From positions 1 to 54,907 of IMG/VR virus record IMGVR_UViG_3300025012_000108: a stretch of 54,907 nucleotides of DNA; one strand, 5' to 3'. Below the pieces are notes generated by a model. The model was not told the origin of the DNA, did no database searches, and worked only from the letters and a program-made list of their open reading frames with translations. Numbering within the stretch: position 1 is the stretch's first letter; every line of letters begins with the position of its first letter. Shown here one piece after another: positions 1-54,907 of this stretch. The stretch comes from a virus. The position numbers and the translations under genes are program-made.

Positions 1-43
1 CCTATCATGGTGCCATTGGCGGCGGCATTGGCACCATGATAGG
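1..43. other. Inverted snap-back at contig start
   Basis: Bases 1-14 are the exact reverse complement of bases 30-43. Bases 1-11 do not match the sequence that precedes the same segment at the other end of the window (54771-54781), whereas bases 12 onward match perfectly. The first 11 bases are therefore probably a foldback or assembly artefact and not phage sequence. Confidence 0.75.
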
Positions 44-137
44 CATCATTGAGCACCCCGCAGTTGCCCCCCGTTTGGCAATGGCGCTTTACAAGGCCAG
101 CAAAGGCAAAATGACCATGCCGCAGGCTAGGGCATCG
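12..137. repeat. Terminal direct repeat, left copy
   Basis: These 126 bases are identical to 54782-54907. The repeat lies inside a coding region whose frame is preserved across the join, so it looks like the overlap left when a circular or circularly permuted genome is written linearly. A true short terminal repeat cannot be excluded from sequence alone. Confidence 0.9.
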
Positions 138-743
138 GCTAACGAGCGGCTGGACCAGTTGAAGGCTAAATTGAAAGATCAGCGTGGGCTGGTGGGGAAG
201 GATATAGACGCAGCACAAAAAACCAAGAGGGCCAAGTGGGACAATAGCAAAATAATCTTTGACCCCGATTTGCCAGTATCGCAGGGGGGAGCGTTTGACC
301 CTGCTACCGGCAAAATCCGGGTGAACCCAAAAAACCCCAATCTTGACGTAAACGTATCGCATGAAATATATCACCATTGGGCTAACAAAAACCCTAGCGT
401 TGCAAAAGGGGTGCACAGCCGAATATCTGCAATCATAGACGAATCCGCGTCAACCCACCCAATTTCAAAAGATGCAATAGCCGAAGCCAAGGAAATGCTC
501 AAATCTGGCGACCTCAGCAAAAGGGAATATGACAGGTATATAAAACAGCAGGTTGACGACCACAGGGACGCTCTTGGCGCTGGCGACGGTCTTACAATGG
601 CGTCACTTGAGGAAGAGGTGGCGGCGCGTATTCTCTCTGGCGACTTGGAAAGTTTTGACGGGTGGTTTACCCCAGGACAACTCAAGCGGCTGCAATCGAT
701 AGTCACCCCGGCCAAAGGCCATCTAAGCACGTTTAGAAAATAA
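12..743 (+). CDS. C-terminal part of large ejection-type protein with HExxH motif (continues from 53450)
   Basis: This is the end of the frame that begins at 53450. Joining 54907 to 138 keeps the frame and gives a protein of about 687 residues. The part seen here starts with a glycine-zipper stretch (AIGGGIGTMIG), then a charged region, then an HEIYHH segment (codons 360-377) that fits the HExxH zinc-metallopeptidase motif, then a C-terminal helical stretch. Glycine zippers are common in phage proteins that enter the host envelope, and peptidase-like domains in such proteins could open the cell wall or mature virion components; that role is inferred. The third zinc ligand is not obvious by eye. 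The next gene starts 19 bases after the stop. Confidence 0.75.
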   Translation, partial: AIGGGIGTMIGIIEHPAVAPRLAMALYKASKGKMTMPQARASANERLDQLKAKLKDQRGLVGKDIDAAQKTKRAKWDNSKIIFDPDLPVSQGGAFDPATGKIRVNPKNPNLDVNVSHEIYHHWANKNPSVAKGVHSRISAIIDESASTHPISKDAIAEAKEMLKSGDLSKREYDRYIKQQVDDHRDALGAGDGLTMASLEEEVAARILSGDLESFDGWFTPGQLKRLQSIVTPAKGHLSTFRK

Positions 744-762
744 CCCAAAAAAGGAGCAACAC

Positions 763-867
763 ATGCCCAAAGCACCGGTAAAAACATCCATGGCGCCTCG
801 TCCCCCCCGTTTCGGCAACATGAGCGGAGGCAAGAAGGGAACCAAAGGCGGCGGCAAGAAGTGCTAA
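763..867 (+). CDS. Small basic Lys/Gly-rich protein, 34 aa
   Basis: A short frame with a clear site (AAAGGAG) seven to eight bases before ATG. The product has an N-terminal Pro/Lys segment and a C-terminal Gly-Lys-rich tail ending in Cys. No family recognised. Its position between the last ejection gene and a membrane protein, with good ribosome-binding spacing, argues that it is real. The positive charge would suit DNA or RNA contact, but that is only a guess. Confidence 0.55.
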   Translation: MPKAPVKTSMAPRPPRFGNMSGGKKGTKGGGKKC

Positions 868-918
868 CCCATGGGGGCATCCTTGCCCCCTACTTCAAAC
901 ACTGACCAGGGGGCAAGG

Positions 919-1170
919 ATGCCAAGCGCCGAGATAATCATCTGGACCGCGATATCCGGACTAATAGTTATGATGATAGCCCTGATTGCCTTCCTCATGA
1001 AGTTCGGGCTTGACCGGATATTGACAGAGATTCAGGGCTTGCGATACGACATAAAAACTGAGAACTCGGAACGGGCCAAACTGGAGTTGCGGCAAGAGCG
1101 CATGGAGACACGGTGCAAAGTAATCCACGGCGAGGACCCCATGCCATGCAAAAGTATTCACCCCTCTTAG
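919..1170 (+). CDS. Small membrane protein with coiled coil (holin or inner-spanin candidate)
   Basis: An 83-residue product with one strong transmembrane helix (residues about 6-28), then a charged helix of about 40 residues that looks coiled-coil, and two Cys near the end. An upstream in-frame ATG at 871 lacks a ribosome site, whereas 919 follows GGGGGCAAGG, so 919 is preferred. One N-terminal helix plus a soluble coiled coil fits an inner-membrane spanin or an XhlA-like lysis accessory; a simple holin is also possible. The endolysin at 9048 has no signal peptide, so a holin is needed somewhere in this genome. The stop precedes the fibre gene at 1179 by 8 bases. Confidence 0.55.
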   Translation: MPSAEIIIWTAISGLIVMMIALIAFLMKFGLDRILTEIQGLRYDIKTENSERAKLELRQERMETRCKVIHGEDPMPCKSIHPS

Positions 1171-1178
1171 GAGCCATC

Positions 1179-3221
1179 ATGAAACGTTTTCTATCCCTCA
1201 TCCTCATAGCCTTTGCTCTCACAGCTTGCGGGTGTCCTGAACCGGCGCAGGCGGCGACGAACGCGCAGAGCATCACGTTCCTGCTCTCCCAGGTACGCAA
1301 CAGCTCCGGAGCACTGGCAGGGGGGAAAGTCTATTTCTACGCCGCAGGGACTAGCACCCCGAAAACCGTATGGCTCAACAGGGCAAAGACCACTGTTGCG
1401 GCCAACCCTTACACGTTAAGCAGCAACGCCACCGCACAACTTTTTGGTGAAGGGCTGTACCGCGTGGTCATTAAGACGGCGGCGGGGGTTACCATCCCCG
1501 GCGGCGACATGGATAACCTGTCGTTCAAAGACGTGATAGACCCCCTAGAGGCCGACGTTGCCACCTACGGCACCCTTTCCGCAGCGGTTGCGGCTATCGG
1601 CTCGGTTACGCCTACCACGCTGAAGTACGCCACGGACCAGAGCGTTACCACTTTGACCGTCACCGACAACATCCACCTTGTCGGGGTCAACGATGCAGCT
1701 ATCAGTTTTAGCGGCACCCTTACCATCAACGGGCCTGTTACTAGCCTGAAAACGGCGGGGGCTGGCGCTCTGGTTCTCAACGGCGCAGTGAACGGAGAAC
1801 CCAAGTTTCGGCATAGCGGTGGTACCTCGGGGATATCCTACGCGGAGCCTGACTGGTGGGATGTGGACGGCGTGCAGGACCAGGTGCAATGGGAGGCCGC
1901 TATTGCCGCGCTCAACGTGGGTGGTGTGCTGCGTTCCAGACCCAAGACCTACATTATCGATGACGAAATATCCGTTAACCGGGGCATCATCATTGAGCAT
2001 TACGGCACGATCAAAATAAAGGACAACTCAGCGGCGGGGATAGGCACCGCCCATACTATGGTTGAAATCAGCGCCGACGACGTGACCTTTACCGGTGGCA
2101 AGGTTGACGGTAACATGGCTAATCAGTCGTGGGTGTGGTCATCTGTCGCCAACTACGGCATCTCCACCAGCGGCAAAAACACCATTGTCAAAGACGTGGA
2201 AATCTACGGGGTGACCGGTAACGGGTGCGGTGCGGTGACAGGGGGCGACTACAGCACGTGGCAGAATGTTACATCTCACGGCAACGGGAAAAAGGGGCTT
2301 CATTCTGCCGCCGTAGTCGGGACGCGCGTCATTGGTGGCAGGTACTACGACAACGAGCACGACAGCGGTATAGGGTTGCACCAAGGGGCTTACAACACTA
2401 CCGTGACCGGGGCAATCTCTTACAATAACGCCACCTACGGCATCCACACGGGAGAGTCGTTTGACATCCCCGGTGCAGCCATCGGCAACATCACCATTTC
2501 CGGGTGCAAGGTTTACGATAACACCGTCACCAACATCTTCATTGCGCGGTTTTGGGACTCAGGTGGGACCGATGAGGCCGCTGTTGACAACAGAACCATC
2601 ATTACCGGCAACCACCTGTATTACACAACTCAGCCCGCTACGGATGTGGCACGGTACAATATCGAGATTTACAGCGCCAAAGGGACCGTGATAGCCAACA
2701 ACATCCTTGGCCGGGGCGGTGTCAACAACTACAACGGCATCAACACCGACATAAGCACAAACCAGTTTTACGCCGACTACACCAACACCAACCCGTACCA
2801 GATTCGCCTCAGCGGCCTTGCTGTGACCGGCTCCCATGCCAGCCACTTGATTACCTACGGGACCAAGATTCGCAACAACACATTTGAACTGTCCAACGTC
2901 ACCAACGCCATTTACGCTTCCGAAACCTTGGCAACGGAGATCAGAAACAACACCTTCCGCGTCATCACCGGAGGTACTTACGAAATCCGGATAAACGATG
3001 CTACCAGCATCGCCAATACCATCATTGACCAGCCAAGCGGCAGGGTGCGCCTCGGGGCCACCGTCTACACCACCGGTTACATCACCAGCCGGGATGTGGC
3101 TGTAGGTGCGCCTACCTCAACCCCCGCGCAGATCGGTTACGAGTATCTGAACAGTTCCACCGGAAAGTGGTACAAAGCGACATGCACCACGTCTAGCGCC
3201 TGTTGGGCAATCCTGAACTAA
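1179..3221 (+). CDS. Tail fibre/tailspike with lipoprotein-like signal and beta-helix
   Basis: The product is 680 residues from ATG 1179, chosen for the TTAGGAG site; upstream in-frame starts lack one. Residues 1-25 form a Sec-type signal with a lipobox (LTAC), which is odd for a virion protein. Residues about 27-115 match the common phage fibre head domain (FYAAGTSTPKTVW, then a Pro/Gly turn and a VVIK strand). The rest is a long run of short repeats rich in Asn, Gly, Thr and Val, typical of right-handed parallel beta-helix tailspikes that bind or cut surface polysaccharide. The last 40 residues form a small separate domain with two Cys. Enzyme activity cannot be assigned by eye. Confidence 0.8.
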   Translation: MKRFLSLILIAFALTACGCPEPAQAATNAQSITFLLSQVRNSSGALAGGKVYFYAAGTSTPKTVWLNRAKTTVAANPYTLSSNATAQLFGEGLYRVVIKTAAGVTIPGGDMDNLSFKDVIDPLEADVATYGTLSAAVAAIGSVTPTTLKYATDQSVTTLTVTDNIHLVGVNDAAISFSGTLTINGPVTSLKTAGAGALVLNGAVNGEPKFRHSGGTSGISYAEPDWWDVDGVQDQVQWEAAIAALNVGGVLRSRPKTYIIDDEISVNRGIIIEHYGTIKIKDNSAAGIGTAHTMVEISADDVTFTGGKVDGNMANQSWVWSSVANYGISTSGKNTIVKDVEIYGVTGNGCGAVTGGDYSTWQNVTSHGNGKKGLHSAAVVGTRVIGGRYYDNEHDSGIGLHQGAYNTTVTGAISYNNATYGIHTGESFDIPGAAIGNITISGCKVYDNTVTNIFIARFWDSGGTDEAAVDNRTIITGNHLYYTTQPATDVARYNIEIYSAKGTVIANNILGRGGVNNYNGINTDISTNQFYADYTNTNPYQIRLSGLAVTGSHASHLITYGTKIRNNTFELSNVTNAIYASETLATEIRNNTFRVITGGTYEIRINDATSIANTIIDQPSGRVRLGATVYTTGYITSRDVAVGAPTSTPAQIGYEYLNSSTGKWYKATCTTSSACWAILN

Positions 3222-3263
3222 TCCCTTAACCGTTTGTCGGAGAACACCGGCCACGGAGGACAC

Positions 3264-6200
3264 ATGAAACGTTTCTGTATCTATGCCGCACTTGTCTTGT
3301 TTGTCGCTTTCCTCACCGCCCAAATGATCTACGGAGCGGCGACTCCCATTGTGCCTATCGCCACCGCCACCCGCGCAGGCATCGTCAAAGGTGGAGGAGT
3401 AGGCATCGAGATTGAGGCAGACGGCACTATCAACGCTACAGGGGAAACTACGGCGGGGATATCGCCGGAAGTCTTTGCAGCGTATACCGGAGTAGGCGGG
3501 GGACGCGTTACTCAGGCGCAGCTTTCCAGCGCGGTAGGCCCAGCGGGGCAAGACGGCGCGGCAGCGACTATCGCAATTGGTACCACCACAACGGGCGCGG
3601 CGGGGAGTTCGGCGAACGTTAACAACACCGGAACCACCAATGCTGCGATACTTAACTTCACCATTCCCCGAGGCGCGACCGGTGCCACAGGCGCAACCGG
3701 TCCTCAAGGGCCGACCGGTGCCACAGGGCCACAGGGCACCGCTGGCGGCTCGATGGCATGGCGTGGTGTGTGGGAGGAGTTGGTTGAATACTACGCCAAC
3801 GACGCCGTATCCTACGGCACCCCTGCATCAACCTACATCGCTATTGAAACATCTACCGGTGCCGCTCCGGACTCAAGCCCCACATATTGGAGCCTCAGCG
3901 CGGAGCATGGGGCAACTGGGGCAACTGGTGCAACAGGGTCTGAAGGGCCGCAGGGGCCGCAAGGATTTCAAGGCTACTCCGGGGCGCAGGGACCACAAGG
4001 GCCACAAGGTGAGACCGGCGCGACCGGCGCGGCCGGGCCAGCGGGTTTGGACGGGGGCACTCTCGTGTTCAAGGGGGCGTGGAGCGCATTTGTCAACTAC
4101 TCCACCCTTGACTCCGTGACCTACAACGGGTCTAGCTTTGCGGCTAAGTTGCCATCCCTCAACCTCCCCCCGTGGATACCGCCAGCTAGCCCGACCACGC
4201 CGCAGAATGACACATGGCAGATGCAAGCGCAGCGTGGGTCTGATGGTTCGACCGGGGCGACGGGGGCCACCGGGGCGACGGGACCAGCAGGGACGACAGA
4301 CCATGTTGCTTTATCCAATCTCGATTACGAGGGCAGTGGGCACACGGGGTTTGAACCCGCCGACGCCACCATCATCAAATCTGGCGAGCTCTCTGCCGAG
4401 ACCGACGACCCCGCGACAGACGTGGCGGCTAGCGTTGCCGGGGTCAAAGCGGTGCAGGACGCGGTGGACGGGCTGGCCGTTAGCCCGACAAAATACATGG
4501 ACGGGCAGAGCGGCAGGAACACGCTGGCGGCATGGGTAGCCGACCCTACAATTGATGTGACCGCCGCGCTGCAAGCCGCACTGAACAGCGCTAAAAGGGT
4601 AGTTCTGGACAACTCGAAGAAATACGTGATTGAGTCAGCAGACCTGACTATCCCCAACTATGCCGCGCTGGTCGGCGGCTATGAGCACGTATCCAATTCT
4701 AGTAAGAACTTCACAACAATTGGCTCGGCGCTCTACCTGAAGAACGGCAAGCGCATCATTATGAAAAACGGGGCACAGTTGAAGGGCGTACTGGTGCTGC
4801 GAGGCGACATCGCCGGGCTGATTAACAATGGAGATACTGATTTTGCCGGAACTGCGATTGTGTCAGACCACGCAGACAATTACATAGGATACAACGCAAT
4901 CATAGGGTTTGAGTACGGTATTTGGAACGACGGCTTGCAGGGTGGTGAGCCGTACAACCGGCCCAGAGCCACCATCGAAAACAACATCATCGACTGCAAA
5001 AACGGGATTGTGCTCGCGGACAGCGGCGATACCGCCCGGATCAAAGGGAACCACATCTGGCCGTTTACCAGCAATGTGTCCAACGGATACGCCTACCACA
5101 TGCGGAGCGGGTACGGGATCAGGCTCTCCAATGTTTATGACTGGGCGCAACTCAGCGACAACGTGGTATACGGATTTGCTGTTGGCTACTCCTTTCACAA
5201 CGTAAACTCTGTGTCCTCATTGCGAGATGGATGCGATGCGCCTAGTTACTCGGAGTTGGCCGGAGCCAGAACAACTATAGGCATGGAGATCACCGGGACC
5301 TCGACAGAGGTTATGCTGGTTGCTCCACAAATAGCCTCGCAAGACCGGGCTATTGTTGTGAACACCTCCCCTGCCGGCAAAACTACAATGATTGATATGC
5401 CCGCTCTATGGGCAAACAACACGAACAACATTCACGTGCTGGGCGGCAACACCGATATATCTGGCGGGGTGATTAGAGGGACGACCATTGAAGGCGCTTT
5501 ACCCAACGGTATAGTTGTTGACAATGCAGCATCGATAGTCAGGTACAGCGGGACCCGGTTTATCAGCCTCCTCAATGAGACGGTCCAGACGGCGGGGGTC
5601 ATAGATTCGGTTCTGTCCTCTGAGTTCAAGTCCCGGCTCGTTGGGGGTGAAGGTCAAGCATACCTCACCGGGGGGGACTCTTCTTCTGACAGTGCCAAAC
5701 TATATCTCGGTAACGGCGCGGACGAATCGGCGTCCCACATAATGTATACCGGCAGTTCGGGCACGCTGAAGGCCGTTGTAGGCTCTAAAGAGGGCTGGCG
5801 CGTCAGCACTGCTGGCACTGGCATAGGAACCGCGTCAATACGTGCAAACCTGCACAGTGTAGGCACCACCATCTTAGGGACCGGAACAGCCGCATTAGCT
5901 GACACGCTCATGGACGACAACGCAGGGCCGCAGATCAATCCTTATCTGGACGCGTCAGGCAATAAACTGAAGTTCAAAGTCATTTATGACGGAACCGCTG
6001 GTGACACCGGGCGCACCGTGCAGACCGGCGAAATACCTCTAGGCCAGACATTCGGCACCGCCGCCTTCACCCCCTCCTCGGATTATGCCCCTGCATCGAT
6101 TGTGGCGACAGCAGAGAGCGCGTTGCAGCCGACTGGCAGCGGAGCGGGGCTGACGGGGATCACGGCGGCACAGGTGGGGGCGGTGGCGACCGTTAATGTG

Positions 6201-8732
6201 GTTGCTACCATGGATGGAACAACGGACGCCTCGGCAATAGTCCAAGCAGCGGTGAACTCGCTATCAGCGACGGGTGGTGTGGTGACCATCCCTGTGGGGA
6301 AAATCAAATTCTCCAACGTGACGCTTCCGGCAGGGGTCGTCCTGCAAGGGACTGGTGGAAAAAGTACAACACTTGACAGGGGTACGTGGGTCTATGTCAC
6401 TGATACGACGGACAATGCCATTAAGATGGGATCTAGCACACAGATAAAAGGATTGAACTTCTGGTATCCAAGCCAGACTAAAACATCATCTACGCTCACC
6501 ACATATCCAGCAACAATTAAAGTCAATAACTATTCTGTCAACATGGACGTACGGGATTGCAACTTCGGTAATGCCTACCACGCCATTGACGCTGAAAACA
6601 CGGCAGCGGCAGCTCACGCATCGCTAACCGTGGCTGATGTCACAGGGTTTCCACTGGCACTCGGTATCACTGATGACAACAGCGTGGACGTGGATCGTTT
6701 TACCAACGTTCACTGGAACCCCGCCGCAATGCCGGGATATTACTCAGGGGATTACAACGACACGTTTCTGGCTGGCGTATCATCAACTGCCGTTGGAATG
6801 AGAGTTAAAAAAGTCGATTGGCCCATCATTACCGGCTATTTTGCCTACGGCTACGCCAAGGGGTTGCAATTTACCAATAATGGCGACAGTTTGGGAGTTG
6901 ACACACCAATCGTCACAGGGGGTGGGCTGGACTCTTGCCGAATCGGGGTTGACATATCAGGCGCTGCAAGGGGTGTCCAGCTCCAAAATGTCCCGGTGAC
7001 TGCCTGGGACTGGAAAGATGCCACTTTTAAAACTGGTGTGGCTGTCAATGCCGATACGACCGGAGATATTTCAGTTGATGGTATGAGCGTTTGGGGTCCG
7101 ACAAGCAAAGCGTTCAATATTGTGAACGCTGGGAAGGTAGTGTTTAACGACCTAAAAATCCGAGATTACGGGGCATACGCAACATCGGCCAACCCGTTTG
7201 GTACTGTCGGGACCGTCACCAGCTTCCGGCTCAACGGCGGGTTTGCAGATGGACTCAGCCGAAATTATGCTAGGGGTCTGGATATTTCCAGCACGGCAGA
7301 CAATGTGGAGATTACCGGATTCACATTCAAAGATATTGGGGCAACACCGCAATACCCGATATCGATAGCTGACGGTGCCGATCGCATTAACATTCACGAC
7401 AACAAATATATCAACGTCGCGGCCATCTCGGATAGCTCCACGACCGCTAATAAATCCATCATCCTCGGCACCGTCACAGCCATAGGCGCAACCCCGAGCG
7501 ACAACAGTATCCCCACGGAAAAAGCTGTCGATGACGCTATCACGGCTGCAGTTCTAGGCGGTGGTTCGATGATTTGGCCTTCAGGTGGTGCCGGTGTACC
7601 TAATTACAATGGCTCCTCTGCTTGGGGTGCATCTTATGGCGCCGCATCACCGATCCCCGCTAATTTTGTCGCGGGGAAAATAGACCAGGCGGCTACAGCT
7701 ACCCAGTCCATAACTTACAGCGATGCACTGACTACCGGCGCTCCTGCTGTATTAACGCTGAAACATGCAACATCTGCAACCGCCGCTAACAACATCGGAA
7801 CCCAAATAGGGTTTTTCTCCCAGAATGCGGCAGGGACACAAATTAATTCAGCGGCGATAATCTCCCGATTACTTGATGCTACCGCGAATACAGGAGATTT
7901 CGAGTTTTATGCTAATGATGGTTCGGGTGTTAAGAAAACAATGCAACTGGATGGCGTAGGGAATCTAACCGTGCTTGGCCCTTCACCTACAATAACTGCT
8001 ACCGGTGCAAACTCAGGGTTAACCTTGAACCACACAGGTCAGGGTACTCTTCGCATGTACAACACCAGTTACGGCACAGATCAAAAATATTTAGAATGGT
8101 TACAGAGCGCTGGCAAGATGGAAATGCGCTTTGTCAATGATGCGTATTCTGCGGCATCAAATATCATGGAGGCGAACAGAAATTCAGGGGCGCACACAGT
8201 TAAAAATGTGTCTTTTCCAGTGGGGGCGGTCTGCATTGGCAGTAATACCTGTGATGGCAATGGCAACCTTAGCGTGAGCGGAACGATTTCATCTGGCTCC
8301 ACTGGCACATTCAGCGAGGCGGTGACAGCCGACAGTTTCTTAGCCACTGGTGCCGGTTTTGGACTCAATCAGGGCAACACTACCGGCAGTGCAATACCTG
8401 GCGGCACAATCGTTTCGCAAAGCGGGACAGTAGACTATGAGATAGCAGTTGCCAGCGCAAATGCCGCTGATAGGGTCGGGATTGTCAAAGACAATATCGC
8501 CACATCGACCGTAGGCCCGGTGATAGTCTCTGGAAATGTCGGGGTACTGCTCAAGAACTCCACGGCATGCACTAGAGGTCAGTATGTCTCGGTGTCATCT
8601 GACACGGCTGGTAGGGCAACGTGCAGTAGCTCCGCACCCGCAGACGCTGCCGCAGTGCTGCGGTTTATCGGGGTAGCGCAGCAATCTGTGAGCAGTGGAA
8701 CTGATGTTAGGGTTGTTACCAGACTGAGATAA
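3264..8732 (+). CDS. Giant modular tail fibre with collagen-like repeats, 1822 aa
   Basis: The start at 3264 is set by GGAGGA, six bases upstream. Order of parts: a signal-like hydrophobic N-terminus (residues 1-24); a short adaptor; three Gly-X-Y collagen-like tracts (about residues 135-160, 220-270 and 325-350) rich in GAT and GPQ triplets; between them two short aromatic modules with W-x5-Y...D-V-x-Y and a late W, resembling carbohydrate-binding module 5/12; a linker; two beta-helix regions (about 440-800 and 980-1400); and a C-terminal domain ending VVTRLR that resembles fibre or decoration beta-barrels. Collagen-like tracts drive trimerisation in known phage fibres. The protein is probably the main receptor-binding fibre; the host receptor is unknown. 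Confidence 0.8.
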   Translation: MKRFCIYAALVLFVAFLTAQMIYGAATPIVPIATATRAGIVKGGGVGIEIEADGTINATGETTAGISPEVFAAYTGVGGGRVTQAQLSSAVGPAGQDGAAATIAIGTTTTGAAGSSANVNNTGTTNAAILNFTIPRGATGATGATGPQGPTGATGPQGTAGGSMAWRGVWEELVEYYANDAVSYGTPASTYIAIETSTGAAPDSSPTYWSLSAEHGATGATGATGSEGPQGPQGFQGYSGAQGPQGPQGETGATGAAGPAGLDGGTLVFKGAWSAFVNYSTLDSVTYNGSSFAAKLPSLNLPPWIPPASPTTPQNDTWQMQAQRGSDGSTGATGATGATGPAGTTDHVALSNLDYEGSGHTGFEPADATIIKSGELSAETDDPATDVAASVAGVKAVQDAVDGLAVSPTKYMDGQSGRNTLAAWVADPTIDVTAALQAALNSAKRVVLDNSKKYVIESADLTIPNYAALVGGYEHVSNSSKNFTTIGSALYLKNGKRIIMKNGAQLKGVLVLRGDIAGLINNGDTDFAGTAIVSDHADNYIGYNAIIGFEYGIWNDGLQGGEPYNRPRATIENNIIDCKNGIVLADSGDTARIKGNHIWPFTSNVSNGYAYHMRSGYGIRLSNVYDWAQLSDNVVYGFAVGYSFHNVNSVSSLRDGCDAPSYSELAGARTTIGMEITGTSTEVMLVAPQIASQDRAIVVNTSPAGKTTMIDMPALWANNTNNIHVLGGNTDISGGVIRGTTIEGALPNGIVVDNAASIVRYSGTRFISLLNETVQTAGVIDSVLSSEFKSRLVGGEGQAYLTGGDSSSDSAKLYLGNGADESASHIMYTGSSGTLKAVVGSKEGWRVSTAGTGIGTASIRANLHSVGTTILGTGTAALADTLMDDNAGPQINPYLDASGNKLKFKVIYDGTAGDTGRTVQTGEIPLGQTFGTAAFTPSSDYAPASIVATAESALQPTGSGAGLTGITAAQVGAVATVNVVATMDGTTDASAIVQAAVNSLSATGGVVTIPVGKIKFSNVTLPAGVVLQGTGGKSTTLDRGTWVYVTDTTDNAIKMGSSTQIKGLNFWYPSQTKTSSTLTTYPATIKVNNYSVNMDVRDCNFGNAYHAIDAENTAAAAHASLTVADVTGFPLALGITDDNSVDVDRFTNVHWNPAAMPGYYSGDYNDTFLAGVSSTAVGMRVKKVDWPIITGYFAYGYAKGLQFTNNGDSLGVDTPIVTGGGLDSCRIGVDISGAARGVQLQNVPVTAWDWKDATFKTGVAVNADTTGDISVDGMSVWGPTSKAFNIVNAGKVVFNDLKIRDYGAYATSANPFGTVGTVTSFRLNGGFADGLSRNYARGLDISSTADNVEITGFTFKDIGATPQYPISIADGADRINIHDNKYINVAAISDSSTTANKSIILGTVTAIGATPSDNSIPTEKAVDDAITAAVLGGGSMIWPSGGAGVPNYNGSSAWGASYGAASPIPANFVAGKIDQAATATQSITYSDALTTGAPAVLTLKHATSATAANNIGTQIGFFSQNAAGTQINSAAIISRLLDATANTGDFEFYANDGSGVKKTMQLDGVGNLTVLGPSPTITATGANSGLTLNHTGQGTLRMYNTSYGTDQKYLEWLQSAGKMEMRFVNDAYSAASNIMEANRNSGAHTVKNVSFPVGAVCIGSNTCDGNGNLSVSGTISSGSTGTFSEAVTADSFLATGAGFGLNQGNTTGSAIPGGTIVSQSGTVDYEIAVASANAADRVGIVKDNIATSTVGPVIVSGNVGVLLKNSTACTRGQYVSVSSDTAGRATCSSSAPADAAAVLRFIGVAQQSVSSGTDVRVVTRLR

Positions 8733-8741
8733 GGAGCCACC

Positions 8742-9035
8742 ATGACCAGACTGCTAATCATCTTCACCCTGCTGCTCCCCCTCTCCGTTCACGCCGGGGA
8801 GCTCCGCATAGTGAAATGCACTCAGGGGCTGTATGCGGTGCAGGAGCACACAGCCGTCATAGATTGGAGCGATGGATGGGAGACCCGCAAAATGGTTAAC
8901 GCATGGCGCACCCTTCCCGACGCGTCCGGCTGCTACCCTATGGATGCGGCGCGGCGGATCAGGGATGAAGAGCAGGCATGGAGAAACCGCCCGCCCACGC
9001 CACAGGTGATTGAACCGGTGCAGGTGGTGGAATAA
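8742..9035 (+). CDS. Small secreted protein, 97 aa
   Basis: It follows AAGGAG at good spacing, 9 bases after the giant fibre. Residues 1-18 form a clear signal peptide ending VHA-G; no lipobox Cys. The mature part has two Cys that could form a disulphide and a Pro-rich tail. No family recognised. Its place directly before the endolysin suggests a periplasmic role in lysis or superinfection exclusion, but there is no direct evidence. Confidence 0.7.
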   Translation: MTRLLIIFTLLLPLSVHAGELRIVKCTQGLYAVQEHTAVIDWSDGWETRKMVNAWRTLPDASGCYPMDAARRIRDEEQAWRNRPPTPQVIEPVQVVE

Positions 9036-9047
9036 AGGAGGTAAGAA

Positions 9048-9521
9048 ATGAAAATGAGCGCAAACGGGCTGAAGCTGCTGAAGGATTGGGAAGGGTGCGT
9101 GCTCAAGACATACCTTGATGCCGCAGGGCTGAAAACTATCGGTGTCGGCCACCTTCTCACCGAGACGGAGAAGAAAACCGGCTACATTAACATCGCTGGC
9201 AGCAAGGTGGAGTACGCCCACGGCATCACCATGCAGCAAGCCCTTGACCTTTTAGCCCAAGACGTAACTCCGGCAGAGGAAGCGGTCAACAAGGCCGTGA
9301 CGGTCCCTATCTCACAGAATCAGTTTGATACTCTGGTGTCCTTTGCATTCAACGTGGGGTGCGGCGGGTTTCGATCCTCAACTGCCTTGAAGATGGTGAA
9401 CCAGGGGCGTTACGACGATGTGCCGGGGTGGTTGGCAAAGTGGAACCGGGCGGGCGGGAAAGTTTGTGATGGGTTGATTGTCCGGCGCAGGAACGAGATA
9501 AAACTTTGGGAGACGGCATGA
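9048..9521 (+). CDS. Endolysin, GH24 lysozyme (muramidase)
   Basis: A 157-residue glycoside hydrolase family 24 protein that cuts the MurNAc-GlcNAc bond of peptidoglycan. The catalytic signature E-x8-D-x5-T is present as Glu15, Asp24 and Thr30, and the following IGVGH segment is typical. The length matches T4/P21/P22-type lysozymes. There is no signal peptide or anchor, so release to the periplasm probably needs a holin. Start ATG has AAGGAGG seven bases upstream. Its stop overlaps the next start (ATGA). Confidence 0.93.
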   Translation: MKMSANGLKLLKDWEGCVLKTYLDAAGLKTIGVGHLLTETEKKTGYINIAGSKVEYAHGITMQQALDLLAQDVTPAEEAVNKAVTVPISQNQFDTLVSFAFNVGCGGFRSSTALKMVNQGRYDDVPGWLAKWNRAGGKVCDGLIVRRRNEIKLWETA

Positions 9522-9742
9522 AATACCTTGCCCTCCTTCTCGCCCTACTCACCCTCCCCGCTTGCGGCCAGCACCTCGCCGGAACCACCTACCGGGCCAA
9601 TGTCGGCAGACAGGTGACGGAGTTCTGGCAGAGTAACGCGGTGACAACGTGGAACGTGGGGGCTGAGATGAGGTTTGAATCCAACAAATGCGGAGGGTGC
9701 CATGCCGTACTGCCAACAGATAACCGGGAAATGCTCATTTGA
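9518..9742 (+). CDS. Small lipoprotein, outer-spanin candidate
   Basis: It starts with ATGA overlap on the lysozyme stop. Residues 1-16 are a lipoprotein signal with lipobox LPAC; the mature 59 residues include a polar helix and a CGGCH segment. A short lipoprotein right after an endolysin fits the outer-membrane subunit of a two-component spanin. The CxxCH looks like a c-type heme motif, but the same bases carry the ribosome site and start of the next gene, so it is probably not a heme site. Confidence 0.65.
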   Translation: MKYLALLLALLTLPACGQHLAGTTYRANVGRQVTEFWQSNAVTTWNVGAEMRFESNKCGGCHAVLPTDNREMLI

Positions 9743-9881
9743 GGAAGGCTCAGCGCCGTGCGACGAGCGCACATCATCCGGCTGCGCGTGTATTCCACCT
9801 CGGATTCACTGCCCCATTTTGCGGCAGAACGGCCATTGCGGCCAATCAGCAGAGTGCAAGGGGTGCAACCGGCTCAAATAG
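9702..9881 (+). CDS. Cys-rich small protein, 59 aa
   Basis: A frame overlapping the end of the lipoprotein gene by 41 bases, with a strong GGAGGG site six bases before ATG. The product has nine Cys spread over 55 residues, including CAC and CKGC groups, suggesting a zinc- or disulphide-stabilised mini-protein. No signal peptide is seen, so zinc binding in the cytoplasm is more likely than disulphides. Function unknown. Its stop TAG forms part of the AGGAGG site of the next gene. Confidence 0.6.
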   Translation: MPYCQQITGKCSFEEGSAPCDERTSSGCACIPPRIHCPILRQNGHCGQSAECKGCNRLK

Positions 9882-9889
9882 GAGGCGTC

Positions 9890-10063
9890 ATGCGGTCTAT
9901 CGTGGAAGCCATTATCGCCGCTACCAACCTCGTTTGCCTGGTCCGTGAGGAAACAGGCAGTTTGGAACTGAGACGGGCTGCAGAAAACACCCTGCAAAAG
10001 CTGTATACCGCAACGGATAGAATCACTGCAATGAAGGAGGCGCAAGCCAATGGAGAAGGTTAA
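9890..10063 (+). CDS. Small helical protein, 57 aa
   Basis: An AGGAGG site lies five bases before ATG 9890. The product is predicted mostly helical and has charged residues; an N-terminal hydrophobic stretch (residues 3-18) may be amphipathic. No family recognised. It overlaps the start of the DUF1353 gene by 14 bases and carries that gene's ribosome site. Confidence 0.6.
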   Translation: MRSIVEAIIAATNLVCLVREETGSLELRRAAENTLQKLYTATDRITAMKEAQANGEG

Positions 10064-10499
10064 ATACCGCGAAGGATACAAGTACCAGATTGTCGCTGAT
10101 TATTCCATCCAGACAGAGATTTGCCCCCCTGCTGATATTGTCACTTTGTATGCGCGGCTCACGGCAAAAGGTCTGCTCACCCTTCGCGCCGGCTACGCCT
10201 GGGACGGAGCTTCGGGGCCTGCCGTTGACACTCCCGACTTTATCCGGCCCTCATTGGTGCATGACGGATTTTACAACCTCATGCGCGACGGCCTGCTTGA
10301 CCTTGGATGGAGGGAAGAGGCCGACCGGCTGTTGCAACGGCTATTCACCGAAGATGCCAAGAAGGTCAAGCGTCCGTGGGGAACCGGCTGGCTCAAGCAC
10401 CTCGCCCCGATCCGCGCATGGTGGATATACCGCGGGGTGCGGCTGGGCGGGGAAGGGTCGGCGAAGTGGCAAGAACCTGTGATATTGGAGGCACCATGA
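10050..10499 (+). CDS. DUF1353-family phage protein
   Basis: The 149-residue product carries the diagnostic run YAWDGASGP...DTPDFIRPSLVHDGFYNLMR of DUF1353, a small family common in tailed phages, often near lysis or tail genes. The conserved Asp, His and Asp residues suggest a metal or catalytic site, but no activity is established that I know of. Start ATG is preceded by AAGGAGG. The stop overlaps the next ATG (ATGA). Confidence 0.85.
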   Translation: MEKVKYREGYKYQIVADYSIQTEICPPADIVTLYARLTAKGLLTLRAGYAWDGASGPAVDTPDFIRPSLVHDGFYNLMRDGLLDLGWREEADRLLQRLFTEDAKKVKRPWGTGWLKHLAPIRAWWIYRGVRLGGEGSAKWQEPVILEAP

Positions 10500-10687
10500 A
10501 ACGGCGCATAGGCTCCGCCCTCGGCGGGGCGATAGCCACAGCAGCGATACCGGCAGGGATGGGGGTGCTCAATCCAAAGGTGTTGGCTGGCGCGGCTGTT
10601 TTAGGGGCAGTTGGCGGTCTGTTCGGTGTCAACGTTGCGCAGCGGGTGCGCCGGATGTTGCCGCAAAAGAAAACCCCCAACCTGTGA
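10496..10687 (+). CDS. Gly/Ala-rich membrane protein, holin candidate
   Basis: A 63-residue product with basic ends and two hydrophobic Gly/Ala-rich segments (about residues 7-24 and 28-48) that could cross the membrane as a hairpin. It overlaps the DUF1353 stop by four bases and is the last rightward gene before a terminator. Size, two helices and charged C-terminus would fit a class II holin; no homology recognised. Confidence 0.6.
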   Translation: MKRRIGSALGGAIATAAIPAGMGVLNPKVLAGAAVLGAVGGLFGVNVAQRVRRMLPQKKTPNL

Positions 10688-10698
10688 GGAGGGGGGTT
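10672..10698. terminator. Bidirectional terminator
   Basis: AACCCCC (10672-10678) pairs with GGGGGTT (10692-10698), loop of 13 bases. On the plus strand it is followed by CTTG; on the minus strand by a T-rich tract (TTCTTTTG). It lies between converging transcription units and overlaps the stop of the upstream gene, so it probably serves both. Confidence 0.6.
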
Positions 10699-10736
10699 CT
10701 TGCTGCACATTTCGCAGCGGCACTATGGCCGGCAAT

Positions 10737-10823
10737 CTAGGGCGCTTCGCCCCTGTTATCCATGCGCACGCTGATTGCCTTGGCCGGTTCTCCCGCTCTG
10801 CCCTCGTTTTTCGGTCTGTCCAT
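10737..10823 (-). CDS. Tiny hydrophilic protein, 28 aa
   Basis: Leftward frame with AAGGAG six bases before ATG and a convincing promoter 50 bases upstream (10873-10900). The product is charged, with no recognisable motif. A stable GGGCG/CGCCC hairpin covers its last codons. It may be a real micro-gene or the marker of a short regulatory transcript that ends at the 10672 terminator. Confidence 0.4.
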   Translation of the reverse strand: MDRPKNEGRAGEPAKAISVRMDNRGEAP

Positions 10824-10872
10824 GGTGGTTCTCCTTGTCACCGGTTGGCCTGCCTGTTCAAAGAAAGCTAAA

Positions 10873-10900
10873 TACTACCACAACAATTCCGGCTGTCAAG
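10873..10900 (-). promoter_or_regulatory. Leftward sigma70-type promoter
   Basis: Minus-strand TTGACA (10895-10900), 16-base spacer, TAGTAT (10873-10878). It sits in the 106-base gap between genes 10737 and 10930 and would read into the 28-residue frame. The rest of the gap shows nothing else. Confidence 0.6.
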
Positions 10901-10929
10901 TGCCTCCTGTGTGAGCGAGGGGCCGTTTG

Positions 10930-11118
10930 CTAAAGTTCCTTGTATCCGATATCAAGGCCGTTATTCCAAGCCCATTGCTCGGCCTCTTTGTACTTATCAT
11001 CGTCGGTCAAGGCTTCCCGTTCTCCATCCTCATACCCAAGATCGGCTTCAGTGTCGACAACCTCTCTCTTTGTGGAGTGGATGTTTGCACCCGACTTGCA
11101 CCAGAACTCTACCTTCAT
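10930..11118 (-). CDS. Small acidic conserved phage protein (DUF7167-like)
   Basis: A 62-residue product opening with KVEFWCKSGANIHS and ending DIGYKEL. From memory this matches a small conserved phage family (DUF7167), with residues that may place a metal near Cys7 and His14. Strong AAGGAGGG site before ATG. Last gene of the leftward block. Function unknown. Confidence 0.7.
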   Translation of the reverse strand: MKVEFWCKSGANIHSTKREVVDTEADLGYEDGEREALTDDDKYKEAEQWAWNNGLDIGYKEL

Positions 11119-11171
11119 ACTCCCTCCTTCCTGTTGTGCGCCCCTACCGTAGAAGGGGCGCGGGTGAATGG

Positions 11172-11468
11172 TTAGTGGTCCACATCATCCTCGTAAAGAC
11201 AGCGGGGGATTTCATCACCGATGGTATCCGGCACCCTGCCGCCCCCCGCTTCCCGTTGGAACTCCATCACGCGTGCGCGTAGAAGGTGGATGCTCTGGAT
11301 GTGCTCTTTGTTTGCCCCAAGTTTCACGCACTCGTTGGCGTAGGCCAGCAAGGCGGCAGGCACAGCGGCGTCTTTAGCGCAGAACAGAAGCGCGTCGGCT
11401 TCGGTGTACCTCTTGCCGTTTACCGGGTTCACTGCCTGAATCTGAAACTTGCGGTCAATGTTTGTCAT
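11172..11468 (-). CDS. Conserved phage protein, 98 aa
   Basis: The N-terminal part (RKFQIQAVNPVNGKRYTEADA, about residues 6-26) and the following helix LAYANECVKLGA recur, as I recall, in small accessory proteins of many phages of Gram-negatives. One Cys in FCAKD and one near the C-terminus. GAGAAAAGGGA site before ATG. Function unknown. Confidence 0.65.
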   Translation of the reverse strand: MTNIDRKFQIQAVNPVNGKRYTEADALLFCAKDAAVPAALLAYANECVKLGANKEHIQSIHLLRARVMEFQREAGGGRVPDTIGDEIPRCLYEDDVDH

Positions 11469-11508
11469 TCCCTTTTCTCCCTCTGTAATGGCTTACGCCG
11501 TGATAGTG

Positions 11509-12087
11509 CTACTCCTTGACCTTGAGCCGCTTGCCGCAGCCGTGGCAGAACTTCACCCCGTTTTCTTCGGGGCCACCGCTGATGAACGTCCACGATGTCC
11601 CGCACGAACTGTCCCACCTGTCCTCATGGTCGTAGGTCCACTCGCACACCCGTTCCCCCTCTCCTATGTTGGGAGGGGAGGGAATAAGGGCAAGGATGGC
11701 ATTGGCCGCGCGGATCACGTCCTTGCTCAACTGGTAGCACTCCTCAACATCGCATTCAACGTCATTGTTCTGGTAGGCTTCGCACATCTCTATGATAGCG
11801 TGAATCTTGTCACTCACGCCCGACGCCTCATTTCCCAAAGGCGCAGCACGCAAGGCGCGGATTCTTGCGGTAGATGCGTCCAATTTTTTGACTACGAGGC
11901 TGTCAGGGTGCTGTCCTATGGTCTCCATGTCGTTTTGCTGGATCGCAAGGTTTTTCATACATTCCGCTGCATCATTTGCCACGGATTGAGCAAATAGCAA
12001 TGCGCTGGTATATGTAACGGTCTTGCGCTCTTCACCGGGCCACTCAAAAAACCTCTCTGCCCTTTCCTTGATCTGGTCAAACGTCAT
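11509..12087 (-). CDS. Accessory protein with C-terminal Zn-ribbon, 192 aa
   Basis: The first 140 residues are helical and acidic. The last 45 contain Cys-x-Trp...Cys-Gly...Phe-Cys-x-x-Cys-Gly-Lys, a zinc-ribbon knuckle seen at the end of many phage accessory proteins. GGAGGAATAG site before ATG. No specific function can be assigned. Confidence 0.65.
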   Translation of the reverse strand: MTFDQIKERAERFFEWPGEERKTVTYTSALLFAQSVANDAAECMKNLAIQQNDMETIGQHPDSLVVKKLDASTARIRALRAAPLGNEASGVSDKIHAIIEMCEAYQNNDVECDVEECYQLSKDVIRAANAILALIPSPPNIGEGERVCEWTYDHEDRWDSSCGTSWTFISGGPEENGVKFCHGCGKRLKVKE

Positions 12088-12090
12088 TGT

Positions 12091-12474
12091 CTATTCCTCC
12101 GTAGTGGCTACCTTTCGGCCATCCTTCAGCGCAGTAGCATGACCCCTGTACGTTGCCGCCATGTGCTCGTAGTGGTCTTGTAAAGCCCGTAACGCCTGGG
12201 CCAACGTACTGCGCGTGGCCTCGGACAACCAGGGAGTCTTTTTCCCGAAGCCGGAGCTTTTCACCTCGTACTCAATCTCGGAATCCTTGATGCGCTTCCT
12301 TTTGACGACCTGCAGGGTGGACAGTCTATTAAAGCCGCTGGACTGAATGCCGGTGGCGCGAAAATAGGTCGAGTCCTTGAACAGATTTCTGTGGATTGTC
12401 CACTCATAGCCGGGCATGATTTTCACCAGTTCATCCCTGAAGGCTGTAGGGTCCATCGACGGCTTCATTTTCAT
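12091..12474 (-). CDS. Hypothetical protein, 127 aa
   Basis: The start at 12474 is chosen because CGGAGGCCCC lies just upstream and ATGA overlaps the stop of the gene before it; a longer frame to 12642 has no site. The product is basic, alpha/beta in look, with a Gly-Lys-Lys turn (GFGKKTPW). No family recognised. Confidence 0.65.
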   Translation of the reverse strand: MKMKPSMDPTAFRDELVKIMPGYEWTIHRNLFKDSTYFRATGIQSSGFNRLSTLQVVKRKRIKDSEIEYEVKSSGFGKKTPWLSEATRSTLAQALRALQDHYEHMAATYRGHATALKDGRKVATTEE

Positions 12475-12704
12475 TTCGGGGCCTCCGTAGGGGTACAGCG
12501 AACACGATGGATAATCGGGCCTGAGCCATATTTCGACGCCTCCCCGCCGCACACTTGGCAACGAGTGGCAATCTTGTCGGCTGCGGATTTCTCGGGAGGG
12601 CAGCGAGGGCACTTGCCTCTTGGATGCCAGCCGCACCAGCAAAGGTTCACCGCACCAAGCCGTGAAAGAGCGTCCATGTGGTCGCGCTGATCACTGTTGA
12701 ACAT
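12471..12704 (-). CDS. Zn-binding small protein, 77 aa
   Basis: Start 12704 follows CGGAGGCCCC. The product has paired Cys groups CWCGWH...CPRC and CQVCGG, enough for one or two zinc sites. Its 3' end encodes TEAP and the same bases form the ribosome site of the next gene. It overlaps the preceding gene by 14 bases. Function unknown. Confidence 0.65.
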   Translation of the reverse strand: MFNSDQRDHMDALSRLGAVNLCWCGWHPRGKCPRCPPEKSAADKIATRCQVCGGEASKYGSGPIIHRVRCTPTEAPK

Positions 12705-13677
12705 CTGGGGCCTCCGTAGCAGGGTGAAGGGCGTCTTCTTCCAGCGGCCAGTATCCGATCTGGTCCATCTGCCAGTAAGCGGCATGTTCCATGCGACCCT
12801 CGAAGCCGTATTCCGCCGACTCATGGTAGCACTCGTAAAGGTAGGTGCCATCCTCAATATCTGCGGCGTCCTCTTGTAACTGCTCTTCCATTTCCTCAAT
12901 AGCCCCGCTGGTCGCATGGCCGTTGACGCCGTAGATAAACGGCGGGCAGTCCTTGATGAAACATGCCTCTATCAACAACCCTTTGCGTTGCGAAGGTCTG
13001 GGGGTAAGCTCTGGGGGTGTGGGGGTAGCAGGGTGAAGGGCGGCACGGGCGGTTTCCCATCCGTGGGCGTCCCTCTCCGTGCTGTTGAAAAGTAATCGCC
13101 AGTGATCGTCTCTGGTGCTGTGACTCCACTCGTTTTCATCCGCGTATATCTTCAAGGCTTTCCTATGCCGGTCCCTCTCCCCCGTCATCTGGAGAAGTTC
13201 TTTTCCTATGGTAGCCCGGCAGCGTTCGGATGATTCAAGGAGCATCTCGGCTTTCTTCTGGAGCCTGGTTGCTTCGGCTAGCTCGGACTCAAGGGCGGCG
13301 ATCCTCTTACACCCTTCCCGCCAATCGCCCTGTATGGCGTCCCTTGCAGCCTCGGCCATTGTCACATCCTCTTTGGCACCCTGCAACTCCGCATAGATGG
13401 CGTCATGGGCGGATTGCCATGTGTCGCGCTCTGATTCGGCTTTCTCCTTGAGGCCCATTTCTACGCCGACCAGATTGTACAGCGTGTCTCTTGCCCCCTC
13501 TACGATAGAGAGTTGAGAGCGGAGGGCGGTGATCTCGGCGTAAAGAGGGCCACATGCCTCACAAGCGGCCATGTTTGACAAACCAGGGAACCTTGACTTG
13601 CATTGTGTACACCAGTCCTCATCGGCATCAAAGGTTAGCACACTGGTACTTCCACATTTAGGGCATACTCGTCTCAT
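12691..13677 (-). CDS. Zn-ribbon plus coiled-coil accessory protein, 328 aa
   Basis: Start 13677 is preferred over an upstream GTG/ATG because AAGGGGG precedes it. Residues 1-45 hold CPKCG...CTQC and CEACG, a zinc ribbon. Residues about 50-185 are a long coiled coil. The C-terminal 90 residues are a separate acidic aromatic domain. An 18-base sequence at 12716 recurs at 13025 and encodes ALHPAT both times, so the gene looks like a fusion of two smaller genes joined through a shared 3' linker. Confidence 0.65.
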   Translation of the reverse strand: MRRVCPKCGSTSVLTFDADEDWCTQCKSRFPGLSNMAACEACGPLYAEITALRSQLSIVEGARDTLYNLVGVEMGLKEKAESERDTWQSAHDAIYAELQGAKEDVTMAEAARDAIQGDWREGCKRIAALESELAEATRLQKKAEMLLESSERCRATIGKELLQMTGERDRHRKALKIYADENEWSHSTRDDHWRLLFNSTERDAHGWETARAALHPATPTPPELTPRPSQRKGLLIEACFIKDCPPFIYGVNGHATSGAIEEMEEQLQEDAADIEDGTYLYECYHESAEYGFEGRMEHAAYWQMDQIGYWPLEEDALHPATEAPDVQQ

Positions 13678-13800
13678 ACTCAACCCCCTTAAAATCATTC
13701 GTTTCTCCCCTCCCCGCAGTCACCTACTGCACAGGATGGGACACGCTGTGACTGGCTGCACTGCCTCCGTGGTTGTGACAAGGACAATCACTCAGTTTCA
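13678..13800 (-). repeat. Dispersed element, copy H (leftward)
   Basis: This 123-base gap reads on the minus strand as CAGCGTGTCCCATCC...GTGACTGCGG...GAGAAACGAATGATTTTAAG and lines up by eye with the element at 18563-18668. It lies directly upstream of the 13677 start, in the same orientation as that gene. No other gene is seen in the gap. Confidence 0.5.
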
Positions 13801-14166
13801 CTACCGGTAATGCGTGAACGCGCAACGCCGGCATGGGCGGTCAAGGCCAAGTTGGTCAACCATCATCTTGCGCACGGCCTTAGCGGAAGGGTTTTTGCCC
13901 TGGCTTTTGAACTCTCCAATGCGCCCATAATTGCCACTCTTCTGCAGGATATGGCCCACGTACACGTATTCGCCATTCATGCCGTCACAAATGATGCAGA
14001 GGCCGTTGTGGTGCTGGATGCCTTTGAATGCGCTGTCGTGGTAATCGTCCAACAGATCCTCCACCTCTTCCTCTGTCAACCCCTTCGCGGCCATTAGTTC
14101 TTTGTGAAACTCGTTGTAGCCAAACTTCGCCCCGATGATTTCATAGTGATTCTGCTGAACGCTCAT
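13801..14166 (-). CDS. Conserved phage protein with C-terminal CxxC, 121 aa
   Basis: Start 14166 follows AAGGAGGGGAG. The protein opens YEIIGAKFGYNEFH, has a central acidic helix and a His/Cys pair (HHNGLCIICDG), and ends with CRRCAF. The Cys pairs suggest zinc binding. Similar proteins occur in phages of Proteobacteria as far as I recall; function unknown. Confidence 0.65.
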   Translation of the reverse strand: MSVQQNHYEIIGAKFGYNEFHKELMAAKGLTEEEVEDLLDDYHDSAFKGIQHHNGLCIICDGMNGEYVYVGHILQKSGNYGRIGEFKSQGKNPSAKAVRKMMVDQLGLDRPCRRCAFTHYR

Positions 14167-14329
14167 TACTCCCCTCCTTGACATATTCACCAGTATACGG
14201 ATTGAACCCGCGACGGCAGCGGGCACAAGTTACAACCTGAGGAACGGCCTTGGCTGTGACCGTCATGTAAAAGGTATCGCACCCGCAAGGGCAGGGCTTC
14301 AGCCCTTCGGCGGTTAGTGGCTTGTTCAT
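14141..14329 (-). CDS. Lar-like Zn-ribbon protein, 62 aa
   Basis: Start 14329 follows GGGGGAAG. The product has KPCPCGCD...CARC, the two-knuckle zinc ribbon of the Lar restriction-alleviation superfamily, with a Lar-like length. Lar proteins can blunt type I restriction, but many phage proteins with this fold have unknown roles, so the fold is better supported than the function. Confidence 0.6.
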   Translation of the reverse strand: MNKPLTAEGLKPCPCGCDTFYMTVTAKAVPQVVTCARCRRGFNPYTGEYVKEGSNERSAESL

Positions 14330-14349
14330 CTCACTTCCCCCTTTTGATT

Positions 14350-14550
14350 TTATGCCCTGCCTTGATATGTGACAGCTACTATCAGCACCACGAACAGAAG
14401 CCAAAGCACCGGCCAAAATATAACCGTTAGTGCCACTTCTCCCGCGGTTGTCGGCTCAAGATGGACTGACGATGGTGGTGTATAGTTGCCCCATGCCGTG
14501 AGAACTCCTAACACCAAATATGCAGCCGCTGCAAACCACAGGAATATCAT
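14350..14550 (-). CDS. Two-helix membrane protein, 66 aa
   Basis: Two clear hydrophobic segments (about residues 2-20 and 40-60) with a Pro-rich polar loop. AAGGAG five bases before ATG 14550. It overlaps the stop of the HNH gene by one base. Function unknown. Confidence 0.6.
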   Translation of the reverse strand: MIFLWFAAAAYLVLGVLTAWGNYTPPSSVHLEPTTAGEVALTVIFWPVLWLLFVVLIVAVTYQGRA

Positions 14551-15137
14551 CACCACTCCTTGAATTTATGCCCACTTTCTAACCACATGCGGTTAAGGTT
14601 GTGAATGGTAGCCTCTACGTCCACCGCATAGTACTTCCAGAACCCCCACCCCGATATTTTACCCTCGCCGTGGTAGCTCCCCATTTTGCCGGAATATCCG
14701 CCTAGCCGATGATGGAAAATGCACAAAGGTGCGGCCCTATAATCGCTTGCAGTAGTGCCCTTTCCCCCGTGCTTGCGCTTGTTCTGGTGGTGGGCTTGAG
14801 CTTCCACGTTGCATCCTGGAACAAGACAGGGAAGGGTGCGAATCCAAGCTAGATACTTTTCGTCGCGCTCCGGCAAATCCTTCTCCTGCGCCACTGTCTC
14901 CACCCTCCCCACGTTGTGAGAAATGAGTTCTAGGGTTTGCTTCCCTCTCTCTGACTTGGAGGGGGTATGCTGTCTTTTGCATTTTGCACGGCAGTAGCCA
15001 GAATTGTACCGTTCAGCAAATTGGTCTGGTGTCTCCGCGCAATGCTGATTTTTAGTTATTTCCTTGCCGCATTTGTCATAGAGGCAGTGTTTAGGGGGAA
15101 GGGCGGTCATGTCAGTATGACGCCATGCCGAATACAT
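14550..15137 (-). CDS. HNH-type nuclease-like protein, 195 aa
   Basis: The N-terminal half has Cys pairs (CLYDKCG, CRAKC) fit for zinc. The C-terminal half has CLVPGC...AHHQNK...DYRAAPLC..HH, which resembles HNH endonucleases of the DUF968/YbcO kind used in phage recombination or Holliday-junction processing. Start 15137 has AAAAGG upstream and overlaps the preceding gene by 26 bases; ATG 15110, one base after that gene's stop, is the alternative. It probably cuts DNA with a metal; the substrate is unknown. Confidence 0.65.
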   Translation of the reverse strand: MYSAWRHTDMTALPPKHCLYDKCGKEITKNQHCAETPDQFAERYNSGYCRAKCKRQHTPSKSERGKQTLELISHNVGRVETVAQEKDLPERDEKYLAWIRTLPCLVPGCNVEAQAHHQNKRKHGGKGTTASDYRAAPLCIFHHRLGGYSGKMGSYHGEGKISGWGFWKYYAVDVEATIHNLNRMWLESGHKFKEW

Positions 15138-15363
15138 ACCTTTTCACCGGTGGCTCACTCACCCTCCACAGGCTGACTTGGTGGGTGTAGTACTTCCTTG
15201 CCTTCATGTGGTTGCTGTGATAGGTGCCGTTCCATACGGTTGAATTCGTCCGTTCATGTTGGGCAATCCTAGATTTAGGGTTTTTCGTCATCCCAACATA
15301 AAACAAGTCGTGTGTGGAGTTCTGGAACAAGCCGTAAATGTATACTGTATTGAGTGTTGTCAA
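15112..15363 (-). CDS. Short GIY-YIG nuclease-like protein with TTG start
   Basis: An 83-residue product with YIYGLF...LFYVGMTKNP..RIAQHE, the N-terminal core of the GIY-YIG nuclease fold including the conserved Arg. The TTG start overlaps the stop of the XRE gene (TTGA) and has AAGGAGG seven bases upstream, so translation is coupled. It is shorter than usual: the region that normally carries the catalytic Glu and later helices is reduced, so it may be inactive. This is one of three DNA-binding protein + GIY-YIG pairs here (also 20155 and 39532). Confidence 0.7.
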   Translation of the reverse strand: MTTLNTVYIYGLFQNSTHDLFYVGMTKNPKSRIAQHERTNSTVWNGTYHSNHMKARKYYTHQVSLWRVSEPPVKRYVFGMASY

Positions 15364-15575
15364 ACCAGTGCCTCCTTCTTTGCAATAATAAGTTCTTCCG
15401 GTTGCACCCCCAGAACCACCGCCGCCTGGTTAATGTGTTTCAACTTCGGCTCAATAGTTCCCTGCTCCCAACCCGCAACGGTGGGGCGGCTGACCTCCAG
15501 CTCTTTAGCCAACTCAAGCTGAGACAGCCCCTTGGTCACCCGCAACCCCGTAAACTTCACCCTGTCAAATTCCAT
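15360..15575 (-). CDS. XRE-family HTH regulator, 71 aa
   Basis: A single helix-turn-helix domain of the Cro/CI type: LRVTKGLSQLELAKELEVS..TVAGWEQG (about residues 11-38) then INQAAVVLGV. It is Cro-sized, with no cleavable CI-like C-terminal domain. GGGAGG before ATG. It is the first gene of the leftward block and faces the early rightward block across a divergent promoter region, so it probably controls one or both promoters. Confidence 0.88.
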   Translation of the reverse strand: MEFDRVKFTGLRVTKGLSQLELAKELEVSRPTVAGWEQGTIEPKLKHINQAAVVLGVQPEELIIAKKEALV

Positions 15576-15605
15576 GCGTCCTCCCTTATAACGATCGATG
15601 GCGCA

Positions 15606-15634
15606 AATGTATCACACCGATTGCCGCATGTCCA
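15606..15634 (-). promoter_or_regulatory. Leftward promoter of the XRE operon
   Basis: Minus-strand TGGACA (15629-15634), 17-base spacer, TACATT (15606-15611) with TGA just before it, an extended -10. It would drive the XRE + GIY-YIG pair and the leftward block. Confidence 0.55.
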
Positions 15635-15651
15635 GAAAAATTACATGTTGC
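15623..15651. promoter_or_regulatory. Candidate operator, imperfect inverted repeat
   Basis: GCCGCATGT (15623-15631) and ACATGTTGC (15643-15651) match as an inverted repeat at seven of nine positions. It covers the -35 box of the leftward promoter and lies just upstream of the rightward promoter, where a Cro/CI-like protein would act. Confidence 0.4.
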
Positions 15652-15662
15652 GAAAAGAACGC

Positions 15663-15691
15663 TTGACAGCCCCGCGCCGCATATTTATACT
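15663..15691 (+). promoter_or_regulatory. Strong rightward early promoter
   Basis: TTGACA (15663-15668), exactly 17 bases, TATACT (15686-15691). It reads into the early block starting at 15731. Very close to the sigma70 consensus. Confidence 0.85.
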
Positions 15692-15730
15692 GAGCCCTAC
15701 TCACAACACAGATACAGGAGGGGGGAGAGG

Positions 15731-15983
15731 ATGGAGACGTACAAATATTGCATTATTCACCATGAGGGGGAAGACGTTGAACCTGTTCCTTTCCGTGTGG
15801 GACGGTGACGACGGGGAGTACCTGGCCGAAGATGCGGCAACGGATTATCACAGCAACCACGACGGATGGGAAGCTTCTTGGCCTGTCCAGTTCGCCATCT
15901 TCACGGATGACGGGAAGCTGATTGGCAAGTACGAAGTTGACCGCGACTATGACCCTGTGTTTTCGGCAGGAGAGATCAAGTAA
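15731..15983 (+). CDS. Small early protein, reading frame broken by a +1 shift
   Basis: ATG 15731 has an excellent AGGAGGGGGGAGAGG site, but its frame stops after 25 codons. A second frame, with no ribosome site, continues to 15983 with EYLAEDAATDYHSNHDGWE and FTDDGKLIG, which looks like a typical small phage protein. Moving forward one base around 15796-15800 joins them into one protein of about 83 residues. Either one base has been inserted (mutation or sequencing error) or there is true +1 frameshifting; the first is more likely. It is the first gene after the early promoter. Confidence 0.55.
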
Positions 15984-15995
15984 GGAGCCTACCCC

Positions 15996-16250
15996 ATGGG
16001 ACGAATGAAAGAACAGACAATCAAGGATGTGCCAAAGTGCCGAACAGAGCCAACGCCTAGCTACTCCCACGTTGGCGAGTTCAAATTAAAACGTGTAAGC
16101 CTGGGGCTCATTGGTATCCAGCACGTTTCCGGGGAGTGGGGACTTTTCAACCGTCCGGTGTTTGAGCGGGATGTGTGCCCTTGGGACTCTTTGCCTGACA
16201 CTGAAAACGTGGAAGAGAAAGTGAGGGAGTTTTACGGGCGGAATTTCTAA
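15996..16250 (+). CDS. Hypothetical early protein, 84 aa
   Basis: AAGGAG site, ten bases before ATG. The product is soluble with two Cys and no motif I recognise; the middle (SLGLIGIQHVSGEWGLFNRP) looks like beta strands. Second gene of the early operon. Confidence 0.6.
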   Translation: MGRMKEQTIKDVPKCRTEPTPSYSHVGEFKLKRVSLGLIGIQHVSGEWGLFNRPVFERDVCPWDSLPDTENVEEKVREFYGRNF

Positions 16251-16340
16251 ACCTTTAGGGGAGACGCCGCACCCGCCGCGCCACTACCTAGCACGTTTCA
16301 CGCTGCATCACCTTCACCCGCTTTACTCACTAACGTAGCA
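16251..16340 (-). repeat. Dispersed element, copy D
   Basis: This falls in the 126-base gap before 16377. Read on the minus strand, GTAGTGAGTAAAGCGG, GTGAAGGTGATGCAGCGTGA and TAGGTAGTGGCGCGGCGGGTG follow the same order as in the element at 32415-32520. The remaining bases of the gap hold the AGGAGGG site of the next gene. Confidence 0.45.
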
Positions 16341-16376
16341 CGGACAGGCACTATAAAACCACAGGAGGGACCACAG

Positions 16377-16787
16377 ATGAAAACACTGGAAGAGATCAAG
16401 GCCGGTTACAAAAGCAACACGCTGGACGGGCGCGACCTTCACCGGTTGGCGCAGTTCATACCGGAAGCGGAACTGGCAGACTTCGGCTTGGAACTCAAAG
16501 AGGGAGCCACTCACAGCCACATTCCCCTCACCCGCGACGCGGTACTGGCCCAACTCAAGCATGACGTTGAATTCGGCTTTAAAAAGGCGCTTGACCAGCG
16601 CGGCATCTCGGCGGGGCTGATGTACGAGGTTGTCAAGATGTGGAACTGGGTTTTGGATGAGGGGATGGAAACCTTTGACTCCTACCCCATGTATGGCCTC
16701 CCTCTCTTTAAGGCCACGGCGGTCAAATACGGCTTTCTTAACCCCATCGGAGAAGACACCGGAGCAGAGAGCAAGTACGACAGTTAA
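16377..16787 (+). CDS. Conserved phage protein, 136 aa
   Basis: AGGAGGG before ATG. A helical, acidic product with conserved-looking stretches DVEFGFKKALDQRGISAG, MYEVVKMWNWVL and YGLPLFKATAVKYGF. I recall similar proteins of this size in other phages but no function. Soluble, no Cys, no membrane segment. Confidence 0.65.
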   Translation: MKTLEEIKAGYKSNTLDGRDLHRLAQFIPEAELADFGLELKEGATHSHIPLTRDAVLAQLKHDVEFGFKKALDQRGISAGLMYEVVKMWNWVLDEGMETFDSYPMYGLPLFKATAVKYGFLNPIGEDTGAESKYDS

Positions 16788-16829
16788 ACCGGCTTGTAGA
16801 CACTCAACACCAATAAACAGGAGGGAAAG

Positions 16830-16946
16830 ATGCATAACACGATGGAACTGGCCGCACCGTCTACTAGATCATGGGGTTACAGTCAAAAGCTTATGGTGAG
16901 AACCTTCACCGTAGATTGTTCTTCACCAGATGGGGTGCTCCGATAG
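16830..16946 (+). CDS. Small protein, 38 aa
   Basis: A short frame with GGAGGG six bases before ATG. No motif. It may be a true micro-gene or a remnant. The 190 bases after it contain only the hairpin and inverted repeats listed next. Confidence 0.35.
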   Translation: MHNTMELAAPSTRSWGYSQKLMVRTFTVDCSSPDGVLR

Positions 16947-17063
16947 GGACGGCAACGTTTCCTTGCCTGTAGAACTGACAATCACCCAACACCCTTCAAG
17001 GCTGTTCTTGACTGTCGGCTGAAGCTTCACCATTACAAGTATAAGATAGATTAGAAGCAATCC

Positions 17064-17098
17064 GCCCCCTTCCCCGCTAAAACGGGTACTTAGGGGGC
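17064..17098 (+). terminator. GC-rich hairpin, possible terminator
   Basis: GCCCCCT (17064-17070) pairs with AGGGGGC (17092-17098), with a CCCG/CGGG stem inside the loop. Only ATTTTAT follows, so termination would be weak. It separates the first early genes from the RepL-like gene. Confidence 0.4.
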
Positions 17099-17100
17099 AA

Positions 17101-17146
17101 CATTTTATCACCCATGCGTAATAGCTTTATCAGCGGTGATAAAATG
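17101..17146. promoter_or_regulatory. Perfect 12-bp inverted repeat, operator or replication site candidate
   Basis: CATTTTATCACC (17101-17112) and GGTGATAAAATG (17135-17146) are perfect inverted copies. A third half-site TTTATCA (17127-17133) forms a tighter palindrome TTTATCA-GCGG-TGATAAA with the right arm. Such repeats just upstream of a RepL-like gene fit a self-binding operator or an initiator binding site. Confidence 0.6.
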
Positions 17147-17183
17147 TGTTGCATCCGTGATATGGAATGTGATATCTTTCTAC

Positions 17184-17624
17184 ATGCAAAATTCACGGCG
17201 CGTTTACCGTTATTCAGGCTCCAAAGAGATAGCAGACACCAATACTGGCGAAGTCGAACGCGCCGTTGTGGTGAAACAGAAAATTCAAGATATTAACTTT
17301 GTCAAAATATTTCTACCGGAAGGGGGATATCGAATGTACCCGAAAGAGATGAGCCAATCAGCAAGGGATTTGCTGGACTACCTGAAAGTGGTCATGGACA
17401 AGCAGAACGTAGCCATTGCACCCGTTGCCGAGATCCAGGAGCGGATAGACCTTTCAACCGCTTCCATTGCCCGCGCAAAGGTGCAGCTGATGGAACTGGA
17501 TTACATCAGGCAGCGCACCGCTAACGTCTACATTGTCAACCCTGGACACGCTTGTAAGGCGGCTGGGGATGATAGACAGAGCGTGTATGAGGCTTATTCC
17601 CTGCTACAACGCAAGGTGAAGTGA
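17184..17624 (+). CDS. RepL-like winged-helix protein
   Basis: From ATG 17184 the product is 146 residues. Residues about 60-135 (SARDLLDYLKVVMDK, EIQERIDLSTASIARAKVQL, then YIVNPGHACK) match the winged-helix and NPG ending of RepL-type plasmid initiators and related phage regulators. No clear ribosome site precedes 17184; in-frame GTG codons at 17136, 17157 and 17169 are alternatives, two of them inside or near the inverted repeat. It could start replication from a nearby site or act as a regulator. The next gene starts 10 bases after its stop. Confidence 0.6.
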   Translation: MQNSRRVYRYSGSKEIADTNTGEVERAVVVKQKIQDINFVKIFLPEGGYRMYPKEMSQSARDLLDYLKVVMDKQNVAIAPVAEIQERIDLSTASIARAKVQLMELDYIRQRTANVYIVNPGHACKAAGDDRQSVYEAYSLLQRKVK

Positions 17625-17634
17625 GGAGGTGAAT

Positions 17635-18393
17635 GTGGTCAACCTAGTTTGCTACGGCGGCGGGACAAACAGCACCGCGCTATTGGTGGAAAAGGTCAAG
17701 CGGGGCGAACCTGTTGACATTATCCTGTTTGCCGATACTGGCGCGGAGAAGCCGCACACCTACGCCTACGTAGAGATGTTTTCTGCTTGGCTGGTAGAGA
17801 GGGGCTACCCCGCTATCCAGACTGTGAAAGCGGTAAACATGGCAGGAGAGGTTTACACCCTCACCCAAGATTGCATAGACCGCAGGGCGCTTCCTTCGCT
17901 GGCCTATGGCTTTAAGACGTGTTCCCTGCGCTGGAAGTTGGCACCCCAAGAAAAGTTTCTCAACAACTTCGACCTGTGCAAAGTGGAATGGAAAGCGGGT
18001 CGGATGATTACTAAGCATGTTGGCTTTGATTGGGGTGAGTCTCACCGCGTCAAGGCTTACAGCGAAGATACCAAGTATGAAGTGACCTATCCCCTTGTTG
18101 ATTGGAGATGGGACCGCAAGCGCTGCGTAGAGGCGATCTTAGCCGCAGGGCTACCCCTCCCCGGCAAATCATCCTGTTTCTTCTGCCCATCCATGAAACC
18201 CCATGAGATAAAGGAACTTGAGCGGGATTACCCCGAACTTCTTCAACTCGCCCTTGAGATAGAGGCAAACGCCGAACTTCATAGCGTGGTTGGCTTGGGA
18301 CGGTCGTTCAGTTGGCGGGAGTTTCTAAAGCAAGGCAGCTTTGACTTTTGTGGCAACTCTATTGAGGCAGACTGTGGCTGCTATGACGGGTAG
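17635..18393 (+). CDS. PP-loop ATPase, PAPS-reductase-like (short type)
   Basis: The 252-residue product starts at GTG 17635, placed by GAGGAGG five bases before it. YGGGTNSTALL near the N-terminus is the PP-loop of the adenine-nucleotide alpha-hydrolase / PAPS reductase superfamily; FADTGAEKPHTY and FKTCSLRWK are further family signatures, and CFFCPSMK plus C-terminal CGCYDG give Cys pairs for a metal or cluster. Such phage enzymes activate a substrate with ATP; sulfur transfer to nucleic acid is one possibility, unproven. It differs from the larger family member at 25332. Confidence 0.8.
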   Translation: MVNLVCYGGGTNSTALLVEKVKRGEPVDIILFADTGAEKPHTYAYVEMFSAWLVERGYPAIQTVKAVNMAGEVYTLTQDCIDRRALPSLAYGFKTCSLRWKLAPQEKFLNNFDLCKVEWKAGRMITKHVGFDWGESHRVKAYSEDTKYEVTYPLVDWRWDRKRCVEAILAAGLPLPGKSSCFFCPSMKPHEIKELERDYPELLQLALEIEANAELHSVVGLGRSFSWREFLKQGSFDFCGNSIEADCGCYDG

Positions 18394-18408
18394 ATAGAGG
18401 GTATTGGA

Positions 18409-18579
18409 ATGGCTACAGTATTCGGGTGCCTCAACAAGTGGTGCAAACACATGATGCACTTTCGCTGTACGGCGAATGAGATTGAGATTGATGACAACGG
18501 GAGATGCTGCACTTTCGAGCCAAAAGTTGCTGAAAAGAAGCCGCCTTTCAGTGCCTATCTCCTACCACGTAGCGAGTAA
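18409..18579 (+). CDS. Small Cys-rich protein, 56 aa
   Basis: GAGGG lies seven bases before ATG. The product has five Cys (GCLNKWC, FRC, CC) and could bind zinc. It follows the PP-loop gene by 15 bases. No family recognised. The last codons overlap the start of the dispersed element copy A. Confidence 0.5.
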   Translation: MATVFGCLNKWCKHMMHFRCTANEIEIDDNGRCCTFEPKVAEKKPPFSAYLLPRSE

Positions 18580-18668
18580 GACACTGAAAGAGCTTCCAGC
18601 GCGACCCATGCAACGCGGTCGGCGGCTGCGCAGAAGGTAAAAGCGAAACGATTTTAAGCAGTTAATCA
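18563..18668 (+). repeat. Dispersed element, copy A (upstream of erf)
   Basis: CCACGTAGCGAGTAA...CTTCCAGCGCGACCCATGCAA...AAAAGCGAAACGATTTTA...GTTAATCAC. The first half lines up with copy C (minus strand, 32415-32520), the last 30 bases with copies B and C. It ends about 20 bases before the erf start, in the same orientation. Confidence 0.6.
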
Positions 18669-18688
18669 CAGAGAGAGGGGGAGGGGAG

Positions 18689-19327
18689 ATGAACGTCACG
18701 GAGGACCGCAAAGAGCTTTTCAAGGCCATAGCCGCAGCACAGGGGGAATTCACCACGGTGGAGAAGAACGCCAAGAATCCCCACTTCAACAGCAAGTTTG
18801 CCCCGCTGGATTCTATCATTGAGATGATCCGGCCCATTCTTCCCAAGCATGGCCTTGCGGTTGTCCAGTTCACCGACATACCGGAGAGCGGCAACGGGGT
18901 AATCATCGAAACCATCATCACCCACGAATCCGGCCAGTACATCAGCGGCAGGCTCGGGATGCCTACGGTGAAGCAAGACCCCCAGGGGTACGGCAGCAGC
19001 ATCACTTACGGTAGGCGCTATGCTTTGGGCGCGGCTCTCGGCATCGTGAGTGACGAGGATGTGGACGGCAACCAGCCGGAAGGCGCAGAGAAACAGACCA
19101 GGGCGCAGCAAAGGCCACAGCAAGGGGCCAAAACGGGTGTAGAGGGGCAGACCGCCACCGACCTGATATCCGAGGCTCAACAGAAGATGATCTTCGCCAA
19201 AATGAAGGCCAAGGGGCTGGCACCGGAGCGGCTGAAAGAAGCGTTTAAGGTGGAGAGTTCCAAGGTGCTAAAGAAGGATCAGATGAACGACATTCTGGCC
19301 TGGATCGACGGCGAAGCGGCACAGTAG
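18689..19327 (+). CDS. erf: ERF-family single-strand annealing protein
   Basis: A 212-residue recombinase that anneals complementary single strands, used for genome circularisation and recombination. Residues 1-115 carry the ERF core, with FNSKFAPLDSIIEMIRP and GYGSSITYGRRYALGAALGI followed by DEDVDGN, both diagnostic. A Gln-rich linker and a C-terminal helical tail follow. GGGGAGGGGAG before ATG. The nuclease at 26752 is a plausible partner exonuclease. Confidence 0.92.
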   Translation: MNVTEDRKELFKAIAAAQGEFTTVEKNAKNPHFNSKFAPLDSIIEMIRPILPKHGLAVVQFTDIPESGNGVIIETIITHESGQYISGRLGMPTVKQDPQGYGSSITYGRRYALGAALGIVSDEDVDGNQPEGAEKQTRAQQRPQQGAKTGVEGQTATDLISEAQQKMIFAKMKAKGLAPERLKEAFKVESSKVLKKDQMNDILAWIDGEAAQ

Positions 19328-19365
19328 CACTACTCGCCCTACTAGGGGCCACGGAGGGAAGGGGG

Positions 19366-19671
19366 ATGACCGTCATTCACATTTTACCAGCGCCAAAAGT
19401 CTCCCCCGCCCCCCGTATCACCGACGATGGCCGGGATACTCCTTGCACCATGTGCGGAGCCCCCCGCCTTTTCCCTGTAACCGGCCTACGTGGCGCGGAG
19501 TTGGAGAAGTGGCAAGCAGGGATGGACGCACAGCAGGAGAACTGGTTAGAGTGCCGCATCTGCTACGGACTCACTGAAGAAGAATGGGCAGAGAGATCCA
19601 GGTTGGCAGCGAAACGGCGGGAGCAGGAAGAGGCATGGGAAGAAGGACGCAAAATGACGCAGAGGACATAG
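19366..19671 (+). CDS. Zn-finger small protein, 101 aa
   Basis: GGAGGGAAGGGGG precedes ATG. CTMCG (about residue 27) and CRIC (about residue 65) flank a helical segment and would form one treble-clef or ribbon site. The C-terminus is a charged helix. Sits 38 bases after erf, likely in the same operon. Function unknown. Confidence 0.6.
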   Translation: MTVIHILPAPKVSPAPRITDDGRDTPCTMCGAPRLFPVTGLRGAELEKWQAGMDAQQENWLECRICYGLTEEEWAERSRLAAKRREQEEAWEEGRKMTQRT

Positions 19672-19680
19672 GGGGAGCAG

Positions 19681-19935
19681 ATGATAAAGCACAGCACCAT
19701 ACAGACCAAGGTTTGCGGCTACAGAATGGAGATCAGTTTTGACTACACCCCCGCCTGCAAGGGCGAGAGGGAGCGCGGCAGCGGGGTTAAACTCTCCCCC
19801 GATGAGCCGGCAGATATAGATATAACCGGCGTCAAGCTTCTCGACCCCGGCGACATTTGGGAGATCATTACCGAGGAAGTCACTATCAGCACCAGGGATG
19901 TGATGGAGGCGGTTAACAAGTACCATGGCGAATAA
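19681..19935 (+). CDS. Hypothetical protein, 84 aa
   Basis: GGGGGAG before ATG. The product looks like a small beta-rich domain (KVCGYRMEISFDYTPACKGERE) followed by an acidic half with DIDITGVKLL and a C-terminal helix. Two Cys. No family recognised. Confidence 0.6.
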   Translation: MIKHSTIQTKVCGYRMEISFDYTPACKGERERGSGVKLSPDEPADIDITGVKLLDPGDIWEIITEEVTISTRDVMEAVNKYHGE

Positions 19936-19936
19936 T

Positions 19937-20035
19937 CAAAGGCGTTTGGGGTGAAAGAGCACCCCTGCGCCACTAGCTTGCATGGGTCACGCCGGAACGG
20001 GGCGCGGTGTTTACGTCGCGTTGTGGAAAGGACGG
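19937..20035 (-). repeat. Dispersed element, copy G, with stable hairpin
   Basis: Read on the minus strand this gap has CGGCGTGACCCATGCAA...CTAGTGGCGCAGGGGTG and GGGTGCTCTTTCACCCC. The first part matches copies A and C, the second matches copy F. On the plus strand GGCG-TT-TGGGGTG (from 19941) folds with CACCCCT-GCGCC (to about 19971). Confidence 0.5.
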
Positions 20036-20041
20036 GCACTC

Positions 20042-20082
20042 AAAAAGCGGTACTCAAATAAAATTGGGTGCCGCTTTTTTTA
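20042..20082 (+). terminator. Rho-independent terminator
   Basis: AAAAAGCGGTAC pairs with GTGCCGCTTTTT (one G-T pair) and runs into TTTTTTTAT. It closes the operon that includes erf, just before the promoter of the RHH/GIY-YIG pair. Confidence 0.85.
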
Positions 20083-20084
20083 TG

Positions 20085-20123
20085 TTGACACGGCGACAGA
20101 TCGGCGTATATTGGGCGACAGAT
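20085..20123 (+). promoter_or_regulatory. Promoter with 10-bp direct repeats (RHH cassette 1)
   Basis: TTGACA (20085-20090), 16 bases, TATATT (20107-20112). GGCGACAGAT occurs at 20092-20101 and again at 20114-20123, 22 bases apart (two helical turns), on each side of the -10 box. This is the layout expected for autorepression by a ribbon-helix-helix protein, which is encoded immediately downstream. Confidence 0.75.
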
Positions 20124-20154
20124 TATCACACTGACCAGCGGGGAGGATAAACAC

Positions 20155-20313
20155 ATGGCAAGGCGAACAGTCGATCTTAGCACCCGACACGACACGATAC
20201 TTGGCAAACTCATGATAGTGCTTGGCACTTCGATGGTGGAAACCATGCAGAGAGCACTGGAAGCCCTGGAAGAGAAGCAGGCGGCGAGGGACAAAGAGGT
20301 TGGAAAGTCGTGA
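20155..20313 (+). CDS. RHH (ribbon-helix-helix) DNA-binding protein, 52 aa
   Basis: GGGAGG before ATG. A short N-terminal strand (RRTVDLSTRHD) followed by two helices, the second reading ETMQRALEALEEK, fits an Arc/MetJ-type RHH fold. It is clearly paralogous to the proteins at 39532 (shared ETMQRALE, LEEK and RDKEVGK) and, more distantly, 34452. Its stop overlaps the GTG start of the GIY-YIG gene (GTGA). It probably represses its own promoter through the direct repeats. Confidence 0.8.
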   Translation: MARRTVDLSTRHDTILGKLMIVLGTSMVETMQRALEALEEKQAARDKEVGKS

Positions 20314-20702
20314 ACTCTACCTACGGGCTCATAGACCCGCGCAACTCAGAGATCAAGTACATTGGCTGTACAAGCGACCCCAAGGCCAGGCTTTATGGCC
20401 ACATCGCTAGCCACAAAGGAAAAACCAAAGTGGCGCAATGGGTGAAAGAGCTTAAACAGCAGGGCTTGAAGCCTGAAATGGTAGTACTGGAGTACGGGCT
20501 GAACCATGACAAGGGCAGAGAGTCAGAATCGTTTTGGGCAGAGTATTTCCGGGCATTAGGGGCCAACCTTCTCAACACGAAAACTCCCGGCGACAGGGGT
20601 ATCAGTTTAGTAGGGGCCCCTTCGGCGTGGTATTGGCATTACGGGAGCCGTGATTCCTTCCACATTTACAACAAGTTTCTGGCGAACTCACAGCCGTTTT
20701 GA
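20310..20702 (+). CDS. GIY-YIG endonuclease-like protein, 130 aa
   Basis: GTG start coupled to the RHH stop. YGLIDP...IKYIGCTSDPKARLYGHI is the GIY-YIG core with the conserved Arg; VVLEYG and RESESFWAEYFRALGANLLN carry the later Glu and the Trp-x3-Phe-x3-Gly-x-x-Leu-x-Asn ending common in phage GIY-YIG proteins. No separate target-binding domain is seen, unlike homing enzymes such as I-TevI. It could be a free-standing homing nuclease, an anti-competitor nuclease, or the effector of an RHH-controlled module. Confidence 0.8.
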   Translation: MNSTYGLIDPRNSEIKYIGCTSDPKARLYGHIASHKGKTKVAQWVKELKQQGLKPEMVVLEYGLNHDKGRESESFWAEYFRALGANLLNTKTPGDRGISLVGAPSAWYWHYGSRDSFHIYNKFLANSQPF

Positions 20703-20800
20703 AGAAGGGGAGACACTACCCTTGCCACTTGCACCCCATCCGAGGTCCTGGCAACTCCGCTGAAGGGAAAAGCGAAAAAGTTTTAGGCAGTTAACCACCC
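20703..20800 (+). repeat. Dispersed element, copy B
   Basis: CCCATCCGAGGTC...CGCTGAAGGGAAAAGCG, then AAAAAGTTTTAGGCAGTTAACCAC, aligns with the second half of copy A. It lies upstream of the 20826 start in the same orientation. A CCCGCA/TGCGGG hairpin follows the core. Confidence 0.5.
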
Positions 20801-20825
20801 GCACTGCGGGACATGGAGGGGAGAG

Positions 20826-21092
20826 ATGGTAAAGCCGGAAGATTTCACCAAGGTGCCGGTAAGCGAAGCAACCAATATACCGCCCAGTTGCCAGTTTGTA
20901 GAGGTATTCCGTGACAGGTATTGGGCTGTCACAATTGACGGCTGTTTGCTGTGGTACAAAGGGAACTCCCCCCAGTGTAACAGCAACAGGGCGGTAACGG
21001 AACATCTCACCAAGGGGTTAGGCCACCCCGGCGCTGACGTTCTCTTTCTCCCGCTGGTCTACAGGAAACACGACTGCCGCGACTACATCTAA
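20826..21092 (+). CDS. Hypothetical protein, 88 aa
   Basis: GGAGGGGAG before ATG. Alpha/beta in appearance with four Cys (CQF, CLLWY, CNSN, CRDY); no motif recognised. First gene after the GIY-YIG cassette and element copy B. Confidence 0.6.
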   Translation: MVKPEDFTKVPVSEATNIPPSCQFVEVFRDRYWAVTIDGCLLWYKGNSPQCNSNRAVTEHLTKGLGHPGADVLFLPLVYRKHDCRDYI

Positions 21093-21103
21093 GGGGGCCG
21101 CAA

Positions 21104-21454
21104 GTGACCGATCAAGAAAAGAAATCCCTCCGCTCCTTCCTCAAGGAGATGGAGAGGGAATACTACCTTGCTAGCATCGACCATAAAAACGCTCCCTGCG
21201 GTGCTATGGCCCTGTATCACACCGGCGCAGAGAAGATGGTGGAGCGGCTCTTGGAGAGCTACAAAGCGCAGTTTAGCGAAGACCTCTACCCCACCTGCGA
21301 AGTCTGCAACCTCCCCGTATCCGACGAGGACAGTGCCGGGCCTGGGAGCAACCTGCACATGTCCTGCGTCAAGCCGCCGTGTGACCACGCCGACGATTGC
21401 CCGTTGGATTACTGTGAACCGCTCTGCCCTGATAGAGCGAAGGTGGGAAAATGA
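21104..21454 (+). CDS. Hypothetical protein with Cys-rich C-terminus, 116 aa
   Basis: GTG start, six bases after GGGGG. The first 60 residues are helical; the rest has CEVCN, then CVKPPC...CPLDYCEPLC, seven Cys in all and likely zinc-binding. Overlaps the next ATG by four bases. Function unknown. Confidence 0.6.
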   Translation: MTDQEKKSLRSFLKEMEREYYLASIDHKNAPCGAMALYHTGAEKMVERLLESYKAQFSEDLYPTCEVCNLPVSDEDSAGPGSNLHMSCVKPPCDHADDCPLDYCEPLCPDRAKVGK

Positions 21455-21717
21455 AACGCTACATCAACGCCGTCCTTTACTGGCTCTTCCCTCAGTCGGG
21501 GGAGATTGCTTGTCTCAAGGCAAAACTGAAACTAAAGGAGGACCTGATCCAGACCATCCGCGCCAACCGTCAAACTATCCTCTACGAGAACTGCAAACTT
21601 GAGGCGGCGTATCATCGAGCGACAGCCGAGAGAGACGAAGCGCGGCATCAGGTGGCGGTGTATGAGGCAAAAGATGATATGTATCGCTACGATAAGCAGT
21701 TGGATGAGGGGGAATAG
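21451..21717 (+). CDS. Small coiled-coil protein, 88 aa
   Basis: ATGA overlap with the preceding stop. A short hydrophobic N-terminus (YINAVLYWLF) is followed by a long charged helix with heptad-like spacing (about residues 22-80). The hydrophobic start could attach it to the membrane. Function unknown. Confidence 0.6.
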   Translation: MKRYINAVLYWLFPQSGEIACLKAKLKLKEDLIQTIRANRQTILYENCKLEAAYHRATAERDEARHQVAVYEAKDDMYRYDKQLDEGE

Positions 21718-21721
21718 AGCT

Positions 21722-21952
21722 ATGGGTGTCACTTATGCCATAGGCGACAAAGTAAGGCTGACCAAGGATATTTGGGAGGATCAGTGTGATGGGCTGATTC
21801 CCGGTCATTACCTTGGTTCACAGGGTGAAGAACTAGTAGTCAAGAAGGGAATGGACAAGTTCAGCGAGTGCGACAGGGTAGGTGTCGCCCACCAAAACCG
21901 CACGGATGACGCCTACTTTGTTGTGACGCTGGATGAAATAGAGTCCGTTTAG
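21722..21952 (+). CDS. Small beta-rich protein, 76 aa
   Basis: GAGGGGG, nine bases before ATG. The opening VTYAIGDKVRLTKDIWE and the ending TDDAYFVVTLDEIE suggest a small SH3-like barrel of about 70 residues, common among nucleic-acid or adaptor proteins. That is a shape guess, not a family match. Confidence 0.55.
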   Translation: MGVTYAIGDKVRLTKDIWEDQCDGLIPGHYLGSQGEELVVKKGMDKFSECDRVGVAHQNRTDDAYFVVTLDEIESV

Positions 21953-21980
21953 CCTGCAATTCAATCCAAGGAGGGAAGCA

Positions 21981-22427
21981 ATGGTCAAGCCTCATGTGCA
22001 GTTCAAAGTTCCCCACGATCTCCATACCCAAATCCGCGCCTACGGCGACCGCCACGGCCTCAAGGGTGACACGGCAGTGATGCTGCATCTGGTGACGGCG
22101 TTCTTCTCTGTCGGCAACCATGCGGAGTTCAGCAATCCCGAGCGCCTACCCAAGACCCCCAAAAAAAAGGCTGAATGGAAGCCGCTATCGACGCATACCA
22201 AGGCGAGGATAGCGGTGTATTCGTGGTTCGGGCGCACCCCTGATGCAACATCATCCTACATTGCCACCTTGTCGGGCCAGAGCGTCAACAATGCGGCTAA
22301 GCGCATCCAGGAACTTGCCGCCGAGGGGTATCTGGCGGCAACAGGCGAATACCGCAAATCATGCCACTCCTCAAAGCGCCTCACGGTTTGGAAACGCACG
22401 GATAAGCCGCTACCGGAGGGGCTGTAA
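21981..22427 (+). CDS. Putative DNA-binding protein, RHH-like N-terminus and winged helix
   Basis: CAAGGAGGG before ATG. The opening VQFKVPHDLHTQIRAYGDRHGL looks like a ribbon-helix-helix unit. Residues about 75-130 (ARIAVYSWFGRTPDATSSYIA, then NNAAKRIQELAAEGYL) resemble a winged helix. A regulator of the early region is likely; target unknown. TAATG overlap with the next gene. Confidence 0.5.
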   Translation: MVKPHVQFKVPHDLHTQIRAYGDRHGLKGDTAVMLHLVTAFFSVGNHAEFSNPERLPKTPKKKAEWKPLSTHTKARIAVYSWFGRTPDATSSYIATLSGQSVNNAAKRIQELAAEGYLAATGEYRKSCHSSKRLTVWKRTDKPLPEGL

Positions 22428-22987
22428 TGAGCACCAAGAAATGGACGCCCCGACTCTGCCCCGAGTGCGAAAAAGAATGGCTCCCCAAGGGCCACCGCAC
22501 CTGTGACCCCTGCAAGGAGAAGAAGCGCGTTGCCAACAACAAGAAACACTGTGACCTTGCCAAGCAGGAACGCAAGAAGAAGCGCGAAGGTGTGCGCTGC
22601 CTGTGCGGCTGTGGTCGCCCGGTGGCACGGCTCAACCGGTACGCCGATGAGTGCAAGGCGGCAGGGAAGAAAGCGATATACGCCCGGCAGCTCCAGCGGC
22701 AGAAGGACCAGCGCACGAAAAAGATTGCCGACAGCGCAGCGTCGGCAACGAAACTGCCCGTAATGACCGACGAGGAACAGGCCTCTATCAACAGGGCGGA
22801 GACTGAGCGCACCGCCGCCGCTTTTGCGGAGTGGATACGCGAGACCATGGGGCTGATTACCGGCAAGGGCAAGCCGCTGGCCTCCCCGGTGCGGCACCTT
22901 TCCCCGGAAGAGATAGCGGAGCTGTCGCAGAAGTACCAGCCCCCGAAGGGGAGGAGCGTCAACCCTTACTCGCCGATGTGCTGCTAA
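22427..22987 (+). CDS. Basic Zn-binding protein, 186 aa
   Basis: ATG overlaps the previous stop. CPECEKEW...CDPCK, and later CLCGCG, form two likely zinc sites in a highly basic N-terminal half, followed by a helical tail and a C-terminal CC. The charge pattern suggests DNA or RNA binding. No family recognised. Confidence 0.55.
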   Translation: MSTKKWTPRLCPECEKEWLPKGHRTCDPCKEKKRVANNKKHCDLAKQERKKKREGVRCLCGCGRPVARLNRYADECKAAGKKAIYARQLQRQKDQRTKKIADSAASATKLPVMTDEEQASINRAETERTAAAFAEWIRETMGLITGKGKPLASPVRHLSPEEIAELSQKYQPPKGRSVNPYSPMCC

Positions 22988-23009
22988 CTGAAATTGCCTA
23001 GGAGGGCAA

Positions 23010-23222
23010 ATGTCTAAAAAAGAGAAAGAGCACCCCATCCTCAACTATCCCCGCACCGCTGGCAAGTGTCCGAAGTGCGCTCACTGGACCGTCAAGGCCC
23101 AGCAGTGGGGCTCCATGCCTCCCGGCGAGCACTGCCTGATATGCGGCTGGCACGATTTCGACATGGCGGCGATGGTTCAACCAGATTGGGAGACGATGCC
23201 GGATACAAGGAGGCCGATGTGA
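23010..23222 (+). CDS. Small Zn-ribbon protein, 70 aa
   Basis: GGAGGG before ATG. CPKCAHW and CLICGWH, 22 residues apart, form one zinc ribbon. Its last codons contain the AAGGAGG site of the next gene. Function unknown. Confidence 0.6.
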   Translation: MSKKEKEHPILNYPRTAGKCPKCAHWTVKAQQWGSMPPGEHCLICGWHDFDMAAMVQPDWETMPDTRRPM

Positions 23223-24016
23223 TAGACCACGGAGCAGCAGCGAAGAAACTGGCAAGAGAGCATTGGGGGTACATTGAAGCTACCCTCACCGTCCATGGTG
23301 TCCAGCCGGAAGAGTTGGCCGTCATCGGACACCACTACACTACCGCTATGATCCACGGCATAGGTCACGGCATAGAGATGGAGCGCCGGGGAGACTTCCG
23401 CCCCCGCATCGGTGCACCCCTGTCCGCCCAGGAGGTAGACGATATCACCGCCTCCATCCCCTCCGGTTGCCAGAACTGGGAGTGTGCCCACCACGCCCCC
23501 GCATGTCCCTGCAACTGCCAGCTTTACGGCATGGCAGGGCCGGGATTCTGCCAGTTCTACCTGAACCCGGACGACGCTGAGGAATCCGGCGAAACACTCG
23601 CCCCTCCTTCCGCCACCATTGAAGAGGTATGCGGTATACTGGCTGACCGCGCAGCGGGGGAGGTGCTTAACCTTTCCCTCCCCTCTATCGCTTTGGAGTG
23701 TACGCCATCACAGGCATGGTTCAAGTACGTAGACGAGTGCAGGGAGTTCATGGCCGAACCTACGGATTCTTGGCCTCAAATCATCGAGGCATGGGATTGT
23801 TGCCAGTCAATGCAGACCTACCGGGAAAGGGAAAGCGGTTGCAACATCCGTCTCCCCGAAAAGAAGCTTTCGGAAATGTACGACAGGGGCTTACCGGTAA
23901 TGGAGGCCAAGGCGGTTATGCTGGTCAAAAATGCGGCTAGGGAATACTACGCCCCTGAAGTCAACGCCGCCATCCTCTCCTCTAACGGCCACTCTTGGAC
24001 AGTGAAAGGGGCTTGA
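23219..24016 (+). CDS. Conserved phage protein, 265 aa
   Basis: GTG 23219 is preferred: AAGGAGG lies five bases upstream and GTGA overlaps the previous stop. The N-terminal third has WGYIEATLTVHGV and HHYTTAMIHGIGHG, conserved-looking and His-rich. A middle Cys cluster (CQNWECAHHAPACPCNC) may bind zinc. The C-terminal half is helical. The stop overlaps the -35 box of the promoter at 24013. Function unknown. Confidence 0.55.
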   Translation: MIDHGAAAKKLAREHWGYIEATLTVHGVQPEELAVIGHHYTTAMIHGIGHGIEMERRGDFRPRIGAPLSAQEVDDITASIPSGCQNWECAHHAPACPCNCQLYGMAGPGFCQFYLNPDDAEESGETLAPPSATIEEVCGILADRAAGEVLNLSLPSIALECTPSQAWFKYVDECREFMAEPTDSWPQIIEAWDCCQSMQTYRERESGCNIRLPEKKLSEMYDRGLPVMEAKAVMLVKNAAREYYAPEVNAAILSSNGHSWTVKGA

Positions 24017-24040
24017 CTTCCCCGCTCACTCCGGTATACT
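24013..24040 (+). promoter_or_regulatory. Rightward promoter before ParB/PAPS cassette
   Basis: TTGACT (24013-24018), 16 bases, TATACT (24035-24040). Initiation near 24047 would give a transcript of about 125 bases to the terminator at 24170, with read-through into the ParB-like gene. Confidence 0.75.
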
Positions 24041-24046
24041 GCGCAA

Positions 24047-24170
24047 ACAATTTGACGCTATCCACATCGGGCATGGTGTGAGACGGCCATGATAGTCCCG
24101 GTGTCGCAATTCATTGCCACGCTGGCACGCGACCGCTGATTCAGGATGCCCCCTGTTTCAGCGGTTTTTT
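24047..24170 (+). ncRNA. Candidate structured small RNA or attenuator
   Basis: This is the stretch between a good promoter and a good terminator with no frame of note. It can form CGGG-CATGG...CCATG-ATAGT-CCCG, GCCA-CGC-TGGC and the terminator hairpin. The first bases after the -10 (TGCG..ACAATT) resemble those of the candidate at 27349. It could be a free small RNA or a leader that controls the cassette downstream. Confidence 0.5.
24132..24170 (+). terminator. Rho-independent terminator / attenuator
   Basis: ACCGCTGA (24132-24139) pairs with TCAGCGGT (24158-24165) followed by TTTTTT. It sits between promoter and ParB-like gene, so downstream genes need read-through or antitermination. Confidence 0.85.
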
Positions 24171-24184
24171 ATTTGGAGGATGGT

Positions 24185-24910
24185 ATGCACCAATGTTCTT
24201 TGTTTGACTTTGGAGGGGAGAAGCAGCACGAGGCACCAAATACAGACGATGCCTTGCAGCTTCTGGTTGGGGAGATATCCGGGCTCCCTGTTGAGGCGAA
24301 GGTAGAGGCTATCAACAAGGTGAAGTTGGCACTGCACGCCGTTTCCCCTTTCAACCATGAGCCTGTCGATTGCGTCCTGTGGGTGAGAAATAACGCAGTA
24401 AAAGCAAACACATGGAATCCAAATGCGGTTGCTCCGGTCGAGATGGAGTTACTTAAAGTATCCATTCTGCAAGACGGCTACACTCAGCCCATCGTCACCT
24501 TCCAGACCCCCGAATACAGGGAAGTGGTTGACGGCTTCCACCGTAACAGGGTAGGCAAGGAATGTCCCGAAGTGGCGGCACGGGTACATGGCTACTTGCC
24601 CGTTGTGACCATCAACGAGGGTAGGACCGACAAGAGCGACCGCATTGCTTCAACTATTCGCCACAATAGGGCGAGAGGGAAGCACAAGGTCGAGTCAATG
24701 TCTGATATCGTCATAGAACTGAAAAAACGCAACTGGTCCGACGCCAAAATCTGCAAAGAGCTTGGCATGGATGAGGATGAAGTCTTGCGCCTGTGCCAAG
24801 TCTCGGGACTGGTAGAGGTTTTTGCGGATGCCAACTTCAGCCAAGCATGGGATGCCGCCATTTTTTCTGATGATGAACTAGCGGTGCTTGACGAAGAGGA
24901 CATAGCCTAA
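24185..24910 (+). CDS. ParB/Srx-fold protein (IbrB-like)
   Basis: The 241-residue product starts at ATG 24185, five bases after GGAGG. Residues about 55-140 form a ParB N-terminal domain: WVRNNAVKANTWNPN, ILQDGYTQPIV and VVDGFHRNRVGKE, the last being the D-G-x-H-R nucleotide-binding motif. Residues about 170-215 are a helix-turn-helix (WSDAKICKELGMDEDEVLRL). Together with the PAPS-reductase homologue at 25332 it resembles the IbrB/IbrA pair of E. coli, where linked genes act in regulation. Other ParB-fold proteins bind CTP or ATP. TAATG overlap with the next gene. Confidence 0.8.
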   Translation: MHQCSLFDFGGEKQHEAPNTDDALQLLVGEISGLPVEAKVEAINKVKLALHAVSPFNHEPVDCVLWVRNNAVKANTWNPNAVAPVEMELLKVSILQDGYTQPIVTFQTPEYREVVDGFHRNRVGKECPEVAARVHGYLPVVTINEGRTDKSDRIASTIRHNRARGKHKVESMSDIVIELKKRNWSDAKICKELGMDEDEVLRLCQVSGLVEVFADANFSQAWDAAIFSDDELAVLDEEDIA

Positions 24911-25332
24911 TGGAGCGCATATACCACACATGGGACAAGTGGGAGTGCTACCCGGCTGGGTTCTACGACAACAACCCGCCCAAGGGGATGACCAGGGACG
25001 ACGCGGAGGCTTTTTACCGCAGTTTCCTTGCCGATATCCCCCTCTTTGAATCCTGCATGGAGCGGGTGATAACCGAGTGGAAAAACTCTTGTGAACACTA
25101 TCTGACCAACGAGCGCATGAACCGGATAGCGTGGATGGGGCAGACTGCCGTTTGCATCCACGCTGGCATCCCTTCCAAGTTTCGGGGCGGCTACAACCTG
25201 CTGACAGAGAATCAACAAAAGGCGGCAGACGAAGCGGCATTGCGTTACATGAACAGGTGGTTTATTGCCAACGGGCATCCTGAAATGACAATGGAGCAAG
25301 CGCAATCACGGTCGGAGGTCAACCTTTACTGA
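24910..25332 (+). CDS. Conserved linker gene of the ParB/PAPS cassette, 140 aa
   Basis: Start overlaps the ParB stop by one base, and its stop overlaps the next start by one base, so three genes are tightly coupled. Conserved-looking stretches: YHTWDKWECYPAGFY, EWKNSCEHYLTNERMNRIAW and GQTAVCIHAGIPSKFRGGY. I recall similar proteins beside phage ParB/PAPS-reductase genes, but no function. It is soluble and helical, rich in Trp, Cys and His. Confidence 0.7.
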   Translation: MERIYHTWDKWECYPAGFYDNNPPKGMTRDDAEAFYRSFLADIPLFESCMERVITEWKNSCEHYLTNERMNRIAWMGQTAVCIHAGIPSKFRGGYNLLTENQQKAADEAALRYMNRWFIANGHPEMTMEQAQSRSEVNLY

Positions 25333-26573
25333 TGAAAACTAAAAACTACCTCGACATTGACGTTTTGACAGCGGCCAAGGCCCGAATAGCTTTTACCTTT
25401 GACAACTTTCAGCGGATTTTCGTTTCCTTTTCCGGGGGCAAAGACAGCACCGTAATGCTTCACCTTGTGGCCGAAGAGGCTATCAAACGAGGCCGCAAGT
25501 TTGCTGTGATGCTGATCGACTTTGAGGCTCAGTACAAGTACACATCGGATAACGCGCTTGCTTTGTTTGAACAGTACAGGGACCACATAGAACTGTACTG
25601 GATATGCCTACCGATGGCTCTCCGCAACGCAGTCAGTAACTTTGAACCCTCGTGGACCTGTTGGGAGCCTGGAAAGGAAAAGGATTGGGTGCGACCTTTG
25701 CCTGACTTCCCCGGTGTTATCTCCGATCCGGACTATTTCCCTTTTTTCTCCCCGCGCATGGAGTTTGAAGAGTTTATCATCCTCTTTGCGGAGTGGTACA
25801 GCCAAGGAGAGCCAACAGCGGCCTTTGTTGGCATCCGCGCCGACGAAAGCCTTAATCGCTTCCGTACCATTGCCATCCACGACAAAGAAACATTTCAAGG
25901 CAAGCGGTGGACAACCAAAGTCGTTGATGAGGCCTACAACATCTATCCGATTTACGACTGGAAAACTAGCGACATTTGGGCATACCATGCCAAGACCGGC
26001 AAGATCCATAACCGTATCTACGACCTGATGCACCAAGCTGGCGTCCCTCTTTCTCAACAGCGCCTTTGTCAACCTTACGGAGACGACCAACGGCGGGGCT
26101 TGTGGCTCTATCATATCCTTGAGCCGGAGACGTGGTACAAGGTTGTTTGTCGCGTCAATGGGGCCAATAGCGGTTCACTTTACATCAACGAAACCGGCAA
26201 CGTGAACGGCTACAACAAGATAAACAAGCCAGAGGGCCACACGTGGAAGAGCTTTTGCAACCTGCTTTTATCCACTATGCCCGAAGTCACCCGTAACCAT
26301 TACCTGAAACGCTTCAAGGTTTTTATTGCGGGCTGGAAGGGGAGAGGCTACATTGACGGCATCCCTGATGAAGCGCCAAAGGTGTTAGAGGACGCGCATT
26401 GGGCTCCTTCCTGGCGGCGGCTATGCAAGGTGCTGTTGCGGAACGATTGGTGGTGTAAAGGGCTCGGATTAACTCAGCCGAAAAGCGAAGCTTACGGAAA
26501 GTACCTGAAGATTAAGAAGGCCAAGAAGGGGGGCGCAGATGAAGCTGGTTCCGGTGTGCTATGTGACGATTGA
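25332..26573 (+). CDS. PAPS-reductase-like enzyme, IbrA/DUF3440 type
   Basis: A 413-residue protein with the PP-loop SFSGGKDSTVMLHL (about residues 31-44), then LIDFEAQYKYT, FVGIRADES and IYPIYDWKTSDIW, all typical of the PAPS reductase / DUF3440 family, of which IbrA is a member. The family uses ATP or a sulfonucleotide; chemistry for this branch is not settled. A role with the ParB-like partner in marking or regulating nucleic acid is inferred. TGATG coupling to the upstream gene; the next gene begins inside its 3' end. Confidence 0.88.
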   Translation: MKTKNYLDIDVLTAAKARIAFTFDNFQRIFVSFSGGKDSTVMLHLVAEEAIKRGRKFAVMLIDFEAQYKYTSDNALALFEQYRDHIELYWICLPMALRNAVSNFEPSWTCWEPGKEKDWVRPLPDFPGVISDPDYFPFFSPRMEFEEFIILFAEWYSQGEPTAAFVGIRADESLNRFRTIAIHDKETFQGKRWTTKVVDEAYNIYPIYDWKTSDIWAYHAKTGKIHNRIYDLMHQAGVPLSQQRLCQPYGDDQRRGLWLYHILEPETWYKVVCRVNGANSGSLYINETGNVNGYNKINKPEGHTWKSFCNLLLSTMPEVTRNHYLKRFKVFIAGWKGRGYIDGIPDEAPKVLEDAHWAPSWRRLCKVLLRNDWWCKGLGLTQPKSEAYGKYLKIKKAKKGGADEAGSGVLCDD

Positions 26574-26733
26574 CGGCAAGGAGTATGGCCCTTTCACCAG
26601 CGAGCAAGAGGACGAAGTGCGGAAGCTTCTGCGGGTAAATGGCGCATTTTCAAGGCGCTGCGCCATTGACGGCAAACATATACCGGCCAAGCCAGACAAA
26701 AAGCCCAAGGTCCACCATGATCTGCTGTTTTGA
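26539..26733 (+). CDS. Small protein following PAPS-reductase gene, 64 aa
   Basis: AAGGGGGG lies before ATG, and the frame overlaps the previous gene by 35 bases. The start VCYVTIDGKEYGPFTSEQEDEVRKLL has a GYF-like strand-turn-helix pattern; the C-terminus is basic. It may belong to the ParB/PAPS operon. Function unknown. Confidence 0.6.
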   Translation: MKLVPVCYVTIDGKEYGPFTSEQEDEVRKLLRVNGAFSRRCAIDGKHIPAKPDKKPKVHHDLLF

Positions 26734-26751
26734 CATCCCTATGGAGGAATA

Positions 26752-27291
26752 ATGAAAAAGCCGACCGTGACACAACTGCTTGACCTGCTAGCCAAGCCAG
26801 CCCTTATCAACTGGGCCAACAAGCAAGGATTGGCGGGAATCGACATTCAAGAGCAGCGCCGGATAGCCAAGGCTAACGGCAACTCGCTACACCAGCAGGT
26901 TGAAAATGTCTGCAAAGGCACCGGGACTTTTGAGAGCGACGAAGATTTCCGCAACTTTCAAGACTTCATGCGGGATAAGCAAATTGTTTCGGTGGAAACG
27001 AAGATCGAAACGGAGTGGTTTACGGGACGGTACGATTGCAAACTGAAATACAAGGGGATGGATTTTCTCGTTGACTACAAGAGCGGGTTTTCCGGCAAGC
27101 TGTACTTAGAAAACAAGCTTCAGTTGGTGGCTTACGGCATGGCAGAACCGGTCAACGGCTTGGCTATAGTCTCACTTCCCATGTTCAGTTTTGTGCCGGT
27201 TAAAATCCTCAACAGGGCCAAGTACGAGGATATGCTGATTTGCCTGTCGAAATTATACACGCTGCAAAAGGAAACCGGCGACATAAGATAG
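26752..27291 (+). CDS. PD-(D/E)XK nuclease, RecB/Cas4-like
   Basis: A 179-residue protein. EWFTGRYDCKL (Asp in strand 1), DFLVDYKSG (the D-x-K core) and LQLVAYGMA (the Gln-x-x-x-Tyr motif of RecB-type nucleases) make a complete active site at about residues 86-130. Such small phage enzymes usually act as exonucleases feeding single strands to an annealing protein; ERF at 18689 is the likely partner. AGGAG before ATG. Followed by a promoter. Confidence 0.8.
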   Translation: MKKPTVTQLLDLLAKPALINWANKQGLAGIDIQEQRRIAKANGNSLHQQVENVCKGTGTFESDEDFRNFQDFMRDKQIVSVETKIETEWFTGRYDCKLKYKGMDFLVDYKSGFSGKLYLENKLQLVAYGMAEPVNGLAIVSLPMFSFVPVKILNRAKYEDMLICLSKLYTLQKETGDIR

Positions 27292-27313
27292 CCCCCCACT
27301 CATGAGGAAAGGC

Positions 27314-27342
27314 TTGACACTCTGCCGGGGGTTTGGTAGGAT
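27314..27342 (+). promoter_or_regulatory. Rightward promoter before replication genes
   Basis: TTGACA (27314-27319), 17 bases, TAGGAT (27337-27342). It reads into a structured leader and then the O-type initiator gene. Confidence 0.7.
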
Positions 27343-27348
27343 GCGGGC

Positions 27349-27472
27349 ACAATTGAATAGACGCTCTATTGGCAGATAGAGTATCACCATAAGGATTTGG
27401 TTCCCATCTGGGGAGCCAGTCTAGCTAAAGCCCCCCTTACACTGCCATGTGAGGGGGGCTTTAGCGCTTTTT
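27349..27472 (+). ncRNA. Candidate structured small RNA or attenuator
   Basis: Three hairpins in 124 bases: CTCTAT/ATAGAG (27364-27381), TGGTTCCC/GGGGAGCCA (27398-27418) and the terminator stem (27426-27463). No frame fits. The layout (promoter, about 120 bases, terminator, operon) copies that at 24013-24170, and the two transcripts start alike. Confidence 0.55.
27426..27472 (+). terminator. Strong Rho-independent terminator / attenuator
   Basis: TAAAGCCCCCCTTACA pairs with TGTGAGGGGGGCTTTA over 16 bases, six-base loop, then GCGCTTTTT. It lies upstream of the replication genes, so their expression from 27314 needs read-through. Confidence 0.88.
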
Positions 27473-27487
27473 GAAGGAGTGGCAAGG

Positions 27488-28351
27488 ATGGACCATCCTA
27501 ACCCCCAAGCCGAAGAGGGCCACGTAGACATAGCCAATGGAATTGTTGAGGCGCTTTGTCGTGTCCAGCTTTCCGGCTATGAGTCAAGAGTTCTATGGGC
27601 CTTATTCCGCAAAACCTACGGTTGGCACAAGAAGGAAGACCGGATATCCCTCACCCAATTTCAGGTGCTCACTGGCCTACCTATTCCCAAAATCAGCAAT
27701 ACCCTAAATCGGCTAGTCTTGCGGAAAATGGTAAGGGTTACCGAAAATGGTAACGGTAAAGTCAAAACCTATGGATTCCAAAAGGTATTTTCGCTTTGGT
27801 GTGACTTGCCGGAAAAGGTAATACCTAAATCGGCAATACCCGAAAAAGGCATTACCGAAAATGGGTTGCAGGGGTTGCCTATTTCGGCAAGTACAAAAGA
27901 AACTATTACAAAAGAAAAAGAATCTATTATTACCATAGAGCCGGAAGTTGAGAATTTGCTGTCTCCTTCAGATCAGGTCATGATGGCCTACAACAAATTT
28001 GCCCCGTCCTTCAACCGGGTCATGGACATGGGCACATCAACAAGGTGGGTCAACGCAAGGTGTATTTTTGAAAAGTACAAAAACCACCCTGAAGGGCCAC
28101 GCGGTTTTCTGGACTGTCTTTTTAAAAAAGCAGAGGCATCCGATAGGTTGACTAACCGGGACGGGGGGTGGAAGGGATACCCTCCGGACCTCGATTGGTT
28201 TCTCAAAGAGGAAAATTATATCAAGGTCATAGAGGGCAAGTTTGATAATGGCAATTGCCCCCCCGTTCAACGGGTGGATCAGCGCAAAAAACAAGGGTTT
28301 AAGGGGGTGTCAAGTGGTCTCGAAGCAGCATTTTCTGAAGCAAATGACTAA
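27488..28351 (+). CDS. Phage replication protein O-like initiator, 287 aa
   Basis: AAGGAG lies before ATG 27488. Residues about 10-90 carry the phage-O N-terminal winged helix: VDIANGIVEALCRVQLSG, RVLWALFRKTYGWHKKEDRIS and PIPKISNTLNRLV. The C-terminal half is a basic domain with MAYNKFAPSF. O proteins bind iterons in the origin and recruit helicase; for lambda the iterons are inside the O gene. Repeated AATGG/ACCGAAAATG-like runs at 27725-27870 encode part of the linker and may be worth testing as an origin. The helicase-loader candidate overlaps its end. Confidence 0.82.
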   Translation: MDHPNPQAEEGHVDIANGIVEALCRVQLSGYESRVLWALFRKTYGWHKKEDRISLTQFQVLTGLPIPKISNTLNRLVLRKMVRVTENGNGKVKTYGFQKVFSLWCDLPEKVIPKSAIPEKGITENGLQGLPISASTKETITKEKESIITIEPEVENLLSPSDQVMMAYNKFAPSFNRVMDMGTSTRWVNARCIFEKYKNHPEGPRGFLDCLFKKAEASDRLTNRDGGWKGYPPDLDWFLKEENYIKVIEGKFDNGNCPPVQRVDQRKKQGFKGVSSGLEAAFSEAND

Positions 28352-28607
28352 GTTGATGATAATCTGTGATGAACAGGTTTCAGACGAAAGGATTAAGGCG
28401 TATTACGAGGTTCTTTCCCCCGACTTCACCAATGAGCAGTTTGACAAGGCTCTCAACTTGGCCTTGAAGAACAGCTTCAAGTTCCCCCCCATCGCCGCCT
28501 TTTACAAGGCTGACCCTTCCCAACCCGCCCCGCTCATGGTCAACGAGCCGGTAACGCCCGAAGAGTCCAGAGCCATCAGGGAGGTACTGAACCGCTATGG
28601 ACTGTGA
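28314..28607 (+). CDS. Candidate helicase loader (G39P-like), 97 aa
   Basis: GTG 28314 after AAGGGGGTG is preferred; ATG 28344 is the alternative. The product is helical with the order YYEVLSPDFTNEQFDKALNLAL and FKFPPIAAFYKA, which resembles phage SPP1 G39P-type helicase loaders. Its place between an O-type initiator and DnaB supports that role. It overlaps both neighbours. Confidence 0.6.
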   Translation: MVSKQHFLKQMTKLMIICDEQVSDERIKAYYEVLSPDFTNEQFDKALNLALKNSFKFPPIAAFYKADPSQPAPLMVNEPVTPEESRAIREVLNRYGL

Positions 28608-29946
28608 CCGCAAGTTACCCCCTCAGAGTATCGAAAGTGAAATGTCCCTGTTGGGCGCTGTGTTTGTCAGCCGGGATGCCCTCGATACCATCCACTCCGT
28701 CATGCAGGTAAACGACCTGTACCGGGAGAGCCACCGCAAGATACTTCTGGCAATGACCACCTTGGCAGACAAGGGCGAGCCGGTTGACATTATCACCATG
28801 ACCAACATTCTGAAGGGCCGGGGGGAATTGGAAGAGTGCGGCGGCGGGGCTTACCTCTACACCCTGTCGGATTACGTGCCTATGGCTGAGAACGTCGCGC
28901 ACTACTGCCGGATAGTGGCAGACAAGGCGGCAGACCGTAGCTTAATTTTTCACGCCACCGATGCCGTCAACCTTGCCTACCAGGGGGGCAAAACGGATGA
29001 GGCGATAGCGAAGCTTGAATCAGCCATACAGCCATCCATCGACAAGCAAGGCAATCAGCCAGTGCAGATGAGCGTTTCGCTTCAACAGGCCGTGAGCCGG
29101 ATAGAATTTCGGCACGAGCACAAGGGGCAGATTACTGGCCTCACCTATGGAGTAGACGCTTTGGACCAAGTGACCCTTGGCCTACACCCCGGAGACTTGG
29201 TGATAGTGGCGGGTCGGCCTAGCATGGGTAAGACCGCTTTCCTTCTCAACATCCTAAAAAGTGCTTGCGGGGAAGGTGAGCCGGGGATGTTGTTCAGCCT
29301 AGAGATGAGCAGGCTTGACAACGTAGACCGAATGGCCGCAAGTTACAGCGTCCCTTACCAGCGGATCAGGAGCGGCAGGCTAGAAAATGACGATTGGCCG
29401 AAACTGACTAAGGCTATGGGGAATATGCACGGATGGACTTTTCCAATTGACGACACACCGGCAATCTCATTGCGAGAACTCCGGGCCAAGGCGCGTCGGC
29501 AGAAACGGCAAGGGCTCCGGGTGCTCGGTATCGATTACATGCAGCTTATGGCACTTTCAGATCCAAGGATGAGCCGAGTCCAGGGGTTAGGGGAAATCAG
29601 CCGGGGGCTAAAGCAATTGGCGAAGGAGTTAGATATCACCGTCATTGCCCTTTCCCAACTCAACCGCTCCGTTGACAGTCGGCAGGACAAGCGGCCCGTA
29701 ATGAGCGACCTGAGAGAGTCGGGGGAGATAGAGCAGGATGCAGACGTTATTCTCTTTCCCTACCGCCCCGCTGCATACTGTGACAAATGCCGGGACAAGG
29801 TGGACGATGGCGACCACAACCTGAAAGAGCATCAGGCTAAGGCCGAAATCATCATAGAGAAGCAACGGGCCGGGGAACGCAACCTGAGCATACCGGTGGT
29901 ATGGCTTGGAGAATATCAGAGGTTTGAGTCGCTATGTCCATATTGA
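28597..29946 (+). CDS. dnaB: Replicative DNA helicase, DnaB family
   Basis: A 449-residue 5'-3' helicase with the N-terminal helical domain (PPQSIESEMSLLGAVF), Walker A GRPSMGKT (about residues 205-212), Walker B VLGIDYMQL, and ALSQLNRSVDSR plus ESGEIEQDADV (motifs H3-H4). Full length for a phage DnaB. One Cys pair (CDKCRDK) is inserted near residue 393. The start overlaps the loader gene by 11 bases. Confidence 0.95.
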   Translation: MDCDRKLPPQSIESEMSLLGAVFVSRDALDTIHSVMQVNDLYRESHRKILLAMTTLADKGEPVDIITMTNILKGRGELEECGGGAYLYTLSDYVPMAENVAHYCRIVADKAADRSLIFHATDAVNLAYQGGKTDEAIAKLESAIQPSIDKQGNQPVQMSVSLQQAVSRIEFRHEHKGQITGLTYGVDALDQVTLGLHPGDLVIVAGRPSMGKTAFLLNILKSACGEGEPGMLFSLEMSRLDNVDRMAASYSVPYQRIRSGRLENDDWPKLTKAMGNMHGWTFPIDDTPAISLRELRAKARRQKRQGLRVLGIDYMQLMALSDPRMSRVQGLGEISRGLKQLAKELDITVIALSQLNRSVDSRQDKRPVMSDLRESGEIEQDADVILFPYRPAAYCDKCRDKVDDGDHNLKEHQAKAEIIIEKQRAGERNLSIPVVWLGEYQRFESLCPY

Positions 29947-30038
29947 AAGACGAAGTAACCGCCCACCTCCTAGACACCCCTGAGCAGTTGCAGGAGTGCA
30001 TCGAGGCCAAGAGAGCGAAACCGGGGAGGCTCCCGTGA
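29934..30038 (+). CDS. Small helical protein, 34 aa
   Basis: ATG overlaps the helicase stop region by 13 bases, and its own stop overlaps the next start (GTGA). The site GAGG is nine bases upstream. Helical and charged; no motif. Coupling to both neighbours is the main support. Confidence 0.4.
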   Translation: MSILKDEVTAHLLDTPEQLQECIEAKRAKPGRLP

Positions 30039-30529
30039 AGCGTACCATCCCGACACCGCCAAACGCATGTGTCATGGGAAAAGAAAAATACTCCCCGGCG
30101 AACGTGACGTGCATTTCCTGCCGCAAACAGGGCGTGGCGTGCCCCTTCCCCTGCGCCGTTCCAGAAAGTCCCGTTAAAAACAATCCTCCGCGTGCGGGCA
30201 AGAAAGAGGGACCGGGCAAGCAGCCCAATAAAACGGAATCAGCCTACGGTCGCCGCCTGGAAATGGAATATCCCGGCTCCCGCGTCCGGTACGAGGCTAT
30301 CACCTTCACCCTAGACAACGGTCACCGGTACACCCCTGACTGGATCGTATTTCATCCAGACGGGAAGATCCTTTGCGTCGAGGTGAAGGCCAAGGGGAAG
30401 AACGGCTTCCGGCATCCGAGCTACCAGCGGGCGCGGTGCATGTTCGACCAGTGCCGGGTAGAGTTGCCGATGTTCGCATGGAGATGGGCTGATAGGTGCG
30501 GGGCTAATTGGGATGTGGCGGATTACTAG
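30035..30529 (+). CDS. PD-(D/E)XK endonuclease, DUF1064-like
   Basis: GTG 30035 follows GGGGAGG. The 164-residue product has an N-terminal Cys knuckle (CISCRKQGVACPFPC) and a C-terminal nuclease core: YEAITFTLDNGHRYTPDW then CVEVKAKGK, giving the Asp and Glu-x-Lys of the fold. DUF1064 proteins are often found where other phages place RusA-type junction resolvases. Last gene of the rightward replication block. Confidence 0.78.
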   Translation: MKRTIPTPPNACVMGKEKYSPANVTCISCRKQGVACPFPCAVPESPVKNNPPRAGKKEGPGKQPNKTESAYGRRLEMEYPGSRVRYEAITFTLDNGHRYTPDWIVFHPDGKILCVEVKAKGKNGFRHPSYQRARCMFDQCRVELPMFAWRWADRCGANWDVADY

Positions 30530-30554
30530 GCTGTATACCGGGGGGCAAAGCAAA

Positions 30555-30580
30555 GGCCCCTTTCCTTTCGGATCGGGGCC
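30555..30580 (-). terminator. Terminator between converging genes
   Basis: GGCCCC (30555-30560) and GGGGCC (30575-30580) form a stem; on the minus strand it is followed by TTTGCTTTG. It ends the leftward block and may also stop rightward transcription. Confidence 0.5.
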
Positions 30581-30585
30581 GGGGG

Positions 30586-30834
30586 CTACTCGGTTTTCTC
30601 CTGCCAAAAGGTATACCCTTCCGGGTCCACGCCAAGCCAGCGGCAATGCTGATAGCAAGAAGTTGACCCGCCTTTGCTGGTATGTTGAAGCAGGTAATCT
30701 TCCACCAGTCGCCAGTTCTGTGTAGCCTTTCTTTTCCTGTGTGAAATCTCGCGCTCCACGTTGCGCATAATCCCAAGCTGGAATTTTGGCGACAACACCT
30801 CTTCAACGTAGAGTGCACTGACCAACTCCGTCAT
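30586..30834 (-). CDS. Hypothetical protein, 82 aa
   Basis: Start 30834 follows AAGGAGGGAG. Helical N-terminus, basic middle (REISHRKRK) and a conserved-looking ending CYQHCRWLGVDPEGYTFW. Two Cys close together. Last gene of the second leftward block. Function unknown. Confidence 0.6.
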   Translation of the reverse strand: MTELVSALYVEEVLSPKFQLGIMRNVEREISHRKRKATQNWRLVEDYLLQHTSKGGSTSCYQHCRWLGVDPEGYTFWQEKTE

Positions 30835-30872
30835 ACTCCCTCCTTGTAATGGGCTATTTGCCCTCATAATAC

Positions 30873-31049
30873 CTATTGTTCTGCTGCCACTGTAACACGG
30901 TCAATAGCAAACCCATTTGGTGGATCAGGGATTTCTATTTCGATTTGGTGGAACACTGTCCGCGTAGGATAGTTAACCCCGGTATGTTCCAGTGTTGTTA
31001 TGATATTGCTTTCTGCGTCTGATAGCACGACATGTAATTTGATTTTCAC
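30873..31049 (-). CDS. Small beta-rich protein, 58 aa, GTG start
   Basis: GAGGGGAG lies seven bases before GTG. The product (KIKLHVVLSDAESNIITTLEH at the start, HQIEIEIPD later) looks like a compact beta domain with no Cys. The spacing, ribosome site and codon use match its neighbours. Function unknown. Confidence 0.55.
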   Translation of the reverse strand: MKIKLHVVLSDAESNIITTLEHTGVNYPTRTVFHQIEIEIPDPPNGFAIDRVTVAAEQ

Positions 31050-31052
31050 CTT

Positions 31053-31232
31053 TTATCTCCCCTCGTGATACCTACGCTGCGCCTCTTTCCTCATCCCCGC
31101 CACCTGTTCATCAGTCACCCCTGCCGCTCCGTCTATCTGGCCGCTGAGATGGTAGAGGGTGAAGGTGCCGAGGACGATGAAGGCCAGGGTGAACCAGCCC
31201 ATAAAGCGGGCGCTACGGGGTCTGGTCATCAT
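31053..31232 (-). CDS. Small membrane protein, 59 aa
   Basis: Start 31232 follows AAGGGAGG. One transmembrane helix (MGWFTLAFIVLGTFTLYHL) with a basic N-terminus and a charged C-terminal helix. Overlaps the preceding gene by 20 bases. Function unknown. Confidence 0.6.
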   Translation of the reverse strand: MMTRPRSARFMGWFTLAFIVLGTFTLYHLSGQIDGAAGVTDEQVAGMRKEAQRRYHEGR

Positions 31233-31581
31233 GGGTGGCCTCCCTTGCAGCGAGTTCAGATCTGATGAAGGCCGCCCAACGGTCAATGCGAGCAAAAGCC
31301 TCTTCATACCCTTCGTCTAGATACCCGCCCTCATCGCAGGGCTTACCCTCTATCCACACCCAAGGACACGTACACCCAAGGCACGGATATTGGGTATCTC
31401 TGCCGTGTGCCTTTTTGAACTGGCACAAGGGGCAAGCTTCCTGCCCGTCATCAAAGGGGTCTGCTGCGTACGCCGTTATCTGATTTTCGCCTGTGTACTT
31501 CCGCCGCAAGTCAGCCAACGCAAGCAACGACTCACGCAGCGTTTCCGTTGAAACATCCTCAAAACGTTTATCCTTGTTCAT
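31213..31581 (-). CDS. Zn-binding accessory protein, 122 aa
   Basis: AGGAGGGAGGGGG before ATG. CPLCQFKKAHG and CLGCTCPW in the middle make a zinc site; helical ends. Function unknown. Confidence 0.6.
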   Translation of the reverse strand: MNKDKRFEDVSTETLRESLLALADLRRKYTGENQITAYAADPFDDGQEACPLCQFKKAHGRDTQYPCLGCTCPWVWIEGKPCDEGGYLDEGYEEAFARIDRWAAFIRSELAAREATHDDQTP

Positions 31582-31608
31582 TCCCCCTCCCTCCTATCCC
31601 TACCTGGT

Positions 31609-31728
31609 TTACATCCCATCGTAATCCTCCTTAGTCCCCGATAGAGCCATAAGGCACATCATCAAAACCCCCAGGAAAGCGCCGGTAACCAGACCAGCGA
31701 AGAAATACAGCGCGTGGCTGATGGTCAT
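31609..31728 (-). CDS. Single-pass membrane protein, DUF3789-like, 39 aa
   Basis: Start 31728 follows AGGGGG and overlaps the stop of the preceding gene by four bases. One helix (ALYFFAGLVTGAFLGVLMMCLMAL) with Gly-x3-Gly spacing and a short acidic tail, the DUF3789 pattern as I recall it. Function unknown. Confidence 0.6.
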   Translation of the reverse strand: MTISHALYFFAGLVTGAFLGVLMMCLMALSGTKEDYDGM

Positions 31729-32033
31729 GCAGATACCCCCTGTCGTATGGTCGCCGCTTCTGCCGGGAAATGAAGCGTCATGCAAGGTGGGCAGATAGTC
31801 GCCGTCTCCCCCGTGGCTCCATTCCCCTCTTTCGTTCCCTGGCCCTCCCCGCAGCACATGCACTTGCGCGGCATCGATGTGAGCCGGTGTTCCACGCCAA
31901 CCAAGTCCCGCACAATGGCGAGGGTGTCCGCAAAGAGTTTATCCCGCGCTGCGCGCCCATCGTACCGGGACTGCTGAGAGTTGCAAAGGGCTTCGACAGT
32001 CACGGTCAACGCTGCTGCTAGTTTGTCCTGCAT
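31725..32033 (-). CDS. Zn-binding accessory protein, 102 aa
   Basis: AAGGAGGGAG before ATG. Helical N-terminal half; CMCCG and CPPCM form a zinc site; the last 20 residues (HFPAEAATIRQGVSA) recur in a shortened, frame-broken copy at 34097-34188. Function unknown. Confidence 0.65.
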   Translation of the reverse strand: MQDKLAAALTVTVEALCNSQQSRYDGRAARDKLFADTLAIVRDLVGVEHRLTSMPRKCMCCGEGQGTKEGNGATGETATICPPCMTLHFPAEAATIRQGVSA

Positions 32034-32070
32034 TACTCCCTCCTTGTGGCATTGAAATGGAATGGTCAGG

Positions 32071-32199
32071 CTACCACTTGTTGCAAGCGGTTATGCCCGC
32101 TATGATGGCAATCAATGTTGCTGCTATAGGGTGGTGGTGCGCTATGGCGACCCCCGCTGATATCGCTAACCCGAGTCCGGTCAGTTCTTGGGCTGTCAT
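32071..32199 (-). CDS. Small membrane protein, 42 aa
   Basis: ATGA overlap with the upstream stop; no separate ribosome site, so coupled translation is assumed. Mostly hydrophobic (GLAISAGVAIA, then AATLIAIIAGITA), two short helices around a His-His-His turn. Function unknown. Confidence 0.45.
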   Translation of the reverse strand: MTAQELTGLGLAISAGVAIAHHHPIAATLIAIIAGITACNKW

Positions 32200-32393
32200 G
32201 GCTGTGACGCCGCTCTGAATTGCTGGTGAAAAATGCTGCCGTGGGCAATGTTGGTCAGTCGGTTGGTGTCCAGATAGTCAGCCGCCTCTTTGACTAAGCG
32301 CCTTAACTGCCGCAGTTCGTCTTGAAGTTCCTTTTTGCTGGTCCTCAGATTAGATACCCGCTTTCCAGCGGATTCGCAAACATTATCGCACAT
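32196..32393 (-). CDS. Small helical protein, 65 aa
   Basis: AAAGGAGGG before ATG. Central charged helix (KKELQDELRQLRRLVKEAADYL). First gene downstream of element copy C. Function unknown. Confidence 0.6.
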   Translation of the reverse strand: MCDNVCESAGKRVSNLRTSKKELQDELRQLRRLVKEAADYLDTNRLTNIAHGSIFHQQFRAASQP

Positions 32394-32414
32394 CTTTTTT
32401 CCCTCCTTTGGGGG

Positions 32415-32520
32415 TAGTTAAACATCTAAAACCGTTTCGTTTTTCCCTCCACCCCTGCGCCACCATCTCGCCCGGTCACGCTGAAACTCCTTCACCGTTT
32501 ACCCGCTACGTGGCAGGGGA
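32415..32520 (-). repeat. Dispersed element, copy C
   Basis: Minus-strand order: CCACGTAGCGGGTAAACGG, TGAAGGAGTTTCAGCGTGACC, GGTGGCGCAGGGGTGGAGGG, then AAAAACGAAACGGTTTTA. It matches copy A along its whole length and ends just before the ribosome site of the 32393 gene, in the same orientation. Confidence 0.6.
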
Positions 32521-32527
32521 TAGGCGC

Positions 32528-32896
32528 TCAAGGGCTGCAATCCCCGCCGCAATGGGTGCAACTGGTGTGGTAATCTGCACAGGATATGAACTTGCCGCAG
32601 TGGGGGCAGTTGAACTTCCGGGTGCGGCGTTTTTCGGGCGGCGTAAGCTTTTCGCCCACATCCTTCAACGCCTCGTCGATGTTAACATACTGGTGGTCAA
32701 CGGCGGGGCGCGTCTTGCTGTCTATGTAGTCTTTGGGCCAAGGTACATCAGTGGGGCGCGACCTGTGTTGGTTAAAAGCGCGTTCCTGAGTGAAGACTTC
32801 GGCCTTGCTTACGTCTGTTGTATACCCGCCGCCGTTGGCCCAAAAGAGCATGTCGTTGCCAACATAACCCCGCTTGTCCTGCAAATAAAAATCCAT
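32528..32896 (-). CDS. Conserved phage protein with Zn-ribbon, 122 aa
   Basis: GGGGAGGGAG before ATG 32896 (GTG one codon earlier is possible). The first half (YLQDKRGYVGNDMLFWANGGGYTTD, about residues 4-28) looks like a known small phage domain; the last 35 residues hold CPHCG and CTHCGG. TGATG overlap with the RHH gene. Function unknown. Confidence 0.65.
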   Translation of the reverse strand: MDFYLQDKRGYVGNDMLFWANGGGYTTDVSKAEVFTQERAFNQHRSRPTDVPWPKDYIDSKTRPAVDHQYVNIDEALKDVGEKLTPPEKRRTRKFNCPHCGKFISCADYHTSCTHCGGDCSP

Positions 32897-33132
32897 CACT
32901 CCCTCCCCTTTAGCTGTGCGTCACGCTGTGCCTCTTTCCCGCTGAGCGTGCAAATTTTGATAAACTCCGACAGAGAAACTCCTTCCCTTGCCGCCCTCGC
33001 CTTCATCGTATCCCGCTCATGCGCTGTCACCCTTAGGCTGACGATGAACAGCTTGGGACCGTTGGATCCGGGAGGACGGCCAGCGCCGGGACGCTTGCCG
33101 CCTGAACCGTGGCCGCTGCCGTGGCCGCCCAT
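32896..33132 (-). CDS. RHH-type DNA-binding protein with GRP motif, 78 aa
   Basis: Start 33132 overlaps the upstream stop (TAATG). A Gly-rich N-terminus with KRPGAGRPPG (AT-hook-like) precedes a ribbon-helix-helix unit, FIVSLRVTAHERDTMKARAA..GVSLSEFIK. The last residues DAQLKGRE are encoded by bases that also form the ribosome site of the next gene; the same 29 bases recur at 34188. Likely a repressor of unknown target. Confidence 0.65.
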   Translation of the reverse strand: MGGHGSGHGSGGKRPGAGRPPGSNGPKLFIVSLRVTAHERDTMKARAAREGVSLSEFIKICTLSGKEAQRDAQLKGRE

Positions 33133-33440
33133 TATCGATTCACCTTGGGGCGGAGGATGGCACCAGTGAGTTTGGCCACTTCGTATCCGTACCATTTTCC
33201 GTTGGGGTCGCTGACTATACCCTTGGCTACGGCTTCGCCGGATACCGTGTGTTCAATGTAACCGGACGGGGCTACTATGGCCCAATGAGTGAGCGGCACC
33301 ATTCCCTCAGGACAAAGGGTCGCGTCTATCAGTTTCAACGCTTTTTCCGCCCCTGCATCGTTGTTGTATGTTACCCTGTTGCGGAATACGCTGGTTGCGA
33401 CATCAAGGGCCGCTTTGTAACGATCTAACTCCGTGCTCAT
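33132..33440 (-). CDS. Hypothetical protein, 102 aa
   Basis: AAGGAGGG before ATG. N-terminal helix, then a small beta domain (THWAIVAPSGYIEHTVSGEAVAKG). One Cys. Function unknown. Confidence 0.6.
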   Translation of the reverse strand: MSTELDRYKAALDVATSVFRNRVTYNNDAGAEKALKLIDATLCPEGMVPLTHWAIVAPSGYIEHTVSGEAVAKGIVSDPNGKWYGYEVAKLTGAILRPKVNR

Positions 33441-33489
33441 GTACCCTCCTTATTGCCGAGGTATCCGCCCCGGCTCGGTGTTTTTGGTC

Positions 33490-33672
33490 TTAGTTGAAGT
33501 TTTTGATTGCAGTCAGTGGAAGGGCAATCTCGCCTCGGCTAGTTGCGCCAGTAGCAGGGTTGTAAGGTTTGAGCTGTGCGGAGTCTTCGCCGCCGATAAC
33601 TCTGAAGCCAAGGATTACAAAGCATCCTGTAACTGCGCCCTTTACTATCTGGTTCACATTGAATCCGTTCAT
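33490..33672 (-). CDS. Small protein with hydrophobic N-terminus, 60 aa
   Basis: GGGGGAT before ATG. Residues 8-27 (QIVKGAVTGCFVILGFRVI) are moderately hydrophobic and could insert in a membrane. Polar C-terminal half. Function unknown. Confidence 0.5.
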   Translation of the reverse strand: MNGFNVNQIVKGAVTGCFVILGFRVIGGEDSAQLKPYNPATGATSRGEIALPLTAIKNFN

Positions 33673-33729
33673 TTTATCCCCCGTTGAAGTTGTTGTGTGA
33701 TGTGCCGTTCTTGGACGGGTTGGTGAGGG

Positions 33730-33897
33730 TTAGGGCACGTCATCGAATGTGGCGTTAAACCCGATTTTGTCGCAGTAAGCAGCCGCTTGGTTAAAAATCT
33801 GTTCCAGCGTTTCGCCAGTGAATTCTTTGACCTCTGCCGGTTTTTTACCCGCGTCGGCGTCAGCGCAGCTTAACCAGAATTTAAAAGTGCGTTTCAT
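33730..33897 (-). CDS. Small acidic protein, 55 aa
   Basis: Start 33897 follows AGGAGGGGATGAT; a longer frame begins at 33954 without a site. The opening MKR plus AGGGGATGAT context resembles that of the 35589 gene. Strand-helix pattern, two Cys. First gene behind the promoter at 33939. Confidence 0.55.
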   Translation of the reverse strand: MKRTFKFWLSCADADAGKKPAEVKEFTGETLEQIFNQAAAYCDKIGFNATFDDVP

Positions 33898-33938
33898 ATC
33901 ATCCCCTCCTGAGTTGTTTTGTCCTTCACTGTGAATAT

Positions 33939-33967
33939 AGCTTACCACTGCCATTTGATTGCGTCAA
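33939..33967 (-). promoter_or_regulatory. Leftward promoter, moderate
   Basis: Minus-strand TTGACG (33962-33967), 17 bases, TAAGCT (33939-33944). It would serve the genes from 33897 leftward. The -10 box is weak. Confidence 0.4.
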
Positions 33968-34014
33968 GCGGAATAATCAAAATAATGTAAAATATTTTGC
34001 TGAGGGTTTTTAAG

Positions 34015-34083
34015 TGCCTGCCAGCGACAGGTGCAGGGAGACGGTGGAGCCGTTGCAACGAGACCCTACCTTGATAGCGCCCC
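34015..34083 (+). repeat. Dispersed element, copy E
   Basis: About 69 bases that match copy F (35871-35940) at nearly nine positions in ten, including GCAGGGAGACGGTG, CCCTACCTTGATAGCGCCCC and a CCTG/CAGG hairpin at the start. ACGG/CCGT inside forms a second hairpin. It lies between two leftward transcription units. Confidence 0.65.
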
Positions 34084-34096
34084 GGATTATCTACCT

Positions 34097-34188
34097 TCAC
34101 GCCCCCACCCCCTGCCGTATGATAGCCGACTCTGCCGGGAAATGCCGCTCCATGCAGGGGGGGCCGCTTTCTCTTCTGCTGTTTTCAT
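34097..34188 (-). pseudogene. Shortened, frame-shifted paralogue of the 31725 gene
   Basis: ATG 34188 has a strong AAAGGGGAGGGAG site and TGATG coupling, but the frame is +1 off after a run of seven C (minus strand; 34157-34163). Adding one C gives a 30-residue protein whose last 21 residues (PPCMERHFPAESAIIRQGVG) match the end of the 31725 gene. This is either a sequencing error or a true slippery tract; without correction another frame ends at 34088. Confidence 0.55.
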
Positions 34189-34439
34189 CACTCCCTCCCC
34201 TTTAGCTGTGCGTCACATGGCTTGAACCCTGTACCTTCTGTAGGCATCGGCCACCACTCGGTAACTTCATGGTAGCCGCTGAAATGGTCAATCTGCCACT
34301 CACCAAGCTCATGAAAATACCGGCCTACAGCAAGATGTTTCACCCCTTTGGCCTTGACGATGACGTCCACGGATACCCCGGAGGCTGTCTCGTGCGGGTG
34401 AGTCGGTGTTTTGCGCGGCGGGAATCCTTCACCTTTCAT
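34188..34439 (-). CDS. DUF551-like accessory protein, 83 aa
   Basis: GGAGGAG before ATG. A Pro-rich start, then VSVDVIVKAKG, and the ending WQIDHFSGYHEVTEWWPMP, which fits the DUF551 pattern of small phage proteins. Its last residues DAQLKGRE share DNA with the 32896 gene. Function unknown. Confidence 0.6.
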   Translation of the reverse strand: MKGEGFPPRKTPTHPHETASGVSVDVIVKAKGVKHLAVGRYFHELGEWQIDHFSGYHEVTEWWPMPTEGTGFKPCDAQLKGRE

Positions 34440-34451
34440 CTTTTCTCCTCC

Positions 34452-34613
34452 TTACTTGTCGTTACGGAGCTGTGCGTCACGCTGTGCCTCTTTTTCTTCC
34501 AACACCGCTAACGCCTTAGCTACCACCTGTGGCTGTGTAAGTTCCAGTTTAGCGCAGAGCCGGTTAAGCCGGTCTACATGGTGTTGTTTCAGGTTGATGT
34601 GTCGTATTGGCAT
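34452..34613 (-). CDS. RHH paralogue, 53 aa
   Basis: AAAGGAG before ATG. MPIRHINLKQHHVDRLNRL...PQVVAKALAVLEEKEAQRDAQL follows the same strand-helix-helix plan as the RHH proteins at 20155 and 39532, with LEEK and RD at the end. Here it is not followed by a GIY-YIG gene and has no own promoter. Confidence 0.65.
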   Translation of the reverse strand: MPIRHINLKQHHVDRLNRLCAKLELTQPQVVAKALAVLEEKEAQRDAQLRNDK

Positions 34614-34615
34614 GT

Positions 34616-34837
34616 CTACTCCTTTCTGGCAAGTTTCAGATATCCGGTGAGGGGTGGTTCGGTGGGCCGCATATCTGCCACGTTGATGTTGCAGAGACTA
34701 AGCCGGTCTGTCAGCCGGGGGAGGTTGGCATGACTGTACAAAATCAACTTTTGGGACTCTTTGAAGTCATGAGCAAAGTTCCATCCGGTGAATGAATCCA
34801 AAGCTTCTCTCACTGCTTTCTTTGTGACTCGCTTCAT
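34616..34837 (-). CDS. Hypothetical protein, 73 aa
   Basis: GGGGGT before ATG. Basic N-terminus, then an alpha/beta half with ILYSHANLPRLTDRLSLCNINVAD. No motif recognised. It lies two bases before the next start on this strand. Confidence 0.6.
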   Translation of the reverse strand: MKRVTKKAVREALDSFTGWNFAHDFKESQKLILYSHANLPRLTDRLSLCNINVADMRPTEPPLTGYLKLARKE

Positions 34838-34840
34838 GTT

Positions 34841-35428
34841 TTACCCCCATTGTTGCGCCATAGCGTCGGCTATCCCCTGAAATGTCCTGCTCCGCTCCTT
34901 CCACCTGTTTGGTCCCGGTGGCATTTTCCACACCCGTTGTTCTCTTTCTTCTGGAGCGGCAGGGGTGAACAAATCTCCGCCGTTGCAATGCGTGGGGATG
35001 AGGGGGCGCAGGTTGTGCAGCCATAGACATGTGGCTTTTGTCTCGCCATGGCCGAACTGCCACGGCTGTATGATCTGGTCCGGCCTGCGTATCCTACTAC
35101 TGATGATGCTGATTGGATTCTCCAGCGCCCAACGAAGAATGTTACAGGCCATCAGTTGCGAGACGAAATCAAGCGCGGCCTGTTGCCGGCCATCGGCTAT
35201 CTTCTCGGGGAAGTGGCGCGAACCACTCACGGCGAGATGGGTGCATGGCGGGTGGAATATGCCTAAGTCCCAATGCCCCCCACGGAGAACGTCAAGTATG
35301 TCGCCTTGGATGTGAAAGGGGCTATCGTCCTCACTCTCCAGCAAGTCGCAGCTCCATGCGTCATGGCCGCGCTTGCGGAAAGCTTCGCGCACCCGCCCGG
35401 AATATTCACAGCCGACAATCACCCTCAT
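34841..35428 (-). CDS. Phage cytosine-C5 methyltransferase-like protein, 195 aa
   Basis: An S-adenosylmethionine fold with RVIVGCEYSGRVREAF (motif I region), DLGIFHPPCTHL (the PPC motif IV, residues about 54-65; Cys62 would be the nucleophile) and WALENP (motif VI, ENP). It ends with GETKATCLWL, SRTFQGIADAMAQQWG. At 195 residues it is far shorter than standard C5 methyltransferases and lacks a target-recognition domain, a form common in phages. It may protect DNA from restriction. ATGA overlap with the gene before. Confidence 0.82.
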   Translation of the reverse strand: MRVIVGCEYSGRVREAFRKRGHDAWSCDLLESEDDSPFHIQGDILDVLRGGHWDLGIFHPPCTHLAVSGSRHFPEKIADGRQQAALDFVSQLMACNILRWALENPISIISSRIRRPDQIIQPWQFGHGETKATCLWLHNLRPLIPTHCNGGDLFTPAAPEEREQRVWKMPPGPNRWKERSRTFQGIADAMAQQWG

Positions 35429-35592
35429 AACGGATATCCTTGGACTTTAGCCTTCTCTATCACGTGTTCTACCCCGCATTTTTTGTGCATCTGATGTGGG
35501 ACCCCGTCAATAAATATAGTGTATTTGTGGCCTCCGCGCAGAGGTTTCATACACCTAAAGCAAAGATTTGGAGTGTGAGATTTAGTAATCAT
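35425..35592 (-). CDS. Small Zn-binding protein, 55 aa
   Basis: GGAG lies five bases before ATG, which overlaps the upstream stop; its own stop overlaps the methyltransferase start. CFRCMK and HQMHKKC give a likely four-ligand zinc site. Function unknown, though coupling to the methyltransferase is notable. Confidence 0.6.
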   Translation of the reverse strand: MITKSHTPNLCFRCMKPLRGGHKYTIFIDGVPHQMHKKCGVEHVIEKAKVQGYPL

Positions 35593-35774
35593 TTCAACTC
35601 CATAGACTGTAAGTTAAGGCCAGTCAAGGCATTGTAGGTGCGAACCTTCAGCGCCATGTTGTCGCGCTCATCAAACACCAAAGCTTTCGCCGGTGACTCT
35701 TCAAAAGTGATCTGGCAGTTTTCGCGGCCTATGTAGACATCCGCCGAAGCGTCATGCAGGACAAACCGTTTCAT
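35589..35774 (-). CDS. Small protein, first gene of leftward block, 61 aa
   Basis: AAAGGGGGGATGAT lies before ATG 35774. Beta-rich start (FVLHDASADVYIGRENCQITFEE) and a helical end. It is directly behind the strong promoter at 35804. Function unknown. Confidence 0.6.
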   Translation of the reverse strand: MKRFVLHDASADVYIGRENCQITFEESPAKALVFDERDNMALKVRTYNALTGLNLQSMELK

Positions 35775-35803
35775 ATCATCCCCCCTTTGCAATTGTTGAT
35801 ACA

Positions 35804-35832
35804 TTTATAATGCAAAGGTGTTACATTGTCAA
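35804..35832 (-). promoter_or_regulatory. Strong leftward promoter
   Basis: Minus-strand TTGACA (35827-35832), exactly 17 bases, TATAAA (35804-35809). Start of the second leftward block. Confidence 0.85.
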
Positions 35833-35870
35833 GAGAGAAATACAAAATTTCTGCGGATGTTTTTTACGAG

Positions 35871-35959
35871 TGTCTGTCAGTGACAGAGGCAGGGAGACGG
35901 TGAAGCCGGTTGCAGCGATTCCCTACCTTGATAGCGCCCCAAGGGTGCTCTTTCTCCCC
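35871..35959 (+). repeat. Dispersed element, copy F
   Basis: It opens with the palindrome CTGTCA-G-TGACAG, then GCAGGGAGACGGTGAAGCCGG and CCCTACCTTGATAGCGCCCC shared with copy E, then GGGTGCTCTTTCTCCCC shared with copy G. It lies between divergent promoters at 35804 and 35971. Confidence 0.65.
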
Positions 35960-35970
35960 ATAAGTTTTTG

Positions 35971-36000
35971 TTGACACTCCCCTAATGAAACGAGTATGAT
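35971..36000 (+). promoter_or_regulatory. Rightward promoter of the structural block
   Basis: TTGACA (35971-35976), 18 bases, TATGAT (35995-36000). The first gene starts almost 300 bases downstream, leaving a long leader. Confidence 0.8.
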
Positions 36001-36006
36001 TACGCG

Positions 36007-36290
36007 CAACGAGCTGTTAGCGTTCGGGTCATCTGGGGCTAGTGCCCGTTAATGGCCTCATCCGTCAACCCCCAGTGTCGGCATGGACCCTCCACCAGTA
36101 GCCGACCGTCAAGCTTGGATGTGCGTCAGATTCAGGCTGGCACTCGGGAAAGACCGGGAAGAAGTTAACAGCGTTCCCGCTCTGCTTAGGCACCGGGCTT
36201 GTAAGACCCCCTTAGCTCAAAGAGAGCCCCAACGCGTTGGGAGGTGCCGGAGAGTTACCGGTAGGGGCAGGACATCACACCATAGGAGGG
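36007..36290 (+). ncRNA. Long structured leader with tRNA-like fold
   Basis: There is no convincing gene in about 285 bases. CTGGGG (about 36033) pairs with CCCCAG (about 36076). Further on, GGCACC/GGTGCC (36189-36248) encloses GCTC-AAAGA-GAGC, CCAA-CGCG-TTGG and, after it, CCGG-AGAGTTA-CCGG, with CCCCT/AGGGG able to close a cloverleaf. The anticodon-like loop is four bases and the T-loop sequence is wrong, so it is not a normal tRNA. A leader for antitermination or a phage RNA is possible. Confidence 0.45.
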
Positions 36291-36293
36291 AGT

Positions 36294-36590
36294 ATGAACG
36301 GAAACCAGTTGAACGCTGGATCATGCGTGGAAACGAAGCGGCAAAGAGGGCAGGTTGAGGACCAGATAGAGTCGCTGGACAAGGCACTATACCTGCTGGA
36401 AGAACAGATGACCCGGTTGGAAGGGCGGCTTGCTTGCGTGACAAGGAACACTGACTGTTGCCCCGGCGCTGAGTGCGAGCCCCCTGAGCAGATTCTTGTC
36501 CCGGTGGCTCATCGGGTGAGGGATGCCAATAAGCGTGTGTACTCCGTCAACAACAGGATGGATGAACTGTTCAGCCGCATTGAACTGTAG
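36294..36590 (+). CDS. Coiled-coil protein, 98 aa
   Basis: AGGAGGGAG before ATG. Residues 15-50 are a coiled coil (QVEDQIESLDKALYLLEEQM); the middle has CPGAECEPP; the end is helical. First gene of the structural block. Function unknown. Confidence 0.65.
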   Translation: MNGNQLNAGSCVETKRQRGQVEDQIESLDKALYLLEEQMTRLEGRLACVTRNTDCCPGAECEPPEQILVPVAHRVRDANKRVYSVNNRMDELFSRIEL

Positions 36591-36659
36591 CCTACACCCC
36601 GGACGCCTTTGATACAAGCGCACCAACCGGGGTATAAATCACAGGAGGGGAGAGAAGAG

Positions 36660-36737
36660 ATGACAGACATTCAAAGCATAGCAATGGCAATAGGGGTTAT
36701 TGGTTGCGCGTGGGCCTACGCGTGGATGATGAAATGA
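36660..36737 (+). CDS. Tiny membrane protein, 25 aa
   Basis: AGGAGGGGAG lies before ATG, and ATGA overlap leads into the next gene. One hydrophobic helix (IAMAIGVIGCAWAYAWMM). Coupling to the next gene supports it. Confidence 0.45.
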   Translation: MTDIQSIAMAIGVIGCAWAYAWMMK

Positions 36738-37060
36738 ACCTATCAGACCGCACCATTAACCCCCTCACCACCCGCCGTGCTGTTTTCCAGCAGCAGGAGA
36801 ACGCGGCGCTCGCCTACTCCATCGACTACACCGCCATGCTCAACGGGGATGCTATCACGGCGTCAACGTGGACATGCAGGGATGCTATCACCATCACCCC
36901 CTCGCTTAACGGCCAGGTAGCAAGCTCCAAGATCAGCGGCAAGGTGGGGAACTACACCATCGTCAACAAAATCACCACCGCATCGGGGCAGACGGATGAA
37001 CGGCTGATAGTGCTGACCATCCGCGCTAACGATGAAGGGGCGCAGAGGGATTATATCTGA
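36734..37060 (+). CDS. Ig-like beta-sandwich virion protein (fibre-tail adaptor type)
   Basis: A 108-residue product whose YSIDYTAMLNGDAITASTW...NYTIVNKITTASGQTDERLIVLTI pattern resembles the small Ig-like domain often found just before terminase genes, annotated as fibre-tail adaptor or head-fibre protein. Soluble, no signal. TGATG overlap with the next gene. Confidence 0.6.
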   Translation: MNLSDRTINPLTTRRAVFQQQENAALAYSIDYTAMLNGDAITASTWTCRDAITITPSLNGQVASSKISGKVGNYTIVNKITTASGQTDERLIVLTIRANDEGAQRDYI

Positions 37061-37302
37061 TGGGAGAAGGTGAAGTTCTCAATATCCCTTGTACGCTACA
37101 GAAGGTGGCAACGTTGGCAGCGGGAGGACACCGCCTGACTTTTGATGCGCCAGAGACCGCAGCCCCTCACATCAAGGAACTGATAGGCAGAGAGAATAAC
37201 ACTGTCTTTCTGCTCTGCCTCGTAGAAGCCGACAAGGTGGAGAAACCGGAGAAGCCCGAAAAGTGCCAACCTTTGAAGAAGCACCTGACCTTCAAGAAAT
37301 AG
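37060..37302 (+). CDS. Hypothetical protein, 80 aa
   Basis: ATG overlaps the previous stop. Beta-rich first half, then a Lys/Pro/Glu-rich tail (KVEKPEKPEKCQPLKKHL). The next gene starts inside its 3' end. Function unknown. Confidence 0.6.
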   Translation: MGEGEVLNIPCTLQKVATLAAGGHRLTFDAPETAAPHIKELIGRENNTVFLLCLVEADKVEKPEKPEKCQPLKKHLTFKK

Positions 37303-37655
37303 CGCGGCAACTCGTTGACAAGGTGGACAACGTTGCGCATGTAGATGTTGATGAAGTACTGTTTCTTAGGGAGCATGAAGCAACGGGAAAGTTTCTGGCA
37401 AAGTGTTACAAGTTTGGCGACCACCCGATAGGCTTTTTCACAGACAAACACTATGCCATTGTGGTCTATTGGGCCAAGTGCGATTACATGACCAGGGAGC
37501 AGTTAACCCTGTTGCTTTGCCACGAAATGATGCACATCCCGCAGTACGGAGACAAACTGGTTGACCACGACGTGAAGGACTTCCGCGCCATCCTTGGGGT
37601 AAGCTTGGATTGGCACGAACCGGGGGCAGAAATCCCTGATATATTGGCGGTTTAG
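37263..37655 (+). CDS. Putative phage metallopeptidase, 130 aa
   Basis: GTG start 37263. The product fits the putative phage metallopeptidase family: it has VDEVLFLRE, KCYKFGDHPIGFFTDKHYAIVVYW and, at about residues 82-90, LLCHEMMHIP with the HExxH zinc motif, then VKDFRAILGVSLDW. Members are usually found beside terminase, as here. The substrate is unknown. It ends one base before the small terminase start. Confidence 0.8.
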   Translation: MPTFEEAPDLQEIARQLVDKVDNVAHVDVDEVLFLREHEATGKFLAKCYKFGDHPIGFFTDKHYAIVVYWAKCDYMTREQLTLLLCHEMMHIPQYGDKLVDHDVKDFRAILGVSLDWHEPGAEIPDILAV

Positions 37656-38105
37656 ATGGCTGAAATATTGACAGAATATAATCCGACCAAATCCGAGCAG
37701 AAATTGCTTGAGGTCTTGATGAACCCGGCTAACCGGATGAAGTCGGCTACCGATGTTTGTCAGATAGCCGGGATCAGCCGAGAAACCTACTACGCCGCAT
37801 TCGCTAAGGTGGGCTTTAACGCCGTCTATAAGGATATGTCTCTCAAGGTGGTAAAGGCCGCAGTCGCCCCCGTTATCAATGCTTTTGTGCGAGAGGCGCA
37901 GCGTGGCAGTTTCCAGCACGGCAAGATACTACTTGAGATGGCCGACATGTACGCGGAGAAGACCAAGCGTGAAGTGACCGGGGCAGATGGTGGGCCTATC
38001 CAGGCTGAAGTCGTGAACGTGGAGCGCCCACAATTAAGTCGCGAGGAATGGGAAAAACGCCATGGCTTGGACGCCGCAAGCAGGGCCGCAACTAGCGGCG
38101 ATTGA
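37656..38105 (+). CDS. terS: Terminase small subunit
   Basis: A 149-residue protein with an N-terminal helix-turn-helix (SATDVCQIAGISRETYYAAFAKVGF, about residues 30-54), a helical oligomerisation segment and a C-terminal tail (EEWEKRHGL) expected to contact the large subunit. It overlaps the large subunit gene by 44 bases. It recognises packaging DNA. Confidence 0.85.
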   Translation: MAEILTEYNPTKSEQKLLEVLMNPANRMKSATDVCQIAGISRETYYAAFAKVGFNAVYKDMSLKVVKAAVAPVINAFVREAQRGSFQHGKILLEMADMYAEKTKREVTGADGGPIQAEVVNVERPQLSREEWEKRHGLDAASRAATSGD

Positions 38106-39453
38106 CGCCGATTGGTGTGATGAGCTTTTCTATGGTGGGGAACGCGGAGGCGGTAAATCCGACTTTCAGCTAGGATATCAAGAAGATGCCGCGCTGAGAT
38201 ACGAGGGCAAATCGGCCGGTATCATGTTCCGCAAGACCTACACCGAATTAGAAGAACTGCAGATGCGAGCTATGCAGATTTTTCCCGCCTCCGGTGCAGA
38301 CTTCAAGGCCGCGGCCTCTAAGCAATTCCCCTTCTCCAACTGCTGGTACTGGCCCAATGGCGCAACGGTCAAAATGCGCTACATTGAGCGTGAGGCCGAC
38401 TATGGCCGATACCATGGGCATCAATATTCTCACCAAAGTTTCGATGAGATCACGGAGTATCCGAGCCCCGCCGGTTTGCTTAAAATGCTTTCGTGTCTGC
38501 GCAACGCCCACGGTGTGCCATGCAGCGTGAGAAGCACCGGCAACCCTGGAGGCGTCGGTCACGCATGGGTTAAAGCCAGGTATATTGACCCCTCCCCGCC
38601 GTTCACTCCTTACACCGATCCAGATACCGGCTTTGTACGGATGTTCGTACCATCCAAACTTTCAGACAACCAAGCCCTGCTTTCCAAAGACCCGAAATAC
38701 GCCAACAGGATACTAGCGGCCACGGCAGGCAACGAGGTTTTGCGCAAGGCGTGGCTTGAAGGTGCATGGGATATTGTGGCCGGTGCGTTCTTCTCTTCGT
38801 GGAACGGCAAACTGCATGTTGTGCAGCCGTGCGAACTCCCGGCACACTGGACCCGCTTTCGCTCTTTTGACTGGGGCAGCGCAAAGCCCTTTTCTGTTGG
38901 ATGGTGGGCTGTTTCTGATGGAGAGTTGCGCCAGTTCCCACGGGGCGCGATTATCCGTTACCGGGAATGGTACGGAATGGAGACGCCAAACGTCGGCCTA
39001 AAAATGAGCGCCGAGGCCGTAGCCGCTGGTATTAAGCGCAGGGAAGAGAACGACAAGATAGCTTATGGCGTTGCCGATCCTGCCATATTTACCGCTGATG
39101 GTGGGCCATCGATAGCGCAGTCAATGACGCCACTTGTCTACTGGAAACCAGCCGACAACAAGAGGCAACCTGGATGGGCGCAGTTGAATAGCCGTCTGAT
39201 CGGGATAGACGGCAAGCCCATGATTTACTTCTTCAACACCTGTATTGACACCATTCGCACCCTGCCCGTACAGCAGCATGACAAGCACAAATTGGAAGAC
39301 ATTGACACCGATGGCGAAGATCACGCGGTCGATGAGGTTCGGTATGCCTGCATGTCCCGCCCATGGATAGCGCCCAAAGACCTGACCAGTACGAAGCTCA
39401 AGGACTACTCCCCCGTTGATGACGATGATGAGGAGGGGTGGAAGACGGCGTGA
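38062..39453 (+). CDS. terL: Terminase large subunit
   Basis: A 463-residue packaging ATPase-nuclease. LFYGGERGGGKSDF is Walker A (residues about 23-36); HQSFDEITEYP is Walker B with the catalytic Glu; FRSFDWGSAKPFSVGWW and YGVADPAIF supply nuclease Asp residues of the RNase-H fold, with EDHAVDEVRYA a third. Full length. Followed by the promoter of the RHH/GIY-YIG moron and not by the portal gene. Confidence 0.95.
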   Translation: MAWTPQAGPQLAAIDADWCDELFYGGERGGGKSDFQLGYQEDAALRYEGKSAGIMFRKTYTELEELQMRAMQIFPASGADFKAAASKQFPFSNCWYWPNGATVKMRYIEREADYGRYHGHQYSHQSFDEITEYPSPAGLLKMLSCLRNAHGVPCSVRSTGNPGGVGHAWVKARYIDPSPPFTPYTDPDTGFVRMFVPSKLSDNQALLSKDPKYANRILAATAGNEVLRKAWLEGAWDIVAGAFFSSWNGKLHVVQPCELPAHWTRFRSFDWGSAKPFSVGWWAVSDGELRQFPRGAIIRYREWYGMETPNVGLKMSAEAVAAGIKRREENDKIAYGVADPAIFTADGGPSIAQSMTPLVYWKPADNKRQPGWAQLNSRLIGIDGKPMIYFFNTCIDTIRTLPVQQHDKHKLEDIDTDGEDHAVDEVRYACMSRPWIAPKDLTSTKLKDYSPVDDDDEEGWKTA

Positions 39454-39464
39454 CCAAATAAGTG

Positions 39465-39521
39465 TTTACTATGCACGGCTTTTGGTGTATAATTGCCTCA
39501 TAATTTACGCCTTGCCTCATA
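39465..39521 (+). promoter_or_regulatory. Promoter with 10-bp direct repeats (RHH cassette 2)
   Basis: TTTACT (39465-39470), 17 bases, perfect TATAAT (39488-39493). TTGCCTCATA occurs at 39493-39502 and 39512-39521, 19 bases apart, just downstream of the -10. The repeats differ in sequence from those at 20092/20114, as expected if each RHH protein reads its own operator. Confidence 0.8.
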
Positions 39522-39531
39522 GGAGAACACC

Positions 39532-39687
39532 ATGCCACGCAGAAATATCACCCTCAGTTCCCGCCACGACAAGATTCTAACATCCCTTTCCTCAAAGCTC
39601 GACATTTCCATGACTGAAACGATGCAACGGGCGCTGGAACTCCTTGAAGAAAAGGATGCGCAGCGGGACAAGGAGGTTGGGAAATGA
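39532..39687 (+). CDS. RHH DNA-binding protein, 51 aa (moron)
   Basis: AGGAGAA before ATG. PRRNITLSSRHDKILTSL then ETMQRALELLEEKDAQRDKEVGK is close to the 20155 protein. ATGA overlap with the following GIY-YIG gene. With its own promoter inside the structural operon it is a typical moron, able to be expressed apart from late genes. Confidence 0.8.
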   Translation: MPRRNITLSSRHDKILTSLSSKLDISMTETMQRALELLEEKDAQRDKEVGK

Positions 39688-40274
39688 TCAGACCTAGGTT
39701 TAGCCACTTGGCAGACATTATCTACAGGAAATACCCCATAGAGAAGATGGCAGGAATCGCGGTGGAAATAGAAAAAAATCTGCCTGACTTTGCGGAAGCT
39801 TTTAATCTTTACTTTGCGCTTGAAAGTGCGTCAATGTCTGCGCCCAATCAGAGCAAAAAAGGCACCGTCTACTTTATGAGGGATACCCTTAGTGGCGAAG
39901 TCAAAATCGGTTTCTCTGATGGCAGAGTGTGGGGCAGAGCTAAATACCACGCCAACCACGGCGAACGCGGCATTGAAACGCTTCTGCAGATCGGCGGGAC
40001 TTATGCGGATGAAACCAAGTTCCATGAGATGTTCAAACCTCACAACATCAAAGGTGAGTGGTACAAAGGGACTGACGAAGTCCTTGATGCTATCAAGGCG
40101 ATGGGTTCCGCCGTCCAAGAAAACCCTGGGATGGGGATGGCAGATATCATGATAGCCGCAGGGTGGAAACTGTTCTTTTGGAAAAGAGAGGCCGAGTGTT
40201 ACAGGGAACTCTTTGCGCGGCACTCAGCACAACCCCGCCCCGAGCTAAAGATACTAGCAGGCGGGAAATCCTAA
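39684..40274 (+). CDS. T5orf172-type GIY-YIG nuclease-like protein, 196 aa
   Basis: Residues about 50-135 fit the T5orf172/MUG113 branch of the GIY-YIG superfamily: GTVYFMRDTLSGEVKIGFSDGR..RAKYH, then ADETKFHEMFKPHNIKGEWYKG. The N-terminal 45 residues are a separate helical part and the C-terminus is Trp/Lys-rich. It is coupled to an RHH gene exactly as at 20310, although the two nucleases are only distantly related. Confidence 0.78.
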   Translation: MIRPRFSHLADIIYRKYPIEKMAGIAVEIEKNLPDFAEAFNLYFALESASMSAPNQSKKGTVYFMRDTLSGEVKIGFSDGRVWGRAKYHANHGERGIETLLQIGGTYADETKFHEMFKPHNIKGEWYKGTDEVLDAIKAMGSAVQENPGMGMADIMIAAGWKLFFWKREAECYRELFARHSAQPRPELKILAGGKS

Positions 40275-40314
40275 TGATAGAGCGGCCTAAACTGGACCAC
40301 ACAAAGGGGGAGAG

Positions 40315-40662
40315 ATGAGCGAGATTAGGCAAGCCATCACTGCTGATCTTTCTTGCGCCATGGGCAAAGGCCGCGACGAAATCATTCTTACCGCCATCAG
40401 AAATGTGAGCGCGACGGATCACTTGATTCAGAAAGCAATTGCCAAAGATGGCAGAGTATTCTCGCCTGAACTCTTAGAGTCTATAGCACAAAGAGGACGG
40501 TTTGAGATATATCCCGACAAAACCGAAACATTCTTTTGGGACAACAAGCCGCTTATCCAGTTCATGCCGATGGAAATCAAGTATGAGGGGAACAACATCA
40601 GTGCAAGTCAACCCTACCGTTTGATTGTGGCCGACAGCATAAAGGAGGGGTGCGAGAAATGA
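40315..40662 (+). CDS. Hypothetical protein, 115 aa
   Basis: AAAGGGGGAGAG before ATG. Mixed alpha/beta; PELLESIAQRGRFEIYPDKTETFFWDNKPLIQFMP is the most structured part. No family recognised. Belongs to the moron cluster between terminase and portal. Confidence 0.6.
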   Translation: MSEIRQAITADLSCAMGKGRDEIILTAIRNVSATDHLIQKAIAKDGRVFSPELLESIAQRGRFEIYPDKTETFFWDNKPLIQFMPMEIKYEGNNISASQPYRLIVADSIKEGCEK

Positions 40663-40811
40663 TAATTGCTTTTGTGCTGGAAACGGCGGTCGGCCTGTGT
40701 GTCGCTGTTGCTACATCGGTGGTTATTGCCCCCGTCATGTTCAAATATCTTCATAGGATAACTTGGCGCGAACTTTGGGACGTGGTGAAAGCTACAGATT
40801 TGCGGGGATAA
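40659..40811 (+). CDS. Single-pass membrane protein, 50 aa
   Basis: ATGA overlap with the previous stop and AGGAGGGG upstream. One helix (FVLETAVGLCVAVATSVVIAPVM) and a basic/Trp-containing C-terminus. Its ribosome-site context is nearly repeated before the next gene (GGGTGCGAGAAATGA). Function unknown. Confidence 0.55.
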   Translation: MIIAFVLETAVGLCVAVATSVVIAPVMFKYLHRITWRELWDVVKATDLRG

Positions 40812-40830
40812 CACAGGGAGGGTGCGAGAA

Positions 40831-41061
40831 ATGAGCTTTAACTGGAAACTGATGAACGTGAGAAGGGCCAAACTGGCTTCGCACTCATTCGTAGCTTTTC
40901 GGCCTGGAGAAAACCCGTTCATCATCGGGGCTGCAATGGTGGTCCCGTCGCCAGGGATGGCTGAGCGGCTGTGCTTCCACGTTATATATGATGACGGCAA
41001 AACTGATTACATCCCACTGGAGAGCTTGACGGATGGCACGTACACAGCGGAGGGCGAATGA
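40831..41061 (+). CDS. Small beta-rich protein, 76 aa
   Basis: Start 40831 follows AGGGAGGG. The pattern NWKLMNVRRAKLASHSFVAFRPG and FHVIYDDGKTDYIPLESL suggests a small barrel-like domain. One Cys. Function unknown. Confidence 0.55.
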   Translation: MSFNWKLMNVRRAKLASHSFVAFRPGENPFIIGAAMVVPSPGMAERLCFHVIYDDGKTDYIPLESLTDGTYTAEGE

Positions 41062-41291
41062 GAAAGCCTAGATACCTGAGAGCAGAGGTGAAAAAGCGAA
41101 GGGACCGGGAGAAAGTCCGCGCCTTTTACGGCGGCTTGCAATGGACGCCAAATCAAGTAGGGAAGATAAAGGAGCGCATCAAGGTTAACGGAGGGTTTGA
41201 CCTTTACCGGATAGAAGACCCGTTTAGGATGGGGAGAGATTGCGCACCGCCACCAGAAGGTATCGAACGACTCAACACTTGCCGCAGATAA
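41058..41291 (+). CDS. Small basic protein, 77 aa
   Basis: ATGA overlap with the previous stop. Strongly basic N-terminal half (RYLRAEVKKRRDREKVRAFY). Could bind nucleic acid. Last gene of the moron cluster. Confidence 0.55.
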   Translation: MRKPRYLRAEVKKRRDREKVRAFYGGLQWTPNQVGKIKERIKVNGGFDLYRIEDPFRMGRDCAPPPEGIERLNTCRR

Positions 41292-41513
41292 AAACCCTTG
41301 ACTAATTAGAATCATCGTGGTACTTCCACATTAACTCCCTCCCCTTTAAACATGGTGACAGCCCTTCATCGGGCATTTCGGGCGCGAATAGGATTTGTAC
41401 AGTCTGCGCTTCCATTGCCGGTATGAATGGGTGCATGGCTCACCGGCACAGTTTCAAACAAGGCACCTTGCCACTAGCATCAACGGCGTGACCGCACAAG
41501 CGGGAGTAAAAAA
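41292..41513 (+). other. 222-base gap before portal gene
   Basis: No gene is evident. TTGACT at 41299 followed 17 bases later by TACTTC is a weak promoter candidate. GCCGGT...ACCGGC (about 41418-41446) forms a 6-bp stem enclosing GGTG/CACC. The last bases hold the portal ribosome site. Confidence 0.35.
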
Positions 41514-43385
41514 TTGGCTGAAACTCTCACCCTCACTCAAGCCGTGGAGTTCTTCGAGCAAGCCGAGGAACTGTCCTACGACTCCCGCACGACGGCCGAA
41601 CGCTGCCGCGACTACTACGACCACAAGCAATGGACGGCCAAAGAGAAAGCCATCCTTGCCGAGCGTAACCAACCCCCCGTAACCCGTAACCGCATCAAGC
41701 CCAAGGTTGATTTTCTCAAGGGGATGGAAACCCAGACCCGCACCGACCCCAAGGCATTCCCCCGCACCCCTGGCGACGATGATGCAGCATCCGCTGCGAC
41801 CGACGCCATCCGTTTTGTTTGTGACTCCAACAAATTCACCGATACCAAATCCGGGTGCTTTGATAACTTGACCGTGGAGGGGGTTTGCGGCGTTGAGGTC
41901 TACGCCAAGCCTGGCCGGGGCAAGGATATTGACGTTTGTATCCGGCGCTTCCAGTGGGACCGTCTGTTCTGGGACGCTCACAGCAGGGAGAAAGATTTCA
42001 GCGATACCCGCTATCGTGGTGCTGTCATTTGGATGGACTTTGAGGAAGCCGTTGACCGCTACCCCGGAAAGCGTGAAGCATTAGCGTCCACCCTTGCCAA
42101 CGAAGGGACCATCTCCAGCACCTATGATGACACTCCCCGGCTCAGATGGGCCGATGACAAGCGCAAGCGGGTCCGTGTGGTCAAATTGGAGTTCAAGCGC
42201 GGGGAGCAGGTTTACACCTGTGAGTTCACCAAGGGCGGCTTTCTCGTTGATCCCGAGCCGTCGCCCTACGTGGATGAGAACGGCATCCCCGAATGGTCGA
42301 TCCTGCTCCAGTCGGCGCACGTTGACCGTGAGGGGAACCGTTATGGGTGGGTCCAGGCGTGGCTTGACCTTCAGGACGAGATCAACAAGAGGGCCAGTAA
42401 AGGGCTGCACCTTGCGTCTGTGCGCCAGACATTTGGGACCAAGGGTGCCGTTCAGGACGTGAACAAAGCTAAAAAGGAACTGGCAAAGCCTAACGGCCAC
42501 CTTGAAGTGGAAATGGGGGAGTTTGGGAAAGACTTTGGCATTCTCCCCACTGGCGACCTTGCCGCCGCTCAGTTCAGCATGCTTCAGGAGGCGAAGCAGG
42601 AGATTGACAGCGTAGGGGTCAACGCCGCGCTTGCTGGCTCCGACCAGCGGGGATTGAGCGGCAAGGCCATCGGCAGGTTGCAGCAGGGCGGCAGCACCGA
42701 GATAAAGCCCCTTCTTGACTGCCTTGCCTCCTTCAACAACCAAGTATACCGCGCCGTCTGGAACCGCATCAAACAGTTCTGGACTGCCGAGAAGTGGGTC
42801 CGCGTCACGGATGATGAAAATAACCTGAAATGGGTAGGGCTGAATCAGCCGATTACCTTGGGCCAGCAGCTTCAGGAGGAAATGGGCGAGTTGCCCCCTG
42901 AGTTCGCCAATGACCCACGTCTCAATCAGGTTGTTGAGGTCAAGAACGAAGTCGCCAAGATCGACGTTGATATCATCATCGATGAGGTGCCGGACACCAT
43001 CACCGTCATGCAAGAGCAGTTTGACGCTCTCACCGCCATATTCCCCGCTATTCCCGACATGCAGAAACCGGCCATGCTGGAAATGCTCATCGAGTCGTCC
43101 TCTCTCCGCAACAAGTCAAAAATACTTGAGCGGCTGAAAGGTGGCGACCAGCAAGACCCCGCAGCGCAGCAACAGGCGCAGGCCGCGCAGGAAGCCCAAA
43201 TGCAGCAGATGCAAGCGCAGATGGAGCAGATGAGCGCCAACCTTGAGAAAACGCAGAGTGAGACGGAGAAGAACCGCGCGGCCTCGCTGAAGAGCATGGC
43301 GGAAGCGGAGAGCCTAGTCAATCAACCGCAGATGACCGAGCAACAGATGATGTTAGCCGGTCAGACGGATGGAATGCAAATCTGA
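41514..43385 (+). CDS. Portal protein, P22-like
   Basis: A 623-residue protein starting with TTG at 41514, seven bases after CGGGAG. DYYDHKQWT...LAERNQPPVTRNRIKPKVDFLKGME and the long body with GPVQDVNKAKKEL-like and DQRGLSGKAIGRLQQGG stretches are typical of the P22-type portal family. The C-terminus is a Gln-rich coiled coil (about residues 580-620), expected for the portal barrel. It forms the dodecameric ring for DNA entry and tail attachment. Confidence 0.88.
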   Translation: MAETLTLTQAVEFFEQAEELSYDSRTTAERCRDYYDHKQWTAKEKAILAERNQPPVTRNRIKPKVDFLKGMETQTRTDPKAFPRTPGDDDAASAATDAIRFVCDSNKFTDTKSGCFDNLTVEGVCGVEVYAKPGRGKDIDVCIRRFQWDRLFWDAHSREKDFSDTRYRGAVIWMDFEEAVDRYPGKREALASTLANEGTISSTYDDTPRLRWADDKRKRVRVVKLEFKRGEQVYTCEFTKGGFLVDPEPSPYVDENGIPEWSILLQSAHVDREGNRYGWVQAWLDLQDEINKRASKGLHLASVRQTFGTKGAVQDVNKAKKELAKPNGHLEVEMGEFGKDFGILPTGDLAAAQFSMLQEAKQEIDSVGVNAALAGSDQRGLSGKAIGRLQQGGSTEIKPLLDCLASFNNQVYRAVWNRIKQFWTAEKWVRVTDDENNLKWVGLNQPITLGQQLQEEMGELPPEFANDPRLNQVVEVKNEVAKIDVDIIIDEVPDTITVMQEQFDALTAIFPAIPDMQKPAMLEMLIESSSLRNKSKILERLKGGDQQDPAAQQQAQAAQEAQMQQMQAQMEQMSANLEKTQSETEKNRAASLKSMAEAESLVNQPQMTEQQMMLAGQTDGMQI

Positions 43386-43422
43386 AGTAACACCTTCACC
43401 GACCATAAAAGGAGCAACTAAA

Positions 43423-43815
43423 ATGAAAAAGATTACCTCCCTGCTGATGCTGTTCGCATTGGTCCTGACCGCCGCATTGGTCTACGCTGGCAACGTTCAC
43501 CGTGACGGCGACGGGGTAGCGATGCCCGACACCTTCGCCCCGGTCAAGACCCGCAGTCTGACCCACACCAAGGCTGACAAGACCTACACCCCGACCGCTG
43601 GCACCAAAAAGGTACGCATCAACCCGACCGGTGCAGTGTTCGCCAAACTTTCCAGCGCGGTCAACAATAAGGACACTGTCGGCTTCCCCCTGGCCGCGAA
43701 TGCTACCGCTGAGATGGGCGTTGCGACCCGCACCGGAGCTGGCGCGGCTGTTTCGGCCATTGTCTTCAGCGGCCTGAGCTCCGCGACCAAGACCATTTAC
43801 ATCCAGGAGCAGTAA
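43423..43815 (+). CDS. Secreted-type protein, possible decoration, 130 aa
   Basis: Start 43423 follows AAAGGAG. Residues 1-21 form a Sec signal peptide (LLMLFALVLTAALVYAG), unusual for a gene in the head operon. The mature part is a Thr/Ala-rich beta domain (KKVRINPTGAVFAKLSSAV, ATAEMGVATRTGAG). It may be a capsid cement protein with a signal-like N-terminus or an exported protein. TAATG overlap with the next gene. Confidence 0.6.
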   Translation: MKKITSLLMLFALVLTAALVYAGNVHRDGDGVAMPDTFAPVKTRSLTHTKADKTYTPTAGTKKVRINPTGAVFAKLSSAVNNKDTVGFPLAANATAEMGVATRTGAGAAVSAIVFSGLSSATKTIYIQEQ

Positions 43816-44024
43816 TGACCCGGCACGAGATAGACAACAACTTCCGCTACCACGCGCCGAAGGATGACCAGCCCAAACGCTACGAGGCGCTACGCGGCAA
43901 GGCGAAGGAGCTAGCAGAACTCATCAACGAGCTGTGCCCCGACAGCCGGGAAAAGTCCATCGCCATCACCAACCTTGAGCAGTGCAGCATGTGGTCCAAT
44001 GCTTCCATTGCTCGTAACGAGTAG
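43815..44024 (+). CDS. acb2: Acb2-like anti-CBASS candidate (cyclic-nucleotide sponge), 69 aa
   Basis: Start overlaps the previous stop, with AGGAG upstream. The 69-residue helical product has FRYHAPKDDQPKRYEALRGKA and CPDSREKSIAITNLEQCSMWSNASIARNE (two stretches), the hairpin signature of the Acb2/Tad1 family (DUF7681, T4 Vs.4 relatives). Known Acb2 proteins form hexamers that trap cyclic di- and trinucleotides and so block CBASS. Size and signature fit; binding by this protein is inferred from the family. Confidence 0.75.
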   Translation: MTRHEIDNNFRYHAPKDDQPKRYEALRGKAKELAELINELCPDSREKSIAITNLEQCSMWSNASIARNE

Positions 44025-44036
44025 AAAGGAACCAGC

Positions 44037-44213
44037 ATGGGCAAGGAATCACGGCAAGCGCGGATTTTGGAAGAGACGCAAGACGCGGCACTCGCTGAAA
44101 TCCGCGAAGCCTTCCGCCAGGACTTCGACCACTTCAAGCAATCGGCATGCAAGCTGCCGTTTCTGAAGCGGCTGGAGTTCTGCTGGAAGATCATGAACCG
44201 CAACCCCAAGTAA
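44037..44213 (+). CDS. Small helical protein, 58 aa
   Basis: AAAGGAACCAGC before ATG. Charged helix (ARILEETQDAALAEIREAFRQD) then a basic helix with two Cys. No family recognised. Sits between the Acb2-like gene and the scaffold; the 77 bases after it show no gene. Confidence 0.6.
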   Translation: MGKESRQARILEETQDAALAEIREAFRQDFDHFKQSACKLPFLKRLEFCWKIMNRNPK

Positions 44214-44290
44214 GGGGAGCCGTCGCCGGGTAATCGGGCGTGTACTAAAGAGGGTCGCCGCCAACGATCGGGCGCTGAAGGGAGAAGCAA

Positions 44291-45079
44291 ATGGAAGACA
44301 TGGACAGTATTCTTAACCCGCCGCAGGAGCAGGAAACCACCCAAGAGGTGGAAACCGAGCGGGAAGAAACCCACGAAGAGCAAGAGCAGGAAACGGGCGA
44401 GAAAGAGACTCAGGTCGCCGCTGAGACGAAGGAAGAGAAGCAGGAAGAAGCCAAGCCCGACGCCACCGCCGAAGCCGTCCGCGCAGAACTCGCCGCACTG
44501 ACCAAGGAACGCGAACGGCTGCGCACGAAAGAGGCCGCGCTGGAAGCCGAAAGGGAACGCCTCAAACAGCCCGTTCAGGAAGAGGAGAAGCCCGACTTTT
44601 GGGACAACCCCGAGGCGCAACTGACCGCCCTTGAGCAGCGCATGGAGCAAAAGCTGCTCAACGAGCGCCTGAATATCTCCGAAACCTACGCACGCGGGAA
44701 ATACACCGACTTTCAGGAAAAGCTCGATGTGTTCGCCGGGATGATCCAAGAAGCGCCGGAACTACACCAACGGATGCTGCGCGACCCCAACCCCGCAGAG
44801 TTCGCTTACAAGACCGCCGCCGACAAGTTGAAGGTGGCGAAACTGCAAGAACTTGGCGACCCTGACGAGTTCCGCGCCAAAATCACCGCCGAGCTCGAAA
44901 CCAGCATCCGCACCAAGATCATGGCGGAAATCGAAGCCGAGAAAGCGGCAGAGGTCGAAGCCAAAATCAGGGAAAAGCTCGGCAAGGGCGGCTTCAGCGA
45001 ACAGCGCAGCGTCGGCACCGAACGAACGACAACCAAGACCTTTAGCGGGCCTACGTCTCTGAACAAGATCCTAGCGTAG
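44291..45079 (+). CDS. Scaffolding protein
   Basis: A 262-residue, very acidic N-terminus (Glu/Gln-rich, residues 1-75), long coiled coil (about 75-130), helical middle, and a basic tail (KIREKLGKGG). This layout and the position between portal and capsid fit a P22 gp8-like scaffold that directs shell assembly and then leaves. GGGAGAAG before ATG. Confidence 0.82.
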   Translation: MEDMDSILNPPQEQETTQEVETEREETHEEQEQETGEKETQVAAETKEEKQEEAKPDATAEAVRAELAALTKERERLRTKEAALEAERERLKQPVQEEEKPDFWDNPEAQLTALEQRMEQKLLNERLNISETYARGKYTDFQEKLDVFAGMIQEAPELHQRMLRDPNPAEFAYKTAADKLKVAKLQELGDPDEFRAKITAELETSIRTKIMAEIEAEKAAEVEAKIREKLGKGGFSEQRSVGTERTTTKTFSGPTSLNKILA

Positions 45080-45129
45080 CCCGAGAAGGCCGCAACCTTT
45101 GCCCGAGAACACGGGCCGGGAGATACGAA

Positions 45130-46299
45130 ATGAAACGTCTGCAAGCATTCGTGAGAGGTTTTCTCAACTTTCACGCCATCGTAAGGTCTCCGCTCTGTCT
45201 GCTGTTCGGGACTGAGACCACCGCCGCCGAGCGTGTCACCCAATGGGAAGATACGTTTTTTAAGGAGTATGTCCGCGCCAACCGATACAAGCGGTACATG
45301 GGCACCGACGAAAACGCCATCATCCAGCTCAAGGAGAACCTGACCAAGACGCAGGGTGACGCCATCACCATCAACCTCGTGGGTGCCCTCGACGCCAGTT
45401 CCGGCCCGAACACCGGATCCTCGGCCCTGGTTGGCAATGAAAAGGCACTCCCCAACGACGGGCACAAGATCACTGTTGGCGTGGTCCGCGACGCTGTGAC
45501 CGTTAACGGCATGGAAGAGCAAGCTTCCCCCATCGACATTCGCAACGCCGGCAAGGTGGCACTGAAAGACCTGTCCATGCGCTACATGCGCAACGGCATC
45601 AACGATGCTCTCCACAGCATCAACGGCGTGGTCTACGGCTCCGCGACCGAGACTCAGAAAGACGCATGGCTGGTGGACAACTCCGACCGCGTTCTCTTCG
45701 GGGCATCCAAGGGTAACAACGCCGCCGACGACCACAGCGCAGCCCTCGCCATGATTAACAACACCGACGACAAACTGACTGGCAATGTTGTCTCGCTCAT
45801 CAAGCGCATGGCTCAGACCGCAACCACCGCCAACGGCGACGGCATCCGCCCCCACACCTACGGCGAAGATCAGGAAACCTTCGTCATGTTCGCGCCGGCC
45901 TTTGCCTACCGCGACCTGCGCAACTGGATGGTTGCGAACGGGCACTGGGACACCGCCCTGGAGCGCAGCAAGGACAACCCGCTGTACTCCGGGCCGACTT
46001 CCATCGAATGGGACGGTGTAATCGTCAGGGAGATGCCGGAACTGCCGATCCTGACCGGCGTAGGCGCGGACGGCATCAACGTTGCCCCTTGCTTCCTGTG
46101 CGGGGCGCAAGCACTCGGCATCGCATGGGCCAAGAGGACCAAGACCACCGTCAAGAAAGAGGACGACTACGAGTTCTCGCACGGTGTGGGTTTCATGGAA
46201 ATCCGGGGCACCAACAAGATCCAGTGGGGCCAGGGTGGCGCTAACGCCATCGACTGGGCCGTAGCGACCTGCTACGTGGCTGGCGTGGCTGACGCGTAA
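45130..46299 (+). CDS. Major capsid protein (N4-gp56/DUF4043-like)
   Basis: A 389-residue protein. ERVTQWEDTFFKEYVR, GDAITINLVGALD, NGMEEQASPIDIRNAGKVAL and the late region VAPCFLCGAQALGIAWAKR match the N4-gp56-type capsid family with the HK97 fold. GGGAG before ATG. The strand opposite carries a long open frame (44806-46182) that is only a codon-use shadow. Confidence 0.88.
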   Translation: MKRLQAFVRGFLNFHAIVRSPLCLLFGTETTAAERVTQWEDTFFKEYVRANRYKRYMGTDENAIIQLKENLTKTQGDAITINLVGALDASSGPNTGSSALVGNEKALPNDGHKITVGVVRDAVTVNGMEEQASPIDIRNAGKVALKDLSMRYMRNGINDALHSINGVVYGSATETQKDAWLVDNSDRVLFGASKGNNAADDHSAALAMINNTDDKLTGNVVSLIKRMAQTATTANGDGIRPHTYGEDQETFVMFAPAFAYRDLRNWMVANGHWDTALERSKDNPLYSGPTSIEWDGVIVREMPELPILTGVGADGINVAPCFLCGAQALGIAWAKRTKTTVKKEDDYEFSHGVGFMEIRGTNKIQWGQGGANAIDWAVATCYVAGVADA

Positions 46300-46308
46300 C
46301 CAACAACG

Positions 46309-46334
46309 GCGGGGTAGGGGCGACTCTACCCCGC
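46309..46334 (+). terminator. Hairpin after capsid gene, attenuator candidate
   Basis: GCGGGGTAG (46309-46317) pairs perfectly with CTACCCCGC (46326-46334). No T-run follows, so it probably weakens, not stops, transcription below the capsid gene, or protects the mRNA end. Confidence 0.55.
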
Positions 46335-46351
46335 TTCACTAAGGAGCAGCC

Positions 46352-46567
46352 ATGAAGTTTAGATACCTTGGCGAGAAAGACAACATGCAGGTTTTCGGCT
46401 ACGACTTCCGCGACGGGGCCACCCCGGAAGTGACCGACGAAAACGCCGTTAAGCGTCTCAGCGGCAACAGGTTCTTTGAAGTGGTTGAGGAAGAGGACCA
46501 GGGCGAAGAAACCCCGACCGAGAAGAAGAAACCCGGCAGGAAGCCCAAAGCCGACCAGTCAGAGTAA
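46352..46567 (+). CDS. Small head-associated protein, 71 aa
   Basis: AAGGAG before ATG. A short beta domain (KFRYLGEKDNMQVFGYDFRDG) then an acidic helix and a basic KKPGRKPK tail like an AT-hook. Genes of this size are common right after capsid genes. Function unknown. Confidence 0.65.
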   Translation: MKFRYLGEKDNMQVFGYDFRDGATPEVTDENAVKRLSGNRFFEVVEEEDQGEETPTEKKKPGRKPKADQSE

Positions 46568-46576
46568 GGAGCGCCC

Positions 46577-47254
46577 GTGTTCCCAATTTCGATACGGTGG
46601 GATAAAGGTTTAGGCAGTCTCGCGATATCCGCACGGATGCTGTACGGTCTCGGGTATTGGGACTTTGCCAATCAGGTTGAATCGGCAGAGGACACGGCTA
46701 ACTGCCGGGTCTATCTTACCGAACTCCCCACATCATCCCTCACCCTATCGTGGTACACGGTAGATGTTGCCCTCCCGTCTGCTCCCGGCCCCTTCCCTAT
46801 CGAGATCTTCGACGGCAACGGGGATTTGATAGGCGACGACCTCGCCCCCGGCACGGCGGCAGGTTCAACGGGCGGCACTGGATCCGCTGGCGTCGGCATC
46901 ACTCGCGAACAGTTGGCTATCAAGGTGCTCAGCAACCTTAAAGTGTATGACCGCAGCGGCCTTGACGCAGAGGACCAGCAGAACGTGCTGGACGCCTACG
47001 ACGCTGTTTACCAGGAGTTGAAAGACGATGGACTGGTAACGTGGACACAGGGCGAGGGTGAAACCATCCCCGTTCGTTTCATGAACAGCATCATCGCTCT
47101 TGTCTCGGCGGCAGATGTGCTGCTAGGCACCTACGCGCAGGAGCCCGTTGACGTCCAGCGGATCATGGCGGGGAAGGTGGCAGCGGAGCGGAGAATCAGG
47201 CGGCAGTTGGCAAGCGCACATGATACCGAAACGACCACCGTGGAGTATTTCTGA
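46577..47254 (+). CDS. Head completion/connector protein, P22 gp4-like
   Basis: A 225-residue protein with GTG start. Residues 1-75 form an extra beta domain; after a Gly/Ser-rich linker, residues about 110-225 (VLSNLKVYDRSGLDAEDQQNVLDAYDAVYQELKDDGL...FMNSIIALVSAADVLL in two parts) match the helical connector domain of P22 gp4-type proteins that bind below the portal. GGAG before the start. TGATG coupling to the next gene. Confidence 0.7.
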   Translation: MFPISIRWDKGLGSLAISARMLYGLGYWDFANQVESAEDTANCRVYLTELPTSSLTLSWYTVDVALPSAPGPFPIEIFDGNGDLIGDDLAPGTAAGSTGGTGSAGVGITREQLAIKVLSNLKVYDRSGLDAEDQQNVLDAYDAVYQELKDDGLVTWTQGEGETIPVRFMNSIIALVSAADVLLGTYAQEPVDVQRIMAGKVAAERRIRRQLASAHDTETTTVEYF

Positions 47255-47556
47255 TGGGCGCGACTATTCACAAATTGCCTACGTCGTTGGAGCGTGGCCC
47301 GCACAACACAGGAGAGGCCAAATGCGCAGCGTGTAAACACGAATGGGTAGCTGTGGCTCCCACTGGCACGGTATGGCTTGATTGTCCCAAATGCGAAACG
47401 TGCCACGGGCTGATGAAGGGTCCAGTTTACCCTGAAAATGCGCAATGGACCTGTAACTGTGGCTGCTATGTTTTCGTGATCAGCGACACCACCAACATTC
47501 TGTGCGCTGTGTGCGGAACTGTTCACGGCCAACAGTTTTTCCCGGAAGGCGACTAA
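47254..47556 (+). CDS. Zn-ribbon protein in tail module, 100 aa
   Basis: ATG overlaps the connector stop. CAACKHEW, CPKCETCHG, CNCGC and CAVCG provide two zinc sites in 100 residues. Similar Cys-rich small proteins are unusual between connector genes. The CETCH run is inside a zinc-ribbon context, so heme binding is not assumed. TAATG overlap with the next gene. Confidence 0.65.
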   Translation: MGATIHKLPTSLERGPHNTGEAKCAACKHEWVAVAPTGTVWLDCPKCETCHGLMKGPVYPENAQWTCNCGCYVFVISDTTNILCAVCGTVHGQQFFPEGD

Positions 47557-48995
47557 TGCCTAGAATCCCCCTCGTATTCGGCCAGATGGACCTAGAGAGC
47601 GACCAGACTAGCCGCCGAGATCAGGTGTTAGCTCACTTGATTAACGGCTTCCGTGTCGGCTCTTCCATCCACATGTGGCCCGACCGCGCCGAATACTGTG
47701 ACCTAGGGGAGAATGGCAACGTCTACGTGTGGCAGTCTACCTTGCATGGCGTCAAATACGCCGTGTGCGCCGGGAAACTGTTCAGGGTCGATGGTGAAGG
47801 GCAAAAAACAGAGATAGCAGGGCCGGTGCTCTCCCTGAACACCCCGCCGGCCTTCGCAGAGGACGCATACAACGTCTTTGTCGCCGCAGCCTCCCCCATC
47901 TACAAGATAACCGGAGACACGGGGGCAGCTATCGCAGGGGGGCAGGCACCGGTTATCGTTACCTCTCTGGCGTTCCTCTCAGGCTTCCTTGTTGCCAACG
48001 GTCAAGACCCCGCAGGGGGAGGGCTGGCCGGTGATTTTGCCTACTCTGACACGCAGGGGGAGGACGGCCCGACCTATGCCGTGTGGAGCTACGAGAACAA
48101 CGCCACCAAGCCCGACGCGCTGCAAGGGCTAATTGCCACGCCTGATGATTACCTGTTCGCCATTGGCACCGAGTCCGTTGACGTGTCCTATGTCTCGGGC
48201 AACGTGGAATCCCCCTTCAGCAGCAACAAGGCGCTTGCACAGCCCTTTGGCACCCCTGAGCGGCACACCATCGCCTACGACTCGCAATCCATCTTCTTCA
48301 TGGCTGTAATCCAGGGAAACCGGCAGATTGTACGCCTCGTTGGCGGCAGGACGCCGCAGATAATTGGCTTCCCGCTTGGCGTGCCGGTGCAGGATGCCGA
48401 CATTACCGGGGCGCGGGGCCACATGGTGGGCTACCGGGGCCAGACGTTTTACGTGCTGACCCTGCCCCAAGCCAACGTTACCATTGATGACCTGTTCTTC
48501 CCTTCCCTCACCCTTGCATTTAACGTGAGAGCAGAGGAATGGGCCATTTTGGGAGAATGGGACGCGGACCAGGGGCGGTATACGGCGGCAGTGGCGCAAT
48601 CCTTTGCCTATGACGGGGCAACGCGCTACATCGGCGGCAACGATGGCAAGGTGTACACGCTGAGCGACGGAGTAAGGGCAGATGAACCGCTGATGCTGCA
48701 TCGTTGGCGCAACGACGGACGGCTGGAATGGGGTGCTGCGCGGTCCCTCTCCCTAGGCGCTATTGGCGACAGGCGCACGCCGCTGAAATCCCGGCAGTGT
48801 GGCAGGTACTACAAGCGGCAGGATGAGTTCATTCTTGTGCAAGGCAACATGAGAACGGTGATCCGTCCCGGTTGGCGCACATGGGGCAAGCCGATAGATC
48901 AAAAGATCAGCAATGAGTATGGTTATGACGTGAAGCGCGGGGACAGCGGAGTGGTGTTCAACGAGGTGACGGAAGATATTAAGGTGGTGCGATGA
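47556..48995 (+). CDS. Tail hub / DNA stabilisation protein, P22 gp10-like
   Basis: A 479-residue beta-rich protein opening with PRIPLVFGQMDLESDQTSRR and NGFRVGSSIHMWP. Repeated blade-like strands (LFAIGTESVDVSYVSG, RQIVRLVGGRTPQIIGFPLG) fit the gp10 family that plugs the portal and holds tail parts. Start ATG 47556 overlaps the previous stop. Confidence 0.8.
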   Translation: MPRIPLVFGQMDLESDQTSRRDQVLAHLINGFRVGSSIHMWPDRAEYCDLGENGNVYVWQSTLHGVKYAVCAGKLFRVDGEGQKTEIAGPVLSLNTPPAFAEDAYNVFVAAASPIYKITGDTGAAIAGGQAPVIVTSLAFLSGFLVANGQDPAGGGLAGDFAYSDTQGEDGPTYAVWSYENNATKPDALQGLIATPDDYLFAIGTESVDVSYVSGNVESPFSSNKALAQPFGTPERHTIAYDSQSIFFMAVIQGNRQIVRLVGGRTPQIIGFPLGVPVQDADITGARGHMVGYRGQTFYVLTLPQANVTIDDLFFPSLTLAFNVRAEEWAILGEWDADQGRYTAAVAQSFAYDGATRYIGGNDGKVYTLSDGVRADEPLMLHRWRNDGRLEWGAARSLSLGAIGDRRTPLKSRQCGRYYKRQDEFILVQGNMRTVIRPGWRTWGKPIDQKISNEYGYDVKRGDSGVVFNEVTEDIKVVR

Positions 48996-50095
48996 CCCTC
49001 TCTTCTAGCCAAACGCCGAAATCGCCCCGTGAGCTGGAGCAGTTCTACCGGGATGTGGCTAAGATGCTCGGCAACCTTGCAGGCATCCCTTGGAACCTCA
49101 TCAGCAAGGCCGGGAGCCGTCTAGATGAAATCACCGTCCGCACTCACGACCTGTTGCAAGAGGTCAAGGGGTGGGCGACAGGTGCCGACACCGTTCAAGA
49201 CCGGCATATCAGCGATGCAGACGGCAAGGTGTGGCAAGACCACGTTGAGGTAACGGACGGTAACCCCCACGGCACCGACCACAGCCAGCTTGAAGCCATT
49301 GGCGAGCTCGACCCAACCAGCGCGGACGCGACCAAGGACAAGCACCTTTCCAACGCGCAGAGCAAGGTGTGGCAAGACCATACCGACGCAACGCAGAATG
49401 TCCACGGCATCGGCACAGGCAACAGCGTGGTAGGCACCGGGACGGCGCAGACCCTTACAAGCAAGAAGTTTGGCGACAGCATCACGCTACCAAAAACGGC
49501 TGGAACTGGCATCAAGATTGACACGGCATCGCCTGACTTCCCTTGGCGCGACCTGATAGGGCTGATTATTTACAAGGATGTGGGCGTAGGCTCCCCGGTA
49601 CTGACCACCTACCGAGGCAATGTGAGGGATGTTAACTTTGCCGCAGGCGACGATTACGACCTGAAATTCCACGTTGACCATGATTGGGTGCCGGGGAAGG
49701 ACTGTTTTATCCACATGCACTGGTCACATAACGGGACCGACGTAAGTGGTAGCCTGGTCATTAACTACTACGTCACTTATGCTAAGGGGCACAACCAAGC
49801 GCCGTTCCACGCAGAAAAGAACATTACGCAGACCATCGCCAGCCTGAGTATCGCGAACACCCCGCAGTATCAGGCGCGAATAGACGAAATTCAGCTTTCT
49901 TCCTCAGGCGGCAGCTCTACCACGATTGACACCGACCTGATAGAGCCGGACGGTTTAATCCTTATCCACTTTGATGTGACCACCATCCCAACTATCACGG
50001 GCGGTTCCGGCAAGCCGTTCATCCATTTCGTGGACGTCCATTGCCAGTCAACAGGCGTAGGGACCAAGCAGAAAGCACCGGACTTTTACACATAA
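48992..50095 (+). CDS. Tail/head fibre protein with repeated KVWQDH motifs
   Basis: A 367-residue protein. Residues 1-55 helical; about 60-140 hold two near repeats, DRHISDADGKVWQDHVE and DKHLSNAQSKVWQDHTD, separated by NPHGTDHSQL; about 150-367 form a beta-sandwich like receptor-binding domains. Likely a virion fibre or plug. ATGA overlap with the gp10-like gene. Confidence 0.65.
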   Translation: MTLSSSQTPKSPRELEQFYRDVAKMLGNLAGIPWNLISKAGSRLDEITVRTHDLLQEVKGWATGADTVQDRHISDADGKVWQDHVEVTDGNPHGTDHSQLEAIGELDPTSADATKDKHLSNAQSKVWQDHTDATQNVHGIGTGNSVVGTGTAQTLTSKKFGDSITLPKTAGTGIKIDTASPDFPWRDLIGLIIYKDVGVGSPVLTTYRGNVRDVNFAAGDDYDLKFHVDHDWVPGKDCFIHMHWSHNGTDVSGSLVINYYVTYAKGHNQAPFHAEKNITQTIASLSIANTPQYQARIDEIQLSSSGGSSTTIDTDLIEPDGLILIHFDVTTIPTITGGSGKPFIHFVDVHCQSTGVGTKQKAPDFYT

Positions 50096-50104
50096 GGACA
50101 ACCC

Positions 50105-51151
50105 ATGATACACACGCTTTCACTCTGTAGTGTTTGCTACAAGAAGATCCCGGCTAGGATCCACTTCGCGGACGGCATGGCAATCATGACCAAGGAGTGT
50201 GACGTTCACGGGCCGTTCACGGCGGTAGTGGAGAAGGACATCCAGCACGTTTCCAACTTCTATCACCGTGGCACGCTCGGCAACAATAACACCATCATCA
50301 TACACACGCACAACGATTGCAACATGGAGTGCCCCTGGTGTTACTACCCAATGGGCAAAGAGAAGATGCAGCCGTTTTCCTACTATCAAAGTCTGCTCGG
50401 CTTTCCCTACAATGGTTTCCGTCTGCTGTTTTCCGGGGGGGAACCTACGCTAAGGCCCGATTTCTTTGAGTTCCACCACGAAGCATATATCAGAGGGTGG
50501 GGGCCGTCCAGCATCACCAACATGATAAGGCTCGGGGATGATGACTTCTTTAAAGCGACCATGAATGAGGAGCACGTCACCGGGAACCTGTACCGCTTTG
50601 CTATGTCCATGCAGCACCCGAAGAACTACCCCGAAGCGGTGTTGCGGCAGAAGATCAGGGCCATAGAGAACATCGAAAGCAAAGGACTCAAGGCAATGTG
50701 CGCCATGTTTTCCATCCAGTCGCTTGACGAACTGGACTACATCCGCGAATTCTACGACCGCACCAAGCACACGTATACCATGCTCCGCATCCGCACCATG
50801 TTTGGCAATTGGGAGAACAAGGGGGCTGAGAAGCTGTTCCTTTCCGACTTGCACAAGGCGTTCATAGAGAAGTTTTCCGACCTCATGCCAACCCTTTCCG
50901 AGACGGTGGAAAAGTCCAACATGTACTGCCTGTATTTGGCAATGAAAGACGGGATGCAGGTTTCGCTGAGCAGCGCCCCTACGGTGGAAAACGTTGACTA
51001 CCATGTTTGCTCCCGGCCTGTTTTCATGCTGGCAATGGACGGCAGATGCTATTCTGTCCCGCTAGCTCAAATAGCCAACGAAGGGTTTATGAAAGGATGG
51101 CATTCGGGTTTCAGGCTCCAAGGAGGTGCAACATGTGGGCAGCCGCAGTAG
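50105..51151 (+). CDS. Radical SAM enzyme in virion gene cluster
   Basis: A 348-residue protein; AAGGAC before ATG. The N-terminal SVCYKKIPARIHFADGMAIM..ECDVHGPF is a rubredoxin-like Cys/His knuckle seen in MJ0619/Tes-type radical SAM enzymes. Cys72, Cys76 and Cys79 (NDCNMECPWC) form the CxxxCxxC that holds the [4Fe-4S] cluster and SAM; LLFSGGEPTL is the SAM-binding GGE motif. The C-terminus has CSRPVFMLAMDGRCY, like a reduced SPASM region. Its target is unknown; a neighbouring virion protein, peptide or lipid is possible. The next small gene starts inside its last codons. Confidence 0.88.
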   Translation: MIHTLSLCSVCYKKIPARIHFADGMAIMTKECDVHGPFTAVVEKDIQHVSNFYHRGTLGNNNTIIIHTHNDCNMECPWCYYPMGKEKMQPFSYYQSLLGFPYNGFRLLFSGGEPTLRPDFFEFHHEAYIRGWGPSSITNMIRLGDDDFFKATMNEEHVTGNLYRFAMSMQHPKNYPEAVLRQKIRAIENIESKGLKAMCAMFSIQSLDELDYIREFYDRTKHTYTMLRIRTMFGNWENKGAEKLFLSDLHKAFIEKFSDLMPTLSETVEKSNMYCLYLAMKDGMQVSLSSAPTVENVDYHVCSRPVFMLAMDGRCYSVPLAQIANEGFMKGWHSGFRLQGGATCGQPQ

Positions 51152-51291
51152 TAGCAGGGCCAGCAGTAATAGGCGCGGCAGCATCCAACATCCAAGTTTC
51201 TCTTTCACCCGCGCCAACAGTTGAAAGCAAAAGCATAGAAAAAGGCTGGAAGGACGGCGTTGAACTGGCAGGAGGTGCAACATGTGGGTAG
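51133..51291 (+). CDS. Hybrid 52-aa gene from partial tandem duplication
   Basis: ATG 51133 has GGAGG seven bases upstream, inside the radical-SAM gene end. The N-terminus (WAAAVVAGPAVIGAAASN) copies that of the next gene (WVAVGTVAAAAIGAGASAAASN); the C-terminus (QVSLSPAPTVE...KGWKDGVELAGGATCG) copies the end of the radical-SAM protein, minus about 29 residues. It is probably a decayed duplicate joining both neighbours. A peptide substrate for the radical-SAM enzyme is a second possibility. Confidence 0.65.
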   Translation: MWAAAVVAGPAVIGAAASNIQVSLSPAPTVESKSIEKGWKDGVELAGGATCG

Positions 51292-52148
51292 CAGTCGGGA
51301 CGGTAGCAGCAGCAGCCATCGGGGCCGGGGCAAGTGCGGCAGCATCCAACAGTGCAGCGAAGAAACAAGCGGCAGGGATTAAGGGTGCTCAAACAGATGC
51401 AAATCAATTGCAGTGGGATATGTATGATGACACGAAAAACCGGTTTCAGAAGTTTGAAGACCCGGCAGAAAGGGCATTAGCCACTCTCCAAAACGCTCTT
51501 TACGGCAGCAAATCCGAATACGTTGACCCGCGCTTTACTAAACTGGACGCAGGGGATTTGCAAAACCTTAACGCCGACTTGTTACGACAGAGCGGCAACG
51601 AGTATTTTGCCGGTAAAGACAATAATTTCCTGTTGCAGCACTTGGCAAACAACCCTTGGGACGCCAAATACAGCGCGGACAAGCCCTTTTACCGTGGGCC
51701 GGACGGGCAGATTACCGACAAACCCTCCATGCTCTCGGCGCAGTGGAAGCCGCAGGAGTCGGAAGGATTCAAGTATACCAAGAGCCGCACCCTTGAGGAT
51801 TTGGGCCGATCTCTCCGCATGATGGGGAGAGGGTCCGGCACCGTTGCAGCCAACGCCACCGGGCGCACCCTTGGCGACCTCAACGTACAGAACGAGGCCA
51901 CGCAGCGCAACGAGCTGTGGAACATGGTCAAAACCGGCCAGGGCGCAGCGGGTAGCATCGCCGGGGCGGGGCAGAACGCCGCGAACAACGTGGGCGGCAA
52001 CATCATGAACACCGGCAACAACCTCGCCAACATTGCGCAGAACAACGGGCAGACTCAGGCCAGCCTGTGGGCGGGCTTGGGCGGCACGGCAGCAAACGCC
52101 TACGGCACCTACCAGATGGGCAAGTACCTGAACGGCAAAACGGTATAA
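51282..52148 (+). CDS. Ejection-type internal virion protein, 288 aa
   Basis: ATG 51282 overlaps the 52-aa gene, with GGAGG upstream. N-terminal Ala/Gly-rich helix (AVGTVAAAAIGAGASAAASNSAAKK), a middle region with W and Y, and a C-terminal Asn/Gly-rich helix set with repeated AAN and GNN units. This looks like P22 gp7/T7 gp14-like DNA-ejection proteins. Probably inserted in the host envelope at infection. Confidence 0.65.
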   Translation: MWVAVGTVAAAAIGAGASAAASNSAAKKQAAGIKGAQTDANQLQWDMYDDTKNRFQKFEDPAERALATLQNALYGSKSEYVDPRFTKLDAGDLQNLNADLLRQSGNEYFAGKDNNFLLQHLANNPWDAKYSADKPFYRGPDGQITDKPSMLSAQWKPQESEGFKYTKSRTLEDLGRSLRMMGRGSGTVAANATGRTLGDLNVQNEATQRNELWNMVKTGQGAAGSIAGAGQNAANNVGGNIMNTGNNLANIAQNNGQTQASLWAGLGGTAANAYGTYQMGKYLNGKTV

Positions 52149-52157
52149 GGAGGTAGC

Positions 52158-53450
52158 ATGGCTTTCGATCCGTGGGCATCCACAAACCAGGGGCTATCCA
52201 ACCTCACCAACACGCTCGGCACTCTGGCGCAACTGAAGCGGCAAGACCAGCAGTATGCCGATGAAGCGCCGTTGCGCTCCCTTCAGATGCAGCAGGCACA
52301 GCAGGGCGTGGAGCAGCAGGGGCTTACCCTCGCCAACCTCAAGGGGCAGCAGGGGGCACTGACCGACCAATACGGCACCACAGGCCAGCCGGATGCACTG
52401 CCCCGCGCTATGTCATTTCAGGCCCAAGAAGAGCAGATGCAGAAGGAACAGGCCACAAAGCAGAAGGGTTTTGAAGTGTACCTCAACACCATCAAGGCGC
52501 TTGACGGCATGACCAACCTTGACGCGACCACCAAGACGGAGATTGGCAAGCACTTTCTGTCTCAGAACCCCGACTATGCCCCCTTTGCCAACAATCTGAA
52601 GTATGTTGACTCCAAGGGTGTCAAGGCCGCTCGGCAGTTCGGGGAAGGTGAACTAAAAGACCCCGCAACAGGCAAACCCCTCCCCGCAGGTTACTACGAG
52701 ACAGAGGGCGTATGGACCGGTGACGCCGCTAACCCCGTGAAACTGACCGCATACAAGCTTGTTCCCGAGAAGAAGGATGAGCATGAAACATGGGGCGACC
52801 CCTACCAAGACAACGTGGGTGGCAAAAAGGCCATGATGCAGAAGAGCAGCCGGGGGCAGGTCCGGTCTGTACTGGCGGACAACAGCACTACGGTAAAAGT
52901 GAGTGCGGGTGGCGGTCACGACACCATGCAGGGCGGCAAACCACAGGGCGGTAAGATCCTCCCCGCTGGACAGCTTGAGTCGATAGCCGACATGAAGCGC
53001 GTTAAGGATGTGCTTGCAGAGGCATCTGACCTGCTCAAAAGCGGCAAGATTGATACCGGCCCTGTGTCTGGCCGTTTGCAATCTCTCGGCTCCAAGGTGG
53101 GTCTTGCTTCTGACAACTTCGTGAACCTTCAACAGAAGATGCAGACCGCCGAGAACATCATGCTCAAACTCCGCTCCGGGGCCGCTGTTACAGAGAGCGA
53201 GTATCAGAGGTTCAAGAAGGAATTCCCTCGTACCAGCGACACCCCGGAAGTGCGGGATAGGAAGATGGCAAACGCCATTGGCTACGCCTCTACCCTTATG
53301 GACAGCAAAATGGACATCTACGAGGAAGGGGGTTACAGGGTGCCACAGAGCGTTAAGAGCGGTGGCAAGCCAGCAGGTAAGCCCGCGCAGAAGCAAGCCC
53401 AAGGCCAGACCAAGAAAGGCGGCAGGTTCACCATTATCGAGGTGAAGTAA
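52158..53450 (+). CDS. Gln-rich internal virion protein, 430 aa
   Basis: AAGGAGG before ATG. First 100 residues are Gln-rich coiled coil (LKRQDQQYADEAPLRSLQMQ); the middle is mixed; the C-terminal 130 residues are helical (KMQTAENIMLKLRSGAAVTE). Order and size fit the second ejection protein of podoviruses. Stop overlaps the next start (TAATG). Confidence 0.65.
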   Translation: MAFDPWASTNQGLSNLTNTLGTLAQLKRQDQQYADEAPLRSLQMQQAQQGVEQQGLTLANLKGQQGALTDQYGTTGQPDALPRAMSFQAQEEQMQKEQATKQKGFEVYLNTIKALDGMTNLDATTKTEIGKHFLSQNPDYAPFANNLKYVDSKGVKAARQFGEGELKDPATGKPLPAGYYETEGVWTGDAANPVKLTAYKLVPEKKDEHETWGDPYQDNVGGKKAMMQKSSRGQVRSVLADNSTTVKVSAGGGHDTMQGGKPQGGKILPAGQLESIADMKRVKDVLAEASDLLKSGKIDTGPVSGRLQSLGSKVGLASDNFVNLQQKMQTAENIMLKLRSGAAVTESEYQRFKKEFPRTSDTPEVRDRKMANAIGYASTLMDSKMDIYEEGGYRVPQSVKSGGKPAGKPAQKQAQGQTKKGGRFTIIEVK

Positions 53451-54907
53451 TGGCGCAGTATACCGTAAAGGACAACGCGACCAAAAAAACCATCACTTTT
53501 GATTGGGACGGTGACGGCCCCCCCACCGATGCCGACATGGTGGAGGTGTTTGCAGCAGCGAAGCAGACCCGCAGCGCCGACATTGTCAAGGGCGCGAAAA
53601 TGGACCTCGCCGAAGCCAGCGACTACGCCGCCAACCGCGCAGCTTTCGCGCAAGAGGGGGGCGTTAGCACCTTTGGCGGCAAGCAGGGGGGTGATACCCG
53701 CAAGATCAGTTACACCGATAGCGGCTACCGCCCCAACCAGCCAGCCAAGACGCTGAAGGAGTTGGCGCGTAACACTGTTCAAGACGTGGTGGAACTTCCC
53801 CTCATGCCGGTGCGGATGCTCAAGGATGTTGCCGACTCCCCCGACACAGGCCGCACGTTGGCGGAACTCGGCAAGGGGATAGTGCGGGGGCCGCTGGAGT
53901 ACATCCCCGGCGTAGGCAAAGCCTTGGGCGGTAGATCGGCAACGGAGGCATGGTCCACTAACCCCGGCTACGGGGCGATGACCTTGGCGGGTGTAGCGGC
54001 GGCAGGTAAGGCCATGAAAGGCAAGCCGTCAACATCCCCCGCTCCGGCCAAGTCCGGTGGCTTGGCTGAGAAGGCGGCTACCAAGCTTTACGACATGACA
54101 TTGAAGCAGGGCACCACGCTGAGGCCCGATATCCGTAGGCAGAACGTCAAGACCGGCCTTGAAGGTGGATACCTTCCAAACAGCAAGGGCGTTGATAAGC
54201 TGGCCGCTGATGTGTCCAAGGCAGAGGGGGCTATTGCATCAGGGATAGACGCGGGTGATGCTGCCGCCGTTCGTGGCACCCTTGACCGCGCCATTGCCAA
54301 CGTGGAGGCGTTGCGCGACCAAGCCAAGCGTTCTGCCAACCCCGAACAGAACTTGGCAAAGATTGATGCTGAACTTGAAAGACTCCGCGCCAACCCGATG
54401 CTTGAGGGTGACTATGTCAACCCCACCACCGGCGAAGTGGCTAAAACAATCCCTATCAGCGAAGTTCAGAAGATGAAGGTTGAGCAGGGCCGCGCTGTCA
54501 AGTACCAGCAGAAAACGGGTCAGGCCGTTGACCCCTTCCAAGCGTCTATTGACAAGGCCCGTATCAGGGGGCTTAAGGAAGAACTGGAAACGCAGCTTTT
54601 CGACGTGTTCCCCGAGTTGAAGCAGACCAACCAGAAGCTAGGGCAGATGTACCAGCTTCAGGACGTGCTGGAACGCGCAGCAAGCCGCATAGAGAACAAC
54701 CAAGGGATAGGCATTGGCTTACCAATCAAGGGCGGCGCAGGGGCCACTATTGGCGGCATGATTGGCGGGGCTCCCGGTGCGGCCATTGGCGGCGGCATTG
54801 GCACCATGATAGGCATCATTGAGCACCCCGCAGTTGCCCCCCGTTTGGCAATGGCGCTTTACAAGGCCAGCAAAGGCAAAATGACCATGCCGCAGGCTAG
54901 GGCATCG
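53450..54907 (+). CDS. Large ejection-type protein, N-terminal part (continues at 138)
   Basis: The frame is open to the window end and continues, after the 126-base overlap, to 743, giving about 687 residues. N-terminus: a small beta domain (YTVKDNATKKTITFDWDGDG) common at the start of phage transglycosylase or ejection proteins; then an amphipathic segment, a Gly/Ala-rich hydrophobic stretch (GAMTLAGVAAAGKAMKG), a long coiled coil, and a glycine-zipper hairpin near 54750-54830. The HExxH part lies beyond the join. Likely the largest ejection protein. Confidence 0.75.
   Translation, partial: MAQYTVKDNATKKTITFDWDGDGPPTDADMVEVFAAAKQTRSADIVKGAKMDLAEASDYAANRAAFAQEGGVSTFGGKQGGDTRKISYTDSGYRPNQPAKTLKELARNTVQDVVELPLMPVRMLKDVADSPDTGRTLAELGKGIVRGPLEYIPGVGKALGGRSATEAWSTNPGYGAMTLAGVAAAGKAMKGKPSTSPAPAKSGGLAEKAATKLYDMTLKQGTTLRPDIRRQNVKTGLEGGYLPNSKGVDKLAADVSKAEGAIASGIDAGDAAAVRGTLDRAIANVEALRDQAKRSANPEQNLAKIDAELERLRANPMLEGDYVNPTTGEVAKTIPISEVQKMKVEQGRAVKYQQKTGQAVDPFQASIDKARIRGLKEELETQLFDVFPELKQTNQKLGQMYQLQDVLERAASRIENNQGIGIGLPIKGGAGATIGGMIGGAPGAAIGGGIGTMIGIIEHPAVAPRLAMALYKASKGKMTMPQARAS
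54782..54907. repeat. Terminal direct repeat, right copy
   Basis: Identical to 12-137. Together with the open frame across it, this shows that the two window ends are adjacent in the genome. Confidence 0.9.

Follow-up and report, generated by a model that had tools for sequence, protein, structure and literature searches.

Gene Neighborhood of the Radical SAM Enzyme

The viral DNA analyzed here (the window, 54,907 nucleotides in full) encodes a 348-residue rubredoxin-type radical SAM enzyme that starts with ATG (50105–51151, + strand). Immediately 5' of it lies a tail-fiber-like gene (48992–50095, +), which is preceded by a gene for an Hc3-family head-closure protein (47502–48995, +; phrog_578, E = 1e-16). 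Downstream are a 52-residue open reading frame (ORF; 51133–51291, +), a gene for a 288-residue glycine-zipper DNA-ejection protein of the gp14/gp7-like type (51282–52148, +), and two genes for a second, gp15-like (52158–53450, +) and a third, gp16-like (53450–54907, +) ejection-module protein. The initial annotation had set the enzyme between a tail fiber gene and a series of ejection proteins, an order that overlooked the 52-residue ORF. On the downstream flank, the ejection gene is confirmed by its match to phrog_598 (E = 4.7e-10), and the upstream flank matches a tail fiber family weakly (phrog_38058, E = 0.01; 95% identical in the related phage L024). The 52158 and 53450 proteins, also taken for ejection proteins at first, have no PHROGs assignment (the latter weakly resembles phrog_788/594 and the former matches no family) and hold that role by position.

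The gp16-like gene does not end with the window but continues past the point where the circle closes, as far as about position 743. Because 126 identical base pairs occur at both ends of the window (12–137 and 54782–54907), the genome is a closed circle of ~54.8 kb and essentially complete; its IMG/VR label is linear. The portal (PF16510) and coat (PF13252) of the phage are of the P22 type. Bases 1–32 of the window are an inverted fold-back copy of neighboring sequence, an assembly or MDA artifact. As no promoter-like or terminator-like site is found on the + strand between 47100 and 52500, it is plausible, as had been proposed, that the enzyme and its neighbors form a single late operon.

Motifs, Domains, and Predicted Fold

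The enzyme contains the radical SAM [4Fe-4S] motif CNMECPWC (C72/C76/C79; 50318–50341, +), invariant in 22/22 family members, and the SAM-binding motif SGGEP (residues 110–114; 50432–50446, +), which occurs as SGGEP or TGGEP in all relatives. The radical SAM signature first noticed in this ORF, CX3CX2C followed by SGGEP, is thus confirmed, and the ORF is real: in 100,000 shuffled versions of the protein, CX3CX2C followed by GGEP at a distance of 20–45 residues never arose (CX3CX2C alone did so in 0.8%), and no other frame in the window has this combination. Taken alone, the Pfam radical SAM profile PF04055 stays under its cut-off (22.9 vs 29.5 bits). An AlphaFold model built on a ten-sequence alignment (pLDDT 81, pTM 0.81) contains a partial TIM barrel, and its Foldseek matches are radical SAM enzymes. 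Motif and predicted fold together place the protein in the radical SAM superfamily.

The N-terminal Cys/His knuckle described in the initial annotation corresponds to the Pfam zinc-ribbon/rubredoxin domain PF23545 (residues 3–43; 50111–50233, +; E = 4e-13, over the cut-off). Its rubredoxin-type ligands, C8-x2-C11-x20-C32-x2-H35, are invariant in 18/18 rubredoxin-type members. C199 (50699–50701, +), in barrel strand 196–204, is invariant in the 17 closest rubredoxin-type members and is a candidate active-site residue. A C-terminal signature, DGxxYxVPxAQxxNE (residues 312–326; 51038–51082, +), is largely common to a short radical SAM form discussed below.

Among characterized enzymes, the closest in fold is the archaeal tetraether synthase, Tes/GDGT-MAS (MJ0619, NF045702), in which an N-terminal rubredoxin-like domain is likewise followed by a radical SAM barrel; the GDGT-MAS structures 7tom and 7tol are the best fold matches (E = 6e-17 and 1e-17; TM 0.76 and 0.73, respectively), and the same entries (7TOL, 7TOM) are the best PDB sequence matches. 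The rubredoxin iron-site ligands of GDGT-MAS are C9x2C12x20C33x2H36, and this spacing, CX2CX20CX2H, is exactly equal in the window enzyme (PMC9433317). However, Tes is ~500 residues long, whereas the window enzyme has 348 and is encoded by a phage in an ejection operon. The N-terminal auxiliary [4Fe-4S] cluster of Tes (C73/C77/C80 plus His) is absent, the window enzyme having a single CX3CX2C, and so is the C-terminal one: C275, C302, and C315 vary among relatives. On the NCBIfam Tes profile the enzyme reaches 44.9 bits, where the cut-off is 450. The two missing clusters and this score rule out a Tes orthologue. Because both clusters are missing, we describe the enzyme as Tes-like but not Tes and, given its single CX3CX2C and lack of a conserved C-terminal Cys set, as a minimal protein of rubredoxin domain and radical SAM core.

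Other families fit less well. The top NCBIfam match is the TrsS radical SAM (seleno)protein (NF045646, E = 7.6e-17), which spans the rubredoxin domain and the start of the core; its 61 bits compare with a cut-off of 490, and its best stretch is residues 3–79, where the Tes match, likewise far under its cut-off, also mainly falls. Viperin/pVip (NF038283) was rejected at 36.2 vs 180 bits, and a PADLOC pVip match is limited to residues 64–146 of the core. The next-ranked fold matches are the RiPP radical SAM/SPASM maturases SuiB, SkfB, and EpeE. Their genes are likewise coupled to that of the substrate, but the substrate is a small precursor peptide, whereas the candidate here is a large virion protein, the adjacent gp14-like one; moreover, the Cys-rich auxiliary-cluster domain (SPASM/Twitch) has no counterpart in the window enzyme, in which a conserved C-terminal Cys set is absent.

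Distribution, Hosts, and Conservation

We scanned IMG/VR with the whole protein, its middle part, and its C-terminus, and found the family in many contigs. Besides the window phage, at least 15 further distinct phages, otherwise very different, encode a member. The initial annotation had held that absence from all related phages would suggest a recent, functionless insertion; the enzyme was looked for and is present in these 15 relatives, and such an insertion is excluded by its conservation, dN/dS, and recurrence. In the phage collection, the matches are distant radical SAM genes of Campylobacter phages in another context, and no close relative is present; these genes and an NrdG-like match in MT835493 were set aside as unrelated in context.

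A genome scan placed one family member in an uncultured Geobacteraceae metagenome-assembled genome (MAG). Among the cellular genomes searched (141 from the same order, 277 from the class, and 395 in a phylum sample), members occur in five genomes only, all of the same order as this MAG, which we infer to be Geobacterales, and all of them sit in phage or prophage gene clusters. The hosts are therefore probably anaerobic Geobacter-type bacteria, an assignment based on one Geobacteraceae-titled genome (L005) and on group membership. The initial suggestion that the location would suit an anaerobic or microaerobic host is, for an anaerobic one, well supported by this restriction to one order, to which the Geobacteraceae MAG belongs.

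A short subfamily lacks the rubredoxin domain (L018, L019, L020, and L026; L027 is the same as L018). It is homologous to the long form, as a short-form profile matches the long form of L005 (E = 1e-19), and a model of the short form likewise has the radical SAM fold. The profile match in L019 passes through stop codons; at L019:9435–10429, the short radical SAM gene and the gp14 gene both appear cut off at their junction, an apparent deletion or frameshift that may reflect either a pseudogene or the assembly.

Rubredoxin-type members are 45–90% identical to each other (97% in one near-duplicate pair) and about 20–26% identical to the short form. By comparison, the gp14 and gp15 proteins of the relatives are mostly below detection in alignment. 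Between the window and L004/L005, for example, the enzyme is 64–66% identical and Hc3 21–25%, and gp14 and gp15 do not match at all. Where dS is unsaturated, the dN/dS of the enzyme is 0.03–0.19, values that indicate purifying selection. Besides exchange between phages, slower evolution of the enzyme could account for part of its identity relative to the unalignable structural proteins; the direct sequence evidence for exchange lies in the L024 comparison and in the replacement between short and long forms, both described below.

Position Relative to the Ejection Gene

In 15/15 distinct relatives with downstream DNA, the start codon of a gp14-like gene lies −13 to +4 nucleotides from the stop codon of the enzyme (L024, L004, L005, L034, L037, L038, L040, L042, L043, L044, L045, L053, L018, L020, and L026). 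Left out downstream were L001, L041, and L050, which are truncated, and the fold-back assembly chimeras L052 and L042, except for the gp14 of the latter. The window has the same order of enzyme and ejection gene, with the 52-residue ORF in between, and in the window and several relatives the enzyme gene carries, within its own 3' end, a ribosome-binding site for the gene that follows. The link between enzyme and ejection module that had been read from the window alone is thus well supported.

The ejection proteins of the window, L005, L034, L037, L042, and L053 match phrog_598, and the gp14-like proteins of L026 and G089 match phrog_418, an ejection/internal-virion family. Unmatched gp14-like proteins were assigned by position together with a hydrophobic Gly/Ala N-terminus, and those of L004, L040, L045, and L020 are gp14-like by position only. 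Apart from Gly/Ala composition, no sequence motif is common to the 16 gp14-like proteins. In L018, L020, L026, and L043–L045, the gp14-like protein has an N-terminal extension of 20–25 residues before the hydrophobic segment (for example PGLYQS[ED]LYS.R.FFLTWEGIA), which phiV10 gp14 lacks. This extension was considered as a leader and rejected: it is leader-like, yet missing from other gp14 proteins linked to a radical SAM gene.

In the T7-like relatives L018 and L026, the enzyme gene interrupts the gp13|gp14 junction. Coliphage phiV10 has the same junction with nothing between the two genes and no radical SAM gene, and the order gp13-gp14-gp15-gp16 of P22 gp7/T7 gp14-type modules (epsilon15/phiV10) is also that of the T7-like relatives. 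An exception is found in L107/L108, where the enzyme follows gp14 and a GNAT gene and stands directly before gp15.

A Recombination Scar between Enzyme and Ejection Gene

The 52-residue ORF of the window is best read as the product of recombination. The ribosome-binding site and start AGGAGGTGCAACATG is present twice, once in the 3' end of the enzyme gene, where it serves this ORF (51121–51135, +), and again as the start site of the ejection gene (51270–51284, +). The ORF begins with a gp14-like start, MWAAAVVAGPAVIGAAAS, and continues with the tail of an enzyme allele that was there before; this tail reads QVSLSPAPTVES and then KSIEKGWKDGVELAGGATCG, the latter matching the C-terminal end of the L024 radical SAM protein, GIEKGWKDGFKLAGGATCG. 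Its composition, a stub of the gp14 N-terminus followed by what is left of the 3' end of that older radical SAM allele, marks it as the fossil of an enzyme allele replacement at this slot.

Comparison with L024 points to the same event. Hc3, its neighbor, and the fiber are 92–96% identical between the two phages (dS 0.3–0.55), whereas dS reaches 1.45 over the enzyme, remains elevated through roughly the first 120 gp14 residues, and then falls to 0.6–0.8. The diverged block thus comprises the enzyme and about the first 120 gp14 residues (dS ~1.0–2.4 where unsaturated, against 0.3–0.8 in the flanks). Joint exchange of the enzyme and the gp14 N-terminus is absent in the pairs L038/L040 and L044/L045, so that a general rule of joint exchange was rejected; the window and L024 record one event.

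Other Radical SAM Classes and Slots Lacking the Enzyme

Within one gp14 family (46–56% identical), the gene is preceded by the rubredoxin form in L043–L045 and by the short form in L020. A third class is represented by G008 (L067/L070), with the order GNAT, B12-binding radical SAM, gp14-like (phrog_418), and gp15-like; in L070 the B12-binding gene lies at the gp13|gp14 junction. This case came from looking upstream of gp14 genes and is subject to ascertainment, and the L067 B12-binding enzyme, when used as a query against viral sequences, gave no relatives. The B12-binding enzyme of L001, in contrast, has eleven close IMG/VR relatives (L079–L089; 56–66% identical). At L001:3459–5464, it adjoins a glycosyltransferase-like gene between capsid and connector genes.

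The three of these relatives that lie on large contigs (G659, G660, and G661) are accompanied by a rubredoxin-type enzyme. In G659/G660 it lies between a GNAT and gp15; in G661 its neighbor is a further B12-binding enzyme, an arrangement also seen in the prophage-like L017. In L109 (reverse complement, 4988–7086) and L017 (9076–11470), B12-binding and rubredoxin-type genes occur in tandem and are followed by a GNAT-like gene. The same operon of L017 encodes a 113-residue Cys-containing ORF, which could be a small substrate.

Gp14-like genes of the same families also occur without a radical SAM gene in the slot, in phiV10 and in L057, L059, L060, L061, L063, and L069, phages of the same order in which the slot holds GNATs or small proteins. 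Because of these loci, the enzyme is not obligatory for its gp14 type. GNAT-type proteins often fill the slot before gp14-like genes (L060, L061, L069, and L059), perhaps a general "modifier" slot. In L026, a C1 papain-type peptidase-like gene (7270–8001) lies between the gp13-like and radical SAM genes.

Proposed Role and Alternatives

The tie between this enzyme and a DNA-injection gene in diverse phages suggests a chemical modification, of a kind not yet recognized, in some component of the injection machinery. Based on the fold and motifs, the position, the purifying selection, the swapping of alleles together with the gp14 N-terminus, and the replacement of one radical SAM class by another, our tentative reading, to which we give a probability of roughly 45%, is that the enzyme modifies an ejection protein during assembly. 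The phage-specific enzyme would be expressed late, in translational coupling with the ejection module. In the anoxic host cytoplasm, the [4Fe-4S] cluster at C72/C76/C79 would split SAM to give a 5'-deoxyadenosyl radical, with the N-terminal rubredoxin-type iron site possibly aiding electron delivery or docking a partner. The radical would then take a hydrogen from an ejection-module protein during or shortly after its synthesis, most probably from the adjacent gp14-like channel protein, within its hydrophobic N-terminal portion rich in Gly and Ala, and the modification would matter for packaging or for passage through the host envelope.

Among the open-access papers searched, none describes a phage virion protein modified by a radical SAM enzyme, or a radical SAM gene associated with ejection or internal virion proteins or present in Geobacter prophages. 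At least 16 phages keep this conserved enzyme family locked to an ejection gene, and other radical SAM classes have been recruited to the slot; this points to a chemical step, so far unsuspected, in how the DNA-injection machinery is built. If this reading is correct, the reach of post-translational radical chemistry would include virus assembly, which would partly explain why phages of strict anaerobes have radical SAM genes.

Several observations speak against an ejection protein as substrate: gp14-like proteins without a slot enzyme, the gene order of L107/L108, the single joint-exchange event, and above all the pairing of a conserved enzyme with a variable gp14 that has no shared motif beyond its Gly/Ala composition. 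A substrate that is a small molecule or a conserved component of the host would account for this pairing no less well. The pairing is the best argument for the main rival, in our view somewhat unlikely, in which the gene is a "moron," an accessory gene in a permissive slot of the late operon; its enzyme would act on some conserved molecule of the host with no relation to ejection (a nucleotide, cofactor, tRNA, or defense signal), and the gene would keep its position by traveling with the recombinogenic start region of gp14. The scar records recombination at precisely that start, and the slot is variable in Geobacterales-type phages, holding GNATs, small proteins, or the C1-type peptidase of L026. 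Against this rival stand the lack of a promoter or terminator of its own, the nearly invariant translational coupling, and the presence of three different radical SAM classes at the same slot or module.

Modification of an ejection protein can also be framed more broadly, in a form that we consider unlikely: phages of anaerobic Geobacter-type bacteria would have a dedicated ejection-protein maturation carried out by rubredoxin, short, and B12-binding radical SAM classes, often beside GNAT acetyltransferases, and the membrane-channel proteins of the ejectosome would be modified as though they were giant RiPPs.

Improbable, in turn, is a Tes-like action on a lipid or hydrophobic envelope molecule, with the product used when ejection proteins cross the membrane or at host lysis. 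It is sustained solely by the Tes-like fold, that is, by GDGT-MAS as the nearest solved structure and the shared rubredoxin ligand spacing, and an anaerobic diderm host would suit it. Nevertheless, both Tes auxiliary clusters are absent, the C-terminal one being that to which the substrate carbon would bind in the mechanism put forward for Tes; the Tes profile score is a tenth of its cut-off; the short form occupies the same slot without a rubredoxin domain; and tailed phages have no membrane.

That the enzyme is itself packaged, ejected with the ejection proteins, and active early in the next host seems more improbable still. Its gene lies within the ejection block, coupling would give comparable expression, and strong conservation fits a host target, but Fe-S enzymes are oxygen-labile in free virions, and neither a packaging signal nor a fusion to an ejection protein was seen. 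We give almost no weight to the small-peptide substrate considered in the initial annotation, in the form of the 52-residue ORF as a RiPP-type precursor and the enzyme as its maturase: the ORF does lie directly 3' of the enzyme and overlaps its end, but in none of the 15 relatives with downstream DNA are the enzyme and gp14 separated by a comparable peptide, and recombination explains it better, residue by residue.

Other Features of the Window Genome

Elsewhere in the window, positions 3234–8732 encode an 1832-residue protein, probably a long tail fiber, whose GxTGPQG repeats resemble collagen. The early region contains PAPS-reductase-like genes at 25332–26573 (PF01507 and DUF3440) and 17629–18393.
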